Below are positions 1-64,000 of a DNA stretch of 64,000 nt, one piece after another. The translations under genes were made by a program, and so were the position numbers. Source of the stretch: Halalkalicoccus tibetensis (GTDB lineage: Archaea > Halobacteriota > Halobacteria > Halobacteriales > Halalkalicoccaceae); the NCBI RefSeq assembly GCF_037996645.1, contig NZ_JBBMXV010000003.1:739010-803009 (forward strand). The letters run 5' to 3'. Each line of letters opens with the position of its first letter. Positions within the stretch are counted from its first letter, which is position 1. Under the pieces are notes generated by a model. It ran no database searches. It saw only the letters and a list, made by a program, of their open reading frames with translations, and was not told the DNA's origin.

Positions 1-50
1 TCAGGCGGTCGCCGGAGGTGGCGACCGCCCTCGCGCCGGCCACCGCTCCG
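1..50. repeat. Left copy of 50-bp inverted repeat with hairpin
   Basis: Bases 1-50 are the reverse complement of 1337-1386 with one mismatch (49/50). The two copies flank the MOSC and DUF4260 genes in opposite orientation. Each copy holds a perfect 10-bp stem, here GGCGGTCGCC at 4-13 and its complement at 20-29 with a 6-base loop. The repeat touches the window edge and may extend further left. It could be a mobile palindromic element or a shared terminator-like structure. Confidence 0.8.
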
Positions 51-55
51 TTTCG

Positions 56-859
56 TCACGCGACCCGGTTCCTCCCGGTCTCCTCGCGCTCGCCGACGAT
101 CTCGACGGCATCGCCCACCTCGATCTCCCCCGCACCGTCCTCCGGAACGCGGGTGTTGACCATCAGCCGGAACTGGTGGTCGAACCGATCGGAATCGGTC
201 CATTCGGGCAGCGTCTTCCCTCGTTTCTCGATGAATCGCTCGCGAAAGCCCTCGAACTCCTCGCCGGTGTCGGGGTCCCGCGAGGGGACCACGCAGCGCT
301 GACAGGGATTGACGCCCGCGAGACGGACGCCTCCGATTGAGAAGTCGACGACGCGACCCTGATCCGAGAACAGTCGATCCTCCCAGAACGCCGGCACGCC
401 CTCGATCTCGAGGTTCGCGCGAAAGCGCCGCCGGACGTTTTCGGGAGCGAGGCCGAACCAGGAGGCCACCTCCTCGATCGTCGCGGTGCTGATCACGGTC
501 GGGCCCGGGATCTCCGTGTCGTCGGGCATTCCGGTGTCGTCCCGGATCAGCTCGACGGGATAACCGAACTGCTCGGAGAGGTGCTCGGCGAGTTCCTCGC
601 GGTCGGTCGTGAGATCGAACTCGTCGGCGTCGCTTTCGGGCGTCGAGAACTCGACCCGGTCGGGATCGTCGTAGCTCGCCCGCAGGCGGTGAACTGCCGC
701 GGTTCGTTTGCCGTTGACGTACTCGCCCTCGGCGTCGACCATCGCGTAGCGTCTGTCGCCCGCGATGGGGCCGACGGGGGTGATCGTCGCGCGCTCGGGC
801 TCGAAGGCGTCGAGGGACTTGATCGGGAACAGCGAGATCCGCGCGAGCCGTGGGTTCAT
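56..859 (-). CDS. MOSC domain-containing protein (YcbX-like)
   Basis: This 267-residue protein has the two-part layout of YcbX/MOSC proteins: an N-terminal beta-barrel (about residues 1-115, with the typical opening ARISLFPIKSLDAF and GDRRYAMVD) and a MOSC sulfurase domain (about 125-260). The MOSC part shows FRANLEIEG and the conserved cysteine stretch GVNPCQRCVVPSRDPDTGE. MOSC proteins carry a persulfide on a conserved cysteine and act in molybdenum-cofactor sulfuration or reduction of N-hydroxylated compounds; the substrate here is unknown. The ATG start is followed directly by the barrel domain, and length is normal for the family. It lies on the minus strand, divergent from the DUF4260 gene, and its stop is only a few bases from the left inverted-repeat copy. 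Confidence 0.9.
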   Translation of the reverse strand: MNPRLARISLFPIKSLDAFEPERATITPVGPIAGDRRYAMVDAEGEYVNGKRTAAVHRLRASYDDPDRVEFSTPESDADEFDLTTDREELAEHLSEQFGYPVELIRDDTGMPDDTEIPGPTVISTATIEEVASWFGLAPENVRRRFRANLEIEGVPAFWEDRLFSDQGRVVDFSIGGVRLAGVNPCQRCVVPSRDPDTGEEFEGFRERFIEKRGKTLPEWTDSDRFDHQFRLMVNTRVPEDGAGEIEVGDAVEIVGEREETGRNRVA

Positions 860-936
860 ATCGGGGACTGGGTGTCGGGGAGCTTCACGCTTGCCGAATC
901 CGGCGCCGATTTGCCCGTACCTGATCTATACACGGT

Positions 937-1320
937 ATGGAACCACGCCACTTCCTCCGTCTCGAAGGCCTCGTCGTCCTCGTGGTCACGCTGGGGGCCT
1001 ATCTCTGGCTCGGCGGCCCGCTCTGGCTGCTGGCCGTCCTGGCGCTCGCGCCCGACCTCTCGATGCTGGGCTATCTCGCTGGTCCCCGCGTCGGAAGTCT
1101 GACGTACAACGTCGTCCACACCTACGCGCTCCCGCTGGCACTCGGCGCGGCAAGTCTGTGGCTCGCCAGTCAGCTCGCTCTGCTGGTCGCGCTCGTCTGG
1201 ATCGGCCACATCGGGGCCGACCGGCTGTTCGGCTACGGGCTCAAGTTCGAGTCGGGGTTCACGGACACCCATCTGTCGACCCAGCCGGTTCCCGCTCCGC
1301 TACGGGACGAATCGGGATAG
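937..1320 (+). CDS. DUF4260 family membrane protein
   Basis: The 127-residue product has about four hydrophobic segments (residues 7-27, 30-45, 60-77 and 82-100) and ends in a polar tail. The pattern LRLEGLVVLV, a central PDLSMLGYLAGPRVGSLTYN, a histidine in VVHTYALP, and the ending IGADRLFGYGLKF with FTDTHLS is what I know from DUF4260, a small membrane family without an assigned function. Start choice: an AT-rich stretch (ctgatctatacacgg) lies at a typical TATA distance upstream of the ATG. It is divergent from the MOSC gene. Downstream come the right inverted-repeat copy and the hairpin array. Confidence 0.85.
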   Translation: MEPRHFLRLEGLVVLVVTLGAYLWLGGPLWLLAVLALAPDLSMLGYLAGPRVGSLTYNVVHTYALPLALGAASLWLASQLALLVALVWIGHIGADRLFGYGLKFESGFTDTHLSTQPVPAPLRDESG

Positions 1321-1336
1321 CTGCTTTCGGTCCCAT

Positions 1337-1386
1337 CGGGGCGGTGGCCGGCGCGAGGGCGGTCGCCACCTCCGGCGACCGCCTGA
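1337..1386. repeat. Right copy of 50-bp inverted repeat with hairpin
   Basis: Inverted counterpart of bases 1-50 (49/50 identical), 1.3 kb away. It contains a perfect 10-bp stem (1358-1367 with 1374-1383) and a 6-base loop. It sits 17 bases after the DUF4260 stop codon, so it could act as a terminator, but near-identity with the distant copy suggests a repeated or mobile element. Confidence 0.8.
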
Positions 1387-1417
1387 GCGGGGCGGGGAAG
1401 GGCTGGCGTCCCTGAGA

Positions 1418-1606
1418 GCAGTCGTCCGATCGGACGACTGCGATGCGGGCTTGGTGGTCCTCAGAAATCTTTGATTTCTGGGATCTCGCGGGAACGGGGT
1501 TCCCGCGGACCTCGCGGCGACGTCGTCGCCGCTCAGCCCGAAAAGACCGCGAAGCGGTCTTTTCTTGGGACATGCAAAGGGCGAGCAATCGCTGCCAAGC
1601 GATTGC
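1418..1606. repeat. Array of six consecutive perfect hairpins (non-coding)
   Basis: Six perfect inverted repeats of unrelated sequence follow one another in 190 bases. H1 is a 24-bp palindrome (1418-1441). H2 has an 8-bp stem (1462-1469/1473-1480, loop TTT). H3 has 9 bp (1487-1495/1499-1507, loop GGG). H4 has 8 bp (1514-1521/1525-1532, loop GTC). H5 has 11 bp (1540-1550/1554-1564, loop GAA). H6 has 9 bp (1585-1593/1598-1606, loop GCCA). No gene is credible here. The neighbouring 1337-1386 repeat adds a seventh hairpin. Function unknown; such density is far above chance. Confidence 0.85.
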
Positions 1607-1614
1607 GAGGGCTT

Positions 1615-1965
1615 TCAGAGGAAGCTCCGGACCTCGGAGTACCACATGTCGTGTTCGTCGACGTTGCCGGTCGCCTCGGCGATGGTCACCGCGAGCGCGT
1701 GCCAGCAGCGTTCCGTGGGGTCCTCGGGATCGAGGTTGTACTCGCTGTCCTTGCAGGTACAGCCCCCGTCCTCGACGACGTACTCCTCGTCGTGGCCGAC
1801 GACGACGGTGAAGTCGCGGTACTGCTTGACCCGGCCCTCGGTGACGGCCTCGATGGCCCGCACCCCCCGATCGCCGTGGGGCCCGATGATCCGTTCCGCG
1901 ACGGGGCCGGTGAGCTGGCCGGCCTCCTCGAGGTCCGCTCGCCAGGGATCGACCGGGTCTGTCAC
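1615..1965 (-). CDS. SWIM zinc finger domain protein
   Basis: A 116-residue acidic protein with a clear SWIM zinc finger: C69 and C71 (GGCTCKD) and, after a 15-residue spacer, C87 and H89 (ERCWHALAV), the CxC-n-CxH ligand set. SWIM fingers bind nucleic acid or protein partners; no enzyme domain is present. The start is taken as GTG at 1965 (opening MTDPVDPW) because an AT-rich TATA-like stretch (ggtttagcc on this strand, about 1989-1997) lies 27 bases upstream, as expected for a leaderless haloarchaeal gene. It is divergent from trm1 and shares a 90-base promoter region with it. A longer reading frame upstream runs antisense to trm1 and is not coding. Confidence 0.8.
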   Translation of the reverse strand: MTDPVDPWRADLEEAGQLTGPVAERIIGPHGDRGVRAIEAVTEGRVKQYRDFTVVVGHDEEYVVEDGGCTCKDSEYNLDPEDPTERCWHALAVTIAEATGNVDEHDMWYSEVRSFL

Positions 1966-2055
1966 ACCCGTCCTTGGGAGGGGCGGGGCTAAACCGGTTC
2001 GGTTCCGCCCGGCGGATCGCATGGCTTTTCCCCCGCTCGTCGCCGAGATACGGGC

Positions 2056-3150
2056 ATGCGCGTACGCGAGGGCGGGGTCGAGATCGAGACCGGAGAGGCC
2101 TTTTACAACCCCGATCAGGAGCTGAACCGCGACCTGACGATCGCCGTCCTCCGGGCCTATCGCGACCGGGAGCCTCGCGCCGAGCGGTATCTCGACGCCA
2201 TGGGCGCCTCGGGCATCAGGGGCGCACGGGCCGCCGCGGACGGCTGGGACGCCACCCTCTGTGATTACAAGGCCGAGAACGCCGAGCTCTGCCGGGCGAA
2301 CCTCGAGCGGAACGGGCTCGACGGGGCGGTGGTGAACCGTGACGCCAACGCCCTGCTTCACGAGGAGCTGTTCGACGTGGTCGACCTCGACCCCTACGGC
2401 ACGCCGATCCCCTTCGCCGACGCCGCCTTCGCGAACGCCCGCAACATGGTCTGTGTCACCGCGACCGACACCGCCCCGCTGTGTGGTGCCCACTTCGACA
2501 GCGGCGTCCGCAAGTACAGTGCGGTCCCGCAGAACACCGACTACCACCCCGAGATGGGTCTCAGGATACTGCTGTCGGCGCTCGCGCGCACCGCCGCGCG
2601 CTACGACGTCGGGATCGTCCCTGTCTTCAGCCACGTGACCCGCCACTACGTGCGCACCTACCTCGATCTGGAACACAGCGCGACCGACGGGAACCGCGCG
2701 ATCGACGAGCTCGGCTACCTCGATCACTGCGAGGACTGCCTGCATCGCGAGGCGACGGAGGGGATGATCGCCGACCCATGGGAGGCCTGCCCGCTGTGTG
2801 GCTCCGAGCGCGTCTTGACGGCGGGGCCGGTCTGGCTGGGTCCGACCCACGACCGGGGGTTCGCCGAGCGGGTCGGCGAGGCGATCGACGAGGAGTGGGG
2901 GAGCGCGAAGCGCGCCGGTCGGCTGGTCGAGACCCTCTCCGAGGAGCTCGACCGCCCGACCCACTACGACCACCACCGCCTCTGCAAGGAGTGGGGCCGG
3001 CCCGCCGAATCGATGGACGAGTTCCTCGGAACGCTCCGCGAGGCCGGCTTCGAGGCCTCGCGGGCACACTACCACGGGACGGCGTTCAAGACACCGGCGA
3101 CCGTCCGGGAGATCCGCGAGGCGGTCGGGGCGGCGGGGGCTTGCGAATGA
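2056..3150 (+). CDS. trm1: tRNA (guanine(26)-N(2))-dimethyltransferase
   Basis: Trm1 uses S-adenosylmethionine to make N2,N2-dimethylguanosine at position 26 of many tRNAs. The 364-residue length matches archaeal Trm1. Visible features: the opening EGGVEI with [20 protein letters not shown], the SAM-binding motif [10 protein letters not shown] (about residues 50-59), the acidic loop [11 protein letters not shown], the catalytic-loop motif [11 protein letters not shown] (about 110-120), and a C-terminal zinc-binding part with CEDC and CPLCG (about 230-255). The start gives the canonical N-terminus. Divergent from the SWIM gene; 40 bases separate its stop from the following membrane protein gene, which has its own TATA-like box. 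Confidence 0.96.
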
Positions 3151-3190
3151 CATCCCCCGAGTATTTGTAGCTGCCCGACCCAATCCCGGT

Positions 3191-4618
3191 GTGAATCGCC
3201 GCATAGGGAACACCGTCGACATCGGCCGTGCCGTCGTCGAGGAGGTGCAGGAGAACGAGGCCACGTTTCTGGCGGCGAGCATCGCGTACTACGCGTTCGT
3301 TTCGCTCATCCCGCTGCTCGCGTTCGTCTTCATCGTCGCGAGCGTCGTCGGGGGCCAGGAGCTCGCAAACCAGATCGTCGCGGAGTCCGGCGAGTACCTC
3401 GCCCCTGCGGGCCAGGACGCGCTCGACGACGCGATCACCGCCGAAGCCGGCCGTGGGGGGGCGACCGTCGTCAGCGTCGTCGTCCTGCTGTGGAGCGCGC
3501 TGAAGCTGTTTCGCGGGCTCGACACGGCGTTCTCGCTGATCTACGGCGCCGGGCTCGACAAGTCGATCGTCGGCCAGGTGATCAACGCGGTGATCGTCTT
3601 CGGGGCGATCATCGTCGCCGCCATCGGGATGATCGGGCTCGGGGCGCTTCTCGTCTTCCTTCCCGACTTCCCCTTCGGCCTCCTCACCCCGCTGTTCCTG
3701 ATCGCGGGCCTCTCGCTGGTCTTCCTCCCGATGTACTACGTGCTCCCGGACGTCGAGGATCTCTCGATCAAGCAGGCACTGCCCGGCGCGGCGTTCGCCG
3801 CGTTCGGCTGGGCGCTTTTGCACACGTTCTTCGGGCTGTACGCCTCGAACGCCGGCCAGTACGACGCCTACGGCGCGATCGGCGGGATCCTCCTCCTTCT
3901 CACCTGGCTCTACATCGGCGGCGTCGTTATCATTCTCGGTGGTGTGGTCAACTACGTACTCATGGAACGAAACAACGACACGAGCGACAGTGACGTCGAA
4001 GAGGACGAATCGAAGGCCACGCGGGCGACACCGGGCACGCCGTCCGCGGAGGACGGGACGGCCGACGTCGCGTCCGAGGCGACCTCGGACGAGGACTCGT
4101 CGGAGCCGTCGGGCTCCGGGACGACGCGCGCGGCGACCGACTCGCCGCGCGGGCCGAGCCCCGAGATCGGCGCCGAGACCGAGGAGGCGACCGATTCGAC
4201 CCGGACCGCGAGCGAGGAGGCCGCCACCGGAACGCGCGGACCCGCGCCCGACGTCGTCGGGCTCCAGGACGAGGTCCGCTCGCTCCGGGCCGACCTCGAC
4301 ACCTTCAGAGCCGACATCGAGTCGAAAACCGTCGGCAAGGAGGAGGTCGAGTCCGACCTGAAGAAGTACGTCAGAAAGCGAATCAGGCGGGGCCACGCGA
4401 CCGGGTGGGGGCCGTATCTCGTCCTGCTCTACGGGACGATCATGACGCTCGGGGCCTTCTTCTTCCTCTCGGGAGGGTGGGCGATCGCCGCGATGATCGT
4501 CCTCTGGCTCTCGACGCTCGGACTCTACGCCGTGATGGTCACCGTCGGCGCCGGGCTCGGGGTGCTCGGCTTCCCCGGCCGGATCAACGACGCGATCCGC
4601 AACTGGCGCGGGAACTGA
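3191..4618 (+). CDS. YihY/BrkB family membrane protein with C-terminal extension
   Basis: Residues 1-260 form a YihY/BrkB-type membrane domain with about six transmembrane segments (for example FVSLIPLLAFVFIVASVVGG, then ILLLLTWLYIGGVVIILGG at the end). Family members are inner-membrane proteins of uncertain transport role. After residue 265 comes a long acidic, Thr/Ser/Glu-rich linker (about 130 residues), a short predicted coiled coil (LQDEVRSLRADLDTFRAD), and two more hydrophobic segments near the C-terminus (about 405-460). That extension makes it larger than a bare YihY domain. The GTG start is supported by a TATA-like sequence (gtatttgtag, about 3160) 27 bases upstream. Same strand as trm1 but probably separately transcribed. 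Confidence 0.88.
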   Translation: MNRRIGNTVDIGRAVVEEVQENEATFLAASIAYYAFVSLIPLLAFVFIVASVVGGQELANQIVAESGEYLAPAGQDALDDAITAEAGRGGATVVSVVVLLWSALKLFRGLDTAFSLIYGAGLDKSIVGQVINAVIVFGAIIVAAIGMIGLGALLVFLPDFPFGLLTPLFLIAGLSLVFLPMYYVLPDVEDLSIKQALPGAAFAAFGWALLHTFFGLYASNAGQYDAYGAIGGILLLLTWLYIGGVVIILGGVVNYVLMERNNDTSDSDVEEDESKATRATPGTPSAEDGTADVASEATSDEDSSEPSGSGTTRAATDSPRGPSPEIGAETEEATDSTRTASEEAATGTRGPAPDVVGLQDEVRSLRADLDTFRADIESKTVGKEEVESDLKKYVRKRIRRGHATGWGPYLVLLYGTIMTLGAFFFLSGGWAIAAMIVLWLSTLGLYAVMVTVGAGLGVLGFPGRINDAIRNWRGN

Positions 4619-4690
4619 TCCGGGCCTCCAGCCGGTTGACGACGGCGTCGGCCGGCCGAGGGGGAACGGACCGACAGGTCCCGACGGGGT

Positions 4691-5500
4691 TCAGACGCCC
4701 AGCGCGACGACCATCGCCGTCGTCGCGACGAACCCGAGCCCGAACCCGCCGCCGAGCTCGCTTCGGCCCCGTCCGGCGAGCGCCGCGCCGTGTTCGAGCC
4801 CGGCGGGGACGAACTCGGTCGCCAGCAGATACAACAGCGCGCCCGCCGCGAACCCGAACGCGACCGGCAACAGCCCCTCCAGGGCGTTGACGAAGTAGTA
4901 CGCGAGGACCGCGCCGATCGGCTGTGGGAGTCCCGAGACGATCGCCCAGCCGACGATCTTCGTGCGACGAACCCCGAGCGAGACCAGCGGGATCGCGAGC
5001 GCGAGCCCCTCGGGAACGTTCAGGACCGAGATCGCGACCGCCATGAACGCCGCCAGCTCGGGCATCTCGATGCCGGCGATAGCGACGTTCTCGGCCGTCT
5101 CTGCCATCTCGGTGAACGCGACGCCGACGGCGATCCCCTCCGGAACGCTGTGAACCGTCAGGACGCCGACCGTGAGCGCCGCCGTTCGGTAGTCGACCGC
5201 CGACCCCATCGCGGGTGTGAACTCGTAGCCCCCGATCAGCCGGTCGGCGGCGTACACCAGCGCGGCCCCGAGACAGAGTCCCAGCGAGACCAGCAGTACG
5301 GAGCCCTCCGCGAGCCCCTCGGCGAGCAGCCCGAAGACGGAGGCAGAAAGCATGATGCCCGCGGCGAGCCCCCAGAGGGCGACGAGCCACCGATCGGGGA
5401 TCTCCTCGACCAGGAAGAAGGGGAGCACGCCGAGCCCGGTCGCGAGCCCGGTCACGAGGCCGACCACGAACACGAGCGGTGCCCCGTCGAGGAGCCACAT
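4691..5500 (-). CDS. ZIP family divalent metal transporter
   Basis: A 269-residue integral membrane protein with about eight hydrophobic segments and the two ZIP signature helices: HSVPEGIAVGVAF and, in the following helix, NVPEGLALAIPL, which supply the histidine and glutamate metal ligands (TM4-TM5). ZIP carriers bring zinc, iron or manganese into the cell; the ion is not decided by sequence. A GTG at 5530 would add ten polar residues; I prefer the ATG at 5500 because it opens directly with the first hydrophobic helix. Convergent with the YihY gene and upstream of glnA's stop, with about 110 bases between. Confidence 0.9.
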   Translation of the reverse strand: MWLLDGAPLVFVVGLVTGLATGLGVLPFFLVEEIPDRWLVALWGLAAGIMLSASVFGLLAEGLAEGSVLLVSLGLCLGAALVYAADRLIGGYEFTPAMGSAVDYRTAALTVGVLTVHSVPEGIAVGVAFTEMAETAENVAIAGIEMPELAAFMAVAISVLNVPEGLALAIPLVSLGVRRTKIVGWAIVSGLPQPIGAVLAYYFVNALEGLLPVAFGFAAGALLYLLATEFVPAGLEHGAALAGRGRSELGGGFGLGFVATTAMVVALGV

Positions 5501-5614
5501 AGGCTCCACTCGGCGGGAGGGGAGGAACACTCTGGCGGTTCGGTGTCGTCGCTCGGGGTCGCTGCGCTGCTCGCGTGGCGCGCGAAAGAAAGGATCGCGT
5601 CGGCGGTCAGCGGC

Positions 5615-6961
5615 TCAGAACTTCTCGAGGTAGCGCTCGGTCTCCCAGCTGCTGACGTGGGTCTTGTAGTCGGCGTAGTTCGCGCGTTTCGCCTGGAGGA
5701 ACTTCTCGGTGACGTGCTCGCCGAGCGCCTCGGTGATCACTTCGTCGTTTTCGAGGGCGTCGGCCGCGCGATCGAGGTTCGGCGGCAGCGTCGTGATGCC
5801 GTACTCCTCGCGTTTCTCGTCGTCGAACTCGTAGATGTCCTCGCGGACCGGCTCGCCGGGATCGGCGTCGGTCTCGATGCCGTGCAGGCCCGCGCCGATA
5901 ACCGCCGCTAGCGCCAGGTAGGGGTTGCACGACGGGTCGGGGTTGCGGATCTCGAAGCGCGCGCTGGTGCCCGCGGCGTCGGGCACGCGGACGAGCGCCG
6001 AGCGGTTCGTGTCCGACCAGGCGACGTAGACGGGCGCCTCGTAGCCCGGGACCAGCCGTTTGTAGGAGTTCACCGTCGGGTTGGTGACCGCGGCGAACGC
6101 CTCGGCGTGGTTCAGGATGCCGCCCATGAACTTGTAGGCGAGTTCGGAGAGGTTGAACTCGTCGGAGTCGTCGGCGAAGGCGTTGCCGTCCTCGTCGAAC
6201 AGCGAGATGTGGCTGTGCATCCCCGAGCCGTTGATCTCCGCGATCGGCTTGGGCATGAAGGTGGCGTGCAGGTCGTTCTGTGCGGCGACCGCACGGACGA
6301 CCGAGCGGAACGTCGCGATGTTGTCCGCGGCGCCCAGCGCGTCGTCGTACTTGAAGTTGATCTCGTGTTGACCCTCGGCGACCTCGTGGTGGCTGGCCTC
6401 GATCTCGAAGCCCATGTCCTCGAGGGTGAAGATGATCTCCTTGCGGACGTCGCTCGCGAGGTCCTTGGGCGCCAGATCGAAGTAGCCGCCCTTGTCGTGG
6501 GGGATCGTCGTCGCGTTGCCCTCCTCGTCGGTCTTGAAGAGGAAGAACTCGGGCTCGGGGCCGATCGAGACCGTATAGCCCATCTCCTCGACGCGCTCGA
6601 GGACGCTCTTCAGCACCTGCCGCGGGCCGCCCGCGAAGGGCGTGCCGTCGGTGTGAGCGACGTCACAGATCAGGCGTGCGCTCGCGTAGTCGCTGTTCGA
6701 ACGCCAGGGCAGCACCGCGAACGTCTCCGGGTCGGGCTCCAGGCGCATGTCCGACTCCTGGATGCGGACGAACCCCTCGATCGACGACCCGTCGAACCAG
6801 ATCCCCTCCTCGAAGGCCTTCTCGGCCTGACTGGCCGGGACTGCGACGTTCTTGACCGTACCGGTGATGTCGGTGAACTGCAGGCGGAGGAACTTGACGT
6901 CCTCTTCCTCGATCTGCTGCAGTACCGACTGCTCCTCGGATGTAATGTTTCCGTTTGCCAT
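5615..6961 (-). CDS. glnA: Glutamine synthetase, type I
   Basis: Makes glutamine from glutamate, ammonia and ATP; the central ammonia-assimilating enzyme, which fits the urea import and urease operons 8 kb away. The 448-residue protein has the N-terminal beta-grasp domain ([18 protein letters not shown]), DGSSIEGF, the metal and substrate motif [16 protein letters not shown], and the ATP-binding stretch [19 protein letters not shown] followed by [19 protein letters not shown]. The ATG at 6961 is chosen; an in-frame GTG at 6973 exists, and a TATA-like box on this strand (6994-7003) sits about 27 bases before that GTG, so a leaderless GTG start with four extra residues is possible. Divergent from an Lrp-type regulator across 126 bases. 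Confidence 0.96.
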
Positions 6962-7087
6962 CGTTCTCGACACTCTCCCTGAACATGGTCGCGACTAAAA
7001 TACTATCGTTCTTCGCAAGTATTCCGCTGCCCAAATAGAACTGGATATTCGTAAACTTCTAAAGGGTAGGGCGGGTGAGTAGACGTG
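6962..7087. promoter_or_regulatory. Divergent glnA-lrp promoter region
   Basis: This 126-base AT-rich intergenic region must hold both promoters. On the minus strand AGTATTTTAG (6994-7003) fits a TATA box for glnA. On the plus strand CTTCTAAAGG (about 7056-7065) lies 27 bases before the lrp ATG at 7088. Lrp proteins of haloarchaea are known to act on the adjacent glnA gene, so an Lrp site is expected here, but I do not see an obvious dyad. Confidence 0.6.
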
Positions 7088-7549
7088 ATGACGTACGAAA
7101 ACCTTGACTCGAAGTTAGTGAACGCGCTACTGGACGACGGACGGGCGAGCCTGCGAAGCCTCGCGGAGGAGCTCGACGTCTCCGTGACGACCATCTCGAA
7201 CCACCTCTCGGACCTCGAGGAGGGGGGCGCGATCACCGGCTACACCCCGAAGGTCGACTACGGGATGCTCGGCTACGACGTGACCGCGATCCTCCAGCTC
7301 AAGGTCGAGGGTAACGCCCTGCCCGACGTAACCGAACGACTGGAGAACCACGAGCGGATGATCAGCGTCTACGAGGTCACCGGCGACCACGACATCATCG
7401 CCGTCGGCAAGTTCACCGACACCGACGAGATGAACGAGGGGATCAAGTCCCTGCTGGTCGACCCCGACATCCGCGAGTCCAACACCAGCGTCGTGCTCAA
7501 CGCCGCCGTCGAGAACCGCCAGTTCCCCCTCGACCTCGAGGAGGAGTAG
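7088..7549 (+). CDS. lrp: Lrp/AsnC family transcriptional regulator
   Basis: A 153-residue regulator with an N-terminal winged helix-turn-helix (about residues 5-55; [20 protein letters not shown] then [15 protein letters not shown]) and a C-terminal RAM/AsnC ligand-binding domain (about 65-140; [18 protein letters not shown]). Such proteins sense amino acids such as glutamine and control nitrogen genes. Its position back to back with glnA matches the arrangement described for Lrp of Halobacterium salinarum. A GTG lies one codon upstream of the ATG at 7088; the ATG is 27 bases after a TATA-like box, so it is preferred. Confidence 0.93.
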
Positions 7550-7629
7550 CGCACGACCCGGGAGCGACCCCGCCGACCGACTCCTGCCGGCCCCTACCTA
7601 CATAGCCGTCCGGTTCGTTCGCCCGACCT

Positions 7630-7920
7630 ATGAGAGGACTGGCCTTCCGGGCGGGGATCACCGCGCTGCTGCTCGCGACCGTGGGACTGCTCGCACTGTT
7701 CGCGCTGTTCCCGACGCTCCCGTTTTCGGCGTGTACTGAGATCCCGGCTGCGAGCGATGCATCCGGCTGGCCGGCGTTCTACGCGATCGAGGGAAGCGAA
7801 CTCGTCTACACGCCGGACGGCACGAACGAGTGTTCGACCCACGCCGCCGTGCCCGGAACCCCGGTCGCGTTGCTGCTCGTCGGCGGGCTGCTGGTCGCCG
7901 GTTCGGTGCTTCGGGAGTAG
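7630..7920 (+). CDS. Small two-helix membrane protein
   Basis: A 96-residue protein of unknown family. It has a hydrophobic helix near the N-terminus (residues 7-31), an outward or luminal polar part of about 40 residues with two cysteines (SACTEIP and NECSTHA) that could form a disulfide, and a second helix at the C-terminus (about 76-93) ending LRE. An acatagcc stretch 27 bases upstream of the ATG fits a weak TATA box. Codon use is typical of the window. It precedes a probable broken small gene on the same strand. No function can be assigned. Confidence 0.65.
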   Translation: MRGLAFRAGITALLLATVGLLALFALFPTLPFSACTEIPAASDASGWPAFYAIEGSELVYTPDGTNECSTHAAVPGTPVALLLVGGLLVAGSVLRE

Positions 7921-7941
7921 GTCCCGACGGCCGGAACGGAT

Positions 7942-8107
7942 ATGACGAACGACGAGAGTTCCGGGATCTGCTCGGCTCTTCCGCTGGGGATCGATCGCGT
8001 TCGTCTTCGTCGCCGGAGCGGCCTACGTCGGTGTACTGCGGGCGCTAGACGTCTATTTCAGTGAGGACGGGACTAGCTGGTTCCTCGACGACGATACGCG
8101 GCGCTGA
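7942..8107 (+). pseudogene. Frameshifted small membrane-protein gene (candidate)
   Basis: An ATG at 7942 opens MTNDESSGI in one frame, while the next frame from about 7972 reads LFRWGSIAFVFVAGAAYVG, a convincing transmembrane helix, followed by an acidic tail LDVYFSEDGTSWFLDDDTRR and a stop at 8105-8107. The second frame has no start codon of its own. Total length is 166 bases, one more than a multiple of three, so removing a single base would give a continuous protein of about 54 residues. This could be a decayed gene, a sequencing error, or chance; the family is not recognised. Confidence 0.35.
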
Positions 8108-8187
8108 TCGGCCGGAAACGGGAAGAAAGCGGTTCGTTCGTCGGGTGGATAGTGGTGGAGGCGTTAGGGCCTGCTCTACATCGGCGG

Positions 8188-8236
8188 GCGAAGCAGAGCT
8201 TCGCTGCCTCCGTGAGACGAATTCCCTTCGTCTCAC
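8188..8236. terminator. Two perfect hairpins at the 3' end of the thermosome gene
   Basis: Two adjacent inverted repeats: GCGAAGC-AGA-GCTTCGC (8188-8204) and a 10-bp stem GTGAGACGAA (8212-8221) with its complement at 8227-8236, loop TTCCC. The second overlaps the thermosome stop codon (8233-8235). They may stabilise the mRNA 3' end or terminate transcription. The style (perfect stems, 3-5 base loops) matches the hairpin array at 1418-1606. Confidence 0.6.
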
Positions 8237-9927
8237 ATAGCGCCGCCCATGCCGCCCATACCGCCCATGCCACCCATGCCGCCGCCCATACCGCCGCCGC
8301 CCGGCGGCATGTCCATGTCGTCGCCGCCGTCGTCGGCGTCGACCTGGCCGCCCGAGAGGTCGCCCGCGGCGATCACGTCGTCGATCCGGAGGATCATGAC
8401 CGCGGCCTCGGTGGCGCTCTCGATGGCCTGGGTCTTGACGCGTCGCGGCTCGACGACGCCCTCCTCTTCCATGTCGATGACGTCGCCGGTGTAGGCGTCC
8501 AGCCCGGCGCCCTGTGCGCCGCCGTCGTGCTGGCTGCGCAGCTCGACCAGCGAGTCGATCGAATCGAGGCCCGCGTTCTCCGCGAGCGTGCGCGGGTTGA
8601 CCTCGAGCGCGTCGGCGAACGCCTCGACGGCGAGCTGCTCGCGGCCGCCGACCGAGTCGGCGAAGTCACGCAGCGCGAGCGCGAGCTCGATCTCGGGGGC
8701 GCCGCCGCCGGGCAGCACCTCGCCGTCCTCGAGAGTCACGCGCACGACGCCCATCGAGTCCTCGATGGCGCGCTCGACCTCGTCGACGACGTGCTCGGTG
8801 CCGCCGCGCAGGACGAGGGTGACGCTCTTTGCGTCCTCGACGTCCTCGACGAAGATGCGCTGGTCGCCGCCGATGTCCTTCTGGGCGACCGAGCCGGCGT
8901 AGCCCAGGTCGTCCTCGTCGAGGTCGTCGACGCTCGAGACGACGCTGCCGCCCGTCGAGCGGGCGAGCCGCGAGAGATCGGAGTCCTTCGCGCGTCGGAC
9001 GGCGATGATGCCCTCCTGTGCGAGGAAGTGCTGGGCCATGTCGTCGATGCCGCTGCCGACGAAGACGACGTCGGCGCCAACCGACTTGATCTGCTGGACC
9101 ATTTCCTCGAGCTGCTGTTCCTCCTGGTCGAGGAACTGCTGGAGCTGGTCGGGATCGGTGACGTTGACCTCGGCGTCGATCTCGGTCTCCTTGACCTCCA
9201 GTGCGCCGTCGAGCAGCGCGACGTTGGCGTCCTCGGCGAAGTAGGGCATGTTGTCGTGGACGCGCTCCTTGTCCACGATGACGCCCTCGATCAGCTCGGA
9301 CTCGCTGGTCGCCCCGCCGACGACCTTCTCGACCTTGACGTTCTCGGTGTCGATCCCGTCCTCGTCGGCGACCGCGCGAACGGCGTCGACGACGAGCTCG
9401 GCGAGCACGTCGCGGGCGTTCTCCGCGCCCTTGCCCGTCATCGCGGTCGAGGCGATCTGGGTCAGGACCTCGGTGTCGTCGGCATCGACCTCGATCGCGA
9501 TGTCGTCGAGGACCTCCTTGGCTCGCTCCGCGGCCTGTCGGTAGCCCTGGGCGAGCGTGGTCGCGTGGATGTCCTGATCGAGCAGCTCCTCGGCCTGCTT
9601 GAGGAGCTCGCCCGCGACGACGACCGCCGAGGTGGTCCCGTCGCCGACCTCGTCCTCCTGGGTCTGGGCGACCTCGACGATCATGTTCGCGGCGGGGTGC
9701 TCGATGTCCATCTCCTTCAGGATGGTCACGCCGTCGTTCGTGACGACGACGCCGCCCGAGGAGTCGACGAGCATCTTGTCCATCCCCTTCGGGCCGAGGG
9801 TGGTCCGTACGGCCTCGGCGACCGCCTTCCCGGCCGAGATGTTCATCGACTGTGCGTCCCGCCCGGACGTCCGCTGACTGTCGTCCGACATCACGATGAG
9901 GGGCTGGTTACCCATCTGCTGAGCCAT
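8233..9927 (-). CDS. Thermosome (group II chaperonin) subunit
   Basis: Cytosolic ATP-dependent protein-folding chaperonin forming a two-ring complex. The 564-residue product shows the ATP-binding signatures [25 protein letters not shown], and [16 protein letters not shown], the apical-domain region in the middle, and the C-terminal nucleotide motif [14 protein letters not shown]. It ends in the glycine-methionine repeat tail (GGMGG units) typical of thermosomes. An in-frame TTG lies two codons upstream, but the ATG at 9927 follows a strong TATA box (9955-9963) at the usual distance. Haloarchaea carry two or three such subunits (cct1-3 or thsA/B); I cannot say which paralog this is. Confidence 0.96.
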
Positions 9928-9954
9928 AGTCAAGAGAAGGATTGTTTGCCATTC

Positions 9955-9963
9955 TATATAAAT
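9955..9963 (-). promoter_or_regulatory. TATA box of thermosome gene
   Basis: On the minus strand this reads ATTTATATA, a near-perfect archaeal TATA box. Its centre is about 30 bases upstream of the ATG at 9927, predicting a transcript with little or no leader. Heat-shock thermosome promoters in haloarchaea are of this type. Confidence 0.7.
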
Positions 9964-10045
9964 CTACTGGAAACGGCCTCGCGATACGCGCCAGTCACCC
10001 TCGGCCGGCGTTATGTTACCCCTTCTCACATTCGTTTATATACCG

Positions 10046-10606
10046 TTACGCCGACCCGCCGCCCGAGAAGCGGTGGTAGCTGAGCTCCTCGCGCTTTCGT
10101 TCGTTGTGCTTGCGCTCGAGGAAGGAGTAGGCCGCACCGTGGGGGGCGCCCTCGAGCAGCATCTCGGCGGCCTCGCGGACCATCGAGACCGCCTCGGGCT
10201 GGCCGATGACGCCCATGGTCGAGCCGTAGATGACGACGCTCGCGCCCGAGAGCTCCTCCATGATCTCGCGGGTCCGGCCGCCCTCGCCGATGAGGCGGCC
10301 CTTCTTCCGCTGGAGGTCCTTCTTGTTGCGGGCGGCGGCGTCGATGTCGATCAGGTCGAACAGCATCGCGTCGTCCTCGAGCAGCGCGAGGGCGTCCTCG
10401 GGCGGGAACCCGCGGCCGATCGCGCGGACGATCTCGGGGCCCTTCAGCCCCGTGACGGGGTCGCCGACGCTCTCGACGCGCACCGAGCCGTTCTCCGAGT
10501 CGACGTCGAGGCGGACCTCCGCGCGCTCCTCGATCTCGCGCAGCGTCTCACCGCCGGCACCGATCACCGCACCGATGCGGTCCTGCGGAATCTTCACGTG
10601 GTTCAT
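10046..10606 (-). CDS. KH domain RNA-processing protein (Dim2/Pno1/Krr1-like)
   Basis: A 186-residue protein with two KH domains: the first at about residues 1-75 (IPQDRIGAVIGAGGETLREIEE, carrying the GxxG loop), the second at about 90-165 (GRLIGEGGRTREIMEELSGA). This pairing is the archaeal homologue of eukaryotic Dim2/Pno1 and Krr1, which binds the 3' end of 16S rRNA and works with RIO1 kinase in small-subunit maturation. A RIO1 gene is found 3 kb away in the same orientation, though not adjacent. The ATG start gives the canonical MNHVKIP beginning. Divergent from the EamA transporter. Confidence 0.92.
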   Translation of the reverse strand: MNHVKIPQDRIGAVIGAGGETLREIEERAEVRLDVDSENGSVRVESVGDPVTGLKGPEIVRAIGRGFPPEDALALLEDDAMLFDLIDIDAAARNKKDLQRKKGRLIGEGGRTREIMEELSGASVVIYGSTMGVIGQPEAVSMVREAAEMLLEGAPHGAAYSFLERKHNERKREELSYHRFSGGGSA

Positions 10607-10748
10607 GGCCGTGTTACTGGCTCCGATAGGTTAAGCGTTCGGCCATCATCCGATGGCTTCGACTGTTCCCGTCGGTTTGACGCCGGTGACGACAGTAACG
10701 ACAGTCTCGTACATACGTTAACTGGACTGAAACGGCTCCGCTGAGCCG

Positions 10749-11624
10749 ATGGAACTCCTGCGTGCTCGGCTCGAAGCCCTCCTCGTGACGGTCCTCTGGT
10801 CGAGTTCGTACGTCCTGATCGCGATCGGCCTCGAGACCATCCCCTCGCTTACCTTCGCCGGCCTGCGCTACGGGCTCGCGACGCTCGTGCTCGTCCCCCT
10901 CCTCCTCGTTCGGGGCCGTCACCACGAGATCCGTCGGCTCTCGGCGCGCGAATGGGGTCGGTTCGCGCTGCTGGGCGTCCTCCTCTATGCACTCACCCAG
11001 GGCGCGCAGTTCGCCGCGCTAGTGGTGCTGCGGGCGGCGACCGTGAGCCTCGTCCTGAGCGCGACCCCGCTGCTCGTGGCGCTCTCGGCCCGTGCTCTCG
11101 GCGAGTCGATCACCCCCCGACAGTGGGTCGCGATCGGCCTCGTGACCGCCGGGGCCGTGGCCTACTTCGGGCCCAGGACCCTCCCGAACGCGCAGGTCGT
11201 CGGGCTCGCGATCATGGCGATCGGCCTGCTCGCGAACGCGGGCGGCGCGCTCGTCGGCCGGGCCGTCAACGCCTCGCGGGCCCACCCGCCCCTGGTGGTC
11301 ACCGTCTGTAGTATGGCGATCGGCGCAGCCCTCCTGCTCGCGACCGGCCTCGCGGTCCAGGGACTGCCCGCGCTCGCGCCGGTCGAGTGGGCGATCGTCG
11401 CCTGGCTCGCGGTCGTCAACACGGCGTTCGCCTTCACGCTCTGGAACCGCACCCTCAGGGAGCTCTCGGCGACCGAAGCGAGCCTCATCAACAACACGAT
11501 GCTCGTTCAGGTCGCGCTGCTGGGCTGGCTCGCGCTCGACGAGTCGCTCGTGGGGATCGAAGTCGCAGGCCTTCTGATCGTGCTCGCGGGAACGCTCCTC
11601 TTTCAGCTCGCGGAACAGTACTGA
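10749..11624 (+). CDS. EamA/DMT family transporter
   Basis: A 291-residue membrane protein with about ten transmembrane helices formed by two EamA repeats (about residues 5-135 and 150-285). Typical signatures are LLVTVLWSSSYVLIAIGL at the first helix, FAGLRYGLATLVLVPLLL, and ESLVGIEVAGLLIVLAGTL at the end. These drug/metabolite carriers export amino acids or other small molecules; substrate unknown. The following CARF-like regulator gene starts 23 bases downstream on the same strand, so the two may be cotranscribed. Confidence 0.9.
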   Translation: MELLRARLEALLVTVLWSSSYVLIAIGLETIPSLTFAGLRYGLATLVLVPLLLVRGRHHEIRRLSAREWGRFALLGVLLYALTQGAQFAALVVLRAATVSLVLSATPLLVALSARALGESITPRQWVAIGLVTAGAVAYFGPRTLPNAQVVGLAIMAIGLLANAGGALVGRAVNASRAHPPLVVTVCSMAIGAALLLATGLAVQGLPALAPVEWAIVAWLAVVNTAFAFTLWNRTLRELSATEASLINNTMLVQVALLGWLALDESLVGIEVAGLLIVLAGTLLFQLAEQY

Positions 11625-11646
11625 CGTTCTTCTACTATCGCGATCA

Positions 11647-12420
11647 ATGAGAACCATGACCGATCCACCGATCGCCCAGCGGGTCCAGATCGTACCGCTC
11701 GGTTTCGAGTACGCCCGCTTGCGCGAGCCGATCATGGAGTGGAAGGCCGATCGGGTGGTGCTGATCGGGCACGTCGAGGACGAGGGGATCACCTATCTCG
11801 AGGCGCTCCGCGAGGAACTGGCCGAAAGCGATCGGATCGAGCTCGACTCGCGGACCTGCGATGTCTTCGACCTGTACGACGCGCTCGGGGCCATCGCGGG
11901 CGCGATCGCCGACCATCCCGACGACGAGGTCTACGTCAACCTCTCGGCCGGCAGCAAGATCACCGCCATCGCGGGGATGATCGCCTGCATGACCGCCGGT
12001 GCGACGCCGATCTACGCCCGGCCCGACTACGGGCCCGAAGGGCGGGCGATACCCGACGAACCGCTCCACGACGCCGTCGCCGAGACGTTCGCGTTACCGG
12101 CCTATCCGATCGACCGGCCGTCCGGGACCGAGGTCGCCTATCTGGCCTTCCTCGCGGACGCCGACGGGGAGGGAGAGGGTCGGTATCGGGGCGCGAGCAA
12201 GAAGGAGCTGATCGCGTTCGGTGAGGAGGAGGGGTTCGAGTTCATCGCGCGCTCGAACGCGAGCACCCGAAAGGGGCTCTATCGCGTGCTCGACACCCAC
12301 GTGATCGACCCGCTCTCCGAACGGGGCTACATTCGGGTCGAGGCGGTCGGTCGGACGAAGTACGTCTCGCTGACTGAAGACGGGGAAAACGCGCTGCGGG
12401 CGTTCGCACACGCCCGGTGA
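11647..12420 (+). CDS. CARF-like/winged-helix regulator (HFX_2341-type, DUF6293)
   Basis: A 257-residue protein with an N-terminal Rossmann-like domain (about residues 1-155) whose motif YVNLSAGSKITAIAGMIAC resembles the nucleotide-sensing loop of CARF domains, and a C-terminal winged helix (about 180-255; KGLYRVLDTHVIDPLSERGY then KYVSLTEDG). It belongs with the haloarchaeal HFX_2341-type transcriptional regulators as I know them. CARF domains bind cyclic oligonucleotides or related ligands. No cas gene or CRISPR array is present in the window, so this is a stand-alone version; its ligand and targets are unknown. A second ATG at 11656 is possible. It directly follows the EamA gene and precedes an HpcH-type aldolase. 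Confidence 0.82.
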   Translation: MRTMTDPPIAQRVQIVPLGFEYARLREPIMEWKADRVVLIGHVEDEGITYLEALREELAESDRIELDSRTCDVFDLYDALGAIAGAIADHPDDEVYVNLSAGSKITAIAGMIACMTAGATPIYARPDYGPEGRAIPDEPLHDAVAETFALPAYPIDRPSGTEVAYLAFLADADGEGEGRYRGASKKELIAFGEEEGFEFIARSNASTRKGLYRVLDTHVIDPLSERGYIRVEAVGRTKYVSLTEDGENALRAFAHAR

Positions 12421-12474
12421 GGCCCTGCCGGCACCGAAGGACCCACAACGGTCGGACGCCTCCAGTGAGACGCG

Positions 12475-13281
12475 ATGACTTCCGACACGACCGACGGCGA
12501 CCGGGTACGGGGCAACGAACTGCGCGCGACCGTCGAGGACGGCGGGGTCGCGCTGGGGGTGCTCGACGACCTCTACAGTCCGGAGATGGTCGAGATCTAC
12601 GGCGGGCTGGGCTTCGACTTCGTCTGGCACGACCTCGAGCACGGCGGCCCGTCGCCGCGCGACGCCGACGCGCTGGCGGGGCTGCTCCGCGCGGCCGACC
12701 TCGCCGGTACCGAACTCCTCGTCCGGGTTCCCTCGCCCGACCCGGCGACGATCCGCAAGGCGCTCGACGCCGGGGTCAGGAACCTGTTCGTCTCGCACGT
12801 CGAGTCCGCAGAGGAGGTCCGGCGGGCGGTCGAGGCCGCCCGCTTCGAGTACGACGGCGCGCCCGGGAAGCGGGGCTTCGCGAACCCGCGGGCGAGTCGC
12901 TGGGGCCGTACCGAGGACTACGCCGCGAGCGAGGACCGCGAGACGATGATCGGCGTGACGGTCGAGGAGCCGGCGGCCGTCGAGCAAATAGAGGAGATCC
13001 TCGCGGTCCCCGAGCTGGGCTTCGTCTTCCTCGGGCCGCTCGATCTGGCGGTGGCGATGGGCCATCCGGGCGAACCCGATCACCCCGAGGTCCAGGAGGC
13101 CGTCGAGACGGTCGTGTCGGCCGCCCGTGAGGCCGACGTGGCGATCGGCGGGCTGGGCTTCGGCGAGGAGGACGTCGAGGAGAAGATCGACGCGGGCTAT
13201 CAGATCCTCCATACGGGTTCGACGACCGGCGCCGCGGCGGGCGCGCTCGAGTCCTGGCCCGAGGAGTTCGGGGATTGCTGA
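12475..13281 (+). CDS. HpcH/HpaI family aldolase
   Basis: The 268-residue product is a metal-dependent class II 2-oxoacid aldolase of the HpcH/HpaI family, a TIM barrel that cleaves 2-keto-3-deoxy acids to pyruvate or related products. Signatures are FDFVWHDLEHG (catalytic His and metal-binding region), LVRVPSPDPATIRKALDAGV with NLFVSHVESAEEVRRAV, ANPRASRWG (phosphate/substrate arginine), and FVFLGPLDLAVAMG near the C-terminus. The true substrate is not determined. It ends at 13281, exactly abutting the convergent RIO1 stop. Confidence 0.9.
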   Translation: MTSDTTDGDRVRGNELRATVEDGGVALGVLDDLYSPEMVEIYGGLGFDFVWHDLEHGGPSPRDADALAGLLRAADLAGTELLVRVPSPDPATIRKALDAGVRNLFVSHVESAEEVRRAVEAARFEYDGAPGKRGFANPRASRWGRTEDYAASEDRETMIGVTVEEPAAVEQIEEILAVPELGFVFLGPLDLAVAMGHPGEPDHPEVQEAVETVVSAAREADVAIGGLGFGEEDVEEKIDAGYQILHTGSTTGAAAGALESWPEEFGDC

Positions 13282-14136
13282 CTACGACTCGCCGGTAACG
13301 AAGGCGTAGAGGTCGTCGGCGTCGGTCTCGAGCCCCTGACGGGCGAAGAAGTTCGCGACGTTTTCACAATCGCGCCGGAGGAACGCCTCGGAGTTGGGGT
13401 GATGAACGGTGACGGCTTGGCCCATGTCGAGGAAGACCAGCTGGCCCTCGTCGAAGACGATGTTGTACTCCGAGAGGTCGCCGTGGATCAGCCCCGATTC
13501 GTTGAGCCGGCGCATGTACTCGCGGACGACGCTGAAGGCGGTCTCGGGGTTCTCGATCTCGACCTCGTTGAGCCGTTTCGCGCGCTCGCCGTCGGTCGCG
13601 ATGTACTCCATTACTAGTACGTTCCTCTCGACGGCGATCGGCTTCGGCACCCGAACGCCCGCCTTCCGCGCGCGTTCGAGGTTCGCGTACTCCTTTCGGG
13701 TCCAGGCGAGCACGACCCGCTTCTTGTCGCCGCCGAGCTCCTCGAATCGCGGGTCGCCGATGAGGTACTCGCGCATGTCCTTGAAGTCGCTGGCGTTGAT
13801 CCGGTAGACCTTCACCGCGACCTGCTCCTCGGCACCCATCGCCTCGTAGACGTTCGCCTCCTTTCCGGTGGAGATCGGCCCGCCGAACGCCTGGAGGTGG
13901 CCGTGATGGACCAGCTGGTAGAGCGCAAGCAGCGTCGCCTCGTCGAACACCGACGCCTCGACCTTGAACTGGTCGGCGTCCTTGATGCGCTTTCTGAACT
14001 GGTTGAACTCCCGGTCGCGCTTCCTGGCGACGCGGTCCTCCTCGGTGTCCGAGACGTCGATCTCCTCCCACTCGTCGCCGACCCCGTCGGCACCCTCCGG
14101 GTCGAGCAGCCCGAACTCGCCCTCGATGTCGCTCAT
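13282..14136 (-). CDS. rio1: RIO1-type serine protein kinase
   Basis: Atypical kinase/ATPase acting in small ribosomal subunit maturation. The 284-residue protein has an acidic N-terminus and a RIO kinase domain (about residues 65-275). Visible motifs are STGKEANVYEA (flexible P-loop with lysine), VAVKVYR, the catalytic loop LIHGDLSEYNIVF, and the metal-binding FLDMGQAV. Length fits archaeal Rio1. It is convergent with the aldolase gene with no gap, and the urtE gene follows downstream on the same strand after 50 bases. Confidence 0.95.
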   Translation of the reverse strand: MSDIEGEFGLLDPEGADGVGDEWEEIDVSDTEEDRVARKRDREFNQFRKRIKDADQFKVEASVFDEATLLALYQLVHHGHLQAFGGPISTGKEANVYEAMGAEEQVAVKVYRINASDFKDMREYLIGDPRFEELGGDKKRVVLAWTRKEYANLERARKAGVRVPKPIAVERNVLVMEYIATDGERAKRLNEVEIENPETAFSVVREYMRRLNESGLIHGDLSEYNIVFDEGQLVFLDMGQAVTVHHPNSEAFLRRDCENVANFFARQGLETDADDLYAFVTGES

Positions 14137-14186
14137 ACTCCCCCTACAGCTGCCAGGGGTAAAAGTCCGAGTTCGAACCGTGGGCG

Positions 14187-14873
14187 CTACACGGCGAGGT
14201 GCGAGGCGACCGCGTCGCGCTCGACGCTCGAGAGCTCCTCGACGACGCGGCCCTTCTCCATGACGTAACAGCGCTCCGCGAGCGCGTCGATCACCGAGAG
14301 GTTCTGCTCGACGAACAGCACGGTCGTTCCCAGCTCGTCGCTGATCCGCCTGATCGTCCCGCTCATCTCGGAGACGATCGAGGGCTGGACCCCCTCGCTG
14401 GGCTCGTCGAGCAACAGGAGGTCGGGATCGCCCACGAGCGCCCGGCCGACCGCGAGCATCTGCTGTTGGCCGCCGCTCATCGTCCCGGCCGTCTGGTCGC
14501 GGCGCTCCTCGAGGATCGGGAAGTAGTCGTAGACCGCGTCGTAGCGCGCCTCGCCGTCCTCGTTGATCGACTCGCCCATCCGGAGGTTCTCCGCGACGGT
14601 CAGGGAGGGAAAGACGTCCCGTCCCTGTGGGATGTAGCCCATGCCGCCGCGGGCACGGGCGTCGGCGGGCTCGGCGGTGACGTCCCGGCCGTCGAACCGG
14701 ACCGTCCCCGAGTCGGGCTCCAGAAGGCCGATGACGCTCTTCATCAGCGTCGTCTTGCCCGCGCCGTTCTTCCCGATCACGCCCACGACCTCGCCTTCCC
14801 CGACCTCCAGGTCGACCCCGCGAAGGACCGGCGTCGACTCGTAGGAGGCGTGGAGGTCCTCGATCGCGAGCAT
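14187..14873 (-). CDS. urtE: Urea ABC transporter ATP-binding protein
   Basis: Second ATPase of the five-gene urea importer. The 228-residue LivF-type protein has Walker A (GKNGAGKTTLMKS), the signature TMSGGQQQMLAVGRAL, Walker B (DLLLLDEPSEG) and a switch histidine region. The motif PSEGVQPSIV is typical of UrtE as against LivF. Its ATG overlaps the urtD stop codon, so translation is probably coupled. Last gene of urtABCDE; the divergent urease operon supports urea rather than branched-chain amino acids as substrate. Confidence 0.92.
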   Translation of the reverse strand: MLAIEDLHASYESTPVLRGVDLEVGEGEVVGVIGKNGAGKTTLMKSVIGLLEPDSGTVRFDGRDVTAEPADARARGGMGYIPQGRDVFPSLTVAENLRMGESINEDGEARYDAVYDYFPILEERRDQTAGTMSGGQQQMLAVGRALVGDPDLLLLDEPSEGVQPSIVSEMSGTIRRISDELGTTVLFVEQNLSVIDALAERCYVMEKGRVVEELSSVERDAVASHLAV

Positions 14874-15604
14874 CAGACCTCCTCCCCCAGGTAGACGTCC
14901 CGGACGGTCGGATCGTTCGCGACCGCCTCCATCTCGCCCTCGGTGAGGATCGACCCCTGATGGAGCACGGTCACCCGTTCGGCGATCGCACGGACGAACG
15001 CCATGTCGTGTTCGATGACGAGCAGCGCGACGCCCGCGGACTCGTTGAGCTCGATCAGCAGGTCGGCGATCCGCTCGGTCTCCTCGACCGAGAGGCCCGC
15101 GACGGGCTCGTCGAGCAGCAAGAGTGCGGGGTCGAGCGCGCTCGCCATCGCGATCTCGAGGCGCTGTTTCTCGCCATGGGAGAGCGCGTCCGCCCGGATC
15201 CCCGCCTCCTCCGTGAGATCGAACCGCTCGAGCGATGCGTCGATCGCCTCTTTGAGCGCCTCGCCCGACTGCCGGCGCTGGAGCGCGAGCCGGAGGTTTT
15301 CCCTCGTACTGAACTCGCCGTAGACGCTCGGCACCTGGAACTTCACGCTGAGGCCGCGATCGACCCGTTCGTGGGGCGAGAGCCCATCGATCCCCTCGCC
15401 GGCGAAGCGGATCGAGCCCGCCGTCGGGTCGAGCTGGCCGGTGATCAGCGAGACCAGCGTCGACTTGCCCGCGCCGTTCGGCCCGATCAGACAGCGGCGC
15501 TCGCCGGGCGAGACGGTCAGCGAGACGTCGTCGGTCGCGACCAGCCCGCCGAACTCCTTTCGGAGCGCGTCGGTCGATAGGAGAGGTTCGGGTTCGGCGG
15601 CCAT
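14873..15604 (-). CDS. urtD: Urea ABC transporter ATP-binding protein
   Basis: First ATPase of the urea importer, 243 residues, LivG-type. It opens MAAEPEPLLSTDALRKEFGG and shows Walker A (GPNGAGKSTLVSL), signature LSHGEKQRLEIAMA, and Walker B (ALLLLDEPVAGLS). The LSHGEKQ form of the signature, in place of LSGGQ, is characteristic of UrtD. The start ATG (15602-15604) overlaps the stop of urtC, consistent with coupled translation in the operon. Confidence 0.92.
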   Translation of the reverse strand: MAAEPEPLLSTDALRKEFGGLVATDDVSLTVSPGERRCLIGPNGAGKSTLVSLITGQLDPTAGSIRFAGEGIDGLSPHERVDRGLSVKFQVPSVYGEFSTRENLRLALQRRQSGEALKEAIDASLERFDLTEEAGIRADALSHGEKQRLEIAMASALDPALLLLDEPVAGLSVEETERIADLLIELNESAGVALLVIEHDMAFVRAIAERVTVLHQGSILTEGEMEAVANDPTVRDVYLGEEV

Positions 15605-16662
15605 CAGTCGGCCACCTCCTCGTGGCCGCGGGCGGCCGGATCGGTCCGGGCGTCGTCCAGCCAGTCGGCCACGGCTGGAGCGACGCCCTCGGGTAGCCAG
15701 AGGATCGTCACCAGGAGCAGGGCGCCGACGACGACCAGCGCGTACTCGCTGCCGGTGATCGAGAGCTGCTGGGAGAACCACTCGATGACGTAGGTCGCGC
15801 CGATCGCGCCCAACAGGGAGTCGCGGCCGCCGACGCTGACCCATACCACGGGGAGGGCGGCGAAGGTGATCCCGAAGACGGCGGGGTTCATGTAGTTGCC
15901 CCAGGAGGCGTAGAGAACGCCCGAGAGGCCCGCCAGCGCCCCGCCGAGCGTGAAGACGAGCAGCTTGATCCGTTTGGTGTCGTAGCCAAGGAGCTCGGTG
16001 CGCTCCTCGTCCTCGCGGACGGCGACCATCGCGCGGCCGAAGTCGCTGTTGACCAGCGCGCGCAGCCCGAGATACGTACAGAGCAGGGTGATCAGCACGG
16101 CGTAGTAGAAGGCGGTCTCGACGAGGACGACCCCTCCAAGGGCGAGGTCGGGGATGCCGGTCATCCCGTCGAAGCCTCCGAGGGCGGCCTCGCCGATCGC
16201 CCACTCGCTGCCGGCGGTCTGGCCCATGAACGTGTGGATCACGAGCGCGACGACCAGCGTCATGATGGTGACGTAGACGTCGCGAACCCCGCCGTAGAAC
16301 ATGAAGTAGCCGAGCACGAACGAGAACAGGGTGGCGACTCCGACGCCCGCGAGCAGGCCCAGCGCCGCGCCAGTAGTCGTAGAGAGGTTGATGCCGACGA
16401 TCCCGAAGGCGTAGCCGCCGACGCCGAAGAAGGCGACCTGCCCGAAGCTGAGGATCCCGCAGTAGCCCCAGATCACACAGAGGCTGAGGCCGAGGATCCC
16501 GTACAGCAGGAAGAGCGAGGCGTTGGCGACCGCGTACGTCGAGGCCACCAGCGGGTAGAGTGCGAGCGCGAACACCGCGAGCCCGAACCCCGTCCAGAAG
16601 CGATCGGAGGTCCCGCGGGTGTTCGGCCCGTCGAGAACCCCGCGGAGGTCGGTCGGGTTCAT
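15604..16662 (-). CDS. urtC: Urea ABC transporter permease
   Basis: LivM-type membrane permease, 352 residues with about ten hydrophobic helices. Recognisable stretches are FLLYGILGLSLCVIWGYCG, LSFGQVAFFGVGGYAFG near the N-terminal third, and the cytoplasmic coupling-loop region GRAMVAVREDEERTELLGYD. The ATG at 16662 overlaps the urtB stop in an ATGA quartet; a GTG ten codons upstream would read back into urtB and is less likely. Confidence 0.92.
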   Translation of the reverse strand: MNPTDLRGVLDGPNTRGTSDRFWTGFGLAVFALALYPLVASTYAVANASLFLLYGILGLSLCVIWGYCGILSFGQVAFFGVGGYAFGIVGINLSTTTGAALGLLAGVGVATLFSFVLGYFMFYGGVRDVYVTIMTLVVALVIHTFMGQTAGSEWAIGEAALGGFDGMTGIPDLALGGVVLVETAFYYAVLITLLCTYLGLRALVNSDFGRAMVAVREDEERTELLGYDTKRIKLLVFTLGGALAGLSGVLYASWGNYMNPAVFGITFAALPVVWVSVGGRDSLLGAIGATYVIEWFSQQLSITGSEYALVVVGALLLVTILWLPEGVAPAVADWLDDARTDPAARGHEEVAD

Positions 16663-17533
16663 TCGCCGCCCTCCGCGCGTTTCGCGCGCCACGATTCGAG
16701 CAGTCCGGTGATCCCGCCCGGCAGCAGCCGGATGGCGAGGATCGCCGCGAGCAGCATCGCGACCTGGCCGATGAACGTCCCCGCGAGGTTGGTGAAGGTG
16801 GCATTGACCAGTCCGAGAAGGCCGCCGGCGAGGGAGGTTCCCGCGAGTACCGAGGGGCCGCCGACGACCACGGTGACGAACGCCTCGACGAGGAACGTCG
16901 CGCCGAGCTCGGGCGTCATCGTGACCGTCGGGGCGTAGAGCGCCCCCGTCAGCCCGGCGAGCGCCGAACCCAGCCCGAAGGTCCCGAGATAGACCCGGTC
17001 GGTATCGACGCCCATCGAGCGCGCAGTGGGCTCGTCCTCCATCGTCGCGCGGGCCTGCGTGCCGAACTCGGTGTACATGAACAGCCAGTACAATCCACCG
17101 AGGACCGCGATCGCGACGCCCGCGAGGAGGACGCGGTAGGCCGAGTAGGAGAACGCGCCATAGGTAATGCTCCCCAGCGGCGTGCCGATCTGGGACAGCG
17201 AGTTGCCGAAGACGATCCGCGAGAGCTGGATGACGACGAGGCTCAGGCCCCAGGTCGCGACCATCGAGTCCAGCGGGCGGTGATAGAGCCGTCTCACTAC
17301 CGTGCGTTCGAGAACGAGCCCGAAGACGGTCGTCGCGAGGACGCCGACGCCCATCGCGACCGGGAGGGGCAGGCCCGCGCCGTCCCGTAGGCGCCCACGA
17401 GGATGAACTCGCCGTGTGCGAGGTTGATGATGCCCATCATGCCGAAGATGACCGCCAGGCCGACGGTCGCGAGCACGATGAAGGCGAAGCTATCCAGGAA
17501 CTGGAACAGCAGGCTGAGTGCGTCGTATATCAT
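16659..17533 (-). pseudogene. urtB: Urea ABC transporter permease, one-base frameshift
   Basis: LivH-type permease of the urea importer, split into two frames. The first part (from ATG 17533) reads MIYDALSLLFQFLDSFAF, then INLAHGEFILVGAYG; the second part in another frame resumes with GAGLPLPVAMGVGVLATTV and continues to the normal C-terminus (LLPGGITGLLESWRAK). The break lies at about 17385-17395, at or next to a short G run (tacgggac on the coding strand); adding one G would restore a protein of about 291 residues, the normal UrtB length. The locus is 875 bases, one short of a multiple of three. The start overlaps the urtA stop (ATGA). If real, the importer lacks one of its two permeases; a sequence error is equally possible. 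Confidence 0.85.
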
Positions 17534-18795
17534 AGGTCGTACTCCTCCTCGGGGAGGTACTGGGTCGTTTCGGGCTCGTCGGGCAGCGAACAGCCGACCT
17601 CTTCGAGGAAGCCCGCGCCGATGTACTGCTCCTCGCCGAAGGTGAGCTCGTGGTTCGCGTCCGCGTGGCCGATCCGCATGTGGTGGTTCATGTGGTGGGT
17701 GTCGCCGTCGAGCTCGATCGTGCCCTCCGGGGCGTCGATCGTGACGCCCTTCTCTAACTCCTCGATCACCGCCTCCTGGTCCGTCGTGCCGGCGCGTTCC
17801 GCGGCCTCGGCGTACATGTGGATCGAGAAGTAGTTGTTCTGGGCCTCCTGGTTGAGATAGGGCGCGTCGGGCCAGCGGTCGTAGAAGCGGGAGACGAACT
17901 CGTCGCTCTCGGGGGTACCGATCTCCTCCATGTAGTTGACCCCGACGTACATGTCCGAAAGGGCGGGCGGGCCGAGCCGGCGGTGCTCGTATCCCTGGGC
18001 CATCGTCGTCGAGCTCCCGATCGGTACGTCGAGACCCGCCGAGGCGCGCTGGTCGTAGAAGGAGGTGTGGTTCTGGCCGACCAGCATCGACATCACGAAG
18101 TCGGGGTCGGCCTGCTGGATCCGGTTGATCGTCGCGCCGAACTGTGAGACGTCGAGGGGAATGAACTCCTCGCCGATCACCTCGGCGCCGTTCTCCTCGG
18201 CGAGGATGCGCACCCAGTCGCCGGAGATCTGCCCGAAGTTGTAGTCGGCGGCGATCGTGTAGATCCGGGGGCCGTACTCCTCGATCAGATAGGGAACCAC
18301 CGCGCCGAGCTGCTGGCGGGCGGTCGCGCCGACGGGGAAGATCGTCGAGTCACAGACCCCGCCCTCGTACTGGGTGGTGTAGAAGTAGAGCTGGTCGTGC
18401 TGGTTGATCAGCGGGCGGATCGTCTCGCGGGCGGCACTGGAGTAGCCCGCCCAGAGCGCGTCGACGTTCTCCCGTTGGATCAGCCGGCGGGTCAGCTCCT
18501 GGTAGCGCTGGTTGTCGGACTGGGGGTCGGGGTCGAACAGCTCGATTTCCTTTCCCAGAATCCCGCCCGACTCGTTTATCTCCTCGACGGCGAGCACGCT
18601 GGTCTGCCACTTCGAGGTGCCGTTGAGCGCGAAGTCGCCCGATCGGTCCTCGAGCACGCCGATCCTGACGACGTCGTCGCCCCCGTCGGCGCTGCCCGTA
18701 CAGCCGGCCGTCGCGGCCAGCCCCGCGGCCCCCGCCGCGAGGAACCCTCGGCGGGTGGATGAACGACCGCTTCTGGACGGGAACTCAGTCCCCAT
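17530..18795 (-). CDS. urtA: Urea ABC transporter substrate-binding lipoprotein
   Basis: Extracellular urea receptor, 421 residues. The N-terminus carries a twin-arginine signal (STRRGFLAAGAAG) followed by a lipobox ending in C32 (AATAGC), so it is exported folded by Tat and lipid-anchored, usual for haloarchaeal binding proteins. The mature part is a periplasmic-binding fold of the UrtA type (VRIGVLEDRSGDFALNGTS, then LYFYTTQYEGG, and IYTIAADYNFGQISGDWVR). First gene of urtABCDE, divergent from the urease operon; a regulator acting in the shared region would control both. Confidence 0.94.
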   Translation of the reverse strand: MGTEFPSRSGRSSTRRGFLAAGAAGLAATAGCTGSADGGDDVVRIGVLEDRSGDFALNGTSKWQTSVLAVEEINESGGILGKEIELFDPDPQSDNQRYQELTRRLIQRENVDALWAGYSSAARETIRPLINQHDQLYFYTTQYEGGVCDSTIFPVGATARQQLGAVVPYLIEEYGPRIYTIAADYNFGQISGDWVRILAEENGAEVIGEEFIPLDVSQFGATINRIQQADPDFVMSMLVGQNHTSFYDQRASAGLDVPIGSSTTMAQGYEHRRLGPPALSDMYVGVNYMEEIGTPESDEFVSRFYDRWPDAPYLNQEAQNNYFSIHMYAEAAERAGTTDQEAVIEELEKGVTIDAPEGTIELDGDTHHMNHHMRIGHADANHELTFGEEQYIGAGFLEEVGCSLPDEPETTQYLPEEEYDL

Positions 18796-19217
18796 ATCCC
18801 CTAATACACTCTATCGGTGATTGTTCGTCCATTCGTCGTTGACGTGGATCGGTTCCGATACGGGCGTAAAAACCTTTCCCGTGGAGCCTTCCGCATTCAT
18901 TAATCCTCACTACAGCGTATAATGATCCCCGTCTGTTCGGAAACCAACCAGACGTCCGTCGGGAAACGGGAGAGTGGCGAGGTTGAAACCGAACGACCGT
19001 AACGAGGCTCCGAGCAGTGCTGATGGGACTGGACGTTCGTCCACGAGGACTGCCCGTGCCGTCGGGCGTATGATCGAGCGGTCACATGTCGTCCGAATAC
19101 GAGCCCATAAGACGACCGCAGCGGCGCGAACTGGACAAATATTTCATCGACGGCAACCCCTATACGAGGGCTCCCGAAAGGGAGCGGCATGAACGACCGA
19201 CGGCGGAGGCGGGGGCG
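18796..19217. promoter_or_regulatory. Divergent urt-ure intergenic region
   Basis: About 420 bases between the urtA and ureB starts, with lower GC than the genes. Candidate TATA boxes: for the urease side ACAAATATTT (19136-19145) and CTATACGA (about 19160-19167); for the urt side TTTTTACG on the minus strand (about 18866-18873). An open frame from ATG 19086 runs into ureB, but its third positions are much less GC-rich than in neighbouring genes, so I treat it as leader. No palindromic operator stands out. Confidence 0.5.
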
Positions 19218-19583
19218 ATGAAGCCCGGGGAGCTGTTCCCGGCCGAGGGGCCGGTACGGATCAACGAGGGCCGCGAGACGGCGACGGTCGCCGTCGAGAA
19301 CACGGGCGACCGTCCGGTGCAGGTCGGCTCGCACTTCCACTTCTTCGAGGTCAACCCCGCACTGGAGTTCGACCGCGAGGCGAGTTACGGAACCCGTCTC
19401 GACGTGCCCGCGGGCACCGCGATCCGGTTCGAGCCGGGCGACCGCCAGGAGGTCCCGCTGGTGGCGATCGGTGGGGATCGAGTGATCCACGGGATGCACG
19501 GGCTCGTCGACGGCGATCTCGACGACGAACGCGAGGACGCGCTCGAACGCGCCCGCGAGGGCGGCTTCGGGGGGATCGACTGA
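19218..19583 (+). CDS. ureB: Urease subunit beta
   Basis: Structural subunit of the nickel urease that hydrolyses urea to ammonia and carbamate. From ATG 19218 the protein is 121 residues and opens [20 protein letters not shown], aligning with the normal UreB N-terminus (PGE...L N GR). It contains [11 protein letters not shown] and the conserved [18 protein letters not shown]. The frame continues upstream to ATG 19086 (44 more residues); that extension has poor codon bias and contains TATA-like sequences, so the short form is preferred. The stop is followed directly by ureC (ATG 19583 overlapping). Confidence 0.88.
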
Positions 19584-21292
19584 TGCGGGAGATCGACCGC
19601 GATCGCTACACCCGGCTGTACGGCCCCACGGAGGGCGATCGGCTCCGGCTCGCCGACACCGACCTGATCGCGGAGGTCGAGCGCGATCACACCGAAAAGG
19701 GCGACGAGAGCGTCTTCGGCGGCGGGAAGACCCTGAGAGACGGCATGGGGATGTCCTCCGGGGTCACCAGCGAGGAGGGCGCGCTCGACTGGGTGCTGAC
19801 CAACGTGACGGTGATCGATCCCGTGCTCGGGATCGAGAAGGGCGATCTCGGCATCAAGGACGGTCGGATCGCCGGCCTCGGCTCGGCGGGCAACCCCGAG
19901 ACGATGGACGGGGTGAGCGAGGAGCTGATCGTCGGCCCGGGCACCGACTCGATCCCCGGCGAGGGCCTCATCGCGACCCCGGGCGCGCTCGACATCCACG
20001 TCCATTTCAACACGCCCCAGCTCGCGGATCACGCCATCGCCAGCGGGGTCACCACGATGATGGGCGGCGGGTTCGGTGGGGGTGCGACGACCGCGACCCC
20101 GGGCCCCCGAAACGTCGAGATGCTGTTGCGGGCGGCCGACGAGTGGCCCGTCAACGTCGGCGTCTACGGCAAGGGCAGCGCAAGCCGGCCCGCTCCCTTG
20201 AGAGAACAGATCGAGGCCGGCGCCTGCGGGCTGAAGGTCCACGAGGACTGGGGGGCGACCCCCGCCGCGATCGACACCTGTCTCGAGGTCGCCGGCGAGA
20301 CCGATATCCAGGTCTGCCTCCATACCGACACCCTCAACGAGTCGGGCTTCGTCGAGGAGACCTTCGACGCGATCGACGGGCGGACGATTCACACCTTCCA
20401 CATCGAGGGCGCGGGCGGGGGCCACGCCCCGGACGTCCTCGAACTGGTCAGCCACCCCCACATGCTGCCCTCCTCGACGAACCCCTCGATGCCTTTCACC
20501 GAGAACACGTTCGACGAGCACCTCGACATGGTGATGGTCTGTCACCACCTCAACCCCGACGTCCCGGAGGACGTCGCGTTCGCCGAGTCGCGCATCCGCG
20601 CGGAGACGCTCGGCGCCGAGGACGTGCTCCACGACCGGGGCGCGATCAGCATGATGGCGACCGACTCGATGGCGATGGGACGCCAGGCCGAACTGATAAA
20701 CCGCACCTGGCAGACCGCCCACAAGATGAAACGCCAGCGCGGGCCGTTGCCGGGCGACGAGGGGACGGACAACGACAACTCTCGGATCCTGCGATACATC
20801 GCGAAGTACACCATCAACCCCGCGATCACGGCGGGGATCAGTTCTCATGTCGGGTCGCTCGAACCCGGCAAGCTCGCGGACGTCGTCCTCTGGAAGCCCG
20901 ACTTCTTCGGGGCCAAACCCGAGTGGGTCCTGAAGGGGGGCTACCCCGCATCGGCGAACATGGGCGAGGCCAACGGCTCGCTGATGACCTGCGAGCCAAA
21001 GCGCCAGCGTCCCTGGTTCGGTGCCGAAGGAACGGCCCGCCACGCCACCAGCATGACGTTCGTCAGCAACGCGGCCGCGGAGGCCGGCGTCGGCGACGAG
21101 TACGACCTCCAGTCGGCGGTCGTTCCGGTGGAGGACACCCGCCCGCTGTCGAAGGAGGACATGGTCCGCAACACGTACTGCCCCGAGGACCTCGAGGTCG
21201 ATTCGGAGACGTTCGAGGTGTTCATCGACGGCGAGCCGGTGACCTCCGAGCCCGCGGAGGAACTGCCCCTGACCCAGCGCTACCTGCTCTGA
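19583..21292 (+). CDS. ureC: Urease subunit alpha (catalytic)
   Basis: Catalytic subunit, 569 residues, the usual length. Metal ligands and active-site residues are visible: H139 and H141 (ALDIHVHF), carbamylated lysine K218 with H220 (GLKVHEDWG), H247 (CLHTDTLNE), H273 ([13 protein letters not shown]), catalytic H321 (VCHHLNP), and D361 (ATDSMAMGR). Compared with bacterial enzymes such as that of Klebsiella, four residues are missing between the first histidine pair and the lysine, in the loop [15 protein letters not shown]. Second gene of ureBCAGDEF; overlaps ureB by one base. Confidence 0.97.
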
Positions 21293-21319
21293 AACCTCCC
21301 ACTACCCACCCACTGCAAC

Positions 21320-21652
21320 ATGAACCTAACACCCAAGGAGGAAGAACGCGTTCAGCTCTTCAACGTCGCACAGATGGCCCGCCGGCGCAAGGAGCGCGGC
21401 GTGTCGCTCAACCACCCCGAATCCGTCGCCTACATCGCCGACTGGGTCTGCGAGGGCGCCCGCGAGGGGAAAAGCGTCGCCGAACTGCGCTCGGAGGCGA
21501 CCCAACTGCTCACCCGCGAGGACGTCATGGAGGGCGTCCCCGAGATGATCGACATGGTGCAGGTCGAGCCCGTCTTCCCCGACGGGACGAAGCTCGTGAC
21601 TGTCCACGATCCCATCCGATTGGACGACGCCGAGGAGGGATCGCGAGAATGA
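21320..21652 (+). CDS. ureA: Urease subunit gamma
   Basis: Small structural urease subunit, 110 residues (100 is usual, the extra residues form an acidic C-terminal tail). It opens [20 protein letters not shown] and has [21 protein letters not shown] and [21 protein letters not shown], all standard for UreA. Lying after ureC is the archaeal order, unlike the ureABC order of most bacteria. Its stop overlaps the ureG start (ATGA). Confidence 0.95.
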
Positions 21653-22275
21653 GTAGCCAACCCACCCACCGGGACGTACCCACCGTGGGGATCGGCGGGC
21701 CCGTCGGCTCCGGAAAGACCGCCCTCATAAAACGGCTCGTCCCGAAGCTCAAGGACTCCGGGTTGAAGATCGGCGTGATCGCCAACGACATCCTCACCCA
21801 GGAGGACGCGGAGCAGTTCAAGCGAGCCTTCGCCGGCGAGATCCCCGAGGACCTCGTCGTCGGCGTCGAGACCGGCGCCTGCCCCCATACGGGAATCCGC
21901 GAGGACCCCTCGATGAACCTCGCGGCGATCGACTCGTTTCTCAAGGAGTACCCCGATCTCGACCTCGTCATCCTCGAGAGCGGCGGGGACAACCTCGCGG
22001 CGACGTTCAACCCCGAGCTCGCCGACTACTACGCGTTCGTCATCTCGACCGCCGAGGGCGACGACATCCCCCGGAAACGCGGGCCGGGGGTCGTCGAGGC
22101 CGACCTGCTCGTGATCAACAAGACCGACCTCGCCGAGCACGTCGGGGCGGATCTGGACGTGATGCGGGCGGACGCGGCCGACGTGCGCGAGGGGCCGTCG
22201 ATCTTCACGAACTGCAAGACGGGCGACGGGATCGACGACGTGGTCGAGGACATCTCCGACCGGGTGCTGTTCTGA
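21649..22275 (+). CDS. ureG: Urease accessory GTPase
   Basis: SIMIBI-class GTPase that delivers nickel to apo-urease with UreD, UreE and UreF. The 208-residue protein has the P-loop [13 protein letters not shown], the metal-binding [15 protein letters not shown] (Cys-Pro-His motif), the switch/GTP stretch [16 protein letters not shown], and base-specificity motif VINKTDLA. The start ATG 21649 overlaps the ureA stop; the open frame upstream of it is antisense-free shadow of ureC and not part of the protein. Confidence 0.96.
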
Positions 22276-23168
22276 TGGCCGCGGAGTCGCTGCCCGCCGC
22301 TTTCGAGGGCTACGCCGCGGAGGAGACCTCGACCCCTGCGGCATCGCCCGGCAAGGACGGCCGGCTCGAACTCACGTTCGCGCCCGATTCCTCGGGGGTG
22401 ACCCGTTCGATCCGTGAGTACGTCGAGGTCCCCTTCCACCTGACCCGCGGGCTGTACCACGACCCCGAGCCGGGGTTGGTGACGCGCTGTGTCCAGACGC
22501 CGACCGGCGGGGTCGCACAGGGGGACCGCCATCGGACCGAGATCGTCGCGAAACCGGGCGCGAAGGCCCACGTCACCGGCCAGAGCGCGACGAAGGTCCA
22601 GTCGATGGACCGCAACTACGCCGGCATCTCGGTCGACCTCGAGGTCGGGGAGGGTGCGTACCTCGAGCACCTCCCCGAGCCGCTGATCCTCCACGAGGGG
22701 ACTCGCTGTCTGCAGACCGCCGACGTGACGCTGCACGAGGGCGGCACGCTCCTGTTCACCGACGTCGTCGTTCCCGGACGCCTGGCCCGCGGCGAGCGCT
22801 TCGCCTACGACCGCTATCGCTCCCGGTTTCACGCCGAGGCGCCCAACGGGACGCCCCTCCTTCGGGACGACATCGACCTCGCGCCCGACGACCGATCGCC
22901 CGAATCGCCTGGCGTGCTCGGCGAGTACGCGGTCGTCGGCTCGCTGTATGCGCTGGGAATCGACGGGCCCGAGTCGCTCACCGACGCGATCCACGACCGC
23001 CTCGCTGGCGAGGCCCACGTCGGCGTGACGCTCGCCCCCGACGACCGGGGCGTGATCGTCCGCGCGCTCGCGGATCGACGCGCGCCCGTGACCGACGCGC
23101 TCCGGGGGGCGTGGGCGGCCGTCCGCGAGGCGAACCTGGGATCGGAGATCCCGGAGGCCCGCCCGTGA
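22275..23168 (+). CDS. ureD: Urease accessory protein UreD
   Basis: Scaffold that binds apo-urease and recruits UreF and UreG. The 297-residue protein has the usual UreD/UreH pattern: LTFAPDSSGVTRS near residue 35, CVQTPTGGVAQGDRHR, ATKVQSMDRNYA, YLEHLPEPLILHEGTRC, and a C-terminal part with GEAHVGVTLAPDDRGVIVRAL. Archaeal members diverge from bacterial ones but context leaves little doubt. Overlaps ureG by one base and ureE by four (GTGA). Confidence 0.93.
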   Translation: MAAESLPAAFEGYAAEETSTPAASPGKDGRLELTFAPDSSGVTRSIREYVEVPFHLTRGLYHDPEPGLVTRCVQTPTGGVAQGDRHRTEIVAKPGAKAHVTGQSATKVQSMDRNYAGISVDLEVGEGAYLEHLPEPLILHEGTRCLQTADVTLHEGGTLLFTDVVVPGRLARGERFAYDRYRSRFHAEAPNGTPLLRDDIDLAPDDRSPESPGVLGEYAVVGSLYALGIDGPESLTDAIHDRLAGEAHVGVTLAPDDRGVIVRALADRRAPVTDALRGAWAAVREANLGSEIPEARP

Positions 23169-23737
23169 TCGTGAGCCGCGAGGTGCTCGGCACCATCGAG
23201 GAACTGGCCGAGGAGCGTGCGGTTCACGAGGAGCAGGGGACTCTCGAAACGGTCTCGGTGAGCGAGCGCGAGCGCAACCGCTCGCGGTTCAAGACGGAGC
23301 TCGGGGACGGCACCGAGCTCGGGGTGGTGCTCGGGGACCGCGAGCTCTCGCCGGGCGACGTCCTCGTCGAGGACGACGAGCGGATGGTCGTCGTCGAGTT
23401 CGAACGCCGGGAGGTGCTCGTGGTCTCGGTCCCCGAGATGAGTTGGAGAGAAGCGCTCGAGCTGGGCCACCACATGGGCAACCAGCACTGGGAGCTCGCG
23501 ATCCGCGGCGACGAGCTGCTGGTCCCGATCGCCGGGGAGCGCCGGCTGATGGAGCGGACCCTCCGTGAGGAGCTGCCGGACGGTGCGGAGATCGGCGTCG
23601 AGTCGGTCGACCCGGAGCTGTTCGACGACGCTGACCGTGACCACGACCACTCCCACGGGGGCGACGACCACGGACGCTCGCACGATCACGATCACGGACG
23701 TAACCACGGCTCGGCACACGCCCACGGGGAGCACTGA
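23165..23737 (+). CDS. ureE: Urease accessory nickel chaperone
   Basis: Nickel-binding chaperone, 190 residues from a GTG start that overlaps the ureD stop. The N-terminal domain (about residues 20-80) and C-terminal metal domain (about 85-155) follow UreE, with LGHHMGNQHWEL holding the conserved histidines at the dimer metal site. A strongly histidine- and aspartate-rich tail (about the last 35 residues, HDHSHGG and repeated HDHDH units) should store or bind several nickel ions. The ATG frame extending upstream inside ureD is rejected. Confidence 0.94.
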   Translation: MIVSREVLGTIEELAEERAVHEEQGTLETVSVSERERNRSRFKTELGDGTELGVVLGDRELSPGDVLVEDDERMVVVEFERREVLVVSVPEMSWREALELGHHMGNQHWELAIRGDELLVPIAGERRLMERTLREELPDGAEIGVESVDPELFDDADRDHDHSHGGDDHGRSHDHDHGRNHGSAHAHGEH

Positions 23738-24423
23738 TGGCCGGGAACGACGGCGGGCTGCTCGCGGCGCTCCGGCTGGCCGATTCCTTCCTCCCCGTGG
23801 GCTCCTACACCCTCTCGTACGGTCTCGAGTCGTTCGTCGAGGAGGACCGGGTCGAGGACGGCGACGACCTTCGAGAACTCCTCGCGGACTACCTCCGCGG
23901 GCAGGTCGGCCCCTGTGACATGGTCGCGCTGTCGGCGGCCCACCGGGCGGCCCGCGAGGAGGACCTCGAGCGCCTCGCGCGGGTCGACGACCGGCTCCAC
24001 GCGACGCTGCTCCCCAGCGAGTCCCGCGAGAGCTCGCTGACCTCGGGCCGGCGGTTGCTCGACGTCGTCGGGGGCGAGGACGGGTTCGTCGATCGCTATG
24101 CCGACGACGTCGACGGTTCGGTCCGCGGCCACCACCCGGTCGCGATGGGCGTCGTGACCGCTGCGAAGGGGATCTCGGAGCGAGAGGCGCGGCTCGTCTT
24201 CGGCTACGCCTTCGTCACCGGGCTGTTGGGTGCGGCCCAGCGGCTCCTTCGACTCGGCCACACCGAGATCCAGGTCATCCTCCACGACCTCTTTCCCGTG
24301 ATCGAGGAGGTCGAGCGGGAGGCCGCGGGGAGGGAGCTGGCGGAGCTCCGCTCGACCGTACCGCTGATCGACGTCGAGGGGATGCGCCACGAACGGGCCG
24401 AGCGGCGGCTGTTCGTCAGCTAG
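23737..24423 (+). CDS. ureF: Urease accessory protein UreF
   Basis: GTPase-activating partner of UreG in urease maturation, 228 residues, all helical. Motifs: [20 protein letters not shown] at the N-terminus, [18 protein letters not shown] in the middle (usual HyPvafG motif), and [21 protein letters not shown] region typed here as [20 protein letters not shown]. Last gene of ureBCAGDEF. Its end overlaps the convergent eif1A stop by eight bases. Confidence 0.94.
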
Positions 24424-24709
24424 GGATGTGACCTTCCTCGCGCAGCTGCTCGGCCTCGCTCTGCTCGTAGCGATGGGTCACGTCGGCCTTCTCGTCCTGC
24501 CAGTCCCAGGGCTCGACCAACACGACGTCGTCCTCGCGGATCCAGACGCGCTTTCGCATCCGGCCCGGGATCCGCGCGGTCCGCTCCTGCCCGTCGGCAC
24601 ACCGGACTTCGATCCGGTTGGCGCCGAGCATCTCGGTCACGGCGGCGAACACCTCACCGTCCTCGGGCATGCGGAGGTCCGTCCGTCCCCCGCTCTCGTC
24701 GTCGCTCAT
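24416..24709 (-). CDS. eif1A: Translation initiation factor aIF-1A
   Basis: S1-like OB-fold factor that binds the ribosomal A site during initiation. The 97-residue protein has the conserved [20 protein letters not shown], then [20 protein letters not shown] and [13 protein letters not shown]. The ATG at 24709 is 27 bases after a strong TATA box (ATTTAAAAA on this strand, about 24732-24740), so the gene is leaderless. Convergent with ureF and divergent from a small membrane protein gene. Confidence 0.97.
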
Positions 24710-24799
24710 CGCCACGATTTCGACCGGATCGTTTTTAAATCCGACGCCGACGCGCGCCGGGGTCAGGGGATTTATGCCGGGTGCGGACCCAGCCACGCC

Positions 24800-24988
24800 A
24801 TGTTCGACAGACTCGACGCCGTCGGTGTCTTCGGCCTCCTGCTCGTGCTCGCCGGGCTCGCGCTCGTCGCCCTCGAGAACCTCCTGATCGCCGGCGGGCT
24901 CGTGCTCGTCCTTCTCGGGCTGGGGCTCGCCGTGAAGTCGCTGGTCTCGGGGATGCTCTCGGCGTTCGGGATGGGCGGGATGTTCTAG
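24800..24988 (+). CDS. Small glycine/leucine-rich membrane protein
   Basis: A 62-residue protein made almost wholly of two hydrophobic helices (about residues 8-27 and 30-50), ending in GMGGMF. Small haloarchaeal membrane proteins of this kind sit in uncharacterised DUF families. The start ATG is 27 bases after the TATA-like GATTTATGCC (about 24768-24777), the same box found for the DUF460 gene. The stop overlaps the convergent DUF460 gene by four bases. Confidence 0.75.
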
Positions 24989-26952
24989 CTCCCCTCGGCG
25001 CGGTGCTCGCTGATCACCTGATCGACCATCGAGGCGTTCCGATCGCGCCGTCGCTCCTCGGCCCGCTCGCCCCAGCCCTCGATCACCGCCTCGACCTCGC
25101 TCTCGCGGGCCACGGCGAGCTCGTCGACCTCCCGGATCGTCACCTCGTCGGCGGCACCCACAGGGATTTCCTCCTCGAAGAGCACCTCGTCGGCGGCCTC
25201 CGAGAGCCCGCCGTGTTTGAGCACGACCCGCGGCGAGGTCTCGGCGAGGCGTTCGGCCGTGCGGGGTCCGGCGCCGCTTGCGTCCCGCAGCAGGATCACG
25301 TCGCCCGCCGCAAGCCCATACGAGTCCTCGGCGGCCTCGATCGCGCCCACCGTGAACTTCTCGATGGGTTTGACGGGGACGAGGTCGCGCTCCTCGCCCT
25401 CGACGTCCGCGAAGTTCGAGTGGTCGAGCTTCCAGAGGGCCTTGAGCCGGTCGAGCTTGCCCGAGAGCGCGTCGCGCTCCTCGCGGGCCTCGTCGCGCTC
25501 GCGTTCGAGCCGGTCGGTCTCGCGCTTCAGGCGGGTGACCTCGCGGTCCTTTCGGACCTCCGTTCGCTCCTCGCTGCGGCGCTTCGTGAGCTCGCCCTCG
25601 AGCTCGTCGATCCGCTCGTCGCGCTCCTCGACGGTTCCCTTGAGCTCGTCGGCGTGTTCCTTGAGCCGCTCGACCCGGCTCTCGAGCTCCGCGATCCGCT
25701 TCTGCTCGGGGCTGCGTTCGGGTTCGGAGTGCTCGGTCGAGTCCCCACCGTCCCCGCCGTCGTCGTCGGCGTAGCTCTCGAGGACGGCCTCGACGCTCTC
25801 GCCGCCGACGACCTCGGCGATCACCTCGCCGCTGTCGATCGGTGCGGGCACCTTTCGGGCGACCCGCTCGAACTGCTCGGCGTGGTCGTCGTGGGCGAAC
25901 AGCGCCGCGGCGATCGCGTCGCGCTCGTGGTCGTTGTCGTAGCCCACCTCGCGGGTGCGGTGCTGTTTCTCGTCGACCGGCAGGTCGGTTCCGGGCACCC
26001 AGCTGGCCGCGTCGAAGCTCCGGCGGATCTTCTCGACGGTGTTGGGCATCGGCCGGACGTCCGCCGCGACGAGGAACGGTCGGCCGCGCTCGACGATCCA
26101 CTCGATGACGTCGGCGGTGTCGGCGGTTCTCGTGCTCAGGACGTCGAGCAGCTCGCCGTCGATGCCGACGATCGCCACCGCGGTGGTCGTCCCGGGGTCG
26201 ATTCCCACCAGCACGTGGTCGCGCCGTTTCGCGAGCGGCTCGAACTCGATGCCGTCGGTGCGTTCCCGCTCCATTTCGACGCGGGTGTCGCCGGCCCGGC
26301 CCGTCGAGACGGGGATCTCGCCGGGATCGGCCTCGACGGTGAAGACGGCGTTCGAGTAGCCGCCGTACTTCTCGGTCGGGCTCACCTCGTAGTCGAGGCC
26401 CGCCCCGTCGAGATCCGACTCGATCTCGCGCGAGCGCTTCTTCACCGCGCCGTGGATCCGGCGGGTGTAGCGGTCGGCGCTCCAGCCGCCCTTCCCGGTC
26501 GAGCGCCCGCGCGAGACCTTGATCCGGGTGGTGTTGGTGAAGGCCCTGACCTCCTGGCCGACGTTGCCCGCCGCGAGCCGGGCGGCGGCTTCCGCCTCCT
26601 TCATCGGCTTCTTGCCGTAGGGAACGCCGTGGCGGGAGGCAACTCTGGAAAGGGGTTCGGGCCGTTCGGCGCCGGTGACCTGTACGAGCTTCGTCCCGCT
26701 CGGCAGCTCCCGGAGGAAGCCGACGAGGGCGTCCTTGTTCTCGGCCAGCTCGTAGACGTTGTCGGTCGCGACGATCGCCGGCTCCTCCCTCCCTATCAGC
26801 CGTCGGAGCTTCCGGTAGGAGACCACGTCGCGGTCGACGTTCTCGCCGTCGAACGCCACGACGGCATACGAGGGCGCGTCGCCCCGGACGTCGCCGCTCT
26901 GGATGTCGACGCCGAGGATCAACGAATCGAGGGCACTCGTTCGCGCGCTCAC
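24985..26952 (-). CDS. DUF460 protein (RNase H-like, coiled coil)
   Basis: Archaeal COG2433-type protein, 655 residues. Domains: an N-terminal part beginning [13 protein letters not shown], a second RNase H-like core at about 245-370 ([20 protein letters not shown] and [14 protein letters not shown], with the acidic residues expected of a RuvC-like nuclease fold), a charged coiled coil (about 430-540, rich in Glu/Arg), and a C-terminal globular end with [15 protein letters not shown]. Nuclease activity is predicted, not shown. A start at ATG 26979 is possible, but that ATG lies inside a TATA box (GATTTATGCC); the GTG at 26952 is 27 bases after it and gives [18 protein letters not shown], so I choose it. 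Confidence 0.88.
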
Positions 26953-27056
26953 GCGGGTCGCTAGGGTGGCTGCCGGCATAAATCCACGGCGGGGGCCGGC
27001 TCACAATGACTGTCCGGTCCGTTCGTCGTCTCGCTGTCGGGCTCCCCGTTCGTTCC

Positions 27057-27977
27057 TCAACCGGGGAACGGGACCTCGATCTCCCGGCCGTCCTCCGCGA
27101 CGAAGGCGTCCTCGAACTCCTCGTTCGCCTCGCGGGCGAGCCGGGAGGCGTCGCCGGCGTACCGCGAGGAGATATGCGTCAGCGCGAGGCGCTTCGCTCC
27201 CGCCCGATCGGCGATCTCGCCGGCCTCGCGGGCGGTCGCGTGGCCCGTCTCGCCGGCGCGCTCGGCCCAGTCGTCGCCGAAGGTCGCGTCGTGGATCAGC
27301 AGGTCCGCGTCCTCCGCGGCCTCGACGGTCTCCTCGGTCGGGCGGGTGTCACCAGTATAGACGACCCGCCGGCCGGGGCGGGGCTCGCCGACGACCTGCT
27401 CGGGTTCGATCACGGTGCCGTCCGCGAGCTCGACGGCCTCCCCCGCGTGCAGCCGGCCGAACTCCGGGCCGACGGGAACGCCGAGCTCCTCGGCGCGCTC
27501 GCGGTCGAACCGGCCTTTCCTGTCCGATTCGACCAGCGCGTAGCCGACCGACCGGGTGCGGTGGTCCGTCCGGAACGTCCGGATCCCGTACTCCTCGCCT
27601 TCGTGGACGGCCTCGCCGGGGCCGACTTCGCGGACCTCGACGGGGAAACCGAGCCGGGCGTCGAGCGCGCCGACGAGCTTCTCGACCGTTCGTCGGGTAC
27701 CGCGGGGCGTGTGGATCGTGAGGGGCTCGGCCCGGTCGTTGAAGTCGAGCGTCTGGAGCAGGCCCGGCAACCCGAGGACGTGGTCGCCGTGAACGTGCGT
27801 GAGGAGGATCGCCGAGATCGAGAAGCCGGTGCCGAAGCGCATCATCTGGCGCTGGGTGCCCTCGCCGCAGTCGAACAGCAGCTCCTCGCCCTCACGGTTG
27901 ACGTAGATCCCGCTGGGGTTGCGCCGCGCCGTGGGGACCGCGCCGCTGGTCCCGAGAAAGGTCACGCGTAAAGTCAT
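27057..27977 (-). CDS. rnz: Ribonuclease Z (tRNA 3' processing)
   Basis: Metallo-beta-lactamase endonuclease that cuts tRNA precursors after the discriminator base. The 306-residue length is that of the short tRNase Z form. Motifs: [16 protein letters not shown], the zinc motif [29 protein letters not shown] with the PxKxxRH-loop equivalent, [33 protein letters not shown], and LTHISSRY. The ATG gives the standard [12 protein letters not shown] start. It may be relevant to maturing the intron-containing tRNA-Met 5 kb away, but there is no operon link. Confidence 0.96.
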
Positions 27978-28033
27978 ACCACGGGGTTGTGGGCGGTGTG
28001 CCTAAACGGGTTCGCATCCCGGACGGGCGCCGA

Positions 28034-28456
28034 TCACGCCCGCCAGTCGCGGTGTTCGCCGTCAAGCGCCTCGAACGAGAGGCCGAGGACCAGCCCGTAG
28101 ACGAGATGCGCCAGGAGGCTGGCCGCGATGAAGGGGAAGAGCTCCGTCACGTCGAACGCCGGGACCAGTGCGACGAAGAACGCGATCCAGAGCAACAGCG
28201 CCAGGACGACCCCACGCATCCCCTCGCGCGTCGGGGCGAGGTTCTCGCCGACGATGAGGAAGACGGTCGGCCAGACGAGGACCCCGAACGCGACGAACAC
28301 CACGAGCCCGACGGTCTCGGGGATCGTTACGACCCCGCCGAACAGCTGATAGACGAGGACGCGGTAGCCGGCGACGACCTCGGCGAGGTACACCGCCGCG
28401 AGCATCGCGGCCGTCGCGAGCGCGCCGCTTACGAGCGCCGTGATCCGGTCGTCCAT
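28034..28456 (-). CDS. Four-helix membrane protein, unknown family
   Basis: A 140-residue protein with about four hydrophobic helices (residues 5-28, 45-66, 83-103, 108-130). The order, with YRVLVYQLFGGVV between helices 1 and 2 and NLAPTREGMRGVVLAL before helix 3, suggests a haloarchaeal conserved membrane family, but I cannot name it with confidence. It follows rnz's promoter side with 56 bases between, same strand. The sequence just downstream of its start (28457-28676) is non-coding and contains a copy of the mptA 3' end. Confidence 0.7.
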   Translation of the reverse strand: MDDRITALVSGALATAAMLAAVYLAEVVAGYRVLVYQLFGGVVTIPETVGLVVFVAFGVLVWPTVFLIVGENLAPTREGMRGVVLALLLWIAFFVALVPAFDVTELFPFIAASLLAHLVYGLVLGLSFEALDGEHRDWRA

Positions 28457-28515
28457 GGGGGCGCTACGCGGACCGATCCCAAAAAGGGTGGCTCGTCGAT
28501 GCCACCTATCGGTCG

Positions 28516-28544
28516 CCGTTGGACTCCGTCTTGAGCGAGCCCAG
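28516..28544. repeat. Displaced copy of mptA 3' end (29-bp direct repeat)
   Basis: This stretch matches 29078-29106, the last codons of mptA, at 27 of 29 bases. Read on the minus strand it gives LGSLKTESNG followed by a stop codon, against [10 protein letters not shown] in mptA. The two copies flank a 560-bp segment holding the small membrane gene at 28677-28928. It looks like the scar of an insertion at, or a partial duplication of, the mptA 3' end. The remaining 28457-28676 sequence shows no gene. Confidence 0.7.
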
Positions 28545-28676
28545 ATCTTGTCCTCGCGGTGGTCGTGCCAACCATCCGCCGCCAGCCTTCGTCAGTGAGT
28601 TCGGTATAGAAGATCCGACTAGACGAGGGAGGTCAGTTTTCGGTTCGCGGTGAGGGTAATGGGCGGGTAACTACTC

Positions 28677-28928
28677 CTACTCATACAACCGGTGGAGGAG
28701 GTAAATGAACGCCGCCATCCCGAGCGCGAGCGCCAGAACCCCTGGGTAGAACGAGAACTTCTCCTGCGGAATGAAGTAGGAATTGACGACGAGGTGGGCA
28801 TAGAAAAAGCTCACTAAGATGGTCATGATTCCGATACCCCCTTGCAGTGCGATGATGAGGGTAACTAGGGAGTCCTCAAATCGGCCCGCCGGGAACTTCA
28901 GCTTCGGATCTGCTTGGTTTGTGGACAT
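28677..28928 (-). CDS. Small three-helix membrane protein (atypical base composition)
   Basis: An 83-residue protein with three hydrophobic segments (about residues 17-40, 42-50 partly, and 58-78) ending FIYLLHRLYE. The ATG at 28928 (opening MSTNQADPKLKF) is 25-30 bases after TTAATATA on the minus strand, a good leaderless promoter; a longer frame upstream is therefore rejected. GC content is clearly lower than in its neighbours and it lies between two copies of the mptA 3' end, suggesting it came in by insertion. Family not recognised. Confidence 0.65.
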   Translation of the reverse strand: MSTNQADPKLKFPAGRFEDSLVTLIIALQGGIGIMTILVSFFYAHLVVNSYFIPQEKFSFYPGVLALALGMAAFIYLLHRLYE

Positions 28929-29073
28929 GATTAACCAAGCTATCGGGACTATATTAAGTGTTGCTGATATTTCAGTCAATCATGAAGACCGAACCTACGG
29001 TAAACGGCGGGCATGGACCACATACAAGAGAAAACCAATTCAGAGGAACCCCCTGTAGGACTGATGACCCTTA

Positions 29074-30000
29074 CTACCCGTTGAACTCCGCCTTGAGCGA
29101 GCCCAGCTCCGCGACCCGCTCGGCGTGGGCGTTGTGCTGGTGGATCGACTCGTCGTTCGACTGTTTCATCGTCACGACCGCGTCGTCGGGCAGGTCGGGG
29201 AACTCCCGGATGACGCCCTCGGCCATCGCGCGCACGCAGTCCTCGACGAACTTCGCGTCGGCGTGGCTCTCGTAGGTCATGTGGTCCTCGTCGGGCCGCT
29301 TCGCGAGGTTGTAGATCCGCGCGCTCATCGAGTCCCGGGCGACGTCGATCAGCTCGCGGAGGTCGACCTCCGGCGCGCCCTCGCTCTCGACGGTCAGCGT
29401 GGCGTGACCGCGCTGGGAGTGGCCCGGCTGGGGCACCCGGTCGAGGAACTCGGTAATGGTGTCGTCGTCGACCTCGAGCTCCTCGAGCGTGTTCCGAGCC
29501 CGGGCCGCGGACATCCCCTGCGAGCAGGGGCAGACGGTCATGCCGGTGACGCGGGTGCCGATCTCCTCGCGGGTGCCCTCCTCGGTCGCGGTGGCGCCGG
29601 CGATGATATCGACGGTGCCCTGGGTCTCGCGGTCGCTTTCCGGAGTTCGGTCCCGGGTCATGTACTCCGCCTCCATCGAGACCTCCGCCCGGCTGGTGTA
29701 GTCGTGCCGGGAGAGCAGCCGTTCGGCGGCGTCGCCACAGACGTCCTCGACCCGGTAGCTCGGCTCGCTGACGGCGTCCTCGAGGATCTCGTTGATGACC
29801 TCCATGTTCCGGCTCATGTCCGCGCCCTTGCGCCAGGAGGGGAGGTCGACGAACACCTCGAACTCGGCCATCAGGACGATCGGGCGGTCGTCGGGCCGTG
29901 CGATCTTGACGAGCTTCTCGACGCCGGTGACGCCGACCTGGCTCAGTCCGACCGTCACGTCGGGCTGTCCGGCTTGTACGTCCGGCAGTTGCTTGCTCAT
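29074..30000 (-). CDS. mptA: GTP cyclohydrolase MptA
   Basis: Fe(II)-dependent GTP cyclohydrolase that starts archaeal pterin (methanopterin/tetrahydrofolate) synthesis, also needed for archaeosine in haloarchaea. The 308-residue length fits the COG1469/FolE2 family. Motifs: [20 protein letters not shown] (active-site cysteine region), [14 protein letters not shown] (His-rich metal region), [22 protein letters not shown], and [13 protein letters not shown]. The 3' end carries a 29-bp segment duplicated at 28516. Upstream of the ATG there is an AT-rich box (gcatataca) too close to serve as a normal TATA element, so the promoter may lie further up or the gene may be read with nadK. Confidence 0.95.
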
Positions 30001-30049
30001 TGTATATGCCTAGTGGGCCGGCGCGATTCAACGTTTTCATCTCGGCCGG

Positions 30050-30874
30050 TCAGTCGAGCTTGCCGAGCGCCTCGAAGAAGTCCACCGACGGCCCCGCGAG
30101 GTGGGCCGGTTCGTCCGCAAGCCCGATCTCGACGCTCGTCGGCGGTTCGATCGTCCGCTGGTCCTTCCCGTCGCTGATGGCGTAGGCGTGGCTCGCGTCG
30201 TCGACCCGGACCGTGAGGCGTTTCTCGGGGTCGACCACCAGCGACGGCATCGCCTCGGTCGCACACATCTCGGTGATGACGACCCCCGGGACGCCCGGGT
30301 GTACGAGGGGACCGCCCTCGCTCAGGTTGTAGGCGGTGCTGCCCGTCGGCGTCGAGAGCAACACGCCGTCGGCGTGCCCGCCCGTGTAGAGCGAGCCGTC
30401 GACGCGGACCTCGATCGTACAGCCCTGGCCGCGACCCCGCTGGGGCCCCTGGACCACGACCTCGTTGAGCGCGGGCGTGAGCGACCAGTCCTCGCCGCGG
30501 GCCTCCAGACGGGGGACCGACCGCGAGCGGACGGTACCGGTCCGGCGGGCGTACTCGATCTCCTCGAGCACCGACGAGACGGCCTCGTCCGGTGCAACGG
30601 CGTTGAGAAAGCCGACCTCGCCGAGGTTCACGCCGAGGATCGGGGTCGCGCCGACCCCGCGGGCGGTGAAGAGAAAGGTGCCGTCGCCGCCGATGCTCAC
30701 GACCAGGTCGCACTCGCGCATCGCGGTCGGATCGACGCCCGAAAGCGAGAGCGCCTCCGCGGTCGCGTCGTCGACCTGGACGGCCACCTCGACCTCGCGG
30801 AGGGTTTCCCTGATCTCGTCGGCCAGGTTCGTCGCGCGGGCGTTGTCCTTCTGTGCGACGATGCCGACGTCCAT
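30050..30874 (-). CDS. nadK: NAD kinase
   Basis: Phosphorylates NAD to NADP. The 274-residue protein shows [14 protein letters not shown] (Gly-Gly-Asp-Gly nucleotide motif), [22 protein letters not shown] (the NE/D motif) and [19 protein letters not shown]. The start ATG 30874 is 27 bases after a TTTTTAGG box on this strand (about 30895-30902). Longer upstream frame runs into unrelated antisense sequence and is rejected. Same strand as mptA, 49 bases apart. Confidence 0.95.
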
Positions 30875-30923
30875 ACCGACCCTGCGCCCCCGCCCCCTAA
30901 AAACGCCTCGCCCGCGAGACGGC

Positions 30924-31262
30924 TCACTCGATGCGCCACTCCCGACACCGGACCGATCCGTCCTCGACGACCAGCAGCTCGCCCAGATGGGCAGCGGGCA
31001 GGTCGCGCTCCTCGATGTAGCCGGCGGCCTCGGCGAGGACCGACCGTAACTCCTCCCGTTCGGGGACCTCCCCGAGCCTGTCAACGTAGACGCCCTCCTC
31101 GCGCTCGGCCCGACAGACGACCCGCCAGCCGTCCCGATCGTCGCGCCCGTCGCGCTCGCCGAGCAGGCTCGGGCCGTCGGGACGACCGAGTTCGAGCCGA
31201 TTGGACTTCCGCCGGACCCACTCCCACCCCGTGGGGAGCTCGTTCGACCTGTCGGTGGGCAT
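30924..31262 (-). CDS. Haloarchaeal hypothetical protein
   Basis: A 112-residue, charged soluble protein beginning [20 protein letters not shown], with alternating short beta-type segments ([33 protein letters not shown]) and a C-terminal helix-strand unit ([16 protein letters not shown] then [12 protein letters not shown]). The pattern is that of a conserved haloarchaeal protein without assigned function; composition is typical for the window. Located just upstream of nadK on the same strand with 49 bases between, so it could share a transcript. Confidence 0.7.
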
Positions 31263-31479
31263 ACCCGGTCCTTCGGTACGGGCCGCCCTCCCTGTTGGCC
31301 CTGCCTGTGCGCGCCCACTATATCGGCAAATAAAGCCGCGAGCTCCCCGCCGCCCTCCCCGCGATTCGCCCGCAACGCCCCGCCCTCGCGGGCGACGAAC
31401 ACGTTACCTATCCATTAATTCAAACCGTAGCCAAAATACTTTTATCTGATACGTTCGGATACTGTCATGGAGGTGAACG

Positions 31480-31590
31480 ATGATCCCCGTACAGACGATG
31501 ACGCTGTTGGTCCCGCTGGTCGCCGGACTGATGATCGCGGAAGTAGCGGCGTCGTGGTATCTCCGGCTCCGTAGACGCCGTCCCTGGTGA
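31480..31590 (+). CDS. 36-residue membrane micro-protein
   Basis: Short frame beginning MIPVQTMTLLVPLVAGL, one hydrophobic helix followed by the basic tail LRLRRRRPW. Evidence that it is a gene: a perfect Shine-Dalgarno sequence GGAGGTGA (31469-31476) four bases before the ATG, which is uncommon in haloarchaea, and a TATA box TTTTATC (about 31439-31445) placed so that transcription would start near 31467. An overlapping frame from ATG 31467 (MEVNDDPRTDDD) is the alternative reading; it has no hydrophobic or domain signal. Function unknown, perhaps a small membrane regulator. Confidence 0.5.
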   Translation: MIPVQTMTLLVPLVAGLMIAEVAASWYLRLRRRRPW

Positions 31591-31635
31591 TCGGCGTCCG
31601 CAGGTTTATGGCCCATGGGGCGGGCAAGCGGGGTG

Positions 31636-31998
31636 ATGTCCCCCACAAACCCCCATCGACGCACCGCCCTCCGAACGCTGCTCTCGCTCGGCGCCGTCCT
31701 CGCGGTGCCCTCGGCGATCGCGCGCGGCGAGGACGCTCCTTCTGACTGTCCCGCTACCTCCGTCGCGGTCGTCGATCGGATCGTCGACGGCCGGTTCGTC
31801 GTGCTCCTGCTCGAGGACGAGGGCGAGGTCGTCGACCAGCTCGTCGTCCCTCGTGAGGAGCTCCCTACGGTCGAGGAGAGCGACGTGCTGTGTGTCGTCG
31901 TCGAGGACGGCGAACTGCTCGACGGCGAGCCGCTGGAGGAGGAGACGGAACGACGTCGGGAACGGGCCAGGGAGCGATTTTCGGAGCTCTCGGTCTAA
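31636..31998 (+). CDS. DUF3006 domain protein with export signal
   Basis: A 120-residue protein. The start has a Tat-like or Sec signal (HRRTALRTLLSLGAVLAVPS), followed by a DUF3006 domain (about residues 40-110): VAVVDRIVDGRFVVLLLEDE, VDQLVVPREELPTVEESDVL, and a charged C-terminal helix rich in Glu and Arg. DUF3006 is a small beta-domain of unknown role. The ATG at 31636 is 27 bases after GGTTTATGG (31603-31611), preferred over an ATG seven codons upstream. The AT-rich patch begins right after it. Confidence 0.8.
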   Translation: MSPTNPHRRTALRTLLSLGAVLAVPSAIARGEDAPSDCPATSVAVVDRIVDGRFVVLLLEDEGEVVDQLVVPREELPTVEESDVLCVVVEDGELLDGEPLEEETERRRERARERFSELSV

Positions 31999-32131
31999 CC
32001 ATACTGACACTTATATATACGACCACATAGAAATTGACTATTATACGATACTGGGCAAGCGGGCCAATGTACGAACTGACAGGACTATTTATAAGTGATT
32101 AGAAAAGACTTTAGCTTAACGAAAGGCAAAA

Positions 32132-32961
32132 ATGCTCAGAAATCGGCTCAATCAGAATCTCAAAGATAACGACTTAGTTTTAGCTGTTTTACTATTTATT
32201 ACTTCTATCCTTTCTATCGCGATAATATATAACTTGACGCAAGAACCCACAACTCAATCCAATATATTTGAGGGAATTGGAGTTGTTGTCGCTCTTCTCA
32301 GTATTTGTGCAAGCCATTACCAGATGAAAACAAAACAGGAGAGCACTGAAAGGCAAATCAGAGAACTTCAAAAAAAGCGCCTACAGCCGGAATATGAGGA
32401 GCGTGTCGAAATCATAGACAATTCTATAGCCAAAGCCAGTCAAAATATCGAATGCCTAACTGGAAAAGGCTTCACGGGAAATATAGACACAATATTTGAA
32501 CTTGAAAATATAGAACCCTATCACCAAAATATTTCGAAGAAAATCACACAGAATTTATTGATAGCTTGGGTAAACATCGAGAACTACTCCGGCAGCTAGA
32601 GAGAAAACAACGAGAAGCGCGAAGAGAACTGCAGAATCATCCAGAGGTAGAATTATTTGTAGACGAACACTCTACAGAGGGAGCCGATCCAATTGATTGG
32701 TTGATTGATCAAATTGTATCCTTCTCCGATACTAGCTGGGAGGAGATTGAAGAACACTTTGGCATTCAAAGAGATAGTTCTAAAATTCCTGTGCAAAACG
32801 CTATATCTGCCACACAGAGATGTAATGTGTCTGGTATATTTTATCACAAACCACAGCCAGACTGGATGCAGGAATACATAGATAAGAAAGAAGAGACTGT
32901 TGAATATTTCAAACACCAAAGAGAAATGCTAAACGATATTAGATATCAACAGCAAATCTAA
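32132..32961 (+). pseudogene. Frameshifted AT-rich membrane/coiled-coil gene
   Basis: Two overlapping frames form one protein if a single base is added. The first (from ATG 32132) has two transmembrane helices (about residues 15-35 and 47-63), a coiled coil (ERQIRELQKKRLQPEYEE), and reads up to ELENIEPYHQ; the second frame continues YFEENHTEFIDSLGKHRE and runs to the stop at 32961 with SWEEIEEHFGIQRD and GIFYHKPQPDW. The break lies at a run of A (ccaaaatat, about 32524-32529); one extra A joins them (HQKYFEEN). Length 830 bases, one short of a multiple of three. Strongly AT-rich against the rest of the window, so recently acquired. No classic slippery heptamer was found. Family unknown. Confidence 0.7.
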
Positions 32962-33256
32962 CAGCATAACCCATTATGGATACAATATTTGGCAATAGTA
33001 CTATAATATATAATATAAATATATTACACGATCTATTGGGGACTTGGTTGGTTTGTCTGTTCAAAGGCATAAATTAGAGCCGTGGACCACGTAGAGATAC
33101 AATATCTGGGGAGGGCTCCGAACCACGATCACTCCGCTTCGCTTCGTTCCCTGTTCTCGGCTCGCTTCGCTCCCCGAGACCCTACGGGTTCGTCGCGTCT
33201 TCCGGGCAACTTTTCGAGCGTTGCCACTCGTCTTCGACTCGTGGCGGTTCGAAAAG
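32962..33256. other. AT-rich to GC-rich junction with tRNA 3' repeat and cruciform
   Basis: No gene is credible here. Bases 33108-33124 exactly repeat 17 bases of the tRNA-Met T-arm/acceptor region (33262-33278), 154 bases away. Bases 33202-33217 and 33248-33263 form an imperfect 16-bp inverted repeat (CCGGGCAACTTTTCGA) around an inner GCCAC/GTGGC pair, giving a potential cruciform that overlaps the tRNA 3' end. The sequence between holds GCTTCG-rich runs common in haloarchaeal spacers. It may be an integration boundary. Confidence 0.6.
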
Positions 33257-33404
33257 TGCCCGGGGAGGGCTCCGAACCCTCGATCTCCGCATGACCCAGA
33301 TTCGAGCCGTGGCACGGCGCGTGGGTACGGGAGGCTTCCAAGGCAGCCGCCTCGACTCTGAAACCCTATGAGTGCGGCGCTATGTCCAGCTAAGCCACCC
33401 GGGC
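33257..33404 (-). tRNA. Elongator tRNA-Met (CAU) with intron
   Basis: Acceptor strands GCCCGGG (33398-33404) and CCCGGGC (33258-33264) pair, with discriminator A at 33257. The T-arm is GAGGG-TTCGGAG-CCCTC. The anticodon stem CCGCA/TGCGG encloses CTCATA, with anticodon CAU, then a 74-base insertion before the base at position 38. Removing it leaves a 74-base tRNA. The elongator tRNA-Met of haloarchaea is known to carry an intron of about 75 bases after position 37, removed by the bulge-helix-bulge endonuclease. An acceptor starting GC and the intron argue against initiator tRNA. Confidence 0.92.
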
Positions 33405-33451
33405 GCGTTCGTCGGTTGTCGGCTGGCGACCTTTAAGGTTCTCATCTTCGC

Positions 33452-33805
33452 TCACTCCCGGCCCGTCACCTTCCGGATGCACGACGAGCCGAAGGGGCCG
33501 AGTTCGCCCGACTCGAACCGGATGAAATGGCCCGTCGAGAGGCCCGCGCCACAGCGCCGACAGGTGAACTCCCCTTCCTTCGTCACTACTTCGCTCTCGA
33601 AGCTGACGAACGCGCCCCGTTCGGGACGGATCAGGCCGTCCTCGCGGGCGATGATCCCGCGCGTCTCGGCGGTGTCGAGGATCTCGCGGGTGAGATGCGG
33701 GTCCGTGGTGATCGTCTCGAGGCGATCGACGGCCTCCGACAGGTCCAGGGACTCGTCCTCGCAACGTTCGAGCAGCTCACAGCCCAGCTCGACCGGATCG
33801 CTCAT
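33452..33805 (-). CDS. Haloarchaeal zinc-ribbon protein (DUF5830-like)
   Basis: A 117-residue protein with an N-terminal helical part (ELGCELLERCEDESLDLSEA; TTDPHLTREILDTAETRGII, possibly a small winged-helix-like unit) and a C-terminal zinc-ribbon half: FTCRRCGAGLSTGHFIRF and GPFGSSCIRKVTGRE. The spacing of cysteines (CxxC and a later single C) suggests a treble-clef-like or incomplete zinc site. I associate it with DUF5830, a halobacterial family of unknown role, from memory of its conserved beginning. Located 47 bases from the tRNA-Met start, same strand. Confidence 0.75.
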   Translation of the reverse strand: MSDPVELGCELLERCEDESLDLSEAVDRLETITTDPHLTREILDTAETRGIIAREDGLIRPERGAFVSFESEVVTKEGEFTCRRCGAGLSTGHFIRFESGELGPFGSSCIRKVTGRE

Positions 33806-33840
33806 CGCCCTCCCTTCCCGGCGGGATCACAAAGCGCTTC

Positions 33841-35007
33841 TCACACTGCCTGGCGCTCGATCGAGAGCAGGAGGGCGGCGGCGACGACGCCCGCCGCCCC
33901 CAGCGCGAACCACGCGGCGCCGTAGTCGAAGAGGTCCGCTACCAGACCGAACGCGGGCGGGCCCAGCAGCGCCCCGGCGTTCAGCGTGAGCTGACCGCCC
34001 GAGGTGGCCCGGCCCATCTCCTCGCTGTCGACCAGCGTGCTCATACAGGAGTAGTACATCCCCGTGAAGCCGAGCACGAAGAAGCCGAGCAGGGTGAACG
34101 CGACCAGCGCGGCCCACGGGGAGTCGACCAGCACGACCCCGACGAACGCGAGCGCGCTCCCGACGGCCTGGACGAGCAGGATCCGCGTCGTGGCGACCCG
34201 CTCGGAGCCGGGGAGGTAGTCGCCGACGGCCCCCGAGAGGACCCGGCCGGCGCTGCCGCCGACCTGGACCGCCGCCAACACCACGCCGGCGAAGCCGACG
34301 CTCGCGCCGATGCTCTCGACGTAGAGGACGGTGTAGCCCGTCGTCGTGAACAGTCCCGCCCCGAGGAAGAAGCCCGCGGCGGTCAGTCGCCGGTACTCGG
34401 ACTGGGCGAACAGGTCGCCCAGGCTCGGTACCGAGACGGTCCCGGTACCGGTCTCCTCGCGATAGACGACGGCGAAGGCGCCGGCCACGAGGAGGGCGAC
34501 CCCGCCGGCGACGAAAAAGCCGGCCTCCCAGCCGAAGCGCGTGCCCGCGATCCAGGTCACGAGCAGGGCACTGATCCCGCTACCGGCCGTGACCCCGACC
34601 TGCTTGATCCCGAGCGCGAGATGCTGGCGGCCCTCGGGGATGTTCTCGAAGATCGCCCGGTTCGTCCCGGGGATCGCGGTCGCATAGAGGGTTCCGAGCA
34701 GGGCGACGACGACGAGCAGAACGAGAAACGACGGCGAGAGCGGGACCAGCACGGCGACCAGCCCCATCCCGATCAGCCCGGCGATCAGCACCTTCCGCTC
34801 GCCGTAGCCGTCGATGGCCGCGCCCGTCGGGAGCAGCAGAAGGGTGTAGCCGAGCGTCAGCGACGTGATGACGAAGCCCACGAGGAAGTTCGAGAGGCCG
34901 AACGCCTGCTGGAAGAACGTCGTCGAGGCGAAGACGGCGTAGTAACAGATGCTCGCCGCGACCTGCCACGCCAGTACGACCGCGACGAGTCGGGTCGAGC
35001 GCTCCAT
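33841..35007 (-). CDS. MFS transporter
   Basis: A 388-residue major facilitator with twelve predicted helices. The N-terminal half shows GFVITSLTLGYTLLLLPTGA and DGYGERKVLIAGLIGMGL (the helix 2-3 loop motif), the middle loop contains EETGTGTVSVPSLGDLF, and the second half has GGSAGRVLSGAVGDYLPGS. It resembles haloarchaeal oxalate/formate- or nitrate-type MFS carriers, but the substrate is open. The start ATG touches the stop codon of the upstream SLC13 gene (no spacer), so the two transporters form an operon. Confidence 0.88.
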   Translation of the reverse strand: MERSTRLVAVVLAWQVAASICYYAVFASTTFFQQAFGLSNFLVGFVITSLTLGYTLLLLPTGAAIDGYGERKVLIAGLIGMGLVAVLVPLSPSFLVLLVVVALLGTLYATAIPGTNRAIFENIPEGRQHLALGIKQVGVTAGSGISALLVTWIAGTRFGWEAGFFVAGGVALLVAGAFAVVYREETGTGTVSVPSLGDLFAQSEYRRLTAAGFFLGAGLFTTTGYTVLYVESIGASVGFAGVVLAAVQVGGSAGRVLSGAVGDYLPGSERVATTRILLVQAVGSALAFVGVVLVDSPWAALVAFTLLGFFVLGFTGMYYSCMSTLVDSEEMGRATSGGQLTLNAGALLGPPAFGLVADLFDYGAAWFALGAAGVVAAALLLSIERQAV

Positions 35008-36756
35008 CTACATGGCCCACTCGGGTAGCGTCGTGATGTCGATCCCCCACGCGACCGGCAGCCACAGCAGCGCCAGCGCGGTGATCAGGAGGATCCCGAT
35101 GACGTTGAGCCCGATGCCCACCTTCGCCATCTGCGGGATCGTGATGTAGCCGCTGCCGAAGACGATGGCGTTGGGCGGGGTCGCGACGGGCAGCATGAAC
35201 GCGAAGGAGGCGGCGGTCGCGCCCGCGACCATCAGCGCGAGCGGGTTGACCGAGATCCCGATCGCGAGCGCGGCGAGGATCGGCATCAGCATCGTCGCCG
35301 AGGCCGTGTTCGAGGTGACCTCCGTGAGGAAGATCGTCATCGCGACGACGACAAGCAGGACGACGACCATCGAGACGCCCTCGAGGACGACCAGCTGCCC
35401 GCCGAGCCACTCGGCGAGCCCCGTCTCCTGAAAGCCCGCGGCGATCGAGAGCCCGCCGCCGAACAGCAGGATCACGCCCCACGGGATCTGCACGCCGTTG
35501 GTCCAGTCGAGCAGGAACGTCCGGCCCCCCTCGTGGGTCGTCGGGATCGTAAACAGCGCGAGCGCGCCGCCGATCGCGACGATCGTGTCGACGTCGTCGG
35601 GGACGATCGCCTCGGGCAGGAAGCCCGCGCCGATCCACGAGGCCGCCATCCCGACGAAGACGACGAGCACCAGCTTCTCCTGTTTGCCCGTCTCGCCGAG
35701 CTTCGCGAGCTCCTCGTCGATCACGTCGCTCCCGCCGGGGAGCTGGTCGAACTCGGGGTTCATCGCGAGGCGCGTGACGTAGACGTAGACGATCGCGAGG
35801 CCGATCAGCGAGATCGGCACGCCGTAGAGCATCCACTCGGCGAAGCCGATCTGCTGGTCGAACAGCTCACCCGCGATCCCGGCAAACACCAGGTTCGGGG
35901 GCGTCCCGATCAGGGTCGCGACCCCGCCGACGGAGGCGCCATAGGCGACACAGAGCATCAGCGCCACCCCGAAGCTGAACTCGCCCTCTGCGACGTCGAT
36001 GTCGAGCCCGCTCTCCTCGACCAGATCGGCGGTCTGGTAGATCACCGCCAGCGCGATGGGCACCATCATCATCACCGTCGCGCTGTTCGAGACCCACGCC
36101 GAGAGGAACGCGGTCGCGATCATGAACCCGAGGATCATCCGTTTCGGGTCCGTGCCCACGAGCTTGATCGTCCGCAGCGCGATCCGCCGGTGGAGCCCCC
36201 AGCGCTGCATCGCCATCGCGAGGAAGAACCCGCCCATGAACAGGAAGATCAGCGGGTCGGCGTAGGGAGCCGTCGTCGTCCCGGCGTCGAGCGCGCCCAA
36301 CAGCGGGAACAGCACGATCGGCAACAGGGAGGTCGCGGGGATCGGGATCGCCTCGCTCATCCACCAGGTCGCGACCCACGCCGTCACGGCGCCGACCGCC
36401 TGTGCGCTCGGGTCGAGCCCCGCGGGCGTGGGCGCGAGCATGACCAGCGCGAACAGGACCGGGCCGACGACGAACCCGGCCCGCTTTCGAAGCCCGTAGT
36501 CGCCGCCGACGTCGAACGGCGAGTCGTCGCCGGAGCCACGCCCCCCGTCGCTTCCGGAACCCGCCGAACCGCCCTCGCCGGCCTCCGTCCCGCCCCGGTC
36601 GCCCCCGTCGGCGAAGACCTTCCGGGCGAGCTCCTTCTCGCGTTCGCTCGCGTTGGTGTCCTCGGCGATCCGCCCCCCGTCGAGGCGCAGATACGCCTTC
36701 GTCTGTTCGTTCAGCTCCCAGAGATACCCCCATAGCTCCCGCGCCCTCCGTGTCAT
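35008..36756 (-). CDS. SLC13 (DASS) family anion transporter
   Basis: A 582-residue sodium-coupled anion carrier. After a hydrophilic N-terminus of about 90 residues with a Gly/Asp/Ser-rich linker come eleven or more helices. The two family SNT-type motifs are visible: AWVSNSATVMMMVPIAL (about residue 245) and LTEVTSNTASATMLMPIL (about 490), plus GTPPNLVFAG and the end motif ATPPNAIVFGSGYI. Such proteins take up dicarboxylates, sulfate or phosphate. ATG 36756 (MTRRARELWGY) is preferred over an upstream codon. A weak relative of the shared dyad described below (ACGGTC-GTGTAT at about 36795-36806) lies near its promoter. First gene of a two-gene operon with the MFS gene. Confidence 0.9.
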   Translation of the reverse strand: MTRRARELWGYLWELNEQTKAYLRLDGGRIAEDTNASEREKELARKVFADGGDRGGTEAGEGGSAGSGSDGGRGSGDDSPFDVGGDYGLRKRAGFVVGPVLFALVMLAPTPAGLDPSAQAVGAVTAWVATWWMSEAIPIPATSLLPIVLFPLLGALDAGTTTAPYADPLIFLFMGGFFLAMAMQRWGLHRRIALRTIKLVGTDPKRMILGFMIATAFLSAWVSNSATVMMMVPIALAVIYQTADLVEESGLDIDVAEGEFSFGVALMLCVAYGASVGGVATLIGTPPNLVFAGIAGELFDQQIGFAEWMLYGVPISLIGLAIVYVYVTRLAMNPEFDQLPGGSDVIDEELAKLGETGKQEKLVLVVFVGMAASWIGAGFLPEAIVPDDVDTIVAIGGALALFTIPTTHEGGRTFLLDWTNGVQIPWGVILLFGGGLSIAAGFQETGLAEWLGGQLVVLEGVSMVVVLLVVVAMTIFLTEVTSNTASATMLMPILAALAIGISVNPLALMVAGATAASFAFMLPVATPPNAIVFGSGYITIPQMAKVGIGLNVIGILLITALALLWLPVAWGIDITTLPEWAM

Positions 36757-36849
36757 TATTTCACTGGCTCGCCCGACTCGCCGCTCGTAGTTTAACGGTC
36801 GTGTATTACCACCATTTTCCGGTATGGGCCTCGATCCCACCCGGCACGG

Positions 36850-37002
36850 TCAGTAGAAGGTGTCCGCACAGTCGTAGATCACGCCGTGGTTCGGACAGAC
36901 GTACTTGCAGTGGCGGTGGTACATCGCCGCCCCGCACTGCGGGCACGGCCGCCCGCCCCGCTCCGCCCCGTCCACCCGTTTCGCCCGACCCTCGTCGCCC
37001 AT
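36850..37002 (-). CDS. Zinc-finger mini-protein (HVO_2523-like)
   Basis: A 50-residue protein beginning MGDEGRAKRVDG and containing CPQCGAAMYHRHCKYVCPNH, then GVIYDCADTFY. Two CPxC/H-type knuckles (CxxC and HCxxxC with a later histidine and cysteine) should bind one or two zinc ions. Haloarchaea carry a set of such mini zinc-finger proteins; this one resembles the HVO_2523 family in its C-terminal HGVIYDCADTFY. It lies between ilvA and the SLC13 gene on the same strand. A frame reading antisense through ilvA covers it but is not coding. Confidence 0.8.
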   Translation of the reverse strand: MGDEGRAKRVDGAERGGRPCPQCGAAMYHRHCKYVCPNHGVIYDCADTFY

Positions 37003-37027
37003 ACTCCCCCTCCCGTCGCCTCGTCCG

Positions 37028-38284
37028 TCAGTCTGTCGCCCCGAACGGGTCGGTCTCGAGGCCCCGCTCGACCACCCGAACCCCGTCGAGCTCCTCGAGA
37101 GCGTCGAGGACCTCCCGCAGGTGCTCGGGACCGTTGCCCTCGACCGCGAGCTCCATCGGATGGCGGTTCGGGTCGTCGCCCGGACGCGGCTGGCCGCTCC
37201 CGACGTCCGCGAGCTTCGCCCCGCGCCCCGCGACCGCCTCCGCGATCGCGCCGACCCGCGAGCGGTTCGAGACCGCGACGCTGGGGGTCGCGTACCGCCC
37301 GAGCTCGACCAGCCCCCGCTCGACGAGCTCCGCGTGGTCGGTGAGGTCGGCGTTCCCCCCCGAGATCACGACCGCCACGTCCTCGCCCTCGACGTCGACC
37401 GCGCCCGACAGCAGCACCGCGAGGGGGGCCGCGCCCGCCGGCTCGGCCACCGTCTTCGCGCGCTCGGCCAGCAGCGCAGTCGCCGCCGCGATCGCGCCGT
37501 CGGAGACCGCCACGACGCCGTCGACCCGCCCGCGCATCGTCTCGAACGTCGTCTCGAGGAGTCGAGTGTCGGCGATCCCGTCGGCGACGGTGTCGACCCC
37601 CTCGAGCTCGTGGATCTCGCCCTTCTCGAGCGACCGGCCCGCGTGGGCCGCGCCCTCGGGCTGGACGCCGACCACCCGAACGTCGGGGTCCTGGGCCTTC
37701 AGCGCGGTCGCGATCCCGCCGATCAGCCCACCCCCGCCGATCGCCACCAGGACGGTATCGAGTTCGGGATACTGTTCGAGCAGCTCGAGCCCGACCGTCC
37801 CCTGCCCGGCGATCACCCGCTCGTCGTCGAAGGGATGGACGAACTCCAGCCCGTCGCGCTCGGCGAGCTCGAGGGCGTGTTCGTAGGAGCGCTCGTAGAT
37901 GTCGCCCTCGACGACGACCCCCGCGCCGTAGCCACGAGTCGCGGCGATCTTCGCCGCCGGCGTGATCTCCGGGACGACGACGGTCGTCTCGATCCCCAGC
38001 AGGTCGCCCGCGAGCGCGACCCCCTGGGCGTGGTTGCCCGCGCTCGCCGTGATCACGCCCCGCTCGCGCTGGCCCTCGGAGAGCTGGGCCATGCAGTTGT
38101 ACGCGCCGCGGATCTTGAACGAGCCCGTGCGCTGGGCGTTCTCCAGTTTGAGGCCCACGGAGCGCGCCCCGCTCATCCACGCGAACGTCGTCGAGCGGTC
38201 CAGCGGCGTCCGGTGAACCACCTCTCCGAGCCGTTCGCGGGCCGCCTCGACGTCCCCGACCGAGACCGGGCGCTCCCCGCTCAT
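37028..38284 (-). CDS. ilvA: Threonine ammonia-lyase
   Basis: PLP enzyme converting threonine to 2-oxobutyrate and ammonia, first step of isoleucine synthesis. The 418-residue protein has TGSFKIRGAYN (PLP lysine), ITASAGNHAQGVALAG, the phosphate-binding glycine loop AIGGGGLIGGIA, VISGGNADL, and a C-terminal ACT-type regulatory part (about 335-415, RYATPSVAVSNRSRVGAIAE onward). The ACT part argues for a biosynthetic or regulated IlvA rather than the ACT-less EutB of hydroxyectoine breakdown, which is the alternative worth noting because of the neighbouring block. Divergent from the diaminobutyrate-type aminotransferase gene. Confidence 0.92.
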   Translation of the reverse strand: MSGERPVSVGDVEAARERLGEVVHRTPLDRSTTFAWMSGARSVGLKLENAQRTGSFKIRGAYNCMAQLSEGQRERGVITASAGNHAQGVALAGDLLGIETTVVVPEITPAAKIAATRGYGAGVVVEGDIYERSYEHALELAERDGLEFVHPFDDERVIAGQGTVGLELLEQYPELDTVLVAIGGGGLIGGIATALKAQDPDVRVVGVQPEGAAHAGRSLEKGEIHELEGVDTVADGIADTRLLETTFETMRGRVDGVVAVSDGAIAAATALLAERAKTVAEPAGAAPLAVLLSGAVDVEGEDVAVVISGGNADLTDHAELVERGLVELGRYATPSVAVSNRSRVGAIAEAVAGRGAKLADVGSGQPRPGDDPNRHPMELAVEGNGPEHLREVLDALEELDGVRVVERGLETDPFGATD

Positions 38285-38418
38285 CCCGACCTACCCTCCC
38301 GTGGCGTGCTCACTCCCGACATACCTGGTCCATGCCGCGCCCCTCACTTAACTGTACACAGCGACCGTTGACCGAGGAGACGGTTACGGCCGATTGAGAC
38401 GTCCGGATCCCGCCACGA

Positions 38419-38438
38419 GAATCGAATTCCGTATACGG
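38419..38438. promoter_or_regulatory. Weak copy of shared dyad operator, aminotransferase promoter
   Basis: Bases 38429-38438 form the palindrome CCGTATACGG; on the minus strand the 20-base stretch reads CCGTATACGGAATTCGATTC, similar to the site before doeA (TATACGGATTCCG). It lies about 25 bases upstream of the TATA-like GATAAGCTATTTAG (38456-38469) of the gene starting at 38493. Confidence 0.45.
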
Positions 38439-38492
38439 CACTTTCGGTAACCGTTGATAAGCTATTTAGTGGTGGTCGCCATGGGGTGGCAC

Positions 38493-39848
38493 ATGGCAGG
38501 ACCACCGATCGAGGAGCTCCACTTCGACGCGCCGGACGTCGGCGAGGTGCCGGGATCCGAATCGAAGCGGCTGCTCGAGAGACAGCGCGAGATCGACAGC
38601 AGCGCCGTCGCCTACCCCAACTCCATGCCGCTGGCCTTCGAGGAGGGGAAGGGGGCGACGCTCCGGGACGCCGACGGCAACACGTTCATCGACCTCTTCG
38701 CGGGGATCGGCGTGCTCAACGTGGGTCATTCGAATCCCTACGTGATGGAGGCGGTCCACGAGCAGGCCGACAAGCTCGTCCACACCGTCGACTTCCCCAG
38801 CGAACCGCGCCTCGAACTGATCGAGAAGCTCGACGAGATCGCGCCGGGCGAGCTCGCGGGCGATAATCGAGTCGTCTTCGGCGGGCCGACCGGCAGCGAC
38901 GCGATCGAGGCCGCGATCAAGCTCGCGAAGTACAACACCGGCGGCACCGGTCTGATCGGCTTCCGTGGAGCCTATCACGGCCCCACGAGCGGCCCGATGA
39001 GCCTCACCTCGAACAAGAAGTTCAAGGGCCACTACACCCCGCTGCTCCCGGACGTCGTCCACGCGCCCTATCCCTATCCCTTCCGGCAGGGCAAGACCGA
39101 GGACGAGGCCGTGAAGGACGCCCTCGAGGAGGTACGCTCGATCGTCGAGGACCCCTACGGCGGGCTCGCCAACCCGGCGGGGATCTTCGCCGAGCCCATC
39201 CAGGGCGAGGGCGGGGTCGTCGTCCCGCCGGAGGGCTTCCTCGAGGGGCTGCGTGAGATCGCCACCGACAACGCCCTCCCCCTCGTCTTCGACGAGATCC
39301 AGTCGGGACTGGGCCGCTCGGGCGAGTGGTTCGCCTGCGAGCACTTCGACGTGACGCCCGACGCGATGACGATGGCGAAAGCCTTGGGCGGGGCCGGCTT
39401 CCCCCTCTCGGCGACGATGTACCGCGAGGAACTCGACACCTGGGGCCCGGGCGACCACGCCGGCACCTACCGGGGCCACGTCGTCGCGATGCGCGCGGGC
39501 ACGCGGGCCATCGAGTACATCCAGGCCCACGACCTGCTGGCTCACGCCCGCGAGCTCGGCGAATACCTCCGGCAACGGCTGCGCGAGGCCGGCGAGGGCA
39601 ACGAGCTGCTCGCAGAAGTACGAGGAAAGGGGCTGTTCATCGGCGCGGAGTTCTCGCTCGACGGCGAGCCCGCCGACTGGGTCGTCGACAATATCCAGCA
39701 GTACTGCTACGAACACGGCGTGCTCGTCTGGACCGCCGGCCGCCAGGGCAACGTCCTTCGCCTGCTGCCGCCGCTCGTGCTCACCCACGAGCTGGCCGAG
39801 GTCGCGATGGACGTCGTCTGCGACGCGATCGAGCAGGCGTCCCTCTGA
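38493..39848 (+). CDS. Class III aminotransferase, diaminobutyrate-type
   Basis: PLP-dependent aminotransferase of 451 residues. Motifs: [39 protein letters not shown] (the GPTGSDAxEAAxKLA form is typical of 2,4-diaminobutyrate and GABA transaminases), [36 protein letters not shown], and the PLP lysine in [15 protein letters not shown]. Best guess: L-2,4-diaminobutyrate:2-oxoglutarate aminotransferase giving aspartate semialdehyde, the DoeD step of ectoine breakdown; GABA or ornithine as substrate cannot be excluded. ATG 38493 is 27 bases after a TATA-like CTATTTAG and is preferred to in-frame starts at 38481 and 38454. Upstream lies a palindrome related to the block's shared operator. Confidence 0.85.
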
Positions 39849-39930
39849 TCCCGTCCGGATCCGGACGTTCGTTTCGCTTTCCCCTTCTCTCGGCAGTCAG
39901 TAAACGTAATATGTGTGTGCTATCTACAGT

Positions 39931-39950
39931 AATCGGAACCGTTATTACGG
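39931..39950. promoter_or_regulatory. Dyad AACCGT-N4-ACGGTT upstream of BCCT gene
   Basis: Bases 39937-39952 read AACCGTTATTACGGTT, a perfect 6-bp inverted repeat with a 4-base spacer. On the minus strand the 20-base stretch CCGTAATAACGGTTCCGATT shares ACGGTTCC with the operator before the second aminotransferase. It is 150 bases before the transporter start, in an AT-rich promoter region with TAATATG at 39907. A related but weaker member of the motif set. Confidence 0.4.
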
Positions 39951-40012
39951 TTGTTGACGATTGTGGTCGATAGGTGACAGCACATACCATGATGGGGGAT
40001 GGATGGCGAGAG

Positions 40013-40036
40013 GCCCTCGGGGCGAGCCCCGAGGGC
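40013..40036. repeat. 24-base perfect hairpin in the BCCT 5' leader
   Basis: GCCCTCGGGGC (40013-40023), GA, then its exact complement (40026-40036): an 11-bp stem with a two-base loop. It lies between the probable promoter and the BCCT start codon at 40099, so it may be an RNA structure in the leader or another member of the short palindromes seen at 1418-1606. Confidence 0.6.
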
Positions 40037-40098
40037 GGCCGAAACGCCGTACCGAGAGATAGTTACGACCGACCCGTCGCCGGAAGGGGAGCCTGACC

Positions 40099-41733
40099 GT
40101 GTCCGACGACGAGCTCGGCGCGTTCGGCCGGTTCCGCGAGGAGATCGACCCGATCGTCTTCCTGGTCGGCGCCGCGATAACGATGAGCGTCATCGTGACG
40201 TTCTTCATCGATCCCACCGCCGTACAGAACGCGATCGGCTACCTCAACGGGGTGATGAACCAGTACCTGAACTGGGTGCTGCTCGTGATCGTCTTCCTGA
40301 TCGTCCTCTTCCTGATCTTCCTCATCCTCGGTCCGTGGGGCAAGATCAAGTTCGGCGACGAACCCCCCGAGTACAGCTTCGTCTCCTTCTTCACGATGCT
40401 CTACTCGGCGGGCTTCGCCGCGGGCGTGGTGTTCTGGGGGCCGACGGAGGCGCTGTTCTACTACGCCGACCCCTCGCCGCTGTTCGGCGTCGAGGCGGGG
40501 TCGGCCGAGGCGATCACCATCGCGGTCCAGCAGACGCTCTTCCACTGGGCGCTGCCCCAGCTTGCGGTCTTCACGATCATGGGGATCGCGATCGGCTACT
40601 TCGCCTACAACTACGAGGGCGTCCCCCTGCGGGTGTCCTCGGCGCTGACCCCGATCCTCGGCAAGGACAACCTCGACGGCCCCGCGGCGAAGGTGATCGA
40701 CATCCTCGCGGTGTTCGCGACCATCGGCGGCGTCGCCACCTCGCTGGGCTTCATCGGCAGCCAATTCATCAGCGGGCTGGAGTTCCAGTGGGGGATCGAC
40801 CTCGGCAACACCGGCATCCTGCTGGTGGTGACGACGATGACGCTGCTCTTCACCGTCTCGATGGTCCTCGGCGTCGACAAAGGGATCCGGCGGCTCTCCA
40901 ACTTCAACATGATCCTCTTCGTCACGCTCATGCTCGTGACGTTCATCGTCGGACCGTCCGTGTTCCTCGTTCTCCTCGGAACCCAGGCCGTCGGGGGAAT
41001 GATCAGCGACTTCGTCTCGATGAGCCTCTTCACCGGTGCCGGCGTCGAGGGCGGTACCGAGTGGACCAACGCCTGGACGGTCTTCTACTGGGCGTGGGCG
41101 CTCTCGTGGTCGCCCTTCGCGGGCCTGTTCATCGCGCGGATCTCGAAGGGGCGGACGGTCAGGGAGGTCGCCTTCACGGGCATCGCCGCGACCTCCGCGG
41201 CGACCATCCCCTGGTTCACCTTCATCGGCGGCACGGCCGTCTGGGCCCAGCACACCGGCGTCGCCGACTTCAGCGCGGTGATCGCCGGCGAGATCGGCCC
41301 GGAGACCTCCGGCTTCATCCTCTTCGAGGCGTTCCCCTTCGGGACGGTCCTGATGATCTCCTTTATGATCCTGGTGACGACGTTCTTCATCACGTCGGCG
41401 GACTCCTCGACGCTCGCCGTCTCGATGATGACCACCGGCGGGAAGGCGAGCCCCTCGACGATCAACCGGGTCTTCTGGGGCGTCGTTCTGGGGCTGACCG
41501 CCGCGATCCTCATGATCATCGGCGGCGAGGGCGGGGCCGAGGCGCTCCAGCAGGCGGTCGTCATCACCGGCGCACCGTTCGCGTTCGTCTGTTTCCTCGC
41601 GATGCTCGGGCTCGCGAAACAGTTCAGCGCGAACCACGGCCGCGTGATCCTCCAGGACGGCGCGTGGATCATCGGCTCCGGCCCCGACCGTGAGCAGCCC
41701 GCAGAGGCCCCGGCGACCGGCGATGACGATTGA
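40099..41733 (+). CDS. BCCT family compatible-solute transporter
   Basis: Sodium-coupled betaine/choline/carnitine-type carrier, 544 residues with twelve helices. Motifs: GDEPPEYSFVSFFTMLYSAG (with the glycine-rich unwound helix GFAAGVVFWGPTEALFYY), and the BCCT signature WTVFYWAWALSWSPFAGLFI with ARISKGRTVREV. Such carriers bring in glycine betaine, choline, carnitine or ectoine. Context with a DoeA-type hydrolase suggests a solute that is then broken down, possibly ectoine. GTG start at 40099. The acidic C-terminal tail ends GDDD. Upstream leader holds a perfect hairpin and a dyad related to the local operator. Confidence 0.93.
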   Translation: MSDDELGAFGRFREEIDPIVFLVGAAITMSVIVTFFIDPTAVQNAIGYLNGVMNQYLNWVLLVIVFLIVLFLIFLILGPWGKIKFGDEPPEYSFVSFFTMLYSAGFAAGVVFWGPTEALFYYADPSPLFGVEAGSAEAITIAVQQTLFHWALPQLAVFTIMGIAIGYFAYNYEGVPLRVSSALTPILGKDNLDGPAAKVIDILAVFATIGGVATSLGFIGSQFISGLEFQWGIDLGNTGILLVVTTMTLLFTVSMVLGVDKGIRRLSNFNMILFVTLMLVTFIVGPSVFLVLLGTQAVGGMISDFVSMSLFTGAGVEGGTEWTNAWTVFYWAWALSWSPFAGLFIARISKGRTVREVAFTGIAATSAATIPWFTFIGGTAVWAQHTGVADFSAVIAGEIGPETSGFILFEAFPFGTVLMISFMILVTTFFITSADSSTLAVSMMTTGGKASPSTINRVFWGVVLGLTAAILMIIGGEGGAEALQQAVVITGAPFAFVCFLAMLGLAKQFSANHGRVILQDGAWIIGSGPDREQPAEAPATGDDD

Positions 41734-41778
41734 CCGATCCCGGGCGACCCGGCCGCATCCGGAAGGGTTTTCAGACGA

Positions 41779-41798
41779 CGTACACGGTTTTTGTGTAT
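41779..41798 (+). promoter_or_regulatory. Strong copy of shared dyad operator over the start codon
   Basis: CGTACACGGTTTTTGTGTAT, containing the perfect dyad TACAC-N7-GTGTA. It matches 18 of 20 bases of the site at 43768-43787 and 16 of 20 of that at 47388-47407. Its last two bases are the first two of the ATG at 41797, the same register as at 47388-47407, so a bound protein would block the transcription start of this leaderless gene. Confidence 0.6.
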
Positions 41799-42456
41799 GA
41801 CGGATGAGGGCGCGGCGAACGAGCAGTCGGTGGTCGACGGCCTCGCGTTCGATCCCGACCGGGATCGGGGCGTGTTGACCCCGAGTGACCGGGAGTTCCT
41901 GCTGGGCCGGAAGACCGACTACACCGACCACTCGAAGAAACAGAAACGAAACCGGATCCGGCGGCGGGTCCGCAACGCGCTGCTCGACTTCACCATCCTC
42001 TTCGATCACCTCGACGAGCGCGACCGCGAGACCGTCTTCGACCCCGAGGACGAGGAGCGCGACGCCTACACCCGCGGGATCACCGACACGCTGGCCTTCC
42101 TCCACCTGGGGACGATGGGCTACTCGACGCCGTTCAAACAGATGCTCGCCCGCGGGGTCTCGAAGGGCGAACAGGAGCTTGCGGGTTCGGACTACCGGAT
42201 GGTCAACGTCGAGTTCAACGTCGACCCCGTCGGACGGATCGACGTCGACGAGGTGGTCGAAAAGCTCGACGACGGTCGGTTCGATGAGCTCACCGACGAG
42301 GAGCTGCGCGCGTTCGCCCGGCTGCTGGCCGAGAGCGGGGAGTTCTCGGCCGCCCCGATCCGCGAGGGGATCAAGGGACAGATGGACGAGTTCGCAGAGC
42401 GGGCCGCAGAAGCCGCCGACCGGCGCGAGGAGCGCATCGACGAGCTGACCGACTAG
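41797..42456 (+). CDS. Haloarchaeal conserved protein (DUF5806-like)
   Basis: A 219-residue acidic soluble protein. A conserved-looking block at about residues 27-80 (REFLLGRKTDYTDHSKKQKR, then RIRRRVRNALLDFTILFDHL) is rich in basic residues, followed by a helical middle (ITDTLAFLHLGTMGYSTPFK) and a coiled-coil-like C-terminus. I associate it with the halobacterial family DUF5806 but cannot verify this. The basic YTDHSKKQKRNRIRRR stretch might bind nucleic acid; function is unknown. Its start codon is overlapped by the strongest copy of the block's shared dyad, so it probably belongs to the same regulon. The stop overlaps the convergent M20 gene by four bases. Confidence 0.75.
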   Translation: MTDEGAANEQSVVDGLAFDPDRDRGVLTPSDREFLLGRKTDYTDHSKKQKRNRIRRRVRNALLDFTILFDHLDERDRETVFDPEDEERDAYTRGITDTLAFLHLGTMGYSTPFKQMLARGVSKGEQELAGSDYRMVNVEFNVDPVGRIDVDEVVEKLDDGRFDELTDEELRAFARLLAESGEFSAAPIREGIKGQMDEFAERAAEAADRREERIDELTD

Positions 42457-43733
42457 GGACGTTCGGCCGCGATCCGCTCGATCGAGCCGACGAGCACGTC
42501 GACGGCGATCCCGAGGCTCTCCTCGTCGACGTCGAAGTGGGGGGTGTGGTGGCTGTCGGGGTGGTCCGTACCGACGACGAGATAGGAGGCGAGCCCGCCG
42601 GCCTCCTGGACCGCCTCCATGAGGAAGGTGGCGTCCTCGCTCGCGCCGAACTCCGCGCTCCTGAGGGGAGTGTCGACCCCGTCGGTCCCGGACGCGACGC
42701 CGTCGACGAGGGCCGCGAGCTCGGGGTCGCTGTCCGCGCGGGGCGACTCGCTGTGGACGTCGACGTCGACCTCACAGCCGTGCATCCGCGCGGCCGCCTC
42801 GAAGGTCCGCTCGAAGCGTTCCTTCATCGACTCCATCAGCCGGGTGGTCTCGCCGCGGACCTCCGCGGTGACCGAGACCTCCTCGGCGATGATGTTGCTG
42901 GTCGTCCCGCCCTCGACCCGGCCGACGTTCACCCGGGTCATGCCCTCGGCGTGCCGGGGGATCCCGTAGGCGTTGCTCACCGCCGTCGCCATCGCCTGGA
43001 TTGCGTTCGCCCCCTCGTCGGGCTCCTTGCCCGCGTGGGCCGACCGGCCGTGGATCTCGGCGTGTAGGTGGCTCATCGCGAGGGGCTTCTCGATCCCGGC
43101 GACGACCTCGCCGGTGGGATGGTCGAGCCCGACGTGGACACAGAGCAGGTACTCGATCCCCTCCATGTAGGGGCCCTCGGCCATCGGCCGCCCGCCGCCG
43201 CCGTCCTCCTCGGCGGGCTGGAAGAAGACGGTGAGGGTGCCCTCGAAGTCGCTCTCCTTCACTGCCTCGAGCACCCCGAGCCCGATCGTCATGTGGGCGT
43301 CGTGTCCGCAGGCGTGCATCACCCCCTCGTGTTCCGAGCGAAAGCCCTCGCGCGCCGGGAGGTGACCCTCGTCGGCGGCCTCCTCGATGAACAGCCCGTC
43401 GATGTCGACCCGCAGCCCGATCGAGGGGCCCTCGCCACACTCGAGGACGGCCACACAGCCCGTATAACCACCCTCACAGGCCGCGAGGACGTCCTCTCGC
43501 GCGCCGGCGGCACGCGCGCGCTCGAACCATCGCTCCAGCTCCTCGTCGTCCGGAACCGCCATCCGTTCCTCGCCGTCCATCGCCTCGCGACCCACCGCGA
43601 GCTCGTCCACTCCCACCCGCTCGAGCTCGTCGACCAACAGGCTCGTCGTGTAGAACTCCCGCCAGGCCGGCTCCGGATACCGGTGGAACGCCCGTCGCCA
43701 CTCGACCAGCCGGTCGTGCATCACCCGTGCCAT
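42453..43733 (-). CDS. M20 family amidohydrolase/N-deacylase
   Basis: Metal-dependent peptidase/deacylase, 426 residues. It has WRRAFHRYPEPAWREFYTTS at the N-terminus, the metal motif VMHACGHDAHMTIGLGVLEA, PAEEDGGGG (catalytic Glu and metal ligand), a dimerisation domain with GRSAHAGKEPDEGANAIQA, and GTDHPDSHHTPHFDVDEES at the C-terminus. It resembles AbgA/N-acyl-amino-acid amidohydrolases. In this block it could remove the acetyl group from N-acetyl-diaminobutyrate, replacing DoeB (inference). ATG 43733 is leaderless behind a TTTTTAAG box (43762-43769); a frame eight codons longer is rejected. A strong operator copy overlaps that TATA box. Confidence 0.88.
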   Translation of the reverse strand: MARVMHDRLVEWRRAFHRYPEPAWREFYTTSLLVDELERVGVDELAVGREAMDGEERMAVPDDEELERWFERARAAGAREDVLAACEGGYTGCVAVLECGEGPSIGLRVDIDGLFIEEAADEGHLPAREGFRSEHEGVMHACGHDAHMTIGLGVLEAVKESDFEGTLTVFFQPAEEDGGGGRPMAEGPYMEGIEYLLCVHVGLDHPTGEVVAGIEKPLAMSHLHAEIHGRSAHAGKEPDEGANAIQAMATAVSNAYGIPRHAEGMTRVNVGRVEGGTTSNIIAEEVSVTAEVRGETTRLMESMKERFERTFEAAARMHGCEVDVDVHSESPRADSDPELAALVDGVASGTDGVDTPLRSAEFGASEDATFLMEAVQEAGGLASYLVVGTDHPDSHHTPHFDVDEESLGIAVDVLVGSIERIAAERP

Positions 43734-43767
43734 TCTCTCACAACGTCGTTGCTCCACCCACTTAAAA

Positions 43768-43787
43768 ATACACAGAAACCGTGGACG
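43768..43787 (-). promoter_or_regulatory. Strong copy of shared dyad operator at M20 promoter
   Basis: On the minus strand CGTCCACGGTTTCTGTGTAT. It runs into the TATA box of the M20 deacylase gene (TTTTTAAG, 43762-43769) and lies in the divergent region shared with the D-2-hydroxyacid dehydrogenase gene, so one bound protein could act on both. 18 of 20 bases match the site at 41779-41798. Confidence 0.6.
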
Positions 43788-43829
43788 TCGAATACGAAGA
43801 CTTTAGCGCGGGGCGTCCGATCGGGGGGA

Positions 43830-44804
43830 ATGGTAGCCATGACCGAAGACACACCGGACGTAGTGGTGTTGCGCGAGGGCACCGAGGGGCTCTCGACCGA
43901 ACCGTACGCCGCGGAGCTACGCGAGCGACTGCCCGACCACGACGTGCGCCGGGCGGGGACGCCGAGCGAGGAGCGCGAACTGATCGAGCGCGCCCGGGTC
44001 GCCACCGGGGTGCGGATCGACGAGGCCCTCCTCGAGCGCGCCGAGGAGCTCGAGCTGTTCGCGTGTGCCTTCGCGGGCACCGAACACCTCCCGATCGAGG
44101 CGCTGCGCGAACGGGGCGTGGCGGTGACCAACGCCGGCGGGATCCACGCGCCCGGGCTCGCGGAGGGCGTCCTGGGGAACATGCTCGTCTTCGCCCGCCG
44201 GCTCCACGAGGGCTGGCGGCGCAAGGGTAACAGGGAGTGGCGTCACTTCCAGTCCGGCGAGCTCACGGACAGTACGGTGACGGTCGTCGGCCTCGGATCG
44301 ATCGGGCAGGCGCTCGTGAAGCGACTGGAGGGCATGGAGGTCGACACCATTGGAGTGCGCTACTCGCCCGAAAAGGGCGGGCCGACCGACGAGGTGATCG
44401 GCTTCGAGGAGGATCCCCTTCACGACGCGCTCTCGCGCACCGACTACCTCGCGATCGCCTGCCCGCTGACGGAGACGACGAGAGGGCTGATCGGCGAGGC
44501 GGAGTTCGCGACCCTGCCCCCCGAGGCGGTCCTGATCAACACCGCCCGCGGGCCGATCGTCGACACCGACGCGCTGGTCGGGGCGATCCAGACCAACTCC
44601 ATCCGGGGCGCCGCGCTCGACGTGACCGACCCCGAGCCCCTCCCGCCGGAGCACGTCCTGTGGGGCTTCGAGAACGTGTTGATCACCCCGCATACGGGCG
44701 GGCACACCCCGAAACACTGGGAACGACTGGCGGAGATCGTCGCCGGAAACGTCGGGGCCCTCGAGGAGGGCGACGAGCTCGAAAACCTCGTGGCGTCGCC
44801 CTAA
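43830..44804 (+). CDS. D-2-hydroxyacid dehydrogenase
   Basis: NAD(P)-dependent dehydrogenase, 324 residues, with the two Rossmann-like domains of the family. Motifs: VVGLGSIGQALVKRLEGMEV (dinucleotide loop), INTARGPIVDTDALV (catalytic Arg region), ALDVTDPEPLPPEHVLWGFE (catalytic Glu region) and VLITPHTGGHTPKHWERLA (catalytic His). Substrate unknown; haloarchaea carry several such enzymes. The start at 43830 is 27 bases after ACTTTAGCG (about 43799-43807); an ATG at 43839 is also in frame. Divergent from the M20 gene over a region holding the shared operator; its stop overlaps that of the convergent DoeA-like gene. Confidence 0.9.
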   Translation: MVAMTEDTPDVVVLREGTEGLSTEPYAAELRERLPDHDVRRAGTPSEERELIERARVATGVRIDEALLERAEELELFACAFAGTEHLPIEALRERGVAVTNAGGIHAPGLAEGVLGNMLVFARRLHEGWRRKGNREWRHFQSGELTDSTVTVVGLGSIGQALVKRLEGMEVDTIGVRYSPEKGGPTDEVIGFEEDPLHDALSRTDYLAIACPLTETTRGLIGEAEFATLPPEAVLINTARGPIVDTDALVGAIQTNSIRGAALDVTDPEPLPPEHVLWGFENVLITPHTGGHTPKHWERLAEIVAGNVGALEEGDELENLVASP

Positions 44805-45982
44805 ACCGGGAAGACCTTCTGGGGGAACGACGAGAACCGTTCCGCTCCGTTGGCGGTCACGCGGAACGACTCGCTGATCTCGACGCCCAGCTCGTCGGTC
44901 CAGATCCCCGGAATCATGTGGAAGGTCATGTTCTCCTTCAATACTGTCTCGTCGCCCGGTCGAAGGCTCGCGGTGTGCTCGCCCCAGTCCGGCGGGTAGC
45001 CGAGGCCCATCGAGTAGCCGATGCGGTCCTCCTTCTCGATGCCGTGTCTCGCGATCGACTCGCGCCAGGCGAGCTCGACCTCCTCGCAGGTCACGCCCGG
45101 TTCCGCCCGATCGAGCGCCGCGTTCAGCCCCTCGACGACGACCTCAGAAACCCGCTTCATCTCGTCGGGCACCCCGCCGACCACGGCGGTCCGCGCGAGC
45201 GGCGAGTGGTACCGGTGGCGACAGCCCGCGAGCTCGACGATTACGGGGTCCCCATCGGAGAAGGGCTCGTCCGACCACGTCAGATGCGGCGTCCCGGTGT
45301 GCTCGCCCGAGGGCATCAGCGGGACGATCGCGGGGTAGTCGCCGCCGAACGCCTCGGTGCCCGCGATCAGGGTGTGGTAGATCTCCGCCGCGACCGTGGA
45401 CTCGGGGACGCCCTCGCCCATCGCGTCGATCCCCGCCTGCATCGCGGCCTCCGAGAGCTGGGTCGCCTGCTCGATCAGCTCGATCTCCCGGTTGGACTTC
45501 ACCACGCGCACCCAGCTTACCAGGAGGGTGGCGTCCGAGAACGTCGCCTCCGGGAGCTCCCTCTGGAGACGCTGGTGGGACTTCGCGGTGTAGTAGTAGG
45601 CGTCCATCTCGACGCCGACGTGGGTGTCGCCCCGGCCCATCTCTTCGATCACCCGGGCGACGAAGTCCATCGGGTGTTTCCCGACCGGCGACTGGACGTG
45701 GTCGTCGCTGTAGGGCCGGATGTTGTCGTGGTCGATCCAGACGGTGGCTCTCGCGCCGTTCGCGTCCATCTGCCGGCCGACCCAGACGGGCTGGTCGTGG
45801 TCCAGCGAGACGATCAGCCCCTGATGGACGTAAAACGACCAGCCGTCGTAGCCCGCGAGGTAGTTCATGTTCGCAGGGTCGGTCACGAACAGGGTCTCGA
45901 TCCCCTCCTCGCGCATGCGGTCTTTCGTTCGCTCCAGTCGTCGCTCGTACTCCGGTTGCTCGAACGGCTGCACGGTAATCAC
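44801..45982 (-). CDS. doeA: Ectoine hydrolase-like protein, M24 family (DoeA/EutD type)
   Basis: A 393-residue creatinase/prolidase-fold protein that follows the ectoine hydrolase DoeA pattern closely: VTDPANMNYLAGYDGWSFYV, VWVGRQMDANGARATVW, AFGGDYPAIVPLMPSGEH, GYPPDWGEHTASLRPGD and FHMIPGIWTDELGVEISES. Typical M24 metal ligands are missing: where aminopeptidases have D..G then DLTRT, this protein has VELAG and SPLART, as expected for the ectoine-ring hydrolase and not for a prolidase. Predicted reaction: ectoine to N-acetyl-2,4-diaminobutyrate. Start GTG 45982 is chosen from a TATA-like AAAACATAAG (about 46009-46018); a GTG six codons upstream is possible. Downstream of a second aminotransferase on the same strand. 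Confidence 0.82.
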   Translation of the reverse strand: MITVQPFEQPEYERRLERTKDRMREEGIETLFVTDPANMNYLAGYDGWSFYVHQGLIVSLDHDQPVWVGRQMDANGARATVWIDHDNIRPYSDDHVQSPVGKHPMDFVARVIEEMGRGDTHVGVEMDAYYYTAKSHQRLQRELPEATFSDATLLVSWVRVVKSNREIELIEQATQLSEAAMQAGIDAMGEGVPESTVAAEIYHTLIAGTEAFGGDYPAIVPLMPSGEHTGTPHLTWSDEPFSDGDPVIVELAGCRHRYHSPLARTAVVGGVPDEMKRVSEVVVEGLNAALDRAEPGVTCEEVELAWRESIARHGIEKEDRIGYSMGLGYPPDWGEHTASLRPGDETVLKENMTFHMIPGIWTDELGVEISESFRVTANGAERFSSFPQKVFPV

Positions 45983-46019
45983 TAACGAGTGCCACGACAC
46001 GGCGCCGCCACTTATGTTT

Positions 46020-46049
46020 TCGTATACGAGAACAACGGAATCCGTATAT
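46020..46049 (-). promoter_or_regulatory. Palindrome and related operator upstream of doeA
   Basis: Contains the palindrome TCGTATACGA (46020-46029) and, on the minus strand, ATATACGGATTCCGTTGTTC (46049-46030), related to the block's dyad but with one extra base in the middle. Both lie directly upstream of the TATA-like AAAACATAAG of the doeA-like gene, in the gap after the upstream aminotransferase. Confidence 0.45.
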
Positions 46050-47389
46050 CAGGCCGCGTCGATCGCCTCGCGGAACAGCTCGATGCCGAGCTCGATCTCG
46101 CGTTCGGTGACGTCGAGCGGCGGCAGCAGTCGGATCGTGCTGTGGCCACAGCCCAGCGTGAGCAGCCCGCGCTGGAGGCCCGCCTTCACGACGGCGTTCC
46201 GGCGCTCCTTCGTGTCGAACTCGACGGCGAGCATCAACCCCTTCCCCCTGACGTCCTCGACGCCCTCGGGGTCGGCGTCGCGCAGTAGCTCCTGCACCTG
46301 CCGGCCGCGCTCGACGGCGTTCTCGAGCAGGTCGTGCTCGTCGATCGCGTCGAGGGTGAGAACCCCTTGGGCCGCCGCGACGAGATCTCCCCCGCCCCAG
46401 GTTGAGCCCAGGCGGTTCTTCTCCTCGGGGAAGACGTCCGAGCGGGAGATCGTCGCCCCCGATCGGAGCGCCTTCGCGCTGCAGATCACGTCGGGCTCGA
46501 TCGAGTAGTGGTCGGCGGCCCACATCTCCCCGGTGCGGCCGACTCCCGACTGGATCTCGTCGACGATCAGGTGGACGTCGTGGGTCTCACAGACGCGCTG
46601 GACTTCGTCCATGAACGCGTCGCTCGGGAACCGGTAGCCGCCGACGCCCTGGACCGGCTCGAGGACCATGAAGGCGACCTCGGCGGGGTCCATGTAGCCC
46701 CGTTCGGGGTCGAGCATCCGCTCGAGCTGCGAGCGCCCGCCCGCGAAGAAGCCACACGAACAAGTCGACTCCTCGCAGGTGCGGTCCTCGCAGAACGGGA
46801 CGGTCCGCGTGCCGGCGATCTCGGGATAGGCGCGCGTGTAGACGTCGCCGGCGCGCGTCATCGAGAGCGTTCCGAGCGTCCGGCCGTGGAAGGCCCCGAG
46901 GAAGGTGATGCCGTACTTCCGTTCGGGGGTGTTCGCATACGAGATCTTCATCGCGTTCTCGATGGCCTCGGCCCCCGAGTTCGAGAGGAAGACCGTGTCC
47001 ATGTCGTACTGCGAGGACGCCTCGACGAGCCGCTCCATCAGTTGGGCCGCCCCCGGGATCTCGGGATCCTCCGGGCCGCCCGCGGACCCGGCGTAGAAGT
47101 CCTGGCCGGCGATCTTCAGGGGATCGACGAGGTCGAACTCGGCCATTCGATCCGTTATCTTCGGGTTGTTGTATCCCAGCGGCGCGGCGCCGATGTGGCA
47201 GGTGAAATCGAGGAAGACGTTGCCGTCGAGGTCGGTACAGAACGGTCCCTCCGCCTCCCCCGAGACGTCCCACGCGAACTCGTGGGCGTGCTCGCTGGGC
47301 GCGGAGTACTGGTGGTGGTACTCGACCCATTCGCGCGTGCGCTCCCCGGGGAGCCGCCGAACGCTCGGCTCCGCGTTATCACGATCCAT
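46049..47389 (-). CDS. Class III aminotransferase with Cys-rich insert
   Basis: A 446-residue PLP aminotransferase of the GABA/lysine/ornithine type. Motifs: DLDGNVFLDFTCHIGAAPLG, LSNSGAEAIENAMKISYANT, FLGAFHGRTLGTLSMT, LIVDEIQSGVGRTGEMWAAD and the PLP-lysine region VICSAKALRSGATISRS. An insert at about residues 207-225 (CEDRTCEESTCSCGF) has four cysteines spaced like a small metal site, reminiscent of the Cys motif of archaeal GabT-like enzymes. Substrate unknown; in context it could act on diaminobutyrate or a product of it. ATG 47389 is leaderless (GTTAATAAC box 25-30 bases upstream), with the operator site ending on the start codon. Probably cotranscribed with the doeA-like gene 66 bases downstream. 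Confidence 0.88.
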   Translation of the reverse strand: MDRDNAEPSVRRLPGERTREWVEYHHQYSAPSEHAHEFAWDVSGEAEGPFCTDLDGNVFLDFTCHIGAAPLGYNNPKITDRMAEFDLVDPLKIAGQDFYAGSAGGPEDPEIPGAAQLMERLVEASSQYDMDTVFLSNSGAEAIENAMKISYANTPERKYGITFLGAFHGRTLGTLSMTRAGDVYTRAYPEIAGTRTVPFCEDRTCEESTCSCGFFAGGRSQLERMLDPERGYMDPAEVAFMVLEPVQGVGGYRFPSDAFMDEVQRVCETHDVHLIVDEIQSGVGRTGEMWAADHYSIEPDVICSAKALRSGATISRSDVFPEEKNRLGSTWGGGDLVAAAQGVLTLDAIDEHDLLENAVERGRQVQELLRDADPEGVEDVRGKGLMLAVEFDTKERRNAVVKAGLQRGLLTLGCGHSTIRLLPPLDVTEREIELGIELFREAIDAA

Positions 47390-47407
47390 ACACAGGAACC
47401 GTATACA
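47388..47407 (-). promoter_or_regulatory. Strong copy of shared dyad operator over the start codon
   Basis: On the minus strand TGTATACGGTTCCTGTGTAT, whose final AT are the first two bases of the aminotransferase ATG (47389-47387). It lies between the TATA-like GTTAATAAC (about 47412-47420) and the start, so binding would block initiation. 16 of 20 bases match the sites at 41779 and 43768. Confidence 0.6.
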
Positions 47408-47489
47408 TCGTTATTAACTCTTGTCGTCGGCGGGCGCGAGGGCGGGCGCTACCGGGTGGGGCCAGAACGGAAAAATCGAGAGGACTACC

Positions 47490-50400
47490 TCAGCACTCCG
47501 ACCAACCGCAGGACTCGCAGGTCTTGCAGCCCTCCGAGTAGTAGAGCGTCATCGAGCCGCAGTCGGGACACTCGGGGCTCTCGCCCGCGTCGATGAGGTC
47601 CTGGGGGGCGCCCTCGCTCGCGTCCGATCCGCCGGAGTCGACGGCGGCCCCGCCGTCCGTCTCGGGGGCGTCGGGCTCCACCGAGCCCTCACCCTCGAGC
47701 TCGGTGAGGTTCTGCTGTTTGGGGTAGCCCCGCTCGATGTCGCCGTCGAGATACCGGCGCAGCGCGGTGCCGATCGCGTCCGGAATGGAGTTGACCTGCT
47801 GGCCCTTGTCCCAGGCGACCTTCGGCGAGCGGATGCCCTGGAGCTCGCTCGCGATCTCCTCGGGATCGACGCCCGACCGCAGCGCCGTCGAGATGGTCTT
47901 CGCGAGCGCCTCGGTGAAGCTCGCGGTGAACCCGCCCGAGTTGCCGATGTTGGCGAACAGCTCGAACGGCCGGCCGTTCTCGTCCTCGTTGATGTTGACG
48001 TAGAGCTTGCCGTAGCCCGTGTCGATGCGCTGGGTTACGCCGTGGAGCACGTCCGGCCGGGGGCGCTTCGTGGCGTACTGGCCCGATTCGCGGGTGATCT
48101 CGAGGTCGTCCTCGAGGACCGCGCGGACCTCCTCGTGGGTGAGGAACTCGTCGATCCCGCCGAAGACCTCGCTGATCTGCTCGACGAGCGCTTCGGCGGC
48201 CTCCTCCTCGTCGGCGAACTCGGCGTTGTCCGCCCGCGTCGTGAGCACCTGCTTCGAGCGGGTGCCGTCGCGGTAGACGGTGACGCCCTTGCCGCCGTTG
48301 TCGTAGATGTAGCGGTAGACCTCCTCCATGTCCTCCTTCGAGGCGGAGTTGGGGAAGTTGCAGGTCTTCGAGATGGCGCTGTCGACGCCCCGCTGGCAGG
48401 CACACTGCACGGCGGCGTGGTCCTTGCCCGCGAGGTCCGACGTGACGACGAACAGCTCGCCGATGGCGTTGGGCACCGTCGAGAGCCCTTCGACGCCGTC
48501 GAACTCGTTGTTCTGCATCTGCTCCTGGGCCTCGTGCTTGACGGCCTCGACGTCGACGTCGTTGTCCTCTAGAACACGGAGGAAGTAGTCGTCGAACTCG
48601 ACTAGCATCTCGTCGCCCTGGACGTCGTCGCTCACGTTCTTGTAGTAGGCGACGTTGTAGATCGGCTCACAGCCGCCCGTAGTGTTGCCGACCATCGAGG
48701 TCGTGCCCGTGGGCGCGATGGTCGTCGTGTTGTGGTTCCGGATGGGGTAGCCGTCGGCCCAGTCGTCGGCGTCCTCGCCGGTCTGGCGCTCGAACCACTC
48801 GCGATACTCGGTGGGGTTCGCGTACTTCGAGTCGGCCCAGTCCTCGAACGGGCCGCGTTCGCCCGCGAGCTCGTGGCTCGCGCGCTTCGAGCCGTGGTTG
48901 ATGTGGGTCATCAGCTGGCCGGCGATCTCGTTGCCCTCTTCGCTGCCGTAGCGAACGCCGAGCTGGATGTAGAGCTGTGCCAACCCCATGACGCCCAGCC
49001 CGATCTTTCGCATCTCCCTCACTTTCCGCTCGATCTCGGGCACCGGGAAGTCGGACATCGTGACGACGTTCTCGAGGAACCGGGTGCCGAGCTCGATCCG
49101 GCGCTCGAACTCCTCGACGTCGATGGCCTCGTCGAGGTAGGCGTCGACCGCGGCCTCGAGCGAGTCGAACTCCGCGCCGTGCTCGTCGTGCCAGACCCGC
49201 CAGTCGGGCGCGTCGGTCGCCGCGAGCGTCGAGAGGTTGATGTGACCCAGGTTGCAGGCCTCGTACTCCTCCAGCGGTTGCTCGCCACAGGGGTTGGTCG
49301 CGAGGATGCGGTGGTCCGGGTTCTCCTCGACGTCGAAGGAGTGTTCCTTGTTGACCCGTTCGAGGTAGATCACGCCGGGCTCGCCGTTCTCGTAGGCGCC
49401 GTCGAGGATGCGGTCCCAGATGAGCTCCGCCGGAATGGAGAGCTCCTCGCCGACCTCGACGTGCTCGCCGAGGCCGTACCGGGAGTACATCTCCTTGGTC
49501 TCGGCGGTCGCGATGTGGGGCTCCTCCGTCCGGGGGTTCTCGAAGACGTACTCCTCGTCGTTGTACAGCGCCTCCATGAACCCGTCGGTGACCCCCACCG
49601 AGATGTTGAAGTTCGAGAGGTGGCCCTCGACGGCGTTACGGAGGTGTTTGGGGACCTTGCCGTCGTCGTCGATCAGCTCGCGGGCTTCTTCGAGTGCTTC
49701 CGAGAAGGTGGTGTAGGTGTAGTCGTCGGGGTCGTTGAGCTTCAGCGTGTGGGCCAGCGAGACGTCCTTGTTCTTCGCGTGGATGAACTCGATGACGTCG
49801 GGGTGGCTGATCCGCATCACGCCCATCTGGGCGCCGCGTCGCGCCCCGCCCTGTGCGATCGTCTCGCACATCTGGTCGAACGTGCGCATGAACGTGATCG
49901 GGCCCGACGCGATCCCGCCGGTGCTTCCGACCGAATCGCCGTAGGGGCGTAGCCGCCAGAACGCATAGCCCATCCCACCGCCCGACTGGAAGACCTCGGC
50001 GGCCTCCTTTGCGGTCTGGTGGATGTCGCTGATGTCGTCGTCGGGCGAGTCGACGAAACACGCAGAGAGCTGCTGGAGCTCGTCGCCCGCGTTCATCAGC
50101 GTGGGGCTGTTCGGGATGAACGAGAGCTGCTCCATCAGCTTCCGGAACTCGTCGGCCTTCTCCTCGACGTGCTCGCGAACCCCGCCGGGCAGCTCGGGGA
50201 CGACCGTCTCGTAGGCGAACTTGTTGACGTTGTACACCGAGAGCTCGGCCTCGGCGTCGTCGTCCGCCGTCGTTCCGGCCCCGAAGACCTCCGCGGCGAG
50301 CTCGTCGCGCCGTGGGTGGTCGGGCTTGAGCTGGTCGGGCGAGACGGTGACCTCGACGTCGCGCTTCTCGGCCTCGAAGACGGCCTCGGCGAGCGCGATG

Positions 50401-50588
50401 TTCCGTGCGACGCGAACGAAGAGGTCCTCCTGGGACTCGACGAGCTCGCCGTCCGCGTCCTTGCGGAGATACCGGGCGGGGAGGATGTTCTCGTAGGCGT
50501 TGGCGGTCAGGCGCTCCTTCAGGGTCTCGCCCTCGGTACGCTTGACCGGGAGGGTGAGCTCCTCGGCGTCGAGGTCCGCGCGGCTCAC
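47490..50588 (-). CDS. nrdJ: Adenosylcobalamin-dependent ribonucleotide reductase (class II)
   Basis: Makes deoxyribonucleotides without oxygen using adenosylcobalamin. The 1032-residue protein has an N-terminal ATP-cone-like part, the barrel with NSPTLMNAGDELQQLSACFV (first redox cysteine), VFQSGGGMGYAFWRLRP, the finger-loop motif NPCGEQPLEEYEACNLGHIN (radical-site cysteine), TGTTSMVGNTTGGCEPIYNV, and a C-terminal zinc/redox tail CPDCGSMTLYYSEGCKTC followed by ESCGWSEC. Start is GTG at 50588. The 320 bases upstream are non-coding and hold the promoter. No cobalamin riboswitch is visible there. Confidence 0.96.
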   Translation of the reverse strand: MSRADLDAEELTLPVKRTEGETLKERLTANAYENILPARYLRKDADGELVESQEDLFVRVARNIALAEAVFEAEKRDVEVTVSPDQLKPDHPRRDELAAEVFGAGTTADDDAEAELSVYNVNKFAYETVVPELPGGVREHVEEKADEFRKLMEQLSFIPNSPTLMNAGDELQQLSACFVDSPDDDISDIHQTAKEAAEVFQSGGGMGYAFWRLRPYGDSVGSTGGIASGPITFMRTFDQMCETIAQGGARRGAQMGVMRISHPDVIEFIHAKNKDVSLAHTLKLNDPDDYTYTTFSEALEEARELIDDDGKVPKHLRNAVEGHLSNFNISVGVTDGFMEALYNDEEYVFENPRTEEPHIATAETKEMYSRYGLGEHVEVGEELSIPAELIWDRILDGAYENGEPGVIYLERVNKEHSFDVEENPDHRILATNPCGEQPLEEYEACNLGHINLSTLAATDAPDWRVWHDEHGAEFDSLEAAVDAYLDEAIDVEEFERRIELGTRFLENVVTMSDFPVPEIERKVREMRKIGLGVMGLAQLYIQLGVRYGSEEGNEIAGQLMTHINHGSKRASHELAGERGPFEDWADSKYANPTEYREWFERQTGEDADDWADGYPIRNHNTTTIAPTGTTSMVGNTTGGCEPIYNVAYYKNVSDDVQGDEMLVEFDDYFLRVLEDNDVDVEAVKHEAQEQMQNNEFDGVEGLSTVPNAIGELFVVTSDLAGKDHAAVQCACQRGVDSAISKTCNFPNSASKEDMEEVYRYIYDNGGKGVTVYRDGTRSKQVLTTRADNAEFADEEEAAEALVEQISEVFGGIDEFLTHEEVRAVLEDDLEITRESGQYATKRPRPDVLHGVTQRIDTGYGKLYVNINEDENGRPFELFANIGNSGGFTASFTEALAKTISTALRSGVDPEEIASELQGIRSPKVAWDKGQQVNSIPDAIGTALRRYLDGDIERGYPKQQNLTELEGEGSVEPDAPETDGGAAVDSGGSDASEGAPQDLIDAGESPECPDCGSMTLYYSEGCKTCESCGWSEC

Positions 50589-50909
50589 GCGCGCACCTCC
50601 GCGACACCGGTAGCGACGGACTGGCCTTCGATCTGACTGGATAGATGGTTTCGGCTACGTACCATTTGTAACGGCAACCGAATACACAGCCAGTCCTATG
50701 AAGCTTTACTTTCCAGAAATGGGAATTGTGAAAGAATAACAGGGATGCCTCTGTCCATCAGAGTGGCGCCCCCCGTTCTCACCGCTCGTGAGAGGGTAGG
50801 GGCGGGGCCCACTATAACCTGTCCAAACCGGGGTGGAAGTGAACCGGCCGCCCGACGCGCATCGCCCCTCGGCAAGAAAGCTTATTTATTCCTATACTAA
50901 TGTGGAGTT
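50589..50909. other. Divergent intergenic region, nrdJ and small membrane gene
   Basis: About 320 bases with no credible gene. The half nearer nrdJ is AT-rich (TTTACTTTCCAGAAATGGG around 50703) and should hold its promoter. CTTATTTAT (50880-50888) is a good TATA box for the gene at 50910. An inverted pair CTCACCGCTCGTGAG (50778-50792) is a small possible hairpin. Nothing else stands out. Confidence 0.5.
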
Positions 50910-51113
50910 ATGGACGCACAGATGCCCATGGAGGCCTCCCTCGTCGGCGACCCGAGCATGGTACTGCTCGTGTTGGCGGCGCTCGTGGTGGTGATCCTCG
51001 TCGGGCGGTTCCTGTTGAAGCTCGCGTGGCGGTTCGTCGCGATGACGACCGCGGCGATCGTCGCCTTCTACGCCGTGACCGTCGTGGTTCCCTCAGTGTT
51101 CGCACTGGTGTAG
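50910..51113 (+). CDS. Small two-helix membrane protein
   Basis: A 67-residue protein with two hydrophobic helices (about residues 15-35 and 42-65), beginning MDAQMPMEASLVGDPSM. The ATG is 27 bases after a strong TATA box (CTTATTTAT, 50880-50888), good evidence of a transcribed leaderless gene. Its 3' end overlaps the convergent trpG gene by 21 bases. Family not recognised. Confidence 0.75.
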   Translation: MDAQMPMEASLVGDPSMVLLVLAALVVVILVGRFLLKLAWRFVAMTTAAIVAFYAVTVVVPSVFALV

Positions 51114-51695
51114 GAAGTTCTCGATCACGTCGTGACCCACGCCCGTGAGCACGCTCTCGGGGTGGAACTGGACGCACTCGATGGGGTGCTCGCGGTGGCG
51201 GATCCCCATCACAAGCTGCTCGCCGGCGTGGTCGGTCGTCGCCGTCACCTCGAAGCAGTCCGGTACGTCGGTCGCGATCAGCGAGTGATAGCGCCCGGCC
51301 TGAAACCCCTGTTCGAGCCCGGCGAAGACGCCCCGGCCGTCGTGCTCGACGGGAAAGGCCTTCCCGTGGATCGGCTCGGGCGCGCGACCCACGCTCCCGC
51401 CGTAGGCGTAGACGGCGGCCTCGAGCCCGAGACAGACCCCTAGGGTCGGGATCTCGGGACTCACCTCGCGAAGCACCTCCGTGGTGACGCCGACGTCCCT
51501 CGCGTTCTTCGGGTGGCCCGGCCCCGGCGAGATGACGATGGCGTCGGGCTCCGTGGAACGGATCTCGGAAAGCGAGGCGGTGTTGCGAAGCACCTCGGTT
51601 TCGGCGCCCTGTTCTGAGACGTACTCGACGAGGTTGTAGGTGAAGGAGTCGAAGTTGTCGACGAACAGCACGCGCTTCGTGCGGGCGAGGCTCAT
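51093..51695 (-). CDS. trpG: Anthranilate synthase component II (glutamine amidotransferase)
   Basis: Supplies ammonia from glutamine to TrpE for anthranilate. The 200-residue class I amidotransferase has VLFVDNFDSFTYNLVEYV, ISPGPGHPKNARDVG, the nucleophile loop LGVCLGLEAAVYAYGG, and the catalytic His-Glu CVQFHPESVLTG. The usual CLGHQ is CLGLE here, a change next to the nucleophile; the cysteine itself is kept. The start overlaps the trpE stop (ATGA), last gene of trpDFEG. It could in principle serve PabB too, but the operon points to tryptophan. Confidence 0.94.
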   Translation of the reverse strand: MSLARTKRVLFVDNFDSFTYNLVEYVSEQGAETEVLRNTASLSEIRSTEPDAIVISPGPGHPKNARDVGVTTEVLREVSPEIPTLGVCLGLEAAVYAYGGSVGRAPEPIHGKAFPVEHDGRGVFAGLEQGFQAGRYHSLIATDVPDCFEVTATTDHAGEQLVMGIRHREHPIECVQFHPESVLTGVGHDVIENFLHQCEH

Positions 51696-53284
51696 TGGAG
51701 CACCCCCTCGGACTCGACCTCGATGCGCTCGATCGCGTCGAGGACGCCGCCCATCTTCTTCTCGGTTTCCTCGTATTCGGCGGCGGGGTCGCTGTCGGCG
51801 ACCAGCCCCGCGCCCGCCTGGACCGTGATCCGATCCCGCTCGCCGTGCTCGATCGTCGCCGTCCGAATCGCGATCGCGGTGTCGGCGTCGCCCGTCCAGG
51901 AGTAGTAGCCGATGCCCCCGCCGTAGATCCCGCGGGGCTCTCGCTCCAGTTCGTCGATGATCTCCATCGCGCGGATCTTCGGCGCGCCCGAGAGGGTGCC
52001 GGCCGGGAACGCCGCCCGGGTGGCGTCGAACGCGTCGAAGGGGCCCGTCCGTCCGGCGCCCGAGGGCTCCTCGTCGACGTCCGAATCGGCCGCGAGCTCG
52101 CCGGTCACCGTCGACTCGATGTGCTGAACGTGGCTGTACTTCAGCACGTTCATGAACTCGTCCACCCGTACGGAGCCCGGCTTCGAGACCCGGCGGACGT
52201 CGTTTCGCGCCAGATCGACGAGCATGGTGTGTTCGGCACGCTCCTTGTCGTCAGCGAGCATCTCGCCGGCGAGCCGGCGGTCCTCGACCGGGCTCGACCC
52301 CCGCGAGCAGGTGCCCGCGATCGGGTTGCTCGTCACCAGCCCGTCGCGCACCGAGACCAGCGTCTCGGGGCTCGCGCCGACGACGGTTCGCTCGCCGTAG
52401 CCGAGCAGGTACATGTACGGCGAGGGGTTGATCTCCCGCAGCGCCTCGTACAGCCCGAGGGGATCGATCTCGCCGACGAGCTCGCGTTTGCGCGAGAGCA
52501 CGCCCTGGTAGATGTCGCCGTCGAGCACGCGCTCTTTCGTCTCCTCGACGATCGCCTCGTACTCCTCGCGGGGGTCCGCGCGTTCACCCTCACGGACGAA
52601 CCCGCCGGTCTCCGGTTCGTCGGCGTCCTCCAGCGCCTCGCGAACGCGCTCGACCTCCGCCTCGAGCGCGTCGTAGAGCTCGTCGGGGTCGTCCTCCGGG
52701 AAGACGATCGGGGTAAGTGAAAGCGTGAGCGTGCCCTCGACCTCGTCGAAGACGAGCGTCCGGGTGCTCAGGACGAACTGAGCGTCGGGCGTTCCACCCT
52801 CGTGGCGTTCGACACCCACCTCCGAGAGCCAGAGGTCGTAGACCGCGTCGTAGGCGAGAAAGCCCACCAGCCCGCCGTGGAGGTGGCCGTCCTCGGGGAA
52901 TCCGATCCGCGGGACCTCCGGTAGCGTCTCTCGGAGGGTATCGAGGGTGTCGCCGCCGTTGGGCTCCATCAGCGCCTCGAGCCGTCCGTCGCCGAGCACG
53001 TCGACGTCGGCCGACTCGGGCCGGACCGTGACGACCGCCTCGGGGTCGTAGCCGACGAAGGAGTAGCGTGCGTGGCGGGTCGCGGTCGCGCTCGCGGGCT
53101 GAAAGGCGCCGTCGGGATCCGAGGAGGCGACCTTCTCGGCGCTCTCGAGCAGGTAGCCGTACTCCGTGTTGAGCGCGCCGTAGGCCGCGAGCGGCGTCGT
53201 CTCGCTATCGAGCTCCGCTCCGACGTAGACGACCGACGGCTCCTCGACGTCCGTGCGCTCGCGGAACGTCTCGCGGTCGATCAT
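51692..53284 (-). CDS. trpE: Anthranilate synthase component I
   Basis: Converts chorismate and ammonia to anthranilate. The 530-residue protein starts at ATG 53284 (MIDRETFRERTDVEEPSVVY) and has YMYLLGYGERTVVGASPET, NPIAGTCSRGSSPVEDRRLA, DLARNDVRRVSKPGSVRVDE and the C-terminal chorismate-binding stretch AFPAGTLSGAPKIRAMEIID with YGGGIGYYSWTGDADTAIAI. The N-terminal regulatory part contains LLESAEKV, similar to the LLES feedback motif of TrpE, so tryptophan inhibition is likely. Upstream overlap with trpF of four bases. Confidence 0.95.
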   Translation of the reverse strand: MIDRETFRERTDVEEPSVVYVGAELDSETTPLAAYGALNTEYGYLLESAEKVASSDPDGAFQPASATATRHARYSFVGYDPEAVVTVRPESADVDVLGDGRLEALMEPNGGDTLDTLRETLPEVPRIGFPEDGHLHGGLVGFLAYDAVYDLWLSEVGVERHEGGTPDAQFVLSTRTLVFDEVEGTLTLSLTPIVFPEDDPDELYDALEAEVERVREALEDADEPETGGFVREGERADPREEYEAIVEETKERVLDGDIYQGVLSRKRELVGEIDPLGLYEALREINPSPYMYLLGYGERTVVGASPETLVSVRDGLVTSNPIAGTCSRGSSPVEDRRLAGEMLADDKERAEHTMLVDLARNDVRRVSKPGSVRVDEFMNVLKYSHVQHIESTVTGELAADSDVDEEPSGAGRTGPFDAFDATRAAFPAGTLSGAPKIRAMEIIDELEREPRGIYGGGIGYYSWTGDADTAIAIRTATIEHGERDRITVQAGAGLVADSDPAAEYEETEKKMGGVLDAIERIEVESEGVLQ

Positions 53285-53934
53285 CGTGCCGGCACCTCCT
53301 CCTTCGCTTCCTGCGCCCGGCGGACGAACTGGTCCACGGCCTCGTGGTCCTTCACGCCGCCCTCGCTCTCGACCCCGCTGGCGGCGTCGACGCCGAAGGG
53401 CTCCGCGCTCTCGATAGCCCGCGCGACGTTCCCGGGGGTGAGCCCGCCCGCGAGGATCACGGGGGAATCGAGCTCCCGGACGAGTTCGCCCGTCCGCTCC
53501 CAGTCGTGGGTTCGTCCGGTGCCGCCCGCCCCGCTCGCGTCGGTCGAGTCCACCAATAGGGTGTCGGCGACCGAATCGAACGCGCGGGCCTCCTCGGGCT
53601 CGCTTGCGTCGACGGACTTGATCACCGGCCGGGTGATCGTTTCCTTCACTGCTTCGAGGTCGGTGGGCTCGAACGGGCCGTGAATCTGGAGGACGTCGGG
53701 GCGGGTGCGTTCGACCAGTTCGATCGCCTCCTCGGGGGTTTCGGGCATCGTCACGAGCACGCCGGTCACGAACGGGGGGACCCCTTCGAGGAGTTCCGCG
53801 GCCCGCTCGGGATCGACGGCACGGGGGCTGTCGACGGGGACGCCGCTGATGACGCCGATCGCGTCCGCGCCGACCTCTACTGAGGCCGCGACGTCGTCCT
53901 CGCGGGCGTGCCCGCAGACCTTCACGCGGGTCAC
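53281..53934 (-). CDS. trpF: Phosphoribosylanthranilate isomerase
   Basis: Third tryptophan step. The 217-residue TIM barrel begins MTRVKVCGHAREDDVAASVE from a GTG start overlapping the trpD stop (GTGA), with the catalytic cysteine in VKVCG, DAIGVISGVPVDSPRAV, VLQIHGPFEP, the catalytic aspartate in LLVDSTDASGAGGTGRTHDW and the phosphate loop ILAGGLTPGNVARAIE plus FGVDAASGVESEGGVKD. The fold and all active-site stretches are present. Confidence 0.94.
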   Translation of the reverse strand: MTRVKVCGHAREDDVAASVEVGADAIGVISGVPVDSPRAVDPERAAELLEGVPPFVTGVLVTMPETPEEAIELVERTRPDVLQIHGPFEPTDLEAVKETITRPVIKSVDASEPEEARAFDSVADTLLVDSTDASGAGGTGRTHDWERTGELVRELDSPVILAGGLTPGNVARAIESAEPFGVDAASGVESEGGVKDHEAVDQFVRRAQEAKEEVPAR

Positions 53935-54935
53935 TGGACCACCGTCCCGCGCATCGATTCGAGCTTCTCGGCGGCGCCGCCCCCGTCGATGGCGTTGGCC
54001 GCGATTTCGGCGCCCTCCGCGAGCGAGTCGGCCTCGCCGGCGACGTAGATCGCCGCGCCCGCGTTCGCGAGGACGATCTCGCGTTTCGCACCGCCGACCT
54101 CGCCGGTGACGATCCCCTCGAGGTCCGCGGCGTTCTCCTCGGGCGTGCCGCCGGAGACCGCGCTCACGGGGTGGGATTCGAGCCCGAGGTCCGCCGGTTC
54201 GAGGCTGTACTCCTCGATTTCGTTTCCGCGGACTTCGGCGACGCGAGTCTCGCCGTGGAGTCCGATCTCGTCCATGCCCGCGCCGTGGACCACGAGCGCG
54301 CGCTCGACGTCCATGTGTGAGAGCGCGCGGGCGAGGATAGGTACCAAGACGGGGTCGTAGACGCCGACGACTTGGGCGTTCGCGCCCGCAGGATTGGTCA
54401 GCGGCCCGAGGACGTTGAACACCGTGCGCATCCCGAGCTCCTTTCGGGGACCGATGACGGCCTTCATCGCGGGGTGGAAGACGGGCGCGAGCATGAACCC
54501 GATCCCCTGGTCCTCGATCGCGCGTTCGACGGCCGGCGGTTCGGCGTCGATCTCGACGCCCAGTTCCTCCAGGACATCCGCGCTGCCCGAGTTCGAGGAG
54601 ACCGAATAGTTGCCGTGTTTCGCGACGGGGACGCCGGCGCCGCTGGCGACGATGGCGCTGGTGGTCGAGACGTTGATCGTGTCGTAGTCGTCGCCGCCGG
54701 TCCCGCAGGTGTCGACCAGCGGGGTTCTGTCGGGTGCGATGGTCCGCGCGGCCGCGCGCATCCCCTCGGCGAAGCCCGCGATCTCCTCCTCGGTCTCGCC
54801 CTTCGCGCGCAGCGCCGCGAGCAGCGCGCCGATCTGGGCCTCGGTGGCGCCCTCGAAGACCGCCGCGGCCGCCTCCCGTGCCTCGTCCTGTGTCAGGTCC
54901 TCGCCCTCGGTGACTCGCTCGATTGTGTCCTTCAT
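53931..54935 (-). CDS. trpD: Anthranilate phosphoribosyltransferase
   Basis: Second tryptophan step, joining anthranilate to phosphoribosyl pyrophosphate. The 334-residue protein has the N-terminal helical domain (VTEGEDLTQDEAREAAAAVF), the signature DTCGTGGDDYDTINVSTTSA, VAKHGNYSVSSNSGSADVLE (usual KHGNRSVSS) and VFNVLGPLTNPAGANAQVVG with VVHGAGMDEIGLHGETRVAE. First gene of trpDFEG. Just upstream a nested dyad covers the promoter, suggesting repression. Confidence 0.95.
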   Translation of the reverse strand: MKDTIERVTEGEDLTQDEAREAAAAVFEGATEAQIGALLAALRAKGETEEEIAGFAEGMRAAARTIAPDRTPLVDTCGTGGDDYDTINVSTTSAIVASGAGVPVAKHGNYSVSSNSGSADVLEELGVEIDAEPPAVERAIEDQGIGFMLAPVFHPAMKAVIGPRKELGMRTVFNVLGPLTNPAGANAQVVGVYDPVLVPILARALSHMDVERALVVHGAGMDEIGLHGETRVAEVRGNEIEEYSLEPADLGLESHPVSAVSGGTPEENAADLEGIVTGEVGGAKREIVLANAGAAIYVAGEADSLAEGAEIAANAIDGGGAAEKLESMRGTVVQ

Positions 54936-54944
54936 GAGTGATCT

Positions 54945-54988
54945 CCGATGTACGATGTCGGCTTGTAATGGACAAGTAAGTACATCGG
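54945..54988. promoter_or_regulatory. Nested dyads at the trpDFEG promoter
   Basis: Two inverted repeats are nested: CCGATGTAC (54945-54953) with GTACATCGG (54980-54988), and inside them CTTGT (54962-54966) with ACAAG (54972-54976). The inner pair overlaps the place expected for the TATA box (about 27 bases before the trpD ATG at 54935). This fits an operator for a tryptophan-responsive repressor; no regulator gene is adjacent. Confidence 0.5.
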
Positions 54989-55069
54989 CTTAAGCGTGTC
55001 GTCGCGCTTTCTTCGAGTCGAAAGCTTCAATTACTCCGGCGGGGTATCCGGAAGTGCACGAGGCAGCGA

Positions 55070-55144
55070 GGGTTGGTGGTCTAGTCAGGCTATGACACCT
55101 CCTTGACATGGAGGAGGCCGGCGGTTCAAATCCGCCCCAACCCA
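55070..55144 (+). tRNA. tRNA-Val (GAC)
   Basis: Acceptor GGGTTGG (55070-55076) pairs with CCAACCC (55137-55143), discriminator A. The anticodon arm CCTCC-TTGACAT-GGAGG contains anticodon GAC (valine). The T-arm is GGCGG-TTCAAAT-CCGCC. No intron. 75 bases. Its 3' 22 bases recur twice downstream. Confidence 0.95.
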
Positions 55145-55255
55145 TTTCTCGACGACACAACCTGACGAGCGCAGCGAGTCAGCTGCGTCGGCGGAAATGG
55201 TTACGAAGGATTTGAAGCAGGGAGTGAAACGAGCGTTAGCGAGTGGAATGACCGA

Positions 55256-55277
55256 GGTTCAAATCCGCCCCAACCCA
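55256..55277 (+). repeat. Exact copy of tRNA-Val 3' end (attachment-site scar)
   Basis: 22 bases identical to the tRNA-Val 3' end (55123-55144), 133 bases downstream in the same orientation. Together with the third copy at 55367 this is what integration or excision of tRNA-targeting elements leaves behind. The sequence between (55145-55255) is non-coding, with GAGCGCAGCGAGT-type spacer runs. Confidence 0.8.
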
Positions 55278-55366
55278 CTAATTTTGCGCCGAGCACTCTC
55301 GCGAGGCGCAAATTCGTCACGTTGGTAGGATTTGAACCCAGAGGACGAGCGGAGCGACGTTCTCGC

Positions 55367-55388
55367 GGTTCAAATCCGCCCTCACCCA
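55367..55388 (+). repeat. Degenerate third copy of tRNA-Val 3' end
   Basis: 20 of 22 bases match the tRNA-Val 3' end. It lies 111 bases after the second copy, so copies occur at 55123, 55256 and 55367. The spacer 55278-55366 shows no gene; 55389-55455 leads into the 3' end of a convergent HTH_10 regulator gene. Confidence 0.7.
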
Positions 55389-55455
55389 CTGTTCTGTACC
55401 GGGCGGTAGAGACGAAGTGTGACTGTTGTATTCAGCAGAATTGGGGAGGCCCACA

Positions 55456-56118
55456 TCACTCGTCGTCGGGCGGAGTAATGGTGAAGACGTTTTCCATTAT
55501 CAGCCTGTGAGCGCGCCGAATCCGGGCGGAGAGGGCCTGTTGGGAGATCCCGAACTCCTCGGCCAGCTCGCTTCGCGTTATTCCTCGTGGGTTCTCGTAG
55601 TATCCCCCTTCCAGTGCCGCGATGATCGTTTCATGTTGGGCCTCCGTAAGCGCTAGCTGGGACTTCGAGAAGGGACGTGAGGGACGATAGAGACGCGTGA
55701 TGTCGATCTCGAAGTCGTTATCGTGAACGTATCCACTGAACTTCGAGACGGAGTTCTCATCGTCGAACCGTAGCTGGAGCTCCCATTCCCTGTCGTGCCC
55801 CATCGCATTGAGCAGAACCGCACCCGTCTCCGTATACGCGTAAGCGACCGTTTCGACGTTCTGCACCCAGACGGCCCGGTAGAGAACGGCTTTGTTGAAC
55901 TCGTCGAGTTTGACGAGGTCATGGACTGACGGGTCGTTCCTCGCCGCCGTCTCGAACGCCTCGTGATTACCGCGTGATGCCCAGAAATAGGGCATGATCT
56001 GATCGGGGCCCTGAGCGACGAGGCGTTCGATCTCGATGAACATGCCGGGGATTCGATCTAGAGTTTCGGCGAGCGCGAAGCGCTCGGTTGGAACGGTACA
56101 CTCGACGATCACACTCAT
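55456..56118 (-). CDS. HTH_10 (bacterio-opsin activator-like) regulator
   Basis: A 220-residue haloarchaeal transcription factor: an N-terminal GAF-like/bacterioopsin-activator domain (about residues 1-155, starting MSVIVECTVPTERFALAETL) and a C-terminal HTH_10 domain (about 165-215; LTEAQHETIIAALEGGYYEN, then TRSELAEEFGISQQALSARI). The ATG is 27 bases after CTTTATATGAG on this strand (about 56143-56153). It is divergent from a clear paralog (56224-56907), with about 105 bases between, and sits next to the tRNA-Val repeat cluster. Target genes unknown. Confidence 0.9.
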   Translation of the reverse strand: MSVIVECTVPTERFALAETLDRIPGMFIEIERLVAQGPDQIMPYFWASRGNHEAFETAARNDPSVHDLVKLDEFNKAVLYRAVWVQNVETVAYAYTETGAVLLNAMGHDREWELQLRFDDENSVSKFSGYVHDNDFEIDITRLYRPSRPFSKSQLALTEAQHETIIAALEGGYYENPRGITRSELAEEFGISQQALSARIRRAHRLIMENVFTITPPDDE

Positions 56119-56223
56119 GATTCACTCTCAACACGTCTACGCCTCATATAAAGGCATTTCATATACAATCTGTGCCGATTCCCGATCCAGCGCTCTAAGC
56201 CGCCCTGTCCACAGGGGAATACC

Positions 56224-56907
56224 ATGGCGACCATCATCGAGATCCGCATACCCGTCGAGGAGTTCGCATTGGCAGAGACCATCGAGAACGCATCGGAGCT
56301 TCGTATCGAAATCGAGCAGCTCGTCGCTCAGAACTCCGAGTCGGCCATGCCGTTCGTGTGGGCCACTACCGATGATCACGCCGCCTTCGAGCGAGCACTC
56401 TCCGGTGACCCCAGCGTCGAGGAGTTCTCGGCGCTGGCCGAAACCGGCGAGGACCGACTGTATCAGTTGAGATGGGCCACCGGGGTCGAGCACGTACTCT
56501 ACCTCATCTTGAAGAAGGGGGGAGGGATACGGAACGCAAGCATACATACGAACGACGACGCATGGACTGTTCAACTACTCTGCCCTGCGCGCGATATGAG
56601 CTCGGAGATCTACGAGTTCTGTGAGGACAACGATCTCTCGCTCACCGTCGATGCTATTTATGACCTCGACGGCAATAGGGGTTCAGGACACGGACTAACG
56701 AAACGTCAATACGAGTCGCTCCTCGAAGCCGACGAGATGGGCTACTACGACGTCCCACGGCACATCACGCTCTCGGAGCTCGCAGAGCGGCTTGACGTCT
56801 CACACCAAGCTCTCTCCGAGCGCCTCCGACGTGGGCATGGCGCCCTCGTCGACCGGCATCTGAACTCGACGGGCCCGCTTCGGCTCGAAGAACCACACAA
56901 CCGGTAG
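56224..56907 (+). CDS. HTH_10 (bacterio-opsin activator-like) regulator, paralog
   Basis: A 227-residue paralog of the divergent neighbour, with the same plan: MATIIEIRIPVEEFALAETI at the start, the shared IEIEQLVAQ motif near residue 30, and a C-terminal HTH_10 domain (LTKRQYESLLEADEMGYYDV; TLSELAERLDVSHQALSERL). The two proteins are alike along their whole length, so they arose by duplication and inversion. They may control each other through the shared promoter region. GC at third positions is somewhat lower than usual for the window. Confidence 0.9.
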   Translation: MATIIEIRIPVEEFALAETIENASELRIEIEQLVAQNSESAMPFVWATTDDHAAFERALSGDPSVEEFSALAETGEDRLYQLRWATGVEHVLYLILKKGGGIRNASIHTNDDAWTVQLLCPARDMSSEIYEFCEDNDLSLTVDAIYDLDGNRGSGHGLTKRQYESLLEADEMGYYDVPRHITLSELAERLDVSHQALSERLRRGHGALVDRHLNSTGPLRLEEPHNR

Positions 56908-56966
56908 TATCGGTCCGATTCGTTCCTCCACGGGTTTCTTTACCCCCTCGCCCCCTTCCATCGGGT

Positions 56967-58292
56967 ATGCCAACTGATCTCGTGGTACCCGAGGAGACCA
57001 TCCGAGAGGCCTGCGGGGAGGTCGAGTTCCCGCGGATGGGAGTGATCGAACAGATCTGGGAGACCGACCCCATACCCACCGACGAAATCGAAGATCGAGC
57101 AGCAGCAGCGGTCGAAGAGCTCCCCTTCGACGAAGTCCCGGAGGGCGGCGAGGTGGCGATCGGCGCGGGCAGTCGAGGAATCGCGAACCTGCCCGAGATC
57201 GTTTGCGGCGTGGTCCGGGGCGTCGAGGAGTCGGGCTACGAGCCGTTCGTCTTCCCGGCGATGGGCTCTCATGGGGGTGCGACCGCGGAGGGACAGGTCG
57301 ACAAGCTCGCCACCCTCGGCGTCACCGAGGAGTCGGTCGGCTGCCCGATCCGGGCGACGATGGAGGTCGTGGAGGTCGGACGCACGCCCGAGCGCGACGT
57401 ACCCGTCTATGCCGACGCCAACGCCGTCGAGGCCGAGGCGATCGTCCCCGTGAACCGGATCAAACCCCACACGGACTTCGGCGGCGACGTCGAGAGCGGG
57501 CTCTCGAAGATGCTCGTCATCGGGATGGGCAAGCAGCGCGGCGCGAAGACCGCCCACGACTGGGCGGTCGACTGGAGCCTCCGGAACATGCTCCCCGAGA
57601 TCACCGAGATTCTCTTAGAGCGACTGCCGGTCGCCGGCGGCGTCGCGATCCTCGAGGACGAGCACGACGACACCGACAGCCTCGAGGCCATCCCTCCCTC
57701 CGGGTTCCTCAAACGCGAGGCCGAACTCCTCGAGACCGCGTGGGAACGCATGCCCAAGCTTCCGTTCGACGCTATCGACGTCCTCGTCGTCGACCAGCTG
57801 GGCAAGGACGTCAGCGGGCAGGGGATGGACACCAACGTCACCGGCCGGCGCCATTTCACCATCAACGAGCCCGAGCCCGACTCGCCCGAGGTGAAGCGGA
57901 TCTACGTGCGCGGCTTCACCGACCGGACGAAGGGTAACGCGATGGGGATGGGCCAGGCCGACTTCGCTCATCGGGACGTCTTCGAGGGGCTCGAACCCTC
58001 CAAGACCCTGATCAACGCGATCACCGCGAGCACCGTTCGCGGGGTGCGCCTCCCGCCGGTGGTCGGGAGCGATCGGGCGGGGCTGACGGCCGCCCTCGGC
58101 ACCATCGGCCCCGTGGCGGGCTCCGAGGCGCGCGTCCTCCGAGTGACGGACACGATGCGCCTCCAGCGCTGTTACGCCTCCGAGGCGCTCTGTGAGGCCG
58201 CCCGCGAACGGGAGGACCTCCGGGTCGTCAAGGAGGCGGAGGAGCTCGAATTCGACGCCGAAGGGGAGTTCGCGGCCGGCGCCCCGGAGTAG
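56967..58292 (+). CDS. LarA/DUF2088-type domain protein
   Basis: A 441-residue protein with the N-terminal fold of nickel-dependent lactate racemase (DUF2088): VAIGAGSRGIANLPEIVCGV, EPFVFPAMGSHGGATAEGQV (usual GtHr/GSHGG motif), IVPVNRIKPHTDFGGDVESG and MLVIGMGKQRGAKTAHDWAV. The histidines that bind the nickel pincer cofactor in LarA are only partly matched, so racemase activity is not certain; many such relatives have unknown substrates. It follows the HTH_10 gene on the same strand after 59 bases with its own leaderless-type start. Confidence 0.8.
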   Translation: MPTDLVVPEETIREACGEVEFPRMGVIEQIWETDPIPTDEIEDRAAAAVEELPFDEVPEGGEVAIGAGSRGIANLPEIVCGVVRGVEESGYEPFVFPAMGSHGGATAEGQVDKLATLGVTEESVGCPIRATMEVVEVGRTPERDVPVYADANAVEAEAIVPVNRIKPHTDFGGDVESGLSKMLVIGMGKQRGAKTAHDWAVDWSLRNMLPEITEILLERLPVAGGVAILEDEHDDTDSLEAIPPSGFLKREAELLETAWERMPKLPFDAIDVLVVDQLGKDVSGQGMDTNVTGRRHFTINEPEPDSPEVKRIYVRGFTDRTKGNAMGMGQADFAHRDVFEGLEPSKTLINAITASTVRGVRLPPVVGSDRAGLTAALGTIGPVAGSEARVLRVTDTMRLQRCYASEALCEAAREREDLRVVKEAEELEFDAEGEFAAGAPE

Positions 58293-58341
58293 GGGTTCGG
58301 GGCGGCGATAGGGCTTACCCGCTGGATCCCCAGCCTATCCC

Positions 58342-58641
58342 ATGCAGCTTCCCGACCCCGGCCTGCTCTTCCGGCTCGCGGTCGCGGTCTTCGTGATCGT
58401 CACGCCGACGCTGATGTTCCTCGGGCTGGTGCGCCTGCTCGAACGCGTCCGCGACGACGACCTGATCTACCGGCTCATGACCGAGGAGGAGCTCCGAACC
58501 GTCGAGCGCTCGCACTCGCTCGCGGGCTTCGTCGAGGAGGTCACCGGGACGACCCCGGGGACGGTCCGTTGTCCCGACTGCGGGGCGATCAACGCCGCGG
58601 GCATGGGGAGCTGCGTCGAGTGTGGCGCGAGGGTCGGCTGA
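58342..58641 (+). CDS. Membrane-anchored zinc-ribbon protein
   Basis: A 99-residue protein with one N-terminal helix (about residues 9-31, LFRLAVAVFVIVTPTLMFLG), a linker, and a C-terminal zinc ribbon: VRCPDCGAINAAGMGSCVEC followed by GARVG. The two CxxC knuckles should bind one zinc ion on the cytoplasmic side. Start is 27 bases after GCTTACCC (about 58312-58319). Haloarchaea have many such proteins; partner unknown. Confidence 0.8.
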   Translation: MQLPDPGLLFRLAVAVFVIVTPTLMFLGLVRLLERVRDDDLIYRLMTEEELRTVERSHSLAGFVEEVTGTTPGTVRCPDCGAINAAGMGSCVECGARVG

Positions 58642-58679
58642 CCGATAGCTTATAGGGGTGCTACCGCTTCACTCGGAGC

Positions 58680-60020
58680 ATGGCTACCGAGGTGCGCGTC
58701 GAGACGGAATCGGAGCTCGAACGGACCCTCGGACTGCGCGCGGCGCTCGCCATCGGCATCGGGACCATGATCGGGGCGGGGATCTTCGTCTTCCCGGGCA
58801 TCGCCGCCGGCCGGGCCGGCCTCGCGGCGACCGCCTCCTTCGGGATCGGCGCGGTGATCGCCCTGCTCGTCGCGCTTCCGGCCTCCGAGCTCGCGACGGC
58901 GATGCCCAAGAGCGGCGGCGGCTACTACTTCGTCTCGCGGGGCTTCGGCACGCTTCCGGGCTGTGTCGTCGGGATCAGCCTCTGGATCGGTCTGGTGTTC
59001 GCCAGCGCCTTCTACCTCGTCGGCTTCGGCGAGTACGCCGCCGCGATCGTCGGGACCGGCGGCGGGAACGTGGTGGTCGGCGTCGCCCTCCTCGGGGCGG
59101 TCGTCCTCACCGGCGTGAGCGTCGGCGGCACCGAGCGTGCGGGGGACCTCCAGAACGTCATCGTCACCCTCTTGCTCGGTATTCTCGCGGCGTTTCTCAC
59201 CTACGGCACCCTCGACTCGCTGGGCGTGATCGGGGCGACCAGCCCGCCGGAACGCTTCGCGCCCCACGGCGCCTGGCCCGTCCTGACCACCGCCGCGCTC
59301 GTCTTCACCTCCTATCTGGGGTTCGTCCAGGTCGCGACCGTCGCGGGCGACATCCGGGATCCCGGGCGGAACCTCCCGATCGCGATGGTCGGGAGCGTCC
59401 TCGTCGTCGGCGTCCTCTACGTGACGATGATCTACGTCTCGACGGCGGCCTTCGGCAGCGCCCGGCTCGCCGAGCTCGGTGAGACCGCCCCCGTCGAGGT
59501 CGCGCGCAGCTACGTCGGCACCCCCGGCGCGATCGCGATCCTCGTCGCCGGCCTGCTCGCGACGGTCTCCAGTGCGAACGCCTCGATCCTTTCCGCCTCG
59601 CGGGCGATCTACGCGCTGAGCAACGACGCGCTCCTCCCCGACGAGGCGGGCCGGCTCAACCGACGCTACAGCACCCCACACGTCGCGATCCTACTCGCGG
59701 GCGGGCCGGTGATCGTTCTCGTGCTGTTCGGCCCCGTCGAGACCCTCGCGGAGGTGGCCTCCTTCCTCCATCTGGTGATGTACGGGCTGATCTGCCTGAC
59801 GCTGATCGAGCTCCGCCGGAGCGACCCCGACTGGTACGACCCGGTCTTCCGGGCGCCCGGCTACCCCGTCCTTCCGGCGATCGGCGCGCTCGCCAGCTTC
59901 GGGCTGATCGCCTTCATGGCGCCCGCCTCGCAGGTCGTCGGGCTCCTCGTGCTCGCGACGGCGGCGGGCTGGTACCTGCTCTACGGCCGCGAGGTCTCGC
60001 TCCGGGGTGTCCACGGATGA
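58680..60020 (+). CDS. APC family amino-acid permease
   Basis: A 446-residue amino acid/polyamine/organocation transporter with twelve helices. Motifs: [20 protein letters not shown] (helix 1 unwound glycine motif), [20 protein letters not shown] and [20 protein letters not shown]. Substrate not determined. Start ATG 58680 is 27 bases after CTTATAGGG (58649-58657). The following UspA gene begins four bases before its stop, so they form a coupled pair; APC-UspA pairs are frequent in haloarchaea. Confidence 0.92.
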
Positions 60021-60799
60021 GCCCGGACCCCGACGCTTCCCGGTCGGTCGGGGCCGACCCGACCCGGTTCCGGGTGCTCGTCCCGATCGACGCCTCGCGC
60101 GACGTCGAGCCGTCGCCCCATCTCTACCGGCTCCTCGAGGCGTTCGACCCCGTCGTCCTGGGCTACTACCCGATCCCCGAGCAGACCACCCCCGAACAGG
60201 CCCGGGGGGAGTTCGAGGACGAGGCCGTCGACCGCGTCGAGGGGGTCCTCGCGCCCCTGCTCGCCGACCGGGCCGGCGTCGAGTCGCTGCTCGTGTTCAC
60301 GCCCGACCGGGTCGAGACGATCGAGCGGGTGGCCGAGGAGTACGCCTGCGACGCGGTGCTCGCACCGGGGGCGATCGAGCGCCTCGAGCGCGTGCTCGTC
60401 CCGGTCCGGGGGGGAACGAACGTCGGGCGGATCGTCGCGTTCGTCGACGCGCTGGTCGAGGAGGTCACCGTCGGGGTGACGCTGCTTCACGTCGCGCCCG
60501 AGGAGGACCGCCGCGAGGAGAGCGAGCTGGTCCTGCGTGGGGCCCGCGAGCGCCTCGTCGAGCAGGGACTCGACCCCGGATTGTTCGACCTCGAGGTCCG
60601 CGTCGCGGATCGCCCGATCCCCGCCATCGCCGAGGTGGCGGCGACCCACGACGCGGTCGTGATCGGCGAGACCGAGCCCTCGATCAGGGACCGCCTCCTC
60701 GGGGACCGACCCGAGCGGCTCGTCGAGGCGGTGGGCTGTCCCGTGCTGATCGTCCGGCGGGATCACGACGAGTCGGTGTCGGGTTCCGAGACGTCGTGA
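60017..60799 (+). CDS. Universal stress protein (two UspA domains, one degenerate)
   Basis: A 260-residue protein with an N-terminal UspA-like half (about residues 20-120, [20 protein letters not shown]) and a C-terminal half beginning [20 protein letters not shown] and ending [13 protein letters not shown]. The usual ATP-binding GxxGxS loop is not obvious ([20 protein letters not shown] partly fits). It overlaps the APC permease gene by four bases and probably regulates that transporter. The 3' end overlaps the convergent lycopene-cyclase-like gene by 37 bases. Confidence 0.88.
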
Positions 60800-61086
60800 A
60801 GCGTCTCGTGAAATCCGAGCACGAGCGAGGGGACGACGACGATGAAGCAGTGTTCCTCGATGGGGATGCCCGCGACCTCGTAGCCCGTCCGCTCGACGAT
60901 GTCGAAGACGCCGACCTCGAGGGTGTACCAGTCCCAGAAGTACGCGACCGGATAGAGCACCGCGATCGTCTTCGCGGCGCGTCCGAGCGCGCCCGCCCGG
61001 CGGAGCAACAGCCCGGCGATCGCGCCCCAGAAGACGATCGTGGCGAGATACGTGTAGCGTCCGAGGACGGTGATGTCGAACCGCAT
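60763..61086 (-). CDS. Lycopene cyclase-like half-domain membrane protein
   Basis: A 107-residue membrane protein with three hydrophobic helices. It begins MRFDITVLGRYTYLATIVFW and contains AVLYPVAYFWDWYTLEVGVF followed by AGIPIEEHCFIVVVPSLVLG. The Pro-Ile-Glu-Glu motif before a helix, and the W/Y-rich helix, match one half of the CrtYc/CrtYd-type lycopene cyclase, which normally has two such halves fused (CrtY of haloarchaea). A single half could work as a dimer or have taken another role. Start is 27 bases after CGTTTAGCAC on this strand (about 61110-61119). Confidence 0.7.
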   Translation of the reverse strand: MRFDITVLGRYTYLATIVFWGAIAGLLLRRAGALGRAAKTIAVLYPVAYFWDWYTLEVGVFDIVERTGYEVAGIPIEEHCFIVVVPSLVLGFHETLHDVSEPDTDSS

Positions 61087-61176
61087 ACCGCATACGAGGG
61101 GTGGGGAGTGCTAAACGGTATCGCCGTGCGAATGACTAACGTTGATTACGGTGGACGGCGAAGTTCGAACGAGACG

Positions 61177-62319
61177 ATGGATATCGATGATATAGCGACC
61201 ACCGAGTACACGGAGGCCGACGTCGGAGAACGCTTCGGGAAGATCCGAGCCGCCTTCGAGGAGTCGAACCCGAAGGCGATCGTGATCACCGATGACGGCG
61301 AGTACGCCGGCATCGTGACCGAGCGCCAGATCCTCCAGTCACACGTCGAGGACAACACCAAGGCCTCGGCGTTCATGCGTTCGGCCCCGGGGATCGACCG
61401 CGGGGAGGACATCCGTGAGGTCGCGCGCATGCTCGTCGAGGGCGGCACCTCCGTCGCGCCGGTCTTCGAGGGCGAGGAGCTGTGGGGAATCATCACCGCC
61501 AACGCGGTCCTCGAGAGCGTCCTCGAGAACCTCGACGCGATCACCGTCGAGCAGATCTACACCGACGAGGTCGTCTCGGTCAACCGCGACACCACCGTCG
61601 GCCGGGCGATCAACCTCCTTCGGGAACACGCCATCTCCCGGCTGCCCGTCCTCGCCGACGACGGCCAGCTCGAGGGCGTCGTCACGACCCACGACCTCCG
61701 GGACGTGATCATCCGCGACATGGACAAGGCCACCGTCGGCGACCGGGGCGGCGACCTCGAGCGCATCCTCGATATACCGGTGTACGACGTGATGAACAGC
61801 CCCGTCGAGACCGCCTCCCGCGAGGAGGCCGTCAGCGCCGCGGTCGGTCGGATGTTCGACCACGACTACAACGGGCTGATCGTCACCGCCGACCCGGACG
61901 ACCGGCAGGTCACGGGCGTCGTCACCAAGACGGACGTCCTGCGCGCGCTCACCTTCACCGAGGACGAACATATGGACGTCCAGATCACCAATATCGCGCT
62001 GCTCGATACCCTCTCCCGGGAGGACGTCCGCGCGGACATCACCGGCGTCACCGACAAGTACCGCCGGATGCAGGTCCACCACGCCCACGTCCGGTTCCAG
62101 GAACACAAGGAGAAGCTCCGCGGGACGCCGCTGATCCACTGCCAGATCCGCCTGCGCACCAACCGCGGGCAGGTCGCCGGTAGCGGCGAGGGCTACGGCG
62201 CGAACTCCGCGTTCCACGTCGCGCTCGACAAACTGGAGCGCAACGTCCTCGAGATGAAGGGCGTCGAGAGCGACGAGGAGTACGAGGGGCAACTACTGAG
62301 AAAGCTCAACGAGATCTGA
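61177..62319 (+). CDS. CBS-domain protein with HPF/RaiA-like C-terminus
   Basis: A 380-residue cytosolic protein. Four CBS motifs in two pairs (about residues 1-120 and 125-265; VITDDGEYAGIVTERQILQS, VFEGEELWGIITANAVLESV, VLADDGQLEGVVTTHDLRDV, VTADPDDRQVTGVVTKTDVL) should bind adenine nucleotides. The last 100 residues (DVQITNIALLDTLSREDVRA; GYGANSAFHVALDKLERNVL) resemble the ribosome-hibernation factor HPF/RaiA. This union suggests an energy-sensing ribosome-binding factor. ATG 61177 is chosen over ATG 61132 because TTGATTACGG (about 61142-61151) lies 27 bases before it. Confidence 0.85.
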   Translation: MDIDDIATTEYTEADVGERFGKIRAAFEESNPKAIVITDDGEYAGIVTERQILQSHVEDNTKASAFMRSAPGIDRGEDIREVARMLVEGGTSVAPVFEGEELWGIITANAVLESVLENLDAITVEQIYTDEVVSVNRDTTVGRAINLLREHAISRLPVLADDGQLEGVVTTHDLRDVIIRDMDKATVGDRGGDLERILDIPVYDVMNSPVETASREEAVSAAVGRMFDHDYNGLIVTADPDDRQVTGVVTKTDVLRALTFTEDEHMDVQITNIALLDTLSREDVRADITGVTDKYRRMQVHHAHVRFQEHKEKLRGTPLIHCQIRLRTNRGQVAGSGEGYGANSAFHVALDKLERNVLEMKGVESDEEYEGQLLRKLNEI

Positions 62320-62393
62320 GACTCCCCGTTTCGATCCGACTGCGTCACCGATTCGGCCACAGACCTTATCGTCAAACGATATACATGTATGCT

Positions 62394-62600
62394 ATGAGTA
62401 CACAGAACACCACCCCACCGAAGTCGTCGCTCGCGACGAAAGTCCTCTATCTCGTCGCCTCGGTCGTCCTCGCACTGGTCGCCCTCTGGATGACACCGCT
62501 CCTGATCGGCCCGGTCGGATCGACGACCGTACTGATCGTCTTCCTCGTGACGCTCGTGGCGTCGTTCGCAGCGTTGTTGCTCGTCGACGCTCGTCAGTAG
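62394..62600 (+). CDS. Small two-helix membrane protein
   Basis: A 68-residue protein, MSTQNTTPPKSSLATKVLYL, with two transmembrane helices (about 16-38 and 42-64) and ending VDARQ. An ATG nine bases upstream (62385) is in frame; ATG 62394 is preferred as it is 27 bases after CCTTATCG (about 62364-62371). Third-position composition is less GC-rich than in the neighbours. Family not recognised; the VapC gene is convergent. Confidence 0.7.
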   Translation: MSTQNTTPPKSSLATKVLYLVASVVLALVALWMTPLLIGPVGSTTVLIVFLVTLVASFAALLLVDARQ

Positions 62601-62622
62601 TCGAACTCGGCCATCCCGATGA

Positions 62623-63015
62623 TCAGTACGATTCGACGGTCAACCCGTCGATCCGCTCGAAGTGATCGACGTTTCGCGTCAGGACCGGTTCCTCGTGAAC
62701 GAGCCCCGTTGCGGCGATGATCGTATCACCCATACCGACGGCCCGGCCCTCGGCCGCGAGCCGTCCGTCGATGCGTCCGGCCTTCTTCATCACGGCGCTA
62801 TCGGCGGGGTAGACCTGTTTCGAATCGAGAACCGCTTCTATCCGTTGGCGTCGGTTCGCGGGATCCCCGACCCGCTCGATGCCGTGGTATAACTCGAACA
62901 ACGACACCGACGAGAGACGGAGCGGGATCCGCCGGGACTCTAGATCTCCGATCCGCCCCGTCGCCCGATCGTCGCCCTGCATCACGTCGATCAGAACGTC
63001 GGTATCGACGATCAC
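62623..63015 (-). CDS. vapC: PIN-domain toxin
   Basis: A 130-residue ribonuclease toxin. The PIN fold shows the acidic residues MIVDTDVLIDVMQGDD (D4 and D6 region), ELYHGIERVG (Glu), AAEGRAVGMGDTIIAATGLV (Asp) and VLTRNVDHFERIDGL. Such toxins cut RNA, often initiator tRNA or rRNA. The start overlaps the antitoxin stop (ATGA), the classic VapBC order with the antitoxin first. Confidence 0.93.
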   Translation of the reverse strand: MIVDTDVLIDVMQGDDRATGRIGDLESRRIPLRLSSVSLFELYHGIERVGDPANRRQRIEAVLDSKQVYPADSAVMKKAGRIDGRLAAEGRAVGMGDTIIAATGLVHEEPVLTRNVDHFERIDGLTVESY

Positions 63016-63257
63016 GGGTCCATCCGGTCCGTCAGCCGGTCGAGACGTTCCCGGGAACGGTCCTCGCTCCCGTCGATCGCCTCGCGCATCTCCGCAGCCT
63101 CCTCGTCGGTGAGGACCCCCGACAGATCCAGCAAGGAGCGCTCGCCGGCGATCCGCTCGACGGTATCAGAGAACGACTCGCCGTCCCGTTTCCGGCTCTC
63201 GAGACGCCGGTAGGCCTCCTCGGTGAGCCGGACGTTCCGGTACTCCGTCTCGCCCAT
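63012..63257 (-). CDS. vapB: Antitoxin of VapB/DUF217 type
   Basis: An 81-residue protein: an N-terminal ribbon-helix-helix-like DNA-binding part (MGETEYRNVRLTEEAYRRLE; GESFSDTVERIAGE) and an acidic C-terminus (LTDEEAAEMREAIDGSEDRS) that should wrap the toxin. It pairs with VapC and probably autoregulates the operon. ATG 63257 is 27 bases after GGTTAAGCG on this strand (about 63281-63289). The frame running further upstream is rejected. Confidence 0.9.
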   Translation of the reverse strand: MGETEYRNVRLTEEAYRRLESRKRDGESFSDTVERIAGERSLLDLSGVLTDEEAAEMREAIDGSEDRSRERLDRLTDRMDP

Positions 63258-63315
63258 GTATACAGATGTGTGCAGGAATCGCTTAACCGTTGTGGCGGCT
63301 TCGAGCGAAGTCGAA

Positions 63316-63864
63316 CTACCCGTCCAGAAGCTCCCACAGCCGCTCGTGGTCGCCGCCCATGCGCTCCAACAGCCCGCGCGCACGCTCCTTCGTCCCCTCG
63401 TCGACCTCTACGTGGACCATCCCCTCGCCGGGCTGGCCGTAGACGACGCTCGCGCCCTCGGGCGCGAGGACGAGCGCGGGCAGAACCACGAGGTCCTCCT
63501 CGCCGTCGACGTCGATCGCGACGGGCTCCTCGCTCCCGAGCGCCTCCCGGAGCGCCCGGAGCATCGACTCGGAGAGGGTCGCGGCCGGGTTCGTCGCGGT
63601 GATCCGGCGGGCGCTGCTGGTCTCGAGGACGTCCGCGACCTCGGGCTCGACAGCGTCGCGCTCGGTCAGCCCGTCGACGACGGCGACGTCGGGGGTGTGG
63701 CCGATCCGCTCGAAGTGGTAGGAGACGACGTCGCCGACGGCGATCAGGGGTCCCGAGACGTCGCCCGAGAGCACCTCGGCGTCGGTCTCGACCGGCCCCA
63801 TCGGGTCCTTGAACGCCCCGCGGAGCTCGTCGGGCAGCGTGAGGACGACCTCGCTGTCGCCCAT
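63316..63864 (-). CDS. GTP-dependent dephospho-CoA kinase (archaeal, DUF359)
   Basis: Final step of archaeal coenzyme A synthesis: phosphorylates dephospho-CoA with GTP. The 182-residue protein has LTLPDELRGAFKDPMGPVET, then GDVVSYHFERIGHTPDVAVV (usual VGDVVT..L...G..PD..IVDG motif), TERDAVEPEV, GEEDLVVLPALVLAPEGASV, and VVYGQPGEGMVHVEVD. Its start overlaps the spt4 stop (ATGA), matching the usual archaeal spt4-dephospho-CoA kinase order. Confidence 0.93.
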   Translation of the reverse strand: MGDSEVVLTLPDELRGAFKDPMGPVETDAEVLSGDVSGPLIAVGDVVSYHFERIGHTPDVAVVDGLTERDAVEPEVADVLETSSARRITATNPAATLSESMLRALREALGSEEPVAIDVDGEEDLVVLPALVLAPEGASVVYGQPGEGMVHVEVDEGTKERARGLLERMGGDHERLWELLDG

Positions 63865-64000
63865 CAGCGGACCTTGAGCGCGTACTCGCCGGGCTCGGTG
63901 ACCTGCATCTCGCTCGCGATATCGCTGTCCTCGGGGTGGGAAATCACCACGTAGCCCGCCCAGTCGTCGGTGAAGGAGGTCGACCCGCAGGAGGGACAGG
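63864..64000 (-). CDS. spt4: Transcription elongation factor Spt4 / RNA polymerase subunit E'' (partial)
   Basis: Partial at the window edge: only the last 44 residues are present. They begin with the second zinc knuckle CPSCGSTSFTDDWAGYVVIS and continue HPEDSDIASEMQVTEPGEYA to LKVR and stop. Spt4 joins Spt5 to aid RNA polymerase processivity. The zinc-ribbon spacing and the W-G-Y stretch identify it. It overlaps the dephospho-CoA kinase start by one to four bases. Confidence 0.93.
   Translation of the reverse strand, partial: CPSCGSTSFTDDWAGYVVISHPEDSDIASEMQVTEPGEYALKVR

What the first reader, a model, noticed from the sequence alone, without database searches (positions are those of the whole stretch)
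38419..47407. Candidate haloarchaeal ectoine (or N-acetyl-diamino acid) uptake and catabolic regulon
Seen: within 9 kb a BCCT solute transporter, a diaminobutyrate-type class III aminotransferase, an M24 protein with long DoeA/EutD-like stretches, an M20 deacylase, a second class III aminotransferase, a D-2-hydroxyacid dehydrogenase and an unknown acidic protein. Known: in bacteria ectoine is opened by DoeA to N-acetyl-diaminobutyrate, deacetylated by DoeB, transaminated by DoeD and oxidised by DoeC. Inference: here the M20 enzyme takes the DoeB role and ectoine enters through the BCCT carrier. DoeB (AstE-type) and DoeC are not in the window, so the route would be a rewired version in archaea.
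Basis: partly seen in the sequence, partly recalled or inferred. Interest (0 to 1): 0.85.

Follow-up and report, generated by a model that had tools for sequence, protein, structure and literature searches.

The report
Haloarchaeal DoeA-type ectoine-catabolism regulon
This salt-loving archaeon carries a gene set that probably lets it eat ectoine, a protective solute made mainly by bacteria; the set pairs one bacterial-type ring-opening enzyme with home-grown helper enzymes and a shared DNA control site, and none of it has yet been tested in the laboratory.

Summary
In detail: all seven genes are present and intact. The M24 protein is not a prolidase. It is a DoeA/EutD-type protein: 384 bits to the solved Ruegeria DoeA against 121 to Pfu prolidase, all five prolidase metal ligands replaced as in DoeA, and about 60% identity to a Bacillota M24 encoded beside eutB and a EutC-like cyclodeaminase. 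Ectoine (or 5-hydroxyectoine) catabolism is the best reading, about 0.75; no substrate was shown. A 2026 paper (PMC13188858) already lists putative ectoine clusters in Halobacteria, as provisional.

New here:
(1) The module is larger. An IlvA paralogue (37028-38284) and the 'unknown acidic protein' belong to it. They occur in 23/30 and 25/30 M24-positive genomes, and in 0/30 negatives.
(2) M20 and IlvA are native haloarchaeal paralogues, not DoeB2 or EutB, so similar roles appear to have been filled independently.
(3) The BCCT has lost the betaine aromatic box.
(4) A 15-bp palindrome (AYACRGNNNCYGTRT) marks the cluster promoters. A matrix trained without this genus puts its six best hits of the 64 kb there. 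It occurs at cluster promoters in 26/26 loci of genomes with the unknown protein and 1/5 without, making that protein the leading regulator candidate.

The parts
37028..38284 (-).
   Evidence: Cluster-type copy (>=61% identity) in 23/30 M24+ genomes and 0/30 M24- genomes, while an ordinary ilvA (<=52%) is in nearly all; its own clade, sister to haloarchaeal IlvA and apart from EutB; TIGR01127 393 bits
38356..38372 (+). operator-like site upstream of ilvA-like gene
   Evidence: ACACAGCGACCGTTGAC, one of only 4 pattern matches in 64 kb; conserved in sister species
38420..38434 (.). palindromic operator-like site between ilvA-like gene and AT1
   Evidence: Held-out matrix, one of the top six hits of the 64-kb window
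38481..39848 (+). class III aminotransferase AT1, candidate 2,4-diaminobutyrate transaminase (DoeD role)
   Evidence: DABA-transaminase families 392 and 326 bits, below cut-offs; in 29/30 M24+ and 1/30 M24- genomes; only 30% identical to an annotated DoeD-position aminotransferase
39902..39916 (.). palindromic operator-like site upstream of BCCT
   Evidence: Held-out matrix, second best hit of the window
40099..41733 (+). BCCT transporter without the glycine-betaine aromatic box; candidate ectoine importer
   Evidence: PF02028 478 bits; BetP W194->L, Y197->F, W374->A in the close cluster relatives, W374->A or P in every aligned cluster one; box kept in another BCCT of the genome; W374 also lost in Bacillota cluster BCCTs
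41782..41796 (.). palindromic operator-like site abutting the start codon of the candidate regulator
   Evidence: Best hit of the window, score 20
41797..42456 (+). 219-aa acidic protein, no Pfam family; candidate cognate regulator of the palindrome (inferred)
   Evidence: 25/30 M24+ versus 0/30 M24- genomes at >=59% identity; palindrome at cluster promoters in 26/26 loci with it, 1/5 loci without
42453..43757 (-). M20 amidohydrolase (AbgA-like), candidate N-acetyl-diaminobutyrate deacetylase (DoeB role)
   Evidence: TIGR01891 260 bits over cut-off; DoeB2 model NF038260 only 112 bits, cut-off 550; nearest solved structure 3io1; cluster clade derived from haloarchaeal M20s
43770..43784 (.). palindromic operator-like site in the divergent M20/dehydrogenase promoter region
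   Evidence: Pattern and held-out matrix
43839..44804 (+). D-2-hydroxyacid dehydrogenase; role unresolved
   Evidence: PF02826 and PF00389; beside M24/M20 in most loci; ubiquitous paralogue 55-69% identical
44801..45973 (-). M24-fold, metal-ligand-less ectoine hydrolase of DoeA/EutD type (GTG start probable)
   Evidence: TIGR02993 451 bits (cut-off 613), prolidase model 110; solved DoeA 6twk 384 bits; 69 of 115 DoeA-specific residues kept in >=95% of haloarchaeal copies, all five prolidase metal ligands replaced
46033..46047 (.). palindromic operator-like site upstream of M24
   Evidence: Held-out matrix
46049..47389 (-). class III aminotransferase AT2; role unresolved
   Evidence: PF00202 273 bits; at the cluster in about 26 of 41 loci; paralogues common
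47390..47404 (.). palindromic operator-like site abutting the AT2 start codon
   Evidence: Pattern and held-out matrix; a site at AT2 in 15 of 16 promoters tested

Best explanation
The locus is a substrate-induced regulon for importing and breaking down ectoine, probably 5-hydroxyectoine too, made by other organisms. Proposed route: the BCCT carrier imports the solute; the metal-free M24 enzyme opens the ring to N-alpha-acetyl-2,4-diaminobutyrate; the M20 enzyme removes acetate to give 2,4-diaminobutyrate; AT1 converts this to aspartate semialdehyde, passing nitrogen to glutamate; an aldehyde dehydrogenase elsewhere in the genome yields aspartate. For 5-hydroxyectoine, the IlvA-like dehydratase would act on 3-hydroxy-diaminobutyrate, as proposed for EutB. 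The palindrome at the promoters is the operator of one regulator, most likely the 219-aa protein at 41797-42456. Shown here by sequence: the DoeA-type nature of M24, the gene linkage, the altered BCCT site, and the shared palindrome with its link to the 219-aa protein. Inferred: substrate, induction, reaction order, regulator identity, and the roles of AT2 and the dehydrogenase.
For: M24: TIGR02993 451 bits against 110 for a prolidase model; nearest solved structures are Ruegeria DoeA; prolidase ligands D,D,H,E,E are E,P,Y,I,S in all 40 main-group haloarchaeal copies; DoeA-type assemblage split from the genome's prolidases with 99/99 support. Context of the nearest bacterial relatives: Priestia M24 (60%) beside eutB, a cyclodeaminase (EutC-like), M20, homoserine dehydrogenase and aldehyde dehydrogenase; Bacillota loci with M24 + M20 + aldehyde dehydrogenase + BCCT + aminotransferase; S. 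meliloti EhuABCD-M24-M20-racemase. Linkage. No ectoine synthase over threshold in 30 M24+ genomes, so the substrate would be imported. BCCT box loss. Operator: six best held-out hits in the window all at cluster promoters, scores 20-13 against 10.5 for the next; 60 simulated windows never had a sixth-best over 7.2; 0 of 449 background windows with a hit.
Against: The M24 score is below the DoeA equivalog cut-off (451 of 613). In the tree the haloarchaeal clades sit beside, not inside, the clade with the characterised DoeA, and the forks between DoeA, Bacillota and haloarchaeal groups are unresolved. M20, AT1 and IlvA are not orthologues of DoeB/DoeB2, DoeD or EutB. No DoeC in the cluster. AT2 and the dehydrogenase have no place in the known route. 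No biochemical or growth data exist. The palindrome-regulator link is a correlation with only five negative loci, not corrected for relatedness, and the fold prediction of the 219-aa protein failed (pLDDT 47).
Confidence: 0.75

Rival explanations
1. Same chemistry, different substrate: the M24 opens another cyclic amidine or amide (an ectoine homologue or other N-acyl-diamino-acid precursor), and the pathway yields an amino acid other than aspartate.
For: M24 is outside the clade of verified DoeA and 46 of 115 DoeA-specific invariant residues are not kept throughout the haloarchaeal copies; partner enzymes are non-orthologous; AT2, D-2-hydroxyacid dehydrogenase, glutamate dehydrogenase and FAD/Fe-S enzymes do not fit the known ectoine route.
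Against: The nearest Bacillota relatives (57-62%) lie with eutB, EutC-like, M20, aldehyde and homoserine dehydrogenase genes; ectoine is the abundant solute of this kind in brines (general knowledge).
Confidence: 0.17
2. Peptide or N-acyl amino acid utilisation: M24 as an Xaa-Pro peptidase and M20 as an aminoacylase, with transaminases for the released amino acids.
For: Database labels are generic ('M24 family metallopeptidase', 'amidohydrolase'); the M20 is AbgA-like.
Against: All five prolidase metal ligands are replaced in all haloarchaeal copies of the family examined, so a metallopeptidase is not expected; the tree separates M24 from the genome's own prolidases.
Confidence: 0.04
3. Osmoprotectant uptake locus: the BCCT serves salt adaptation, and the enzymes merely recycle the solute.
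For: BCCT carriers usually take up compatible solutes; haloarchaea do import such solutes (PMC5924519).
Against: Catabolic genes outnumber the transporter and share its palindrome; in several loci M24 sits without a BCCT or with an ABC transporter instead.
Confidence: 0.04

Closest known systems
Proteobacterial ectoine/5-hydroxyectoine catabolic clusters (eutABCDE-asnC-ssd-atf of Ruegeria pomeroyi; doe genes of Halomonas elongata)
   Same: A DoeA-type ring-opening enzyme, a deacylase, a transaminase, a dedicated transporter and common control
   Different: No DoeB (AstE type), DoeC, AsnC-type or EnuR regulator in the cluster; M20 instead of DoeB, an IlvA paralogue where EutB would be, BCCT instead of TRAP or Ehu ABC, and a different operator and candidate regulator
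Putative Bacillota clusters (pucR-eutBCD-atf, abgB-thrA-adh, BCCT; PMC13188858)
   Same: M24 57-62% identical; M20 amidohydrolase in place of EutE; BCCT without W374 in several; aminotransferase
   Different: M20 only 27% identical and of another lineage; true EutB/EutC there; PucR regulator; homoserine dehydrogenase and aldehyde dehydrogenase in the cluster
Putative Halobacteria ectoine clusters reported in PMC13188858 (April 2026)
   Same: The same kind of locus: EutD-like protein >55% identical to a Bacillus one, with aminopeptidase and aminotransferase genes and a BCCT
   Different: Among the passages of that paper read here there was no operator, regulator, IlvA paralogue, BCCT site analysis, co-occurrence test or active-site comparison for archaea; its supplementary figures could not be read
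DoeA_2/DoeB_2 (NCBIfam NF038259, NF038260)
   Same: M24 plus M20 pairing for ectoine breakdown
   Different: Window proteins score 237 and 112 bits against cut-offs 575 and 550

Membership tests
DoeA/EutD ectoine hydrolase | Score over the TIGR02993 equivalog cut-off (613 bits) | tested here: not met
   451 bits; Bacillota relatives in ectoine-like clusters also fall short, 500-531 bits
DoeA/EutD ectoine hydrolase | Pita-bread (M24) family protein without the prolidase metal ligands | tested here: met
   Pfu D209,D220,H284,E313,E327 correspond to E,P,Y,I,S; DoeA has E,P,Y,M,T (ligand identity from general knowledge)
DoeA/EutD ectoine hydrolase | Groups with DoeA, not with prolidases | tested here: met
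   99/99 branch separates DoeA-type proteins from prolidases; place relative to verified DoeA unresolved
DoeA/EutD ectoine hydrolase | Opens ectoine to N-alpha-acetyl-2,4-diaminobutyrate | not testable with these tools
   Needs enzyme assay
DoeB (AstE-type) or DoeB2 (M20-type) deacetylase | Over the family cut-off | tested here: not met
   AstE type best 87 of 403 bits in the genome; M20 protein 112 of 550 bits to DoeB2
EutB hydroxyectoine dehydratase | Groups with EutB rather than IlvA | tested here: not met
   Cluster clade is sister to haloarchaeal IlvA, 99/99; 35-38% identical to EutB
DoeD / diaminobutyrate transaminase | Over a family cut-off | tested here: not met
   AT1 392 of 671, 327 of 438 and 326 of 402 bits to three such models
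Glycine betaine BCCT (BetP type) | Aromatic box W189, W194, Y197, W374 | tested here: not met
   Only W189 kept in the window protein (box residues from general knowledge)
Ectoine catabolic gene cluster (as a system) | DoeA-type gene with transporter, deacylase and transaminase genes, conserved together | tested here: met
Ectoine catabolic gene cluster (as a system) | Growth on ectoine depends on it | not testable with these tools
   No strain work possible

The most novel reading that the evidence does not exclude
Haloarchaea gained one bacterial-type ectoine hydrolase and assembled the rest of an ectoine/hydroxyectoine pathway from duplicates of their own enzymes (an AbgA-like M20, an IlvA as a EutB stand-in). 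They put it under a new kind of transcription regulator, the 219-aa protein, which binds the palindrome AYACRGNNNCYGTRT and controls its own gene.
Probability: 0.4. Interest if true: 0.72.

Novelty: new variant of a known kind. Interest (0 to 1): 0.57.

Why it matters
Ectoine consumption was thought to be confined to Proteobacteria until recently (PMC5924519), and archaeal clusters are still only provisional (PMC13188858). About 37% of sampled Halobacteria genomes carry this M24 family. If it opens ectoine, ectoine made by bacteria in brines would be a widespread food for haloarchaea, with consequences for carbon and nitrogen flow there. The operator and candidate regulator make the idea directly testable by DNA binding and induction, and would add a new archaeal regulator family.

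Tried and rejected
Prolidase or creatinase reading of M24: rejected for prolidase on ligands and tree; creatinase was not placed in the tree, but the solved creatinases score far lower (57 bits or less). DoeB elsewhere in the genome: only weak AstE-like matches. EutB orthology of the IlvA-like gene: rejected. Ectoine synthesis by the host: no ectoine synthase over threshold. First M24 tree used wrongly extracted outgroup frames and was discarded. Fold prediction of the 219-aa protein from two sequences gave pLDDT 47 and was not searched; a profile search of solved structures found nothing; weak Pfam matches to it are chance. Distant paralogues of it lie in unrelated places, several near a valyl-tRNA synthetase-like gene, and gave no function. 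Identity cut-offs do not separate the cluster M20 cleanly from its paralogue (62-64% overlap), so only the tree is used for it.
Full report
What is there.

The M24 protein. NCBIfam's DoeA model scores 451 bits (cut-off 613) and a prolidase model 110. The nearest solved structures are Ruegeria pomeroyi DoeA (384 bits; organism from general knowledge of the entries); Pyrococcus prolidase has 121 and creatinase at most 57. Prolidase binds two metals through D, D, H, E, E (general knowledge); these columns read E, P, Y, M, T in Ruegeria DoeA and E, P, Y, I, S in all 40 main-group haloarchaeal copies. Of 115 residues invariant in a small DoeA clade and absent from prolidases, 69 are kept in at least 95% of those copies. 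A tree separates all DoeA-type proteins from the genome's prolidases with 99/99 support, but does not resolve the order of the DoeA, Bacillota and two haloarchaeal groups. It is therefore a DoeA-type protein, sister to rather than inside the characterised clade.

Linkage. M24 relatives occur in 144 of 391 Halobacteria genomes. In 40 loci taken from them, M20, HDH, AT2, BCCT, AT1, the IlvA-like gene and the 219-aa gene recur around M24 in shuffled orders; some loci add glutamate dehydrogenase, a large FAD/Fe-S dehydrogenase, RidA, an aldehyde dehydrogenase, an aldehyde:ferredoxin oxidoreductase (PF01314/PF02730), an IclR regulator or a Pot-type ABC transporter. In 30 M24-positive and 30 M24-negative genomes: AT1 29 versus 1; cluster-type IlvA (>=61% identity) 23 versus 0, although an ordinary ilvA is in nearly all; the 219-aa protein (>=59%) 25 versus 0. 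HDH and AT2 have widespread paralogues, so their membership rests on gene order. The negatives were drawn from genomes listed without a match and by elimination, and are not phylogenetically matched.

Relatives in bacteria. The nearest bacterial M24 proteins are from Bacillota (57-62%). In Priestia megaterium the gene stands beside eutB, a cyclodeaminase, M20, homoserine dehydrogenase and aldehyde dehydrogenase genes; other Bacillota loci combine M24 with M20, aldehyde dehydrogenase, BCCT and a DoeD-like aminotransferase. In a Sinorhizobium meliloti plasmid a DoeA-type M24 and an M20 follow the ectoine transporter genes ehuABCD, and a Rhizobium plasmid has M24, AsnC, M20, eutB and eutC. The M24 family is thus repeatedly found among ectoine genes, and M20 repeatedly stands where DoeB would be.

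Independent assembly. The haloarchaeal M20 is 27-32% identical to the bacterial cluster M20s and about 61% to a widespread haloarchaeal M20; the cluster copies form one clade (96/93) inside the haloarchaeal radiation. The IlvA-like protein is 35-38% identical to EutB and about 50% to haloarchaeal IlvA, again as its own clade (99/99). AT1 is 30% identical to the aminotransferase of a doe cluster. So only the first enzyme is clearly shared with bacteria; the M20 and the IlvA-like enzyme look like native duplicates in similar roles. That the roles are the same is inference.

Transporter. BetP's betaine box is W189, W194, Y197, W374 (general knowledge). The window BCCT keeps only the first (L, F, A at the others); every aligned cluster BCCT has A or P at 374; another BCCT of the same genome keeps the box. 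BCCTs in three Bacillota M24 clusters have V or A at 374. This argues against betaine; it does not prove ectoine.

Operator. ACACARNAACCGTNNAC with up to two mismatches occurs four times in 64 kb, all in promoter regions of this cluster, and recurs at the same places in sister species and other families. The element is a palindrome, about AYACRGNNNCYGTRT. A symmetric matrix trained only on loci of other genera gives six top hits in the window: 41782, 39902, 43770, 46033, 38420 and 47390 (scores 20 to 13; next 10.5), one for each promoter region of the cluster; 60 simulated sequences never had a sixth-best over 7.2. In relatives, AT2 has a site in 15 of 16 promoters tested, M24 in 17 of 26, BCCT in 12 of 17; background 275-bp windows 0 of 449. 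Sites also precede RidA, an aldehyde dehydrogenase and an ABC transporter gene in some loci.

Regulator. At least one cluster promoter has a site in 26 of 26 loci of genomes with the 219-aa protein, and in 1 of 5 loci of genomes without it (89 of 160 promoters against 1 of 24; one-sided Fisher p 1.6e-4 and 6e-7, not corrected for relatedness). The negatives include a genome of the window's own family (G256/L051). The gene has the best site of the window against its own start codon. This makes it the leading candidate regulator; DNA binding is not shown, no fold could be predicted, and no relative has a known function.

Proposed working. Import by BCCT; ring opening by M24; deacetylation by M20; transamination by AT1 to aspartate semialdehyde; oxidation by an aldehyde dehydrogenase such as L089, whose relatives lie near M24 in four other loci. 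The host has no ectoine synthase over threshold. The IlvA-like enzyme would serve the hydroxyectoine branch, which is also optional in bacteria. AT2 and HDH remain unexplained.

What is known. Ectoine consumption was described as restricted to Proteobacteria in 2018 (PMC5924519). A paper of April 2026 (PMC13188858) reports putative clusters in Bacilli, Clostridia, Actinomycetes and Halobacteria with, in archaea, aminopeptidase, aminotransferase and BCCT genes, and calls them provisional. The present finding is an instance of that. The operator, the candidate regulator, the IlvA paralogue, the separate origin of M20 and the transporter site were not in the passages of it that were read.

Noticed in passing
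L042-L046, between HDH and M24 (e.g. L043:7566-8957); window 44801-44804: Sister Halalkalicoccus genomes carry a 453-484-aa FAD-dependent oxidoreductase (malate:quinone-oxidoreductase-like by eye) between HDH and M24; in the window it is missing and the two genes overlap by 4 bases.
   Followed up: partly
L067, L068, L070, L099:26869-28050: A second haloarchaeal DoeA-type M24 clade (about 55% identical to the window's), in three loci beside a DadA-like oxidase gene and in two of them a Pot-type ABC transporter; possibly a different substrate.
   Followed up: partly
L107 (G000:C4:386500-393500): Another BCCT of the genome (46% identical to the cluster one) lies next to a third IlvA-like gene, a second BCCT-IlvA pairing.
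   Followed up: no
L160, L163, L166, L167: Paralogues of the 219-aa protein lie between a valyl-tRNA synthetase-like gene and a large membrane protein gene in several haloarchaeal genomes; family function unknown.
   Followed up: partly
L133: Moorella stamsii (an anaerobe) carries two DoeA-type M24 genes about 60% identical to the window's, with an eutB-like and an M20 gene.
   Followed up: no
L148-L156, L159: SAR11/Alphaproteobacteria single-cell genomes and MAGs carry a DoeA-type M24 (42-45%) with an EhuA-like ATPase gene nearby in many.
   Followed up: no
L098, L093, L132-L139: Some Bacillota loci also contain single matches to the haloarchaeal operator matrix; their AT-rich sequence makes these hard to judge.
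   Followed up: no

Follow-up and report, generated by a model that had tools for sequence, protein, structure and literature searches.

The window analysed here, a 64,000-nucleotide stretch of the Halalkalicoccus tibetensis genome, carries a block of genes with a probable role in the breakdown of the solute ectoine (Table 1). The M24 enzyme has DoeA of PDB entry 6twk as its best PDB match (385 bits, residues 5-391) and scores 451.7 bits against the TIGR02993 equivalog, below the curated cut-off of 613; we assign it a DoeA-like function by resemblance and keep it outside TIGR02993 membership. The M20 amidohydrolase scores 111.7 bits against the DoeB2 deacetylase model NF038260, again below the curated cut-off (550). 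Between the transporter and the amidohydrolase lies the gene for a 219-residue protein, called 41797 here after its start position.

Table 1. Genes and promoter features of the block (positions in the window; site scores in bits).
Feature	Position	Strand	Basis or detail	Score
Threonine ammonia-lyase (EutB relative)	37028..38284	-	Profile matches	
O5, weaker site	38355..38371	-	TCAACGGTCGCTGTGTA; divergent promoter of the threonine ammonia-lyase-like gene and AT1	8.2
Class III aminotransferase AT1, diaminobutyrate-transaminase-like	38493..39848	+	Profile matches	
O4	39901..39917	+	TAAACGTAATATGTGTG; BCCT transporter promoter region	16.9
BCCT transporter	40099..41733	+	Profile matches	
O1	41779..41798	+	Core 17-mer 41781-41797, TACAC-GGTTTTT-GTGTA; overlaps ATG of the 41797 gene	24.9
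41797 protein, 219 aa, proposed operator-binding regulator	41797..42456	+	Single copy in this genome	
M20 amidohydrolase, DoeB2-like (weak)	42453..43733	-	Profile matches	
O2	43768..43787	-	Core 43769-43785; abuts TATA box of the M20 amidohydrolase	20.4
D-2-hydroxyacid dehydrogenase	43839..44804	+	Profile matches	
Ectoine hydrolase (DoeA/EutD)-like M24 enzyme	44801..45982	-	TIGR02993; PDB 6twk DoeA	
O6, weaker site	46032..46048	-	TATACGGATTCCGTTGT; upstream of the ectoine-hydrolase-like gene	7.3
Class III aminotransferase AT2	46049..47389	-	Profile match	
O3	47388..47407	-	Core 47389-47405; overlaps ATG of AT2	20.1
TATA-like element of AT2	47411..47418	-	GTTAATAA; upstream of O3	

The sequence-only reading of this DNA had reported three closely matching 20-mers, and we found all three with the positions, strands and registers given for them (O1 to O3); they have in common the operator motif TAYAC-N7-GTRTA(TG). 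As it had also claimed, the final AT belongs to the start codon at two of the sites (the ATGs at 41797 and 47389), and the third site, O2, continues into the amidohydrolase TATA box, TATTTTTAAG, within the divergent promoter common to this gene and the dehydrogenase. The weaker relatives that it listed hold up in part: the one at 46030 corresponds to O6, the one at 38419 falls on a position (-74) that is conserved in the AT1/lyase promoter but is degenerate here (<4 bits), the one at 39931 is outscored by O4, which that list lacked, within the same transporter promoter, and near 36795, where a partial relative had been proposed, no site reaches 4 bits. O5 is a further site absent from that list; it immediately precedes the TATA box of the lyase and recurs at the same place in loci L038 and L118.

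In the window, the dyad TAYAC-N7-GTGTA with at most one mismatch gives six strand matches (three places) against 0.51 expected, and 0 of 100 shuffles scored as high. The long motif YRYACGGTTNYTGTGTAT with at most one mismatch occurs at exactly three places in the organism's own 3.6 Mb genome, all of them in the block, so that the genome scan proposed together with the sites returned no equally strong recurrence outside it. The next-best matches genome-wide are two places at two mismatches, and both look like chance, one lying among small hypothetical genes (L022) and the other inside the codons of an IclR gene (L023). Across the genome, the loose dyad on its own is no more frequent than chance (98 strand matches vs 88 for the reversed control), and neither is the long motif at up to three mismatches (18 vs 23). 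What makes the operator specific is thus the full motif together with its register and conservation.

Conservation was evaluated mainly at AT2. Under leave-genus-out scoring, the 74 loci with the 41797 gene, from 28 genera or clades, have a median of 25.2 bits, and 73 of them reach at least 13.98 bits, the lowest value being 4.4 (L136), as compared with -38.1 to 12.2 bits at seven loci without the gene. Three loci were placed in neither class, L102 because of a contig edge at the expected gene position and L119 and L121 because the hydrolase occurs there without AT2. The best AT2 site lies at -16 in 73/74 promoters of loci with the gene. All other promoter scores come from a matrix derived from the AT2 sites of the gene-carrying loci; AT2 counts obtained with it are therefore in-sample, and the leave-genus-out test is the out-of-sample one. 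With this matrix, sites of at least 10 bits were found in 51/70 M20 promoters (35 of the 51 at -50), in 42/74 BCCT promoters and in the promoters of 17 of 24 hydrolase orthologues. These results support a shared operator for the block that overlaps leaderless start sites, and the orthologous promoters retain it.

The sequence-only reading had held that no regulator gene is adjacent and had counted 41797 as a target only, a view that our results do not support. Orthologues of 41797 are present in 134/391 haloarchaeal genomes, always together with an ectoine-hydrolase-like gene; expressed the other way, the gene is found in 134 of the 144 genomes with the hydrolase and in 0 of the 247 without it. 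At least four of the seven block genes are carried by 54 of the 61 loci found by the 41797 protein, and four of the other seven (L039, L069, L095 and L096) lie on short or end-cut contigs. Its assignment as a local autoregulated regulator draws on the operator in its own promoter, which is present here and in 28 other orthologues; among the 79 promoters examined, 29 have a site of at least 10 bits, 28 of these at -16, and the remaining 50, mainly from Natrialbaceae and Halorubrum, have none, so autoregulation is not universal.

Where the pathway is kept and the 41797 gene is absent, the operator is lost or halved at 7/7 readable loci, and well-supported branches of the AT2 tree, which used 34 of the 74 positive loci, force at least five changes of the gene-absent state. 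Sites at these loci reach the 99% level of the random-window background (17.9, a value inflated by the true sites that the background includes) in 0/5 AT1, 0/7 M20, 0/7 dehydrogenase, 0/7 hydrolase and 0/5 BCCT promoters. Two of the loci, L099 and L100, still have the right half of the AT2 site (12.2 and 11.2 bits, leave-genus-out), and the L099 site exceeds the 99% background with a symmetric matrix (18.9). At a third, L101, the long gene (labelled RNR) that adjoins the cluster is preceded by a 19.2-bit match. The conserved neighbourhood, the co-occurrence in 134/134 genomes, this joint loss and the same-register dyads of the paralogues described below make 41797 the best candidate regulator. 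We favour, at a rough probability of 0.78, the reading that this ectoine-type catabolism block is under one 17-bp dyad and that the 41797 protein is the local regulator binding it.

The joint loss could alternatively reflect a different regulator that was lost along with the 41797 gene. More generally, a protein of the IclR, Lrp/AsnC or TrmB type encoded elsewhere might bind the dyad, 41797 being only a target or accessory, and we regard this as unlikely. An IclR gene stands beside the cluster in 8/61 loci, IclR genes lie near L099 and L100, one of the two-mismatch matches in the own genome falls inside an IclR gene (contig C7), and the dyad is similar to TrmB sites, which are of the TACT-N7/8-GAGTA type. 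However, close orthologues of the cluster-type IclR, set off by a clear gap from the next relatives, occur in only 12/242 genomes, as compared with 77 of the same 242 for the 41797 gene, and we rejected IclR as a general partner for this reason; moreover, the dyad is lost where the enzymes are kept without the 41797 gene, and dyads in the same register occur at the starts of its paralogues.

We consider it highly improbable that the motif represents a promoter element common to leaderless haloarchaeal genes (an initiator or a sequence flanking the TATA box), although it is found next to TATA boxes or at start codons and the loose dyad is no commoner than chance genome-wide. The AT2 orthologues of L101, L120 and L122-L124 have TATA boxes and lack both the 41797 gene and the motif; at loci with the gene, the 99% background is exceeded in 0/52 lyase promoters and in 0/6 promoters of the adjoining long gene; and the full motif is confined to the block in its own genome. 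An RNA hairpin over the start codon, suggested by an inverted repeat that ends in it, is even less credible. The M20 and AT1 sites lie upstream of the TATA box, and a TTWA element starts -30 to -28 from the ATG in 77/81 AT2 promoters, from which leaderless transcripts are expected and the left arm should remain untranscribed.

For the 41797 protein itself, searches of Pfam and NCBIfam (E 0.001) and of PHROG (E 0.1) returned nothing; up to E 10, Pfam yields GPP34 only (0.12), and none of the IclR, Lrp/AsnC, TrmB, GntR/MocR (EnuR) or TetR family domains. A Pfam scan of 44 relatives gave weak, unrelated matches (best 0.00042), with HTH_32 in one of them at 0.056. The predicted fold is all-helical and confident (pLDDT 89.0); an initial one, based on 27 close orthologues, reached only pLDDT 44.4 and was set aside as poor. 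Foldseek searches of PDB and BFVD with the model found nothing above chance (best PDB E 1.9), nor did a second look with VIA-align at 50 chains using the whole model as query (best Z 3.6). A known DNA-binding domain was thus recognised neither by sequence nor by fold search, and a missing PDB match by itself does not show that the predicted fold is new.

In the mechanism that we propose, the dyad, with the consensus TACACA-N5-TGTGTA, would control the whole block, and the 41797 protein would bind it, probably as a dimer via its basic helix (residues 44-71). At the 41797 gene and AT2 the dyad is placed downstream of the TATA box and ahead of the leaderless start codon, where bound protein should block the polymerase; repression is therefore expected at both, in the former case as negative autoregulation. 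At M20/dehydrogenase, AT1 and the hydrolase it lies upstream of the TATA box, and binding could either activate transcription or hinder TBP/TFB. As the inducer, a pathway intermediate would release the protein from the dyad. The earlier proposal of one repressor for all genes thus stands as regards the shared operator, and pure repression is only half likely, since activation is possible at the sites upstream of TATA boxes.

Several known systems share parts of this arrangement. AcuR of Rhodobacter sphaeroides, a TetR-family protein, controls a leaderless solute-catabolism operon in which the regulator transcript starts exactly at the AUG; according to the available text, it resembles our case in its autoregulated catabolic cluster and in an inverted-repeat operator in the short region before the AUG, and differs in being bacterial and having another operator, whereas here a protein without a recognised DNA-binding domain would act at an archaeal TATA promoter (PMC3017554). 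For TrmB of Halobacterium and Haloarcula, the accessible portions describe a 19-bp, partly palindromic site close to the TATA box, with position relative to that box deciding activation or repression; Haloarcula TrmB controls scattered gluconeogenesis genes, in contrast to the present motif, which is confined to one cluster (PMC10817205). TrmB also belongs to Pfam family PF01978, to which 41797 has no match. In Proteobacteria, EnuR (MocR/GabR) and AsnC/DoeX regulate ectoine catabolism, and a PucR-type gene occurs in clusters of Bacillota, all being, in the text available, local regulators encoded in the clusters (PMC5924519, PMC13188858); their families are unrelated to 41797, and none was found in the block. 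Putative ectoine catabolism clusters were reported for Halobacteria in 2026, with EutD/DoeA, an aminotransferase and a BCCT transporter conserved between genera, and the accessible part of that report names neither a regulator nor an operator for them (PMC13188858). Neither a regulator of the haloarchaeal cluster nor the 41797 family was the subject of any paper that we found in the main text of open-licence PMC articles. The present analysis provides these putative haloarchaeal clusters with an operator, a regulon and, at the same time, a candidate regulator, and the Haloferax orthologues of 41797 make the proposal testable by existing genetics.

Members of the 41797 family at E 0.001 occur in 148/242 haloarchaeal genomes, and paralogues have dyads of their own that match in spacing and in register to the start codon. 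A dyad in the ATG register with at least four of the five arm pairs was found at 20/34 paralogues, as compared with 16/296 controls, which include paralogues. The held-out test was weaker: of its 30 loci, 12 had no recognisable motif and three of the remaining 18 no nearby in-frame ATG, and at least four pairs were seen in 7/18 vs 20/479 controls (p 1.3e-5); the excess for all five pairs (1/18 vs 5/479) was not significant, and remote held-out paralogues (beyond E 1e-50) had a start-codon dyad in 1/10 cases. Paralogue groups with different half-sites differ in the same helix stretch, residues 45-52; the comparison used three hand-picked groups, and descent is a confounder in it. Since TACTC also turns up in held-out members with that helix type, we claim no simple code. 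As the very likely regulator of the block, the 41797 protein points to a family of archaeal gene regulators that is still undescribed. We give an even chance to the wider proposal that 41797 and its haloarchaeal paralogues form a DNA-binding family with a fold unseen in PDB, in which many members would autoregulate via a 5-N7-5 dyad (TANNC-N7-GNNTA) ending in a leaderless start codon and the half-site (TAYAC, TAATC or TAGYC) would vary with basic-helix residues 45-52 as the specificity determinant. If true, a widespread haloarchaeal protein family outside Pfam and NCBIfam would acquire a function, and its paralogues with different half-sites would be a natural set for studying how a new binding family reads DNA.

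The 20-bp operator that the sequence-only reading proposed at three places in the window (41779, 43787 and 47407) was found as described, with the dyad TAYAC-N7-GTRTA and the 17-bp consensus TACACA-N5-TGTGTA. A motif scan of the 3.6 Mb haloarchaeal genome to which the window belongs (G000:C3:739010-803009) confined the full motif at one mismatch or fewer to these places. The dyad is enriched in the window (6 strand matches versus 0.51 expected); across the genome, neither the loose dyad nor the long motif at 3 mismatches exceeded the control level. Matrix scanning of the window ranked the three sites at the top and added 39901-39917 in the transporter promoter, followed at lower scores by 38355-38371 and 46032-46048, which rank alongside weak matches from an AT-rich part at 32.3-33.1 kb. 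This AT-rich stretch (32295-33112), with several weak matrix matches and GC-rich surroundings, is possibly an inserted element.

A protein search with the 219-aa protein of the block (41797..42456, plus strand) yielded 61 loci, 54 of which hold at least four of the seven block genes in shuffled order. In the promoter of AT2, one of two class III aminotransferases (AT1, AT2), the TATA box, dyad and ATG keep a constant register: the dyad sits at -16 in 73/74 promoters, and a TTWA element starts between -30 and -28 in 77/81. With matrices built without the own genus of the scored locus, AT2 reached at least 13.98 bits in 73 of the 74 loci that hold the 219-aa gene, covering 28 genera or clades, so the proposed sharing of the operator extends to orthologous promoters. 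In haloarchaea it is a genuine, shared and ancient element. In Natrialbaceae and Halorubrum, the operator of the 219-aa gene itself is degenerate or lost and that of AT2 is kept; most of these loci (L042-L098, L-numbers denoting loci from other haloarchaeal genomes) have another M20 amidohydrolase gene immediately upstream of the 219-aa gene.

The probable catabolic block in the window and operator sites in the promoters of its genes across haloarchaea (symmetric matrix, threshold 10 bits)
Feature	Window position	Content	Sites >=10 bits
Catabolic block	37 to 47.4 kb	threonine ammonia-lyase-like enzyme, AT1, AT2, BCCT transporter, 219-aa protein, M20 amidohydrolase, D-2-hydroxyacid dehydrogenase, M24 enzyme	
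219-aa gene promoters			29/79
AT1 promoters			42/58
M20 promoters			51/70
Dehydrogenase promoters (shared intergenic region)			47/52
Hydrolase promoters			17/24
BCCT promoters			42/74
Lyase promoters			1/51

Among 391 haloarchaeal genomes, the ectoine hydrolase (DoeA/EutD)-like M24 gene occurs in 144 and the 219-aa gene in 134, and comparison of the gene lists places the hydrolase in all 134 of the latter. The 10 hydrolase genomes without the 219-aa gene are a natural experiment on the operator. The AT2 start is readable in seven of them (L099, L100, L101, L120, L122, L123 and L124), and each of the seven is outscored by 73 of the 74 loci that hold the gene. L101 and L120 share a genus with L104, which has both the gene and a perfect operator, and L122, from the same family as the window's genome, lacks the gene. 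No dyad is recognisable at the AT2 start of L123 and L124; L099 and L100 retain the operator's right half there. None of the AT1, M20, dehydrogenase, hydrolase and BCCT promoters of the gene-less loci carries a site above the 99% background. Operators are retained at other promoters of L102, a fragmented genome whose contig stops where the 219-aa gene is expected. On the AT2 tree, the presence or absence of the gene changes at least five times, each change forced by supported branches. The earlier view that no adjacent gene encodes the regulator was thus not borne out: the block's own 219-aa protein is most likely the regulator of the operator. The rival partner, an IclR-type protein encoded beside the cluster, was rejected as a general one because its close orthologues are limited to 12 of 242 genomes; it is perhaps a second layer of control in a subset. 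Genes of this type, named by eye, adjoin the cluster at L040, L045, L047, L052, L056, L058, L067, L085 and L138.

The AlphaFold model of the 219-aa protein, built with 44 aligned relatives, is all-helical (pLDDT 89.0, pTM 0.65) and has a conserved basic stretch on helix 44-71, which reads KKQKRNRIRRR; residues 38-60 carry a net charge of +9, against -20 for the whole protein. A structure search with the model returned neither a PDB nor a viral match. PHROG family 26393 (unknown function) matches 13 of the 44 relatives (best E 4.7e-6), so that viral or proviral relatives may exist as well. The protein is outside every regulator family tested, and the system looks like a local regulator with its own operator, a known kind, in an apparently new protein family.

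The operators of the 219-aa gene and of AT2 sit downstream of the TATA box and ahead of the start codon. For the TrmB regulators of Halobacterium and Haloarcula, it is the site's position relative to the TATA box that decides between activation and repression (PMC10817205); by this rule the predicted regulator would repress its own gene and AT2. For M20, dehydrogenase, AT1 and hydrolase, the site precedes the TATA box, a placement from which either activation or interference with TBP/TFB may result. The inducer would presumably be a pathway intermediate, by analogy with EnuR, for which one is described in PMC5924519.

Of the named relatives found in a protein search, Halalkalicoccus paucihalophilus is the nearest (its version of the 219-aa protein is 84% identical). 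The best curated model for the M24 enzyme is ectoine hydrolase DoeA, at 451.7, below the equivalog cut-off of 613, and residues 5-391 match the DoeA chain of PDB 6twk. Since clusters of this type in Halobacteria are also given as provisional ectoine clusters in a 2026 paper (PMC13188858), ectoine is the likely substrate. A RidA-like gene (named by eye) recurs beside the cluster at 34 of the 61 loci L038-L098, which would be in keeping with deamination that involves reactive enamines. L119 and L121 have hydrolase-like and BCCT genes, with AT1, AT2, M20 and dehydrogenase absent from the fetched stretch, possibly reflecting another pathway or a split cluster. One long gene (working label RNR) follows the cluster in the window (47490-50588) and at L101, L103-L105, L117 and L118, that is, in own-genus relatives and some other genera.

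The wider haloarchaeal family of the protein has a match at E 0.001 in 148 of 242 genomes, 77 of which hold the orthologue. Many paralogue promoters carry TAATC-N7-GATTA, whose last base is the A of ATG; length, spacing and register equal those of TAYAC-N7-GTRTA, whereas the half-site differs. At least four of five arm pairs were found at the start-codon register in 20/34 paralogues versus 16/296 control positions; these were the first ATG of each of the other ORFs and still include the paralogues themselves. In a held-out set, for which the prediction was written down before the promoters were read, the counts were 7/18 paralogues versus 20/479 controls (p 1.3e-5), mostly nearer members (6/8 at E below 1e-50, 1/10 among the others). 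Groups with different half-sites differ at residues 45-52 of one helix, and a link between the two is a lead only. Some paralogues (L162, L166, L168) have a second dyad copy 43 bp upstream. The loci L110, L113, L114 and L141-L151 share a conserved paralogue of the MNTDIDRERG type, about 220 aa long, in most cases with TAATC-N7-GATTA at the start codon, and at L110, L113 and L114 it adjoins a valyl-tRNA synthetase-like gene, named by eye.
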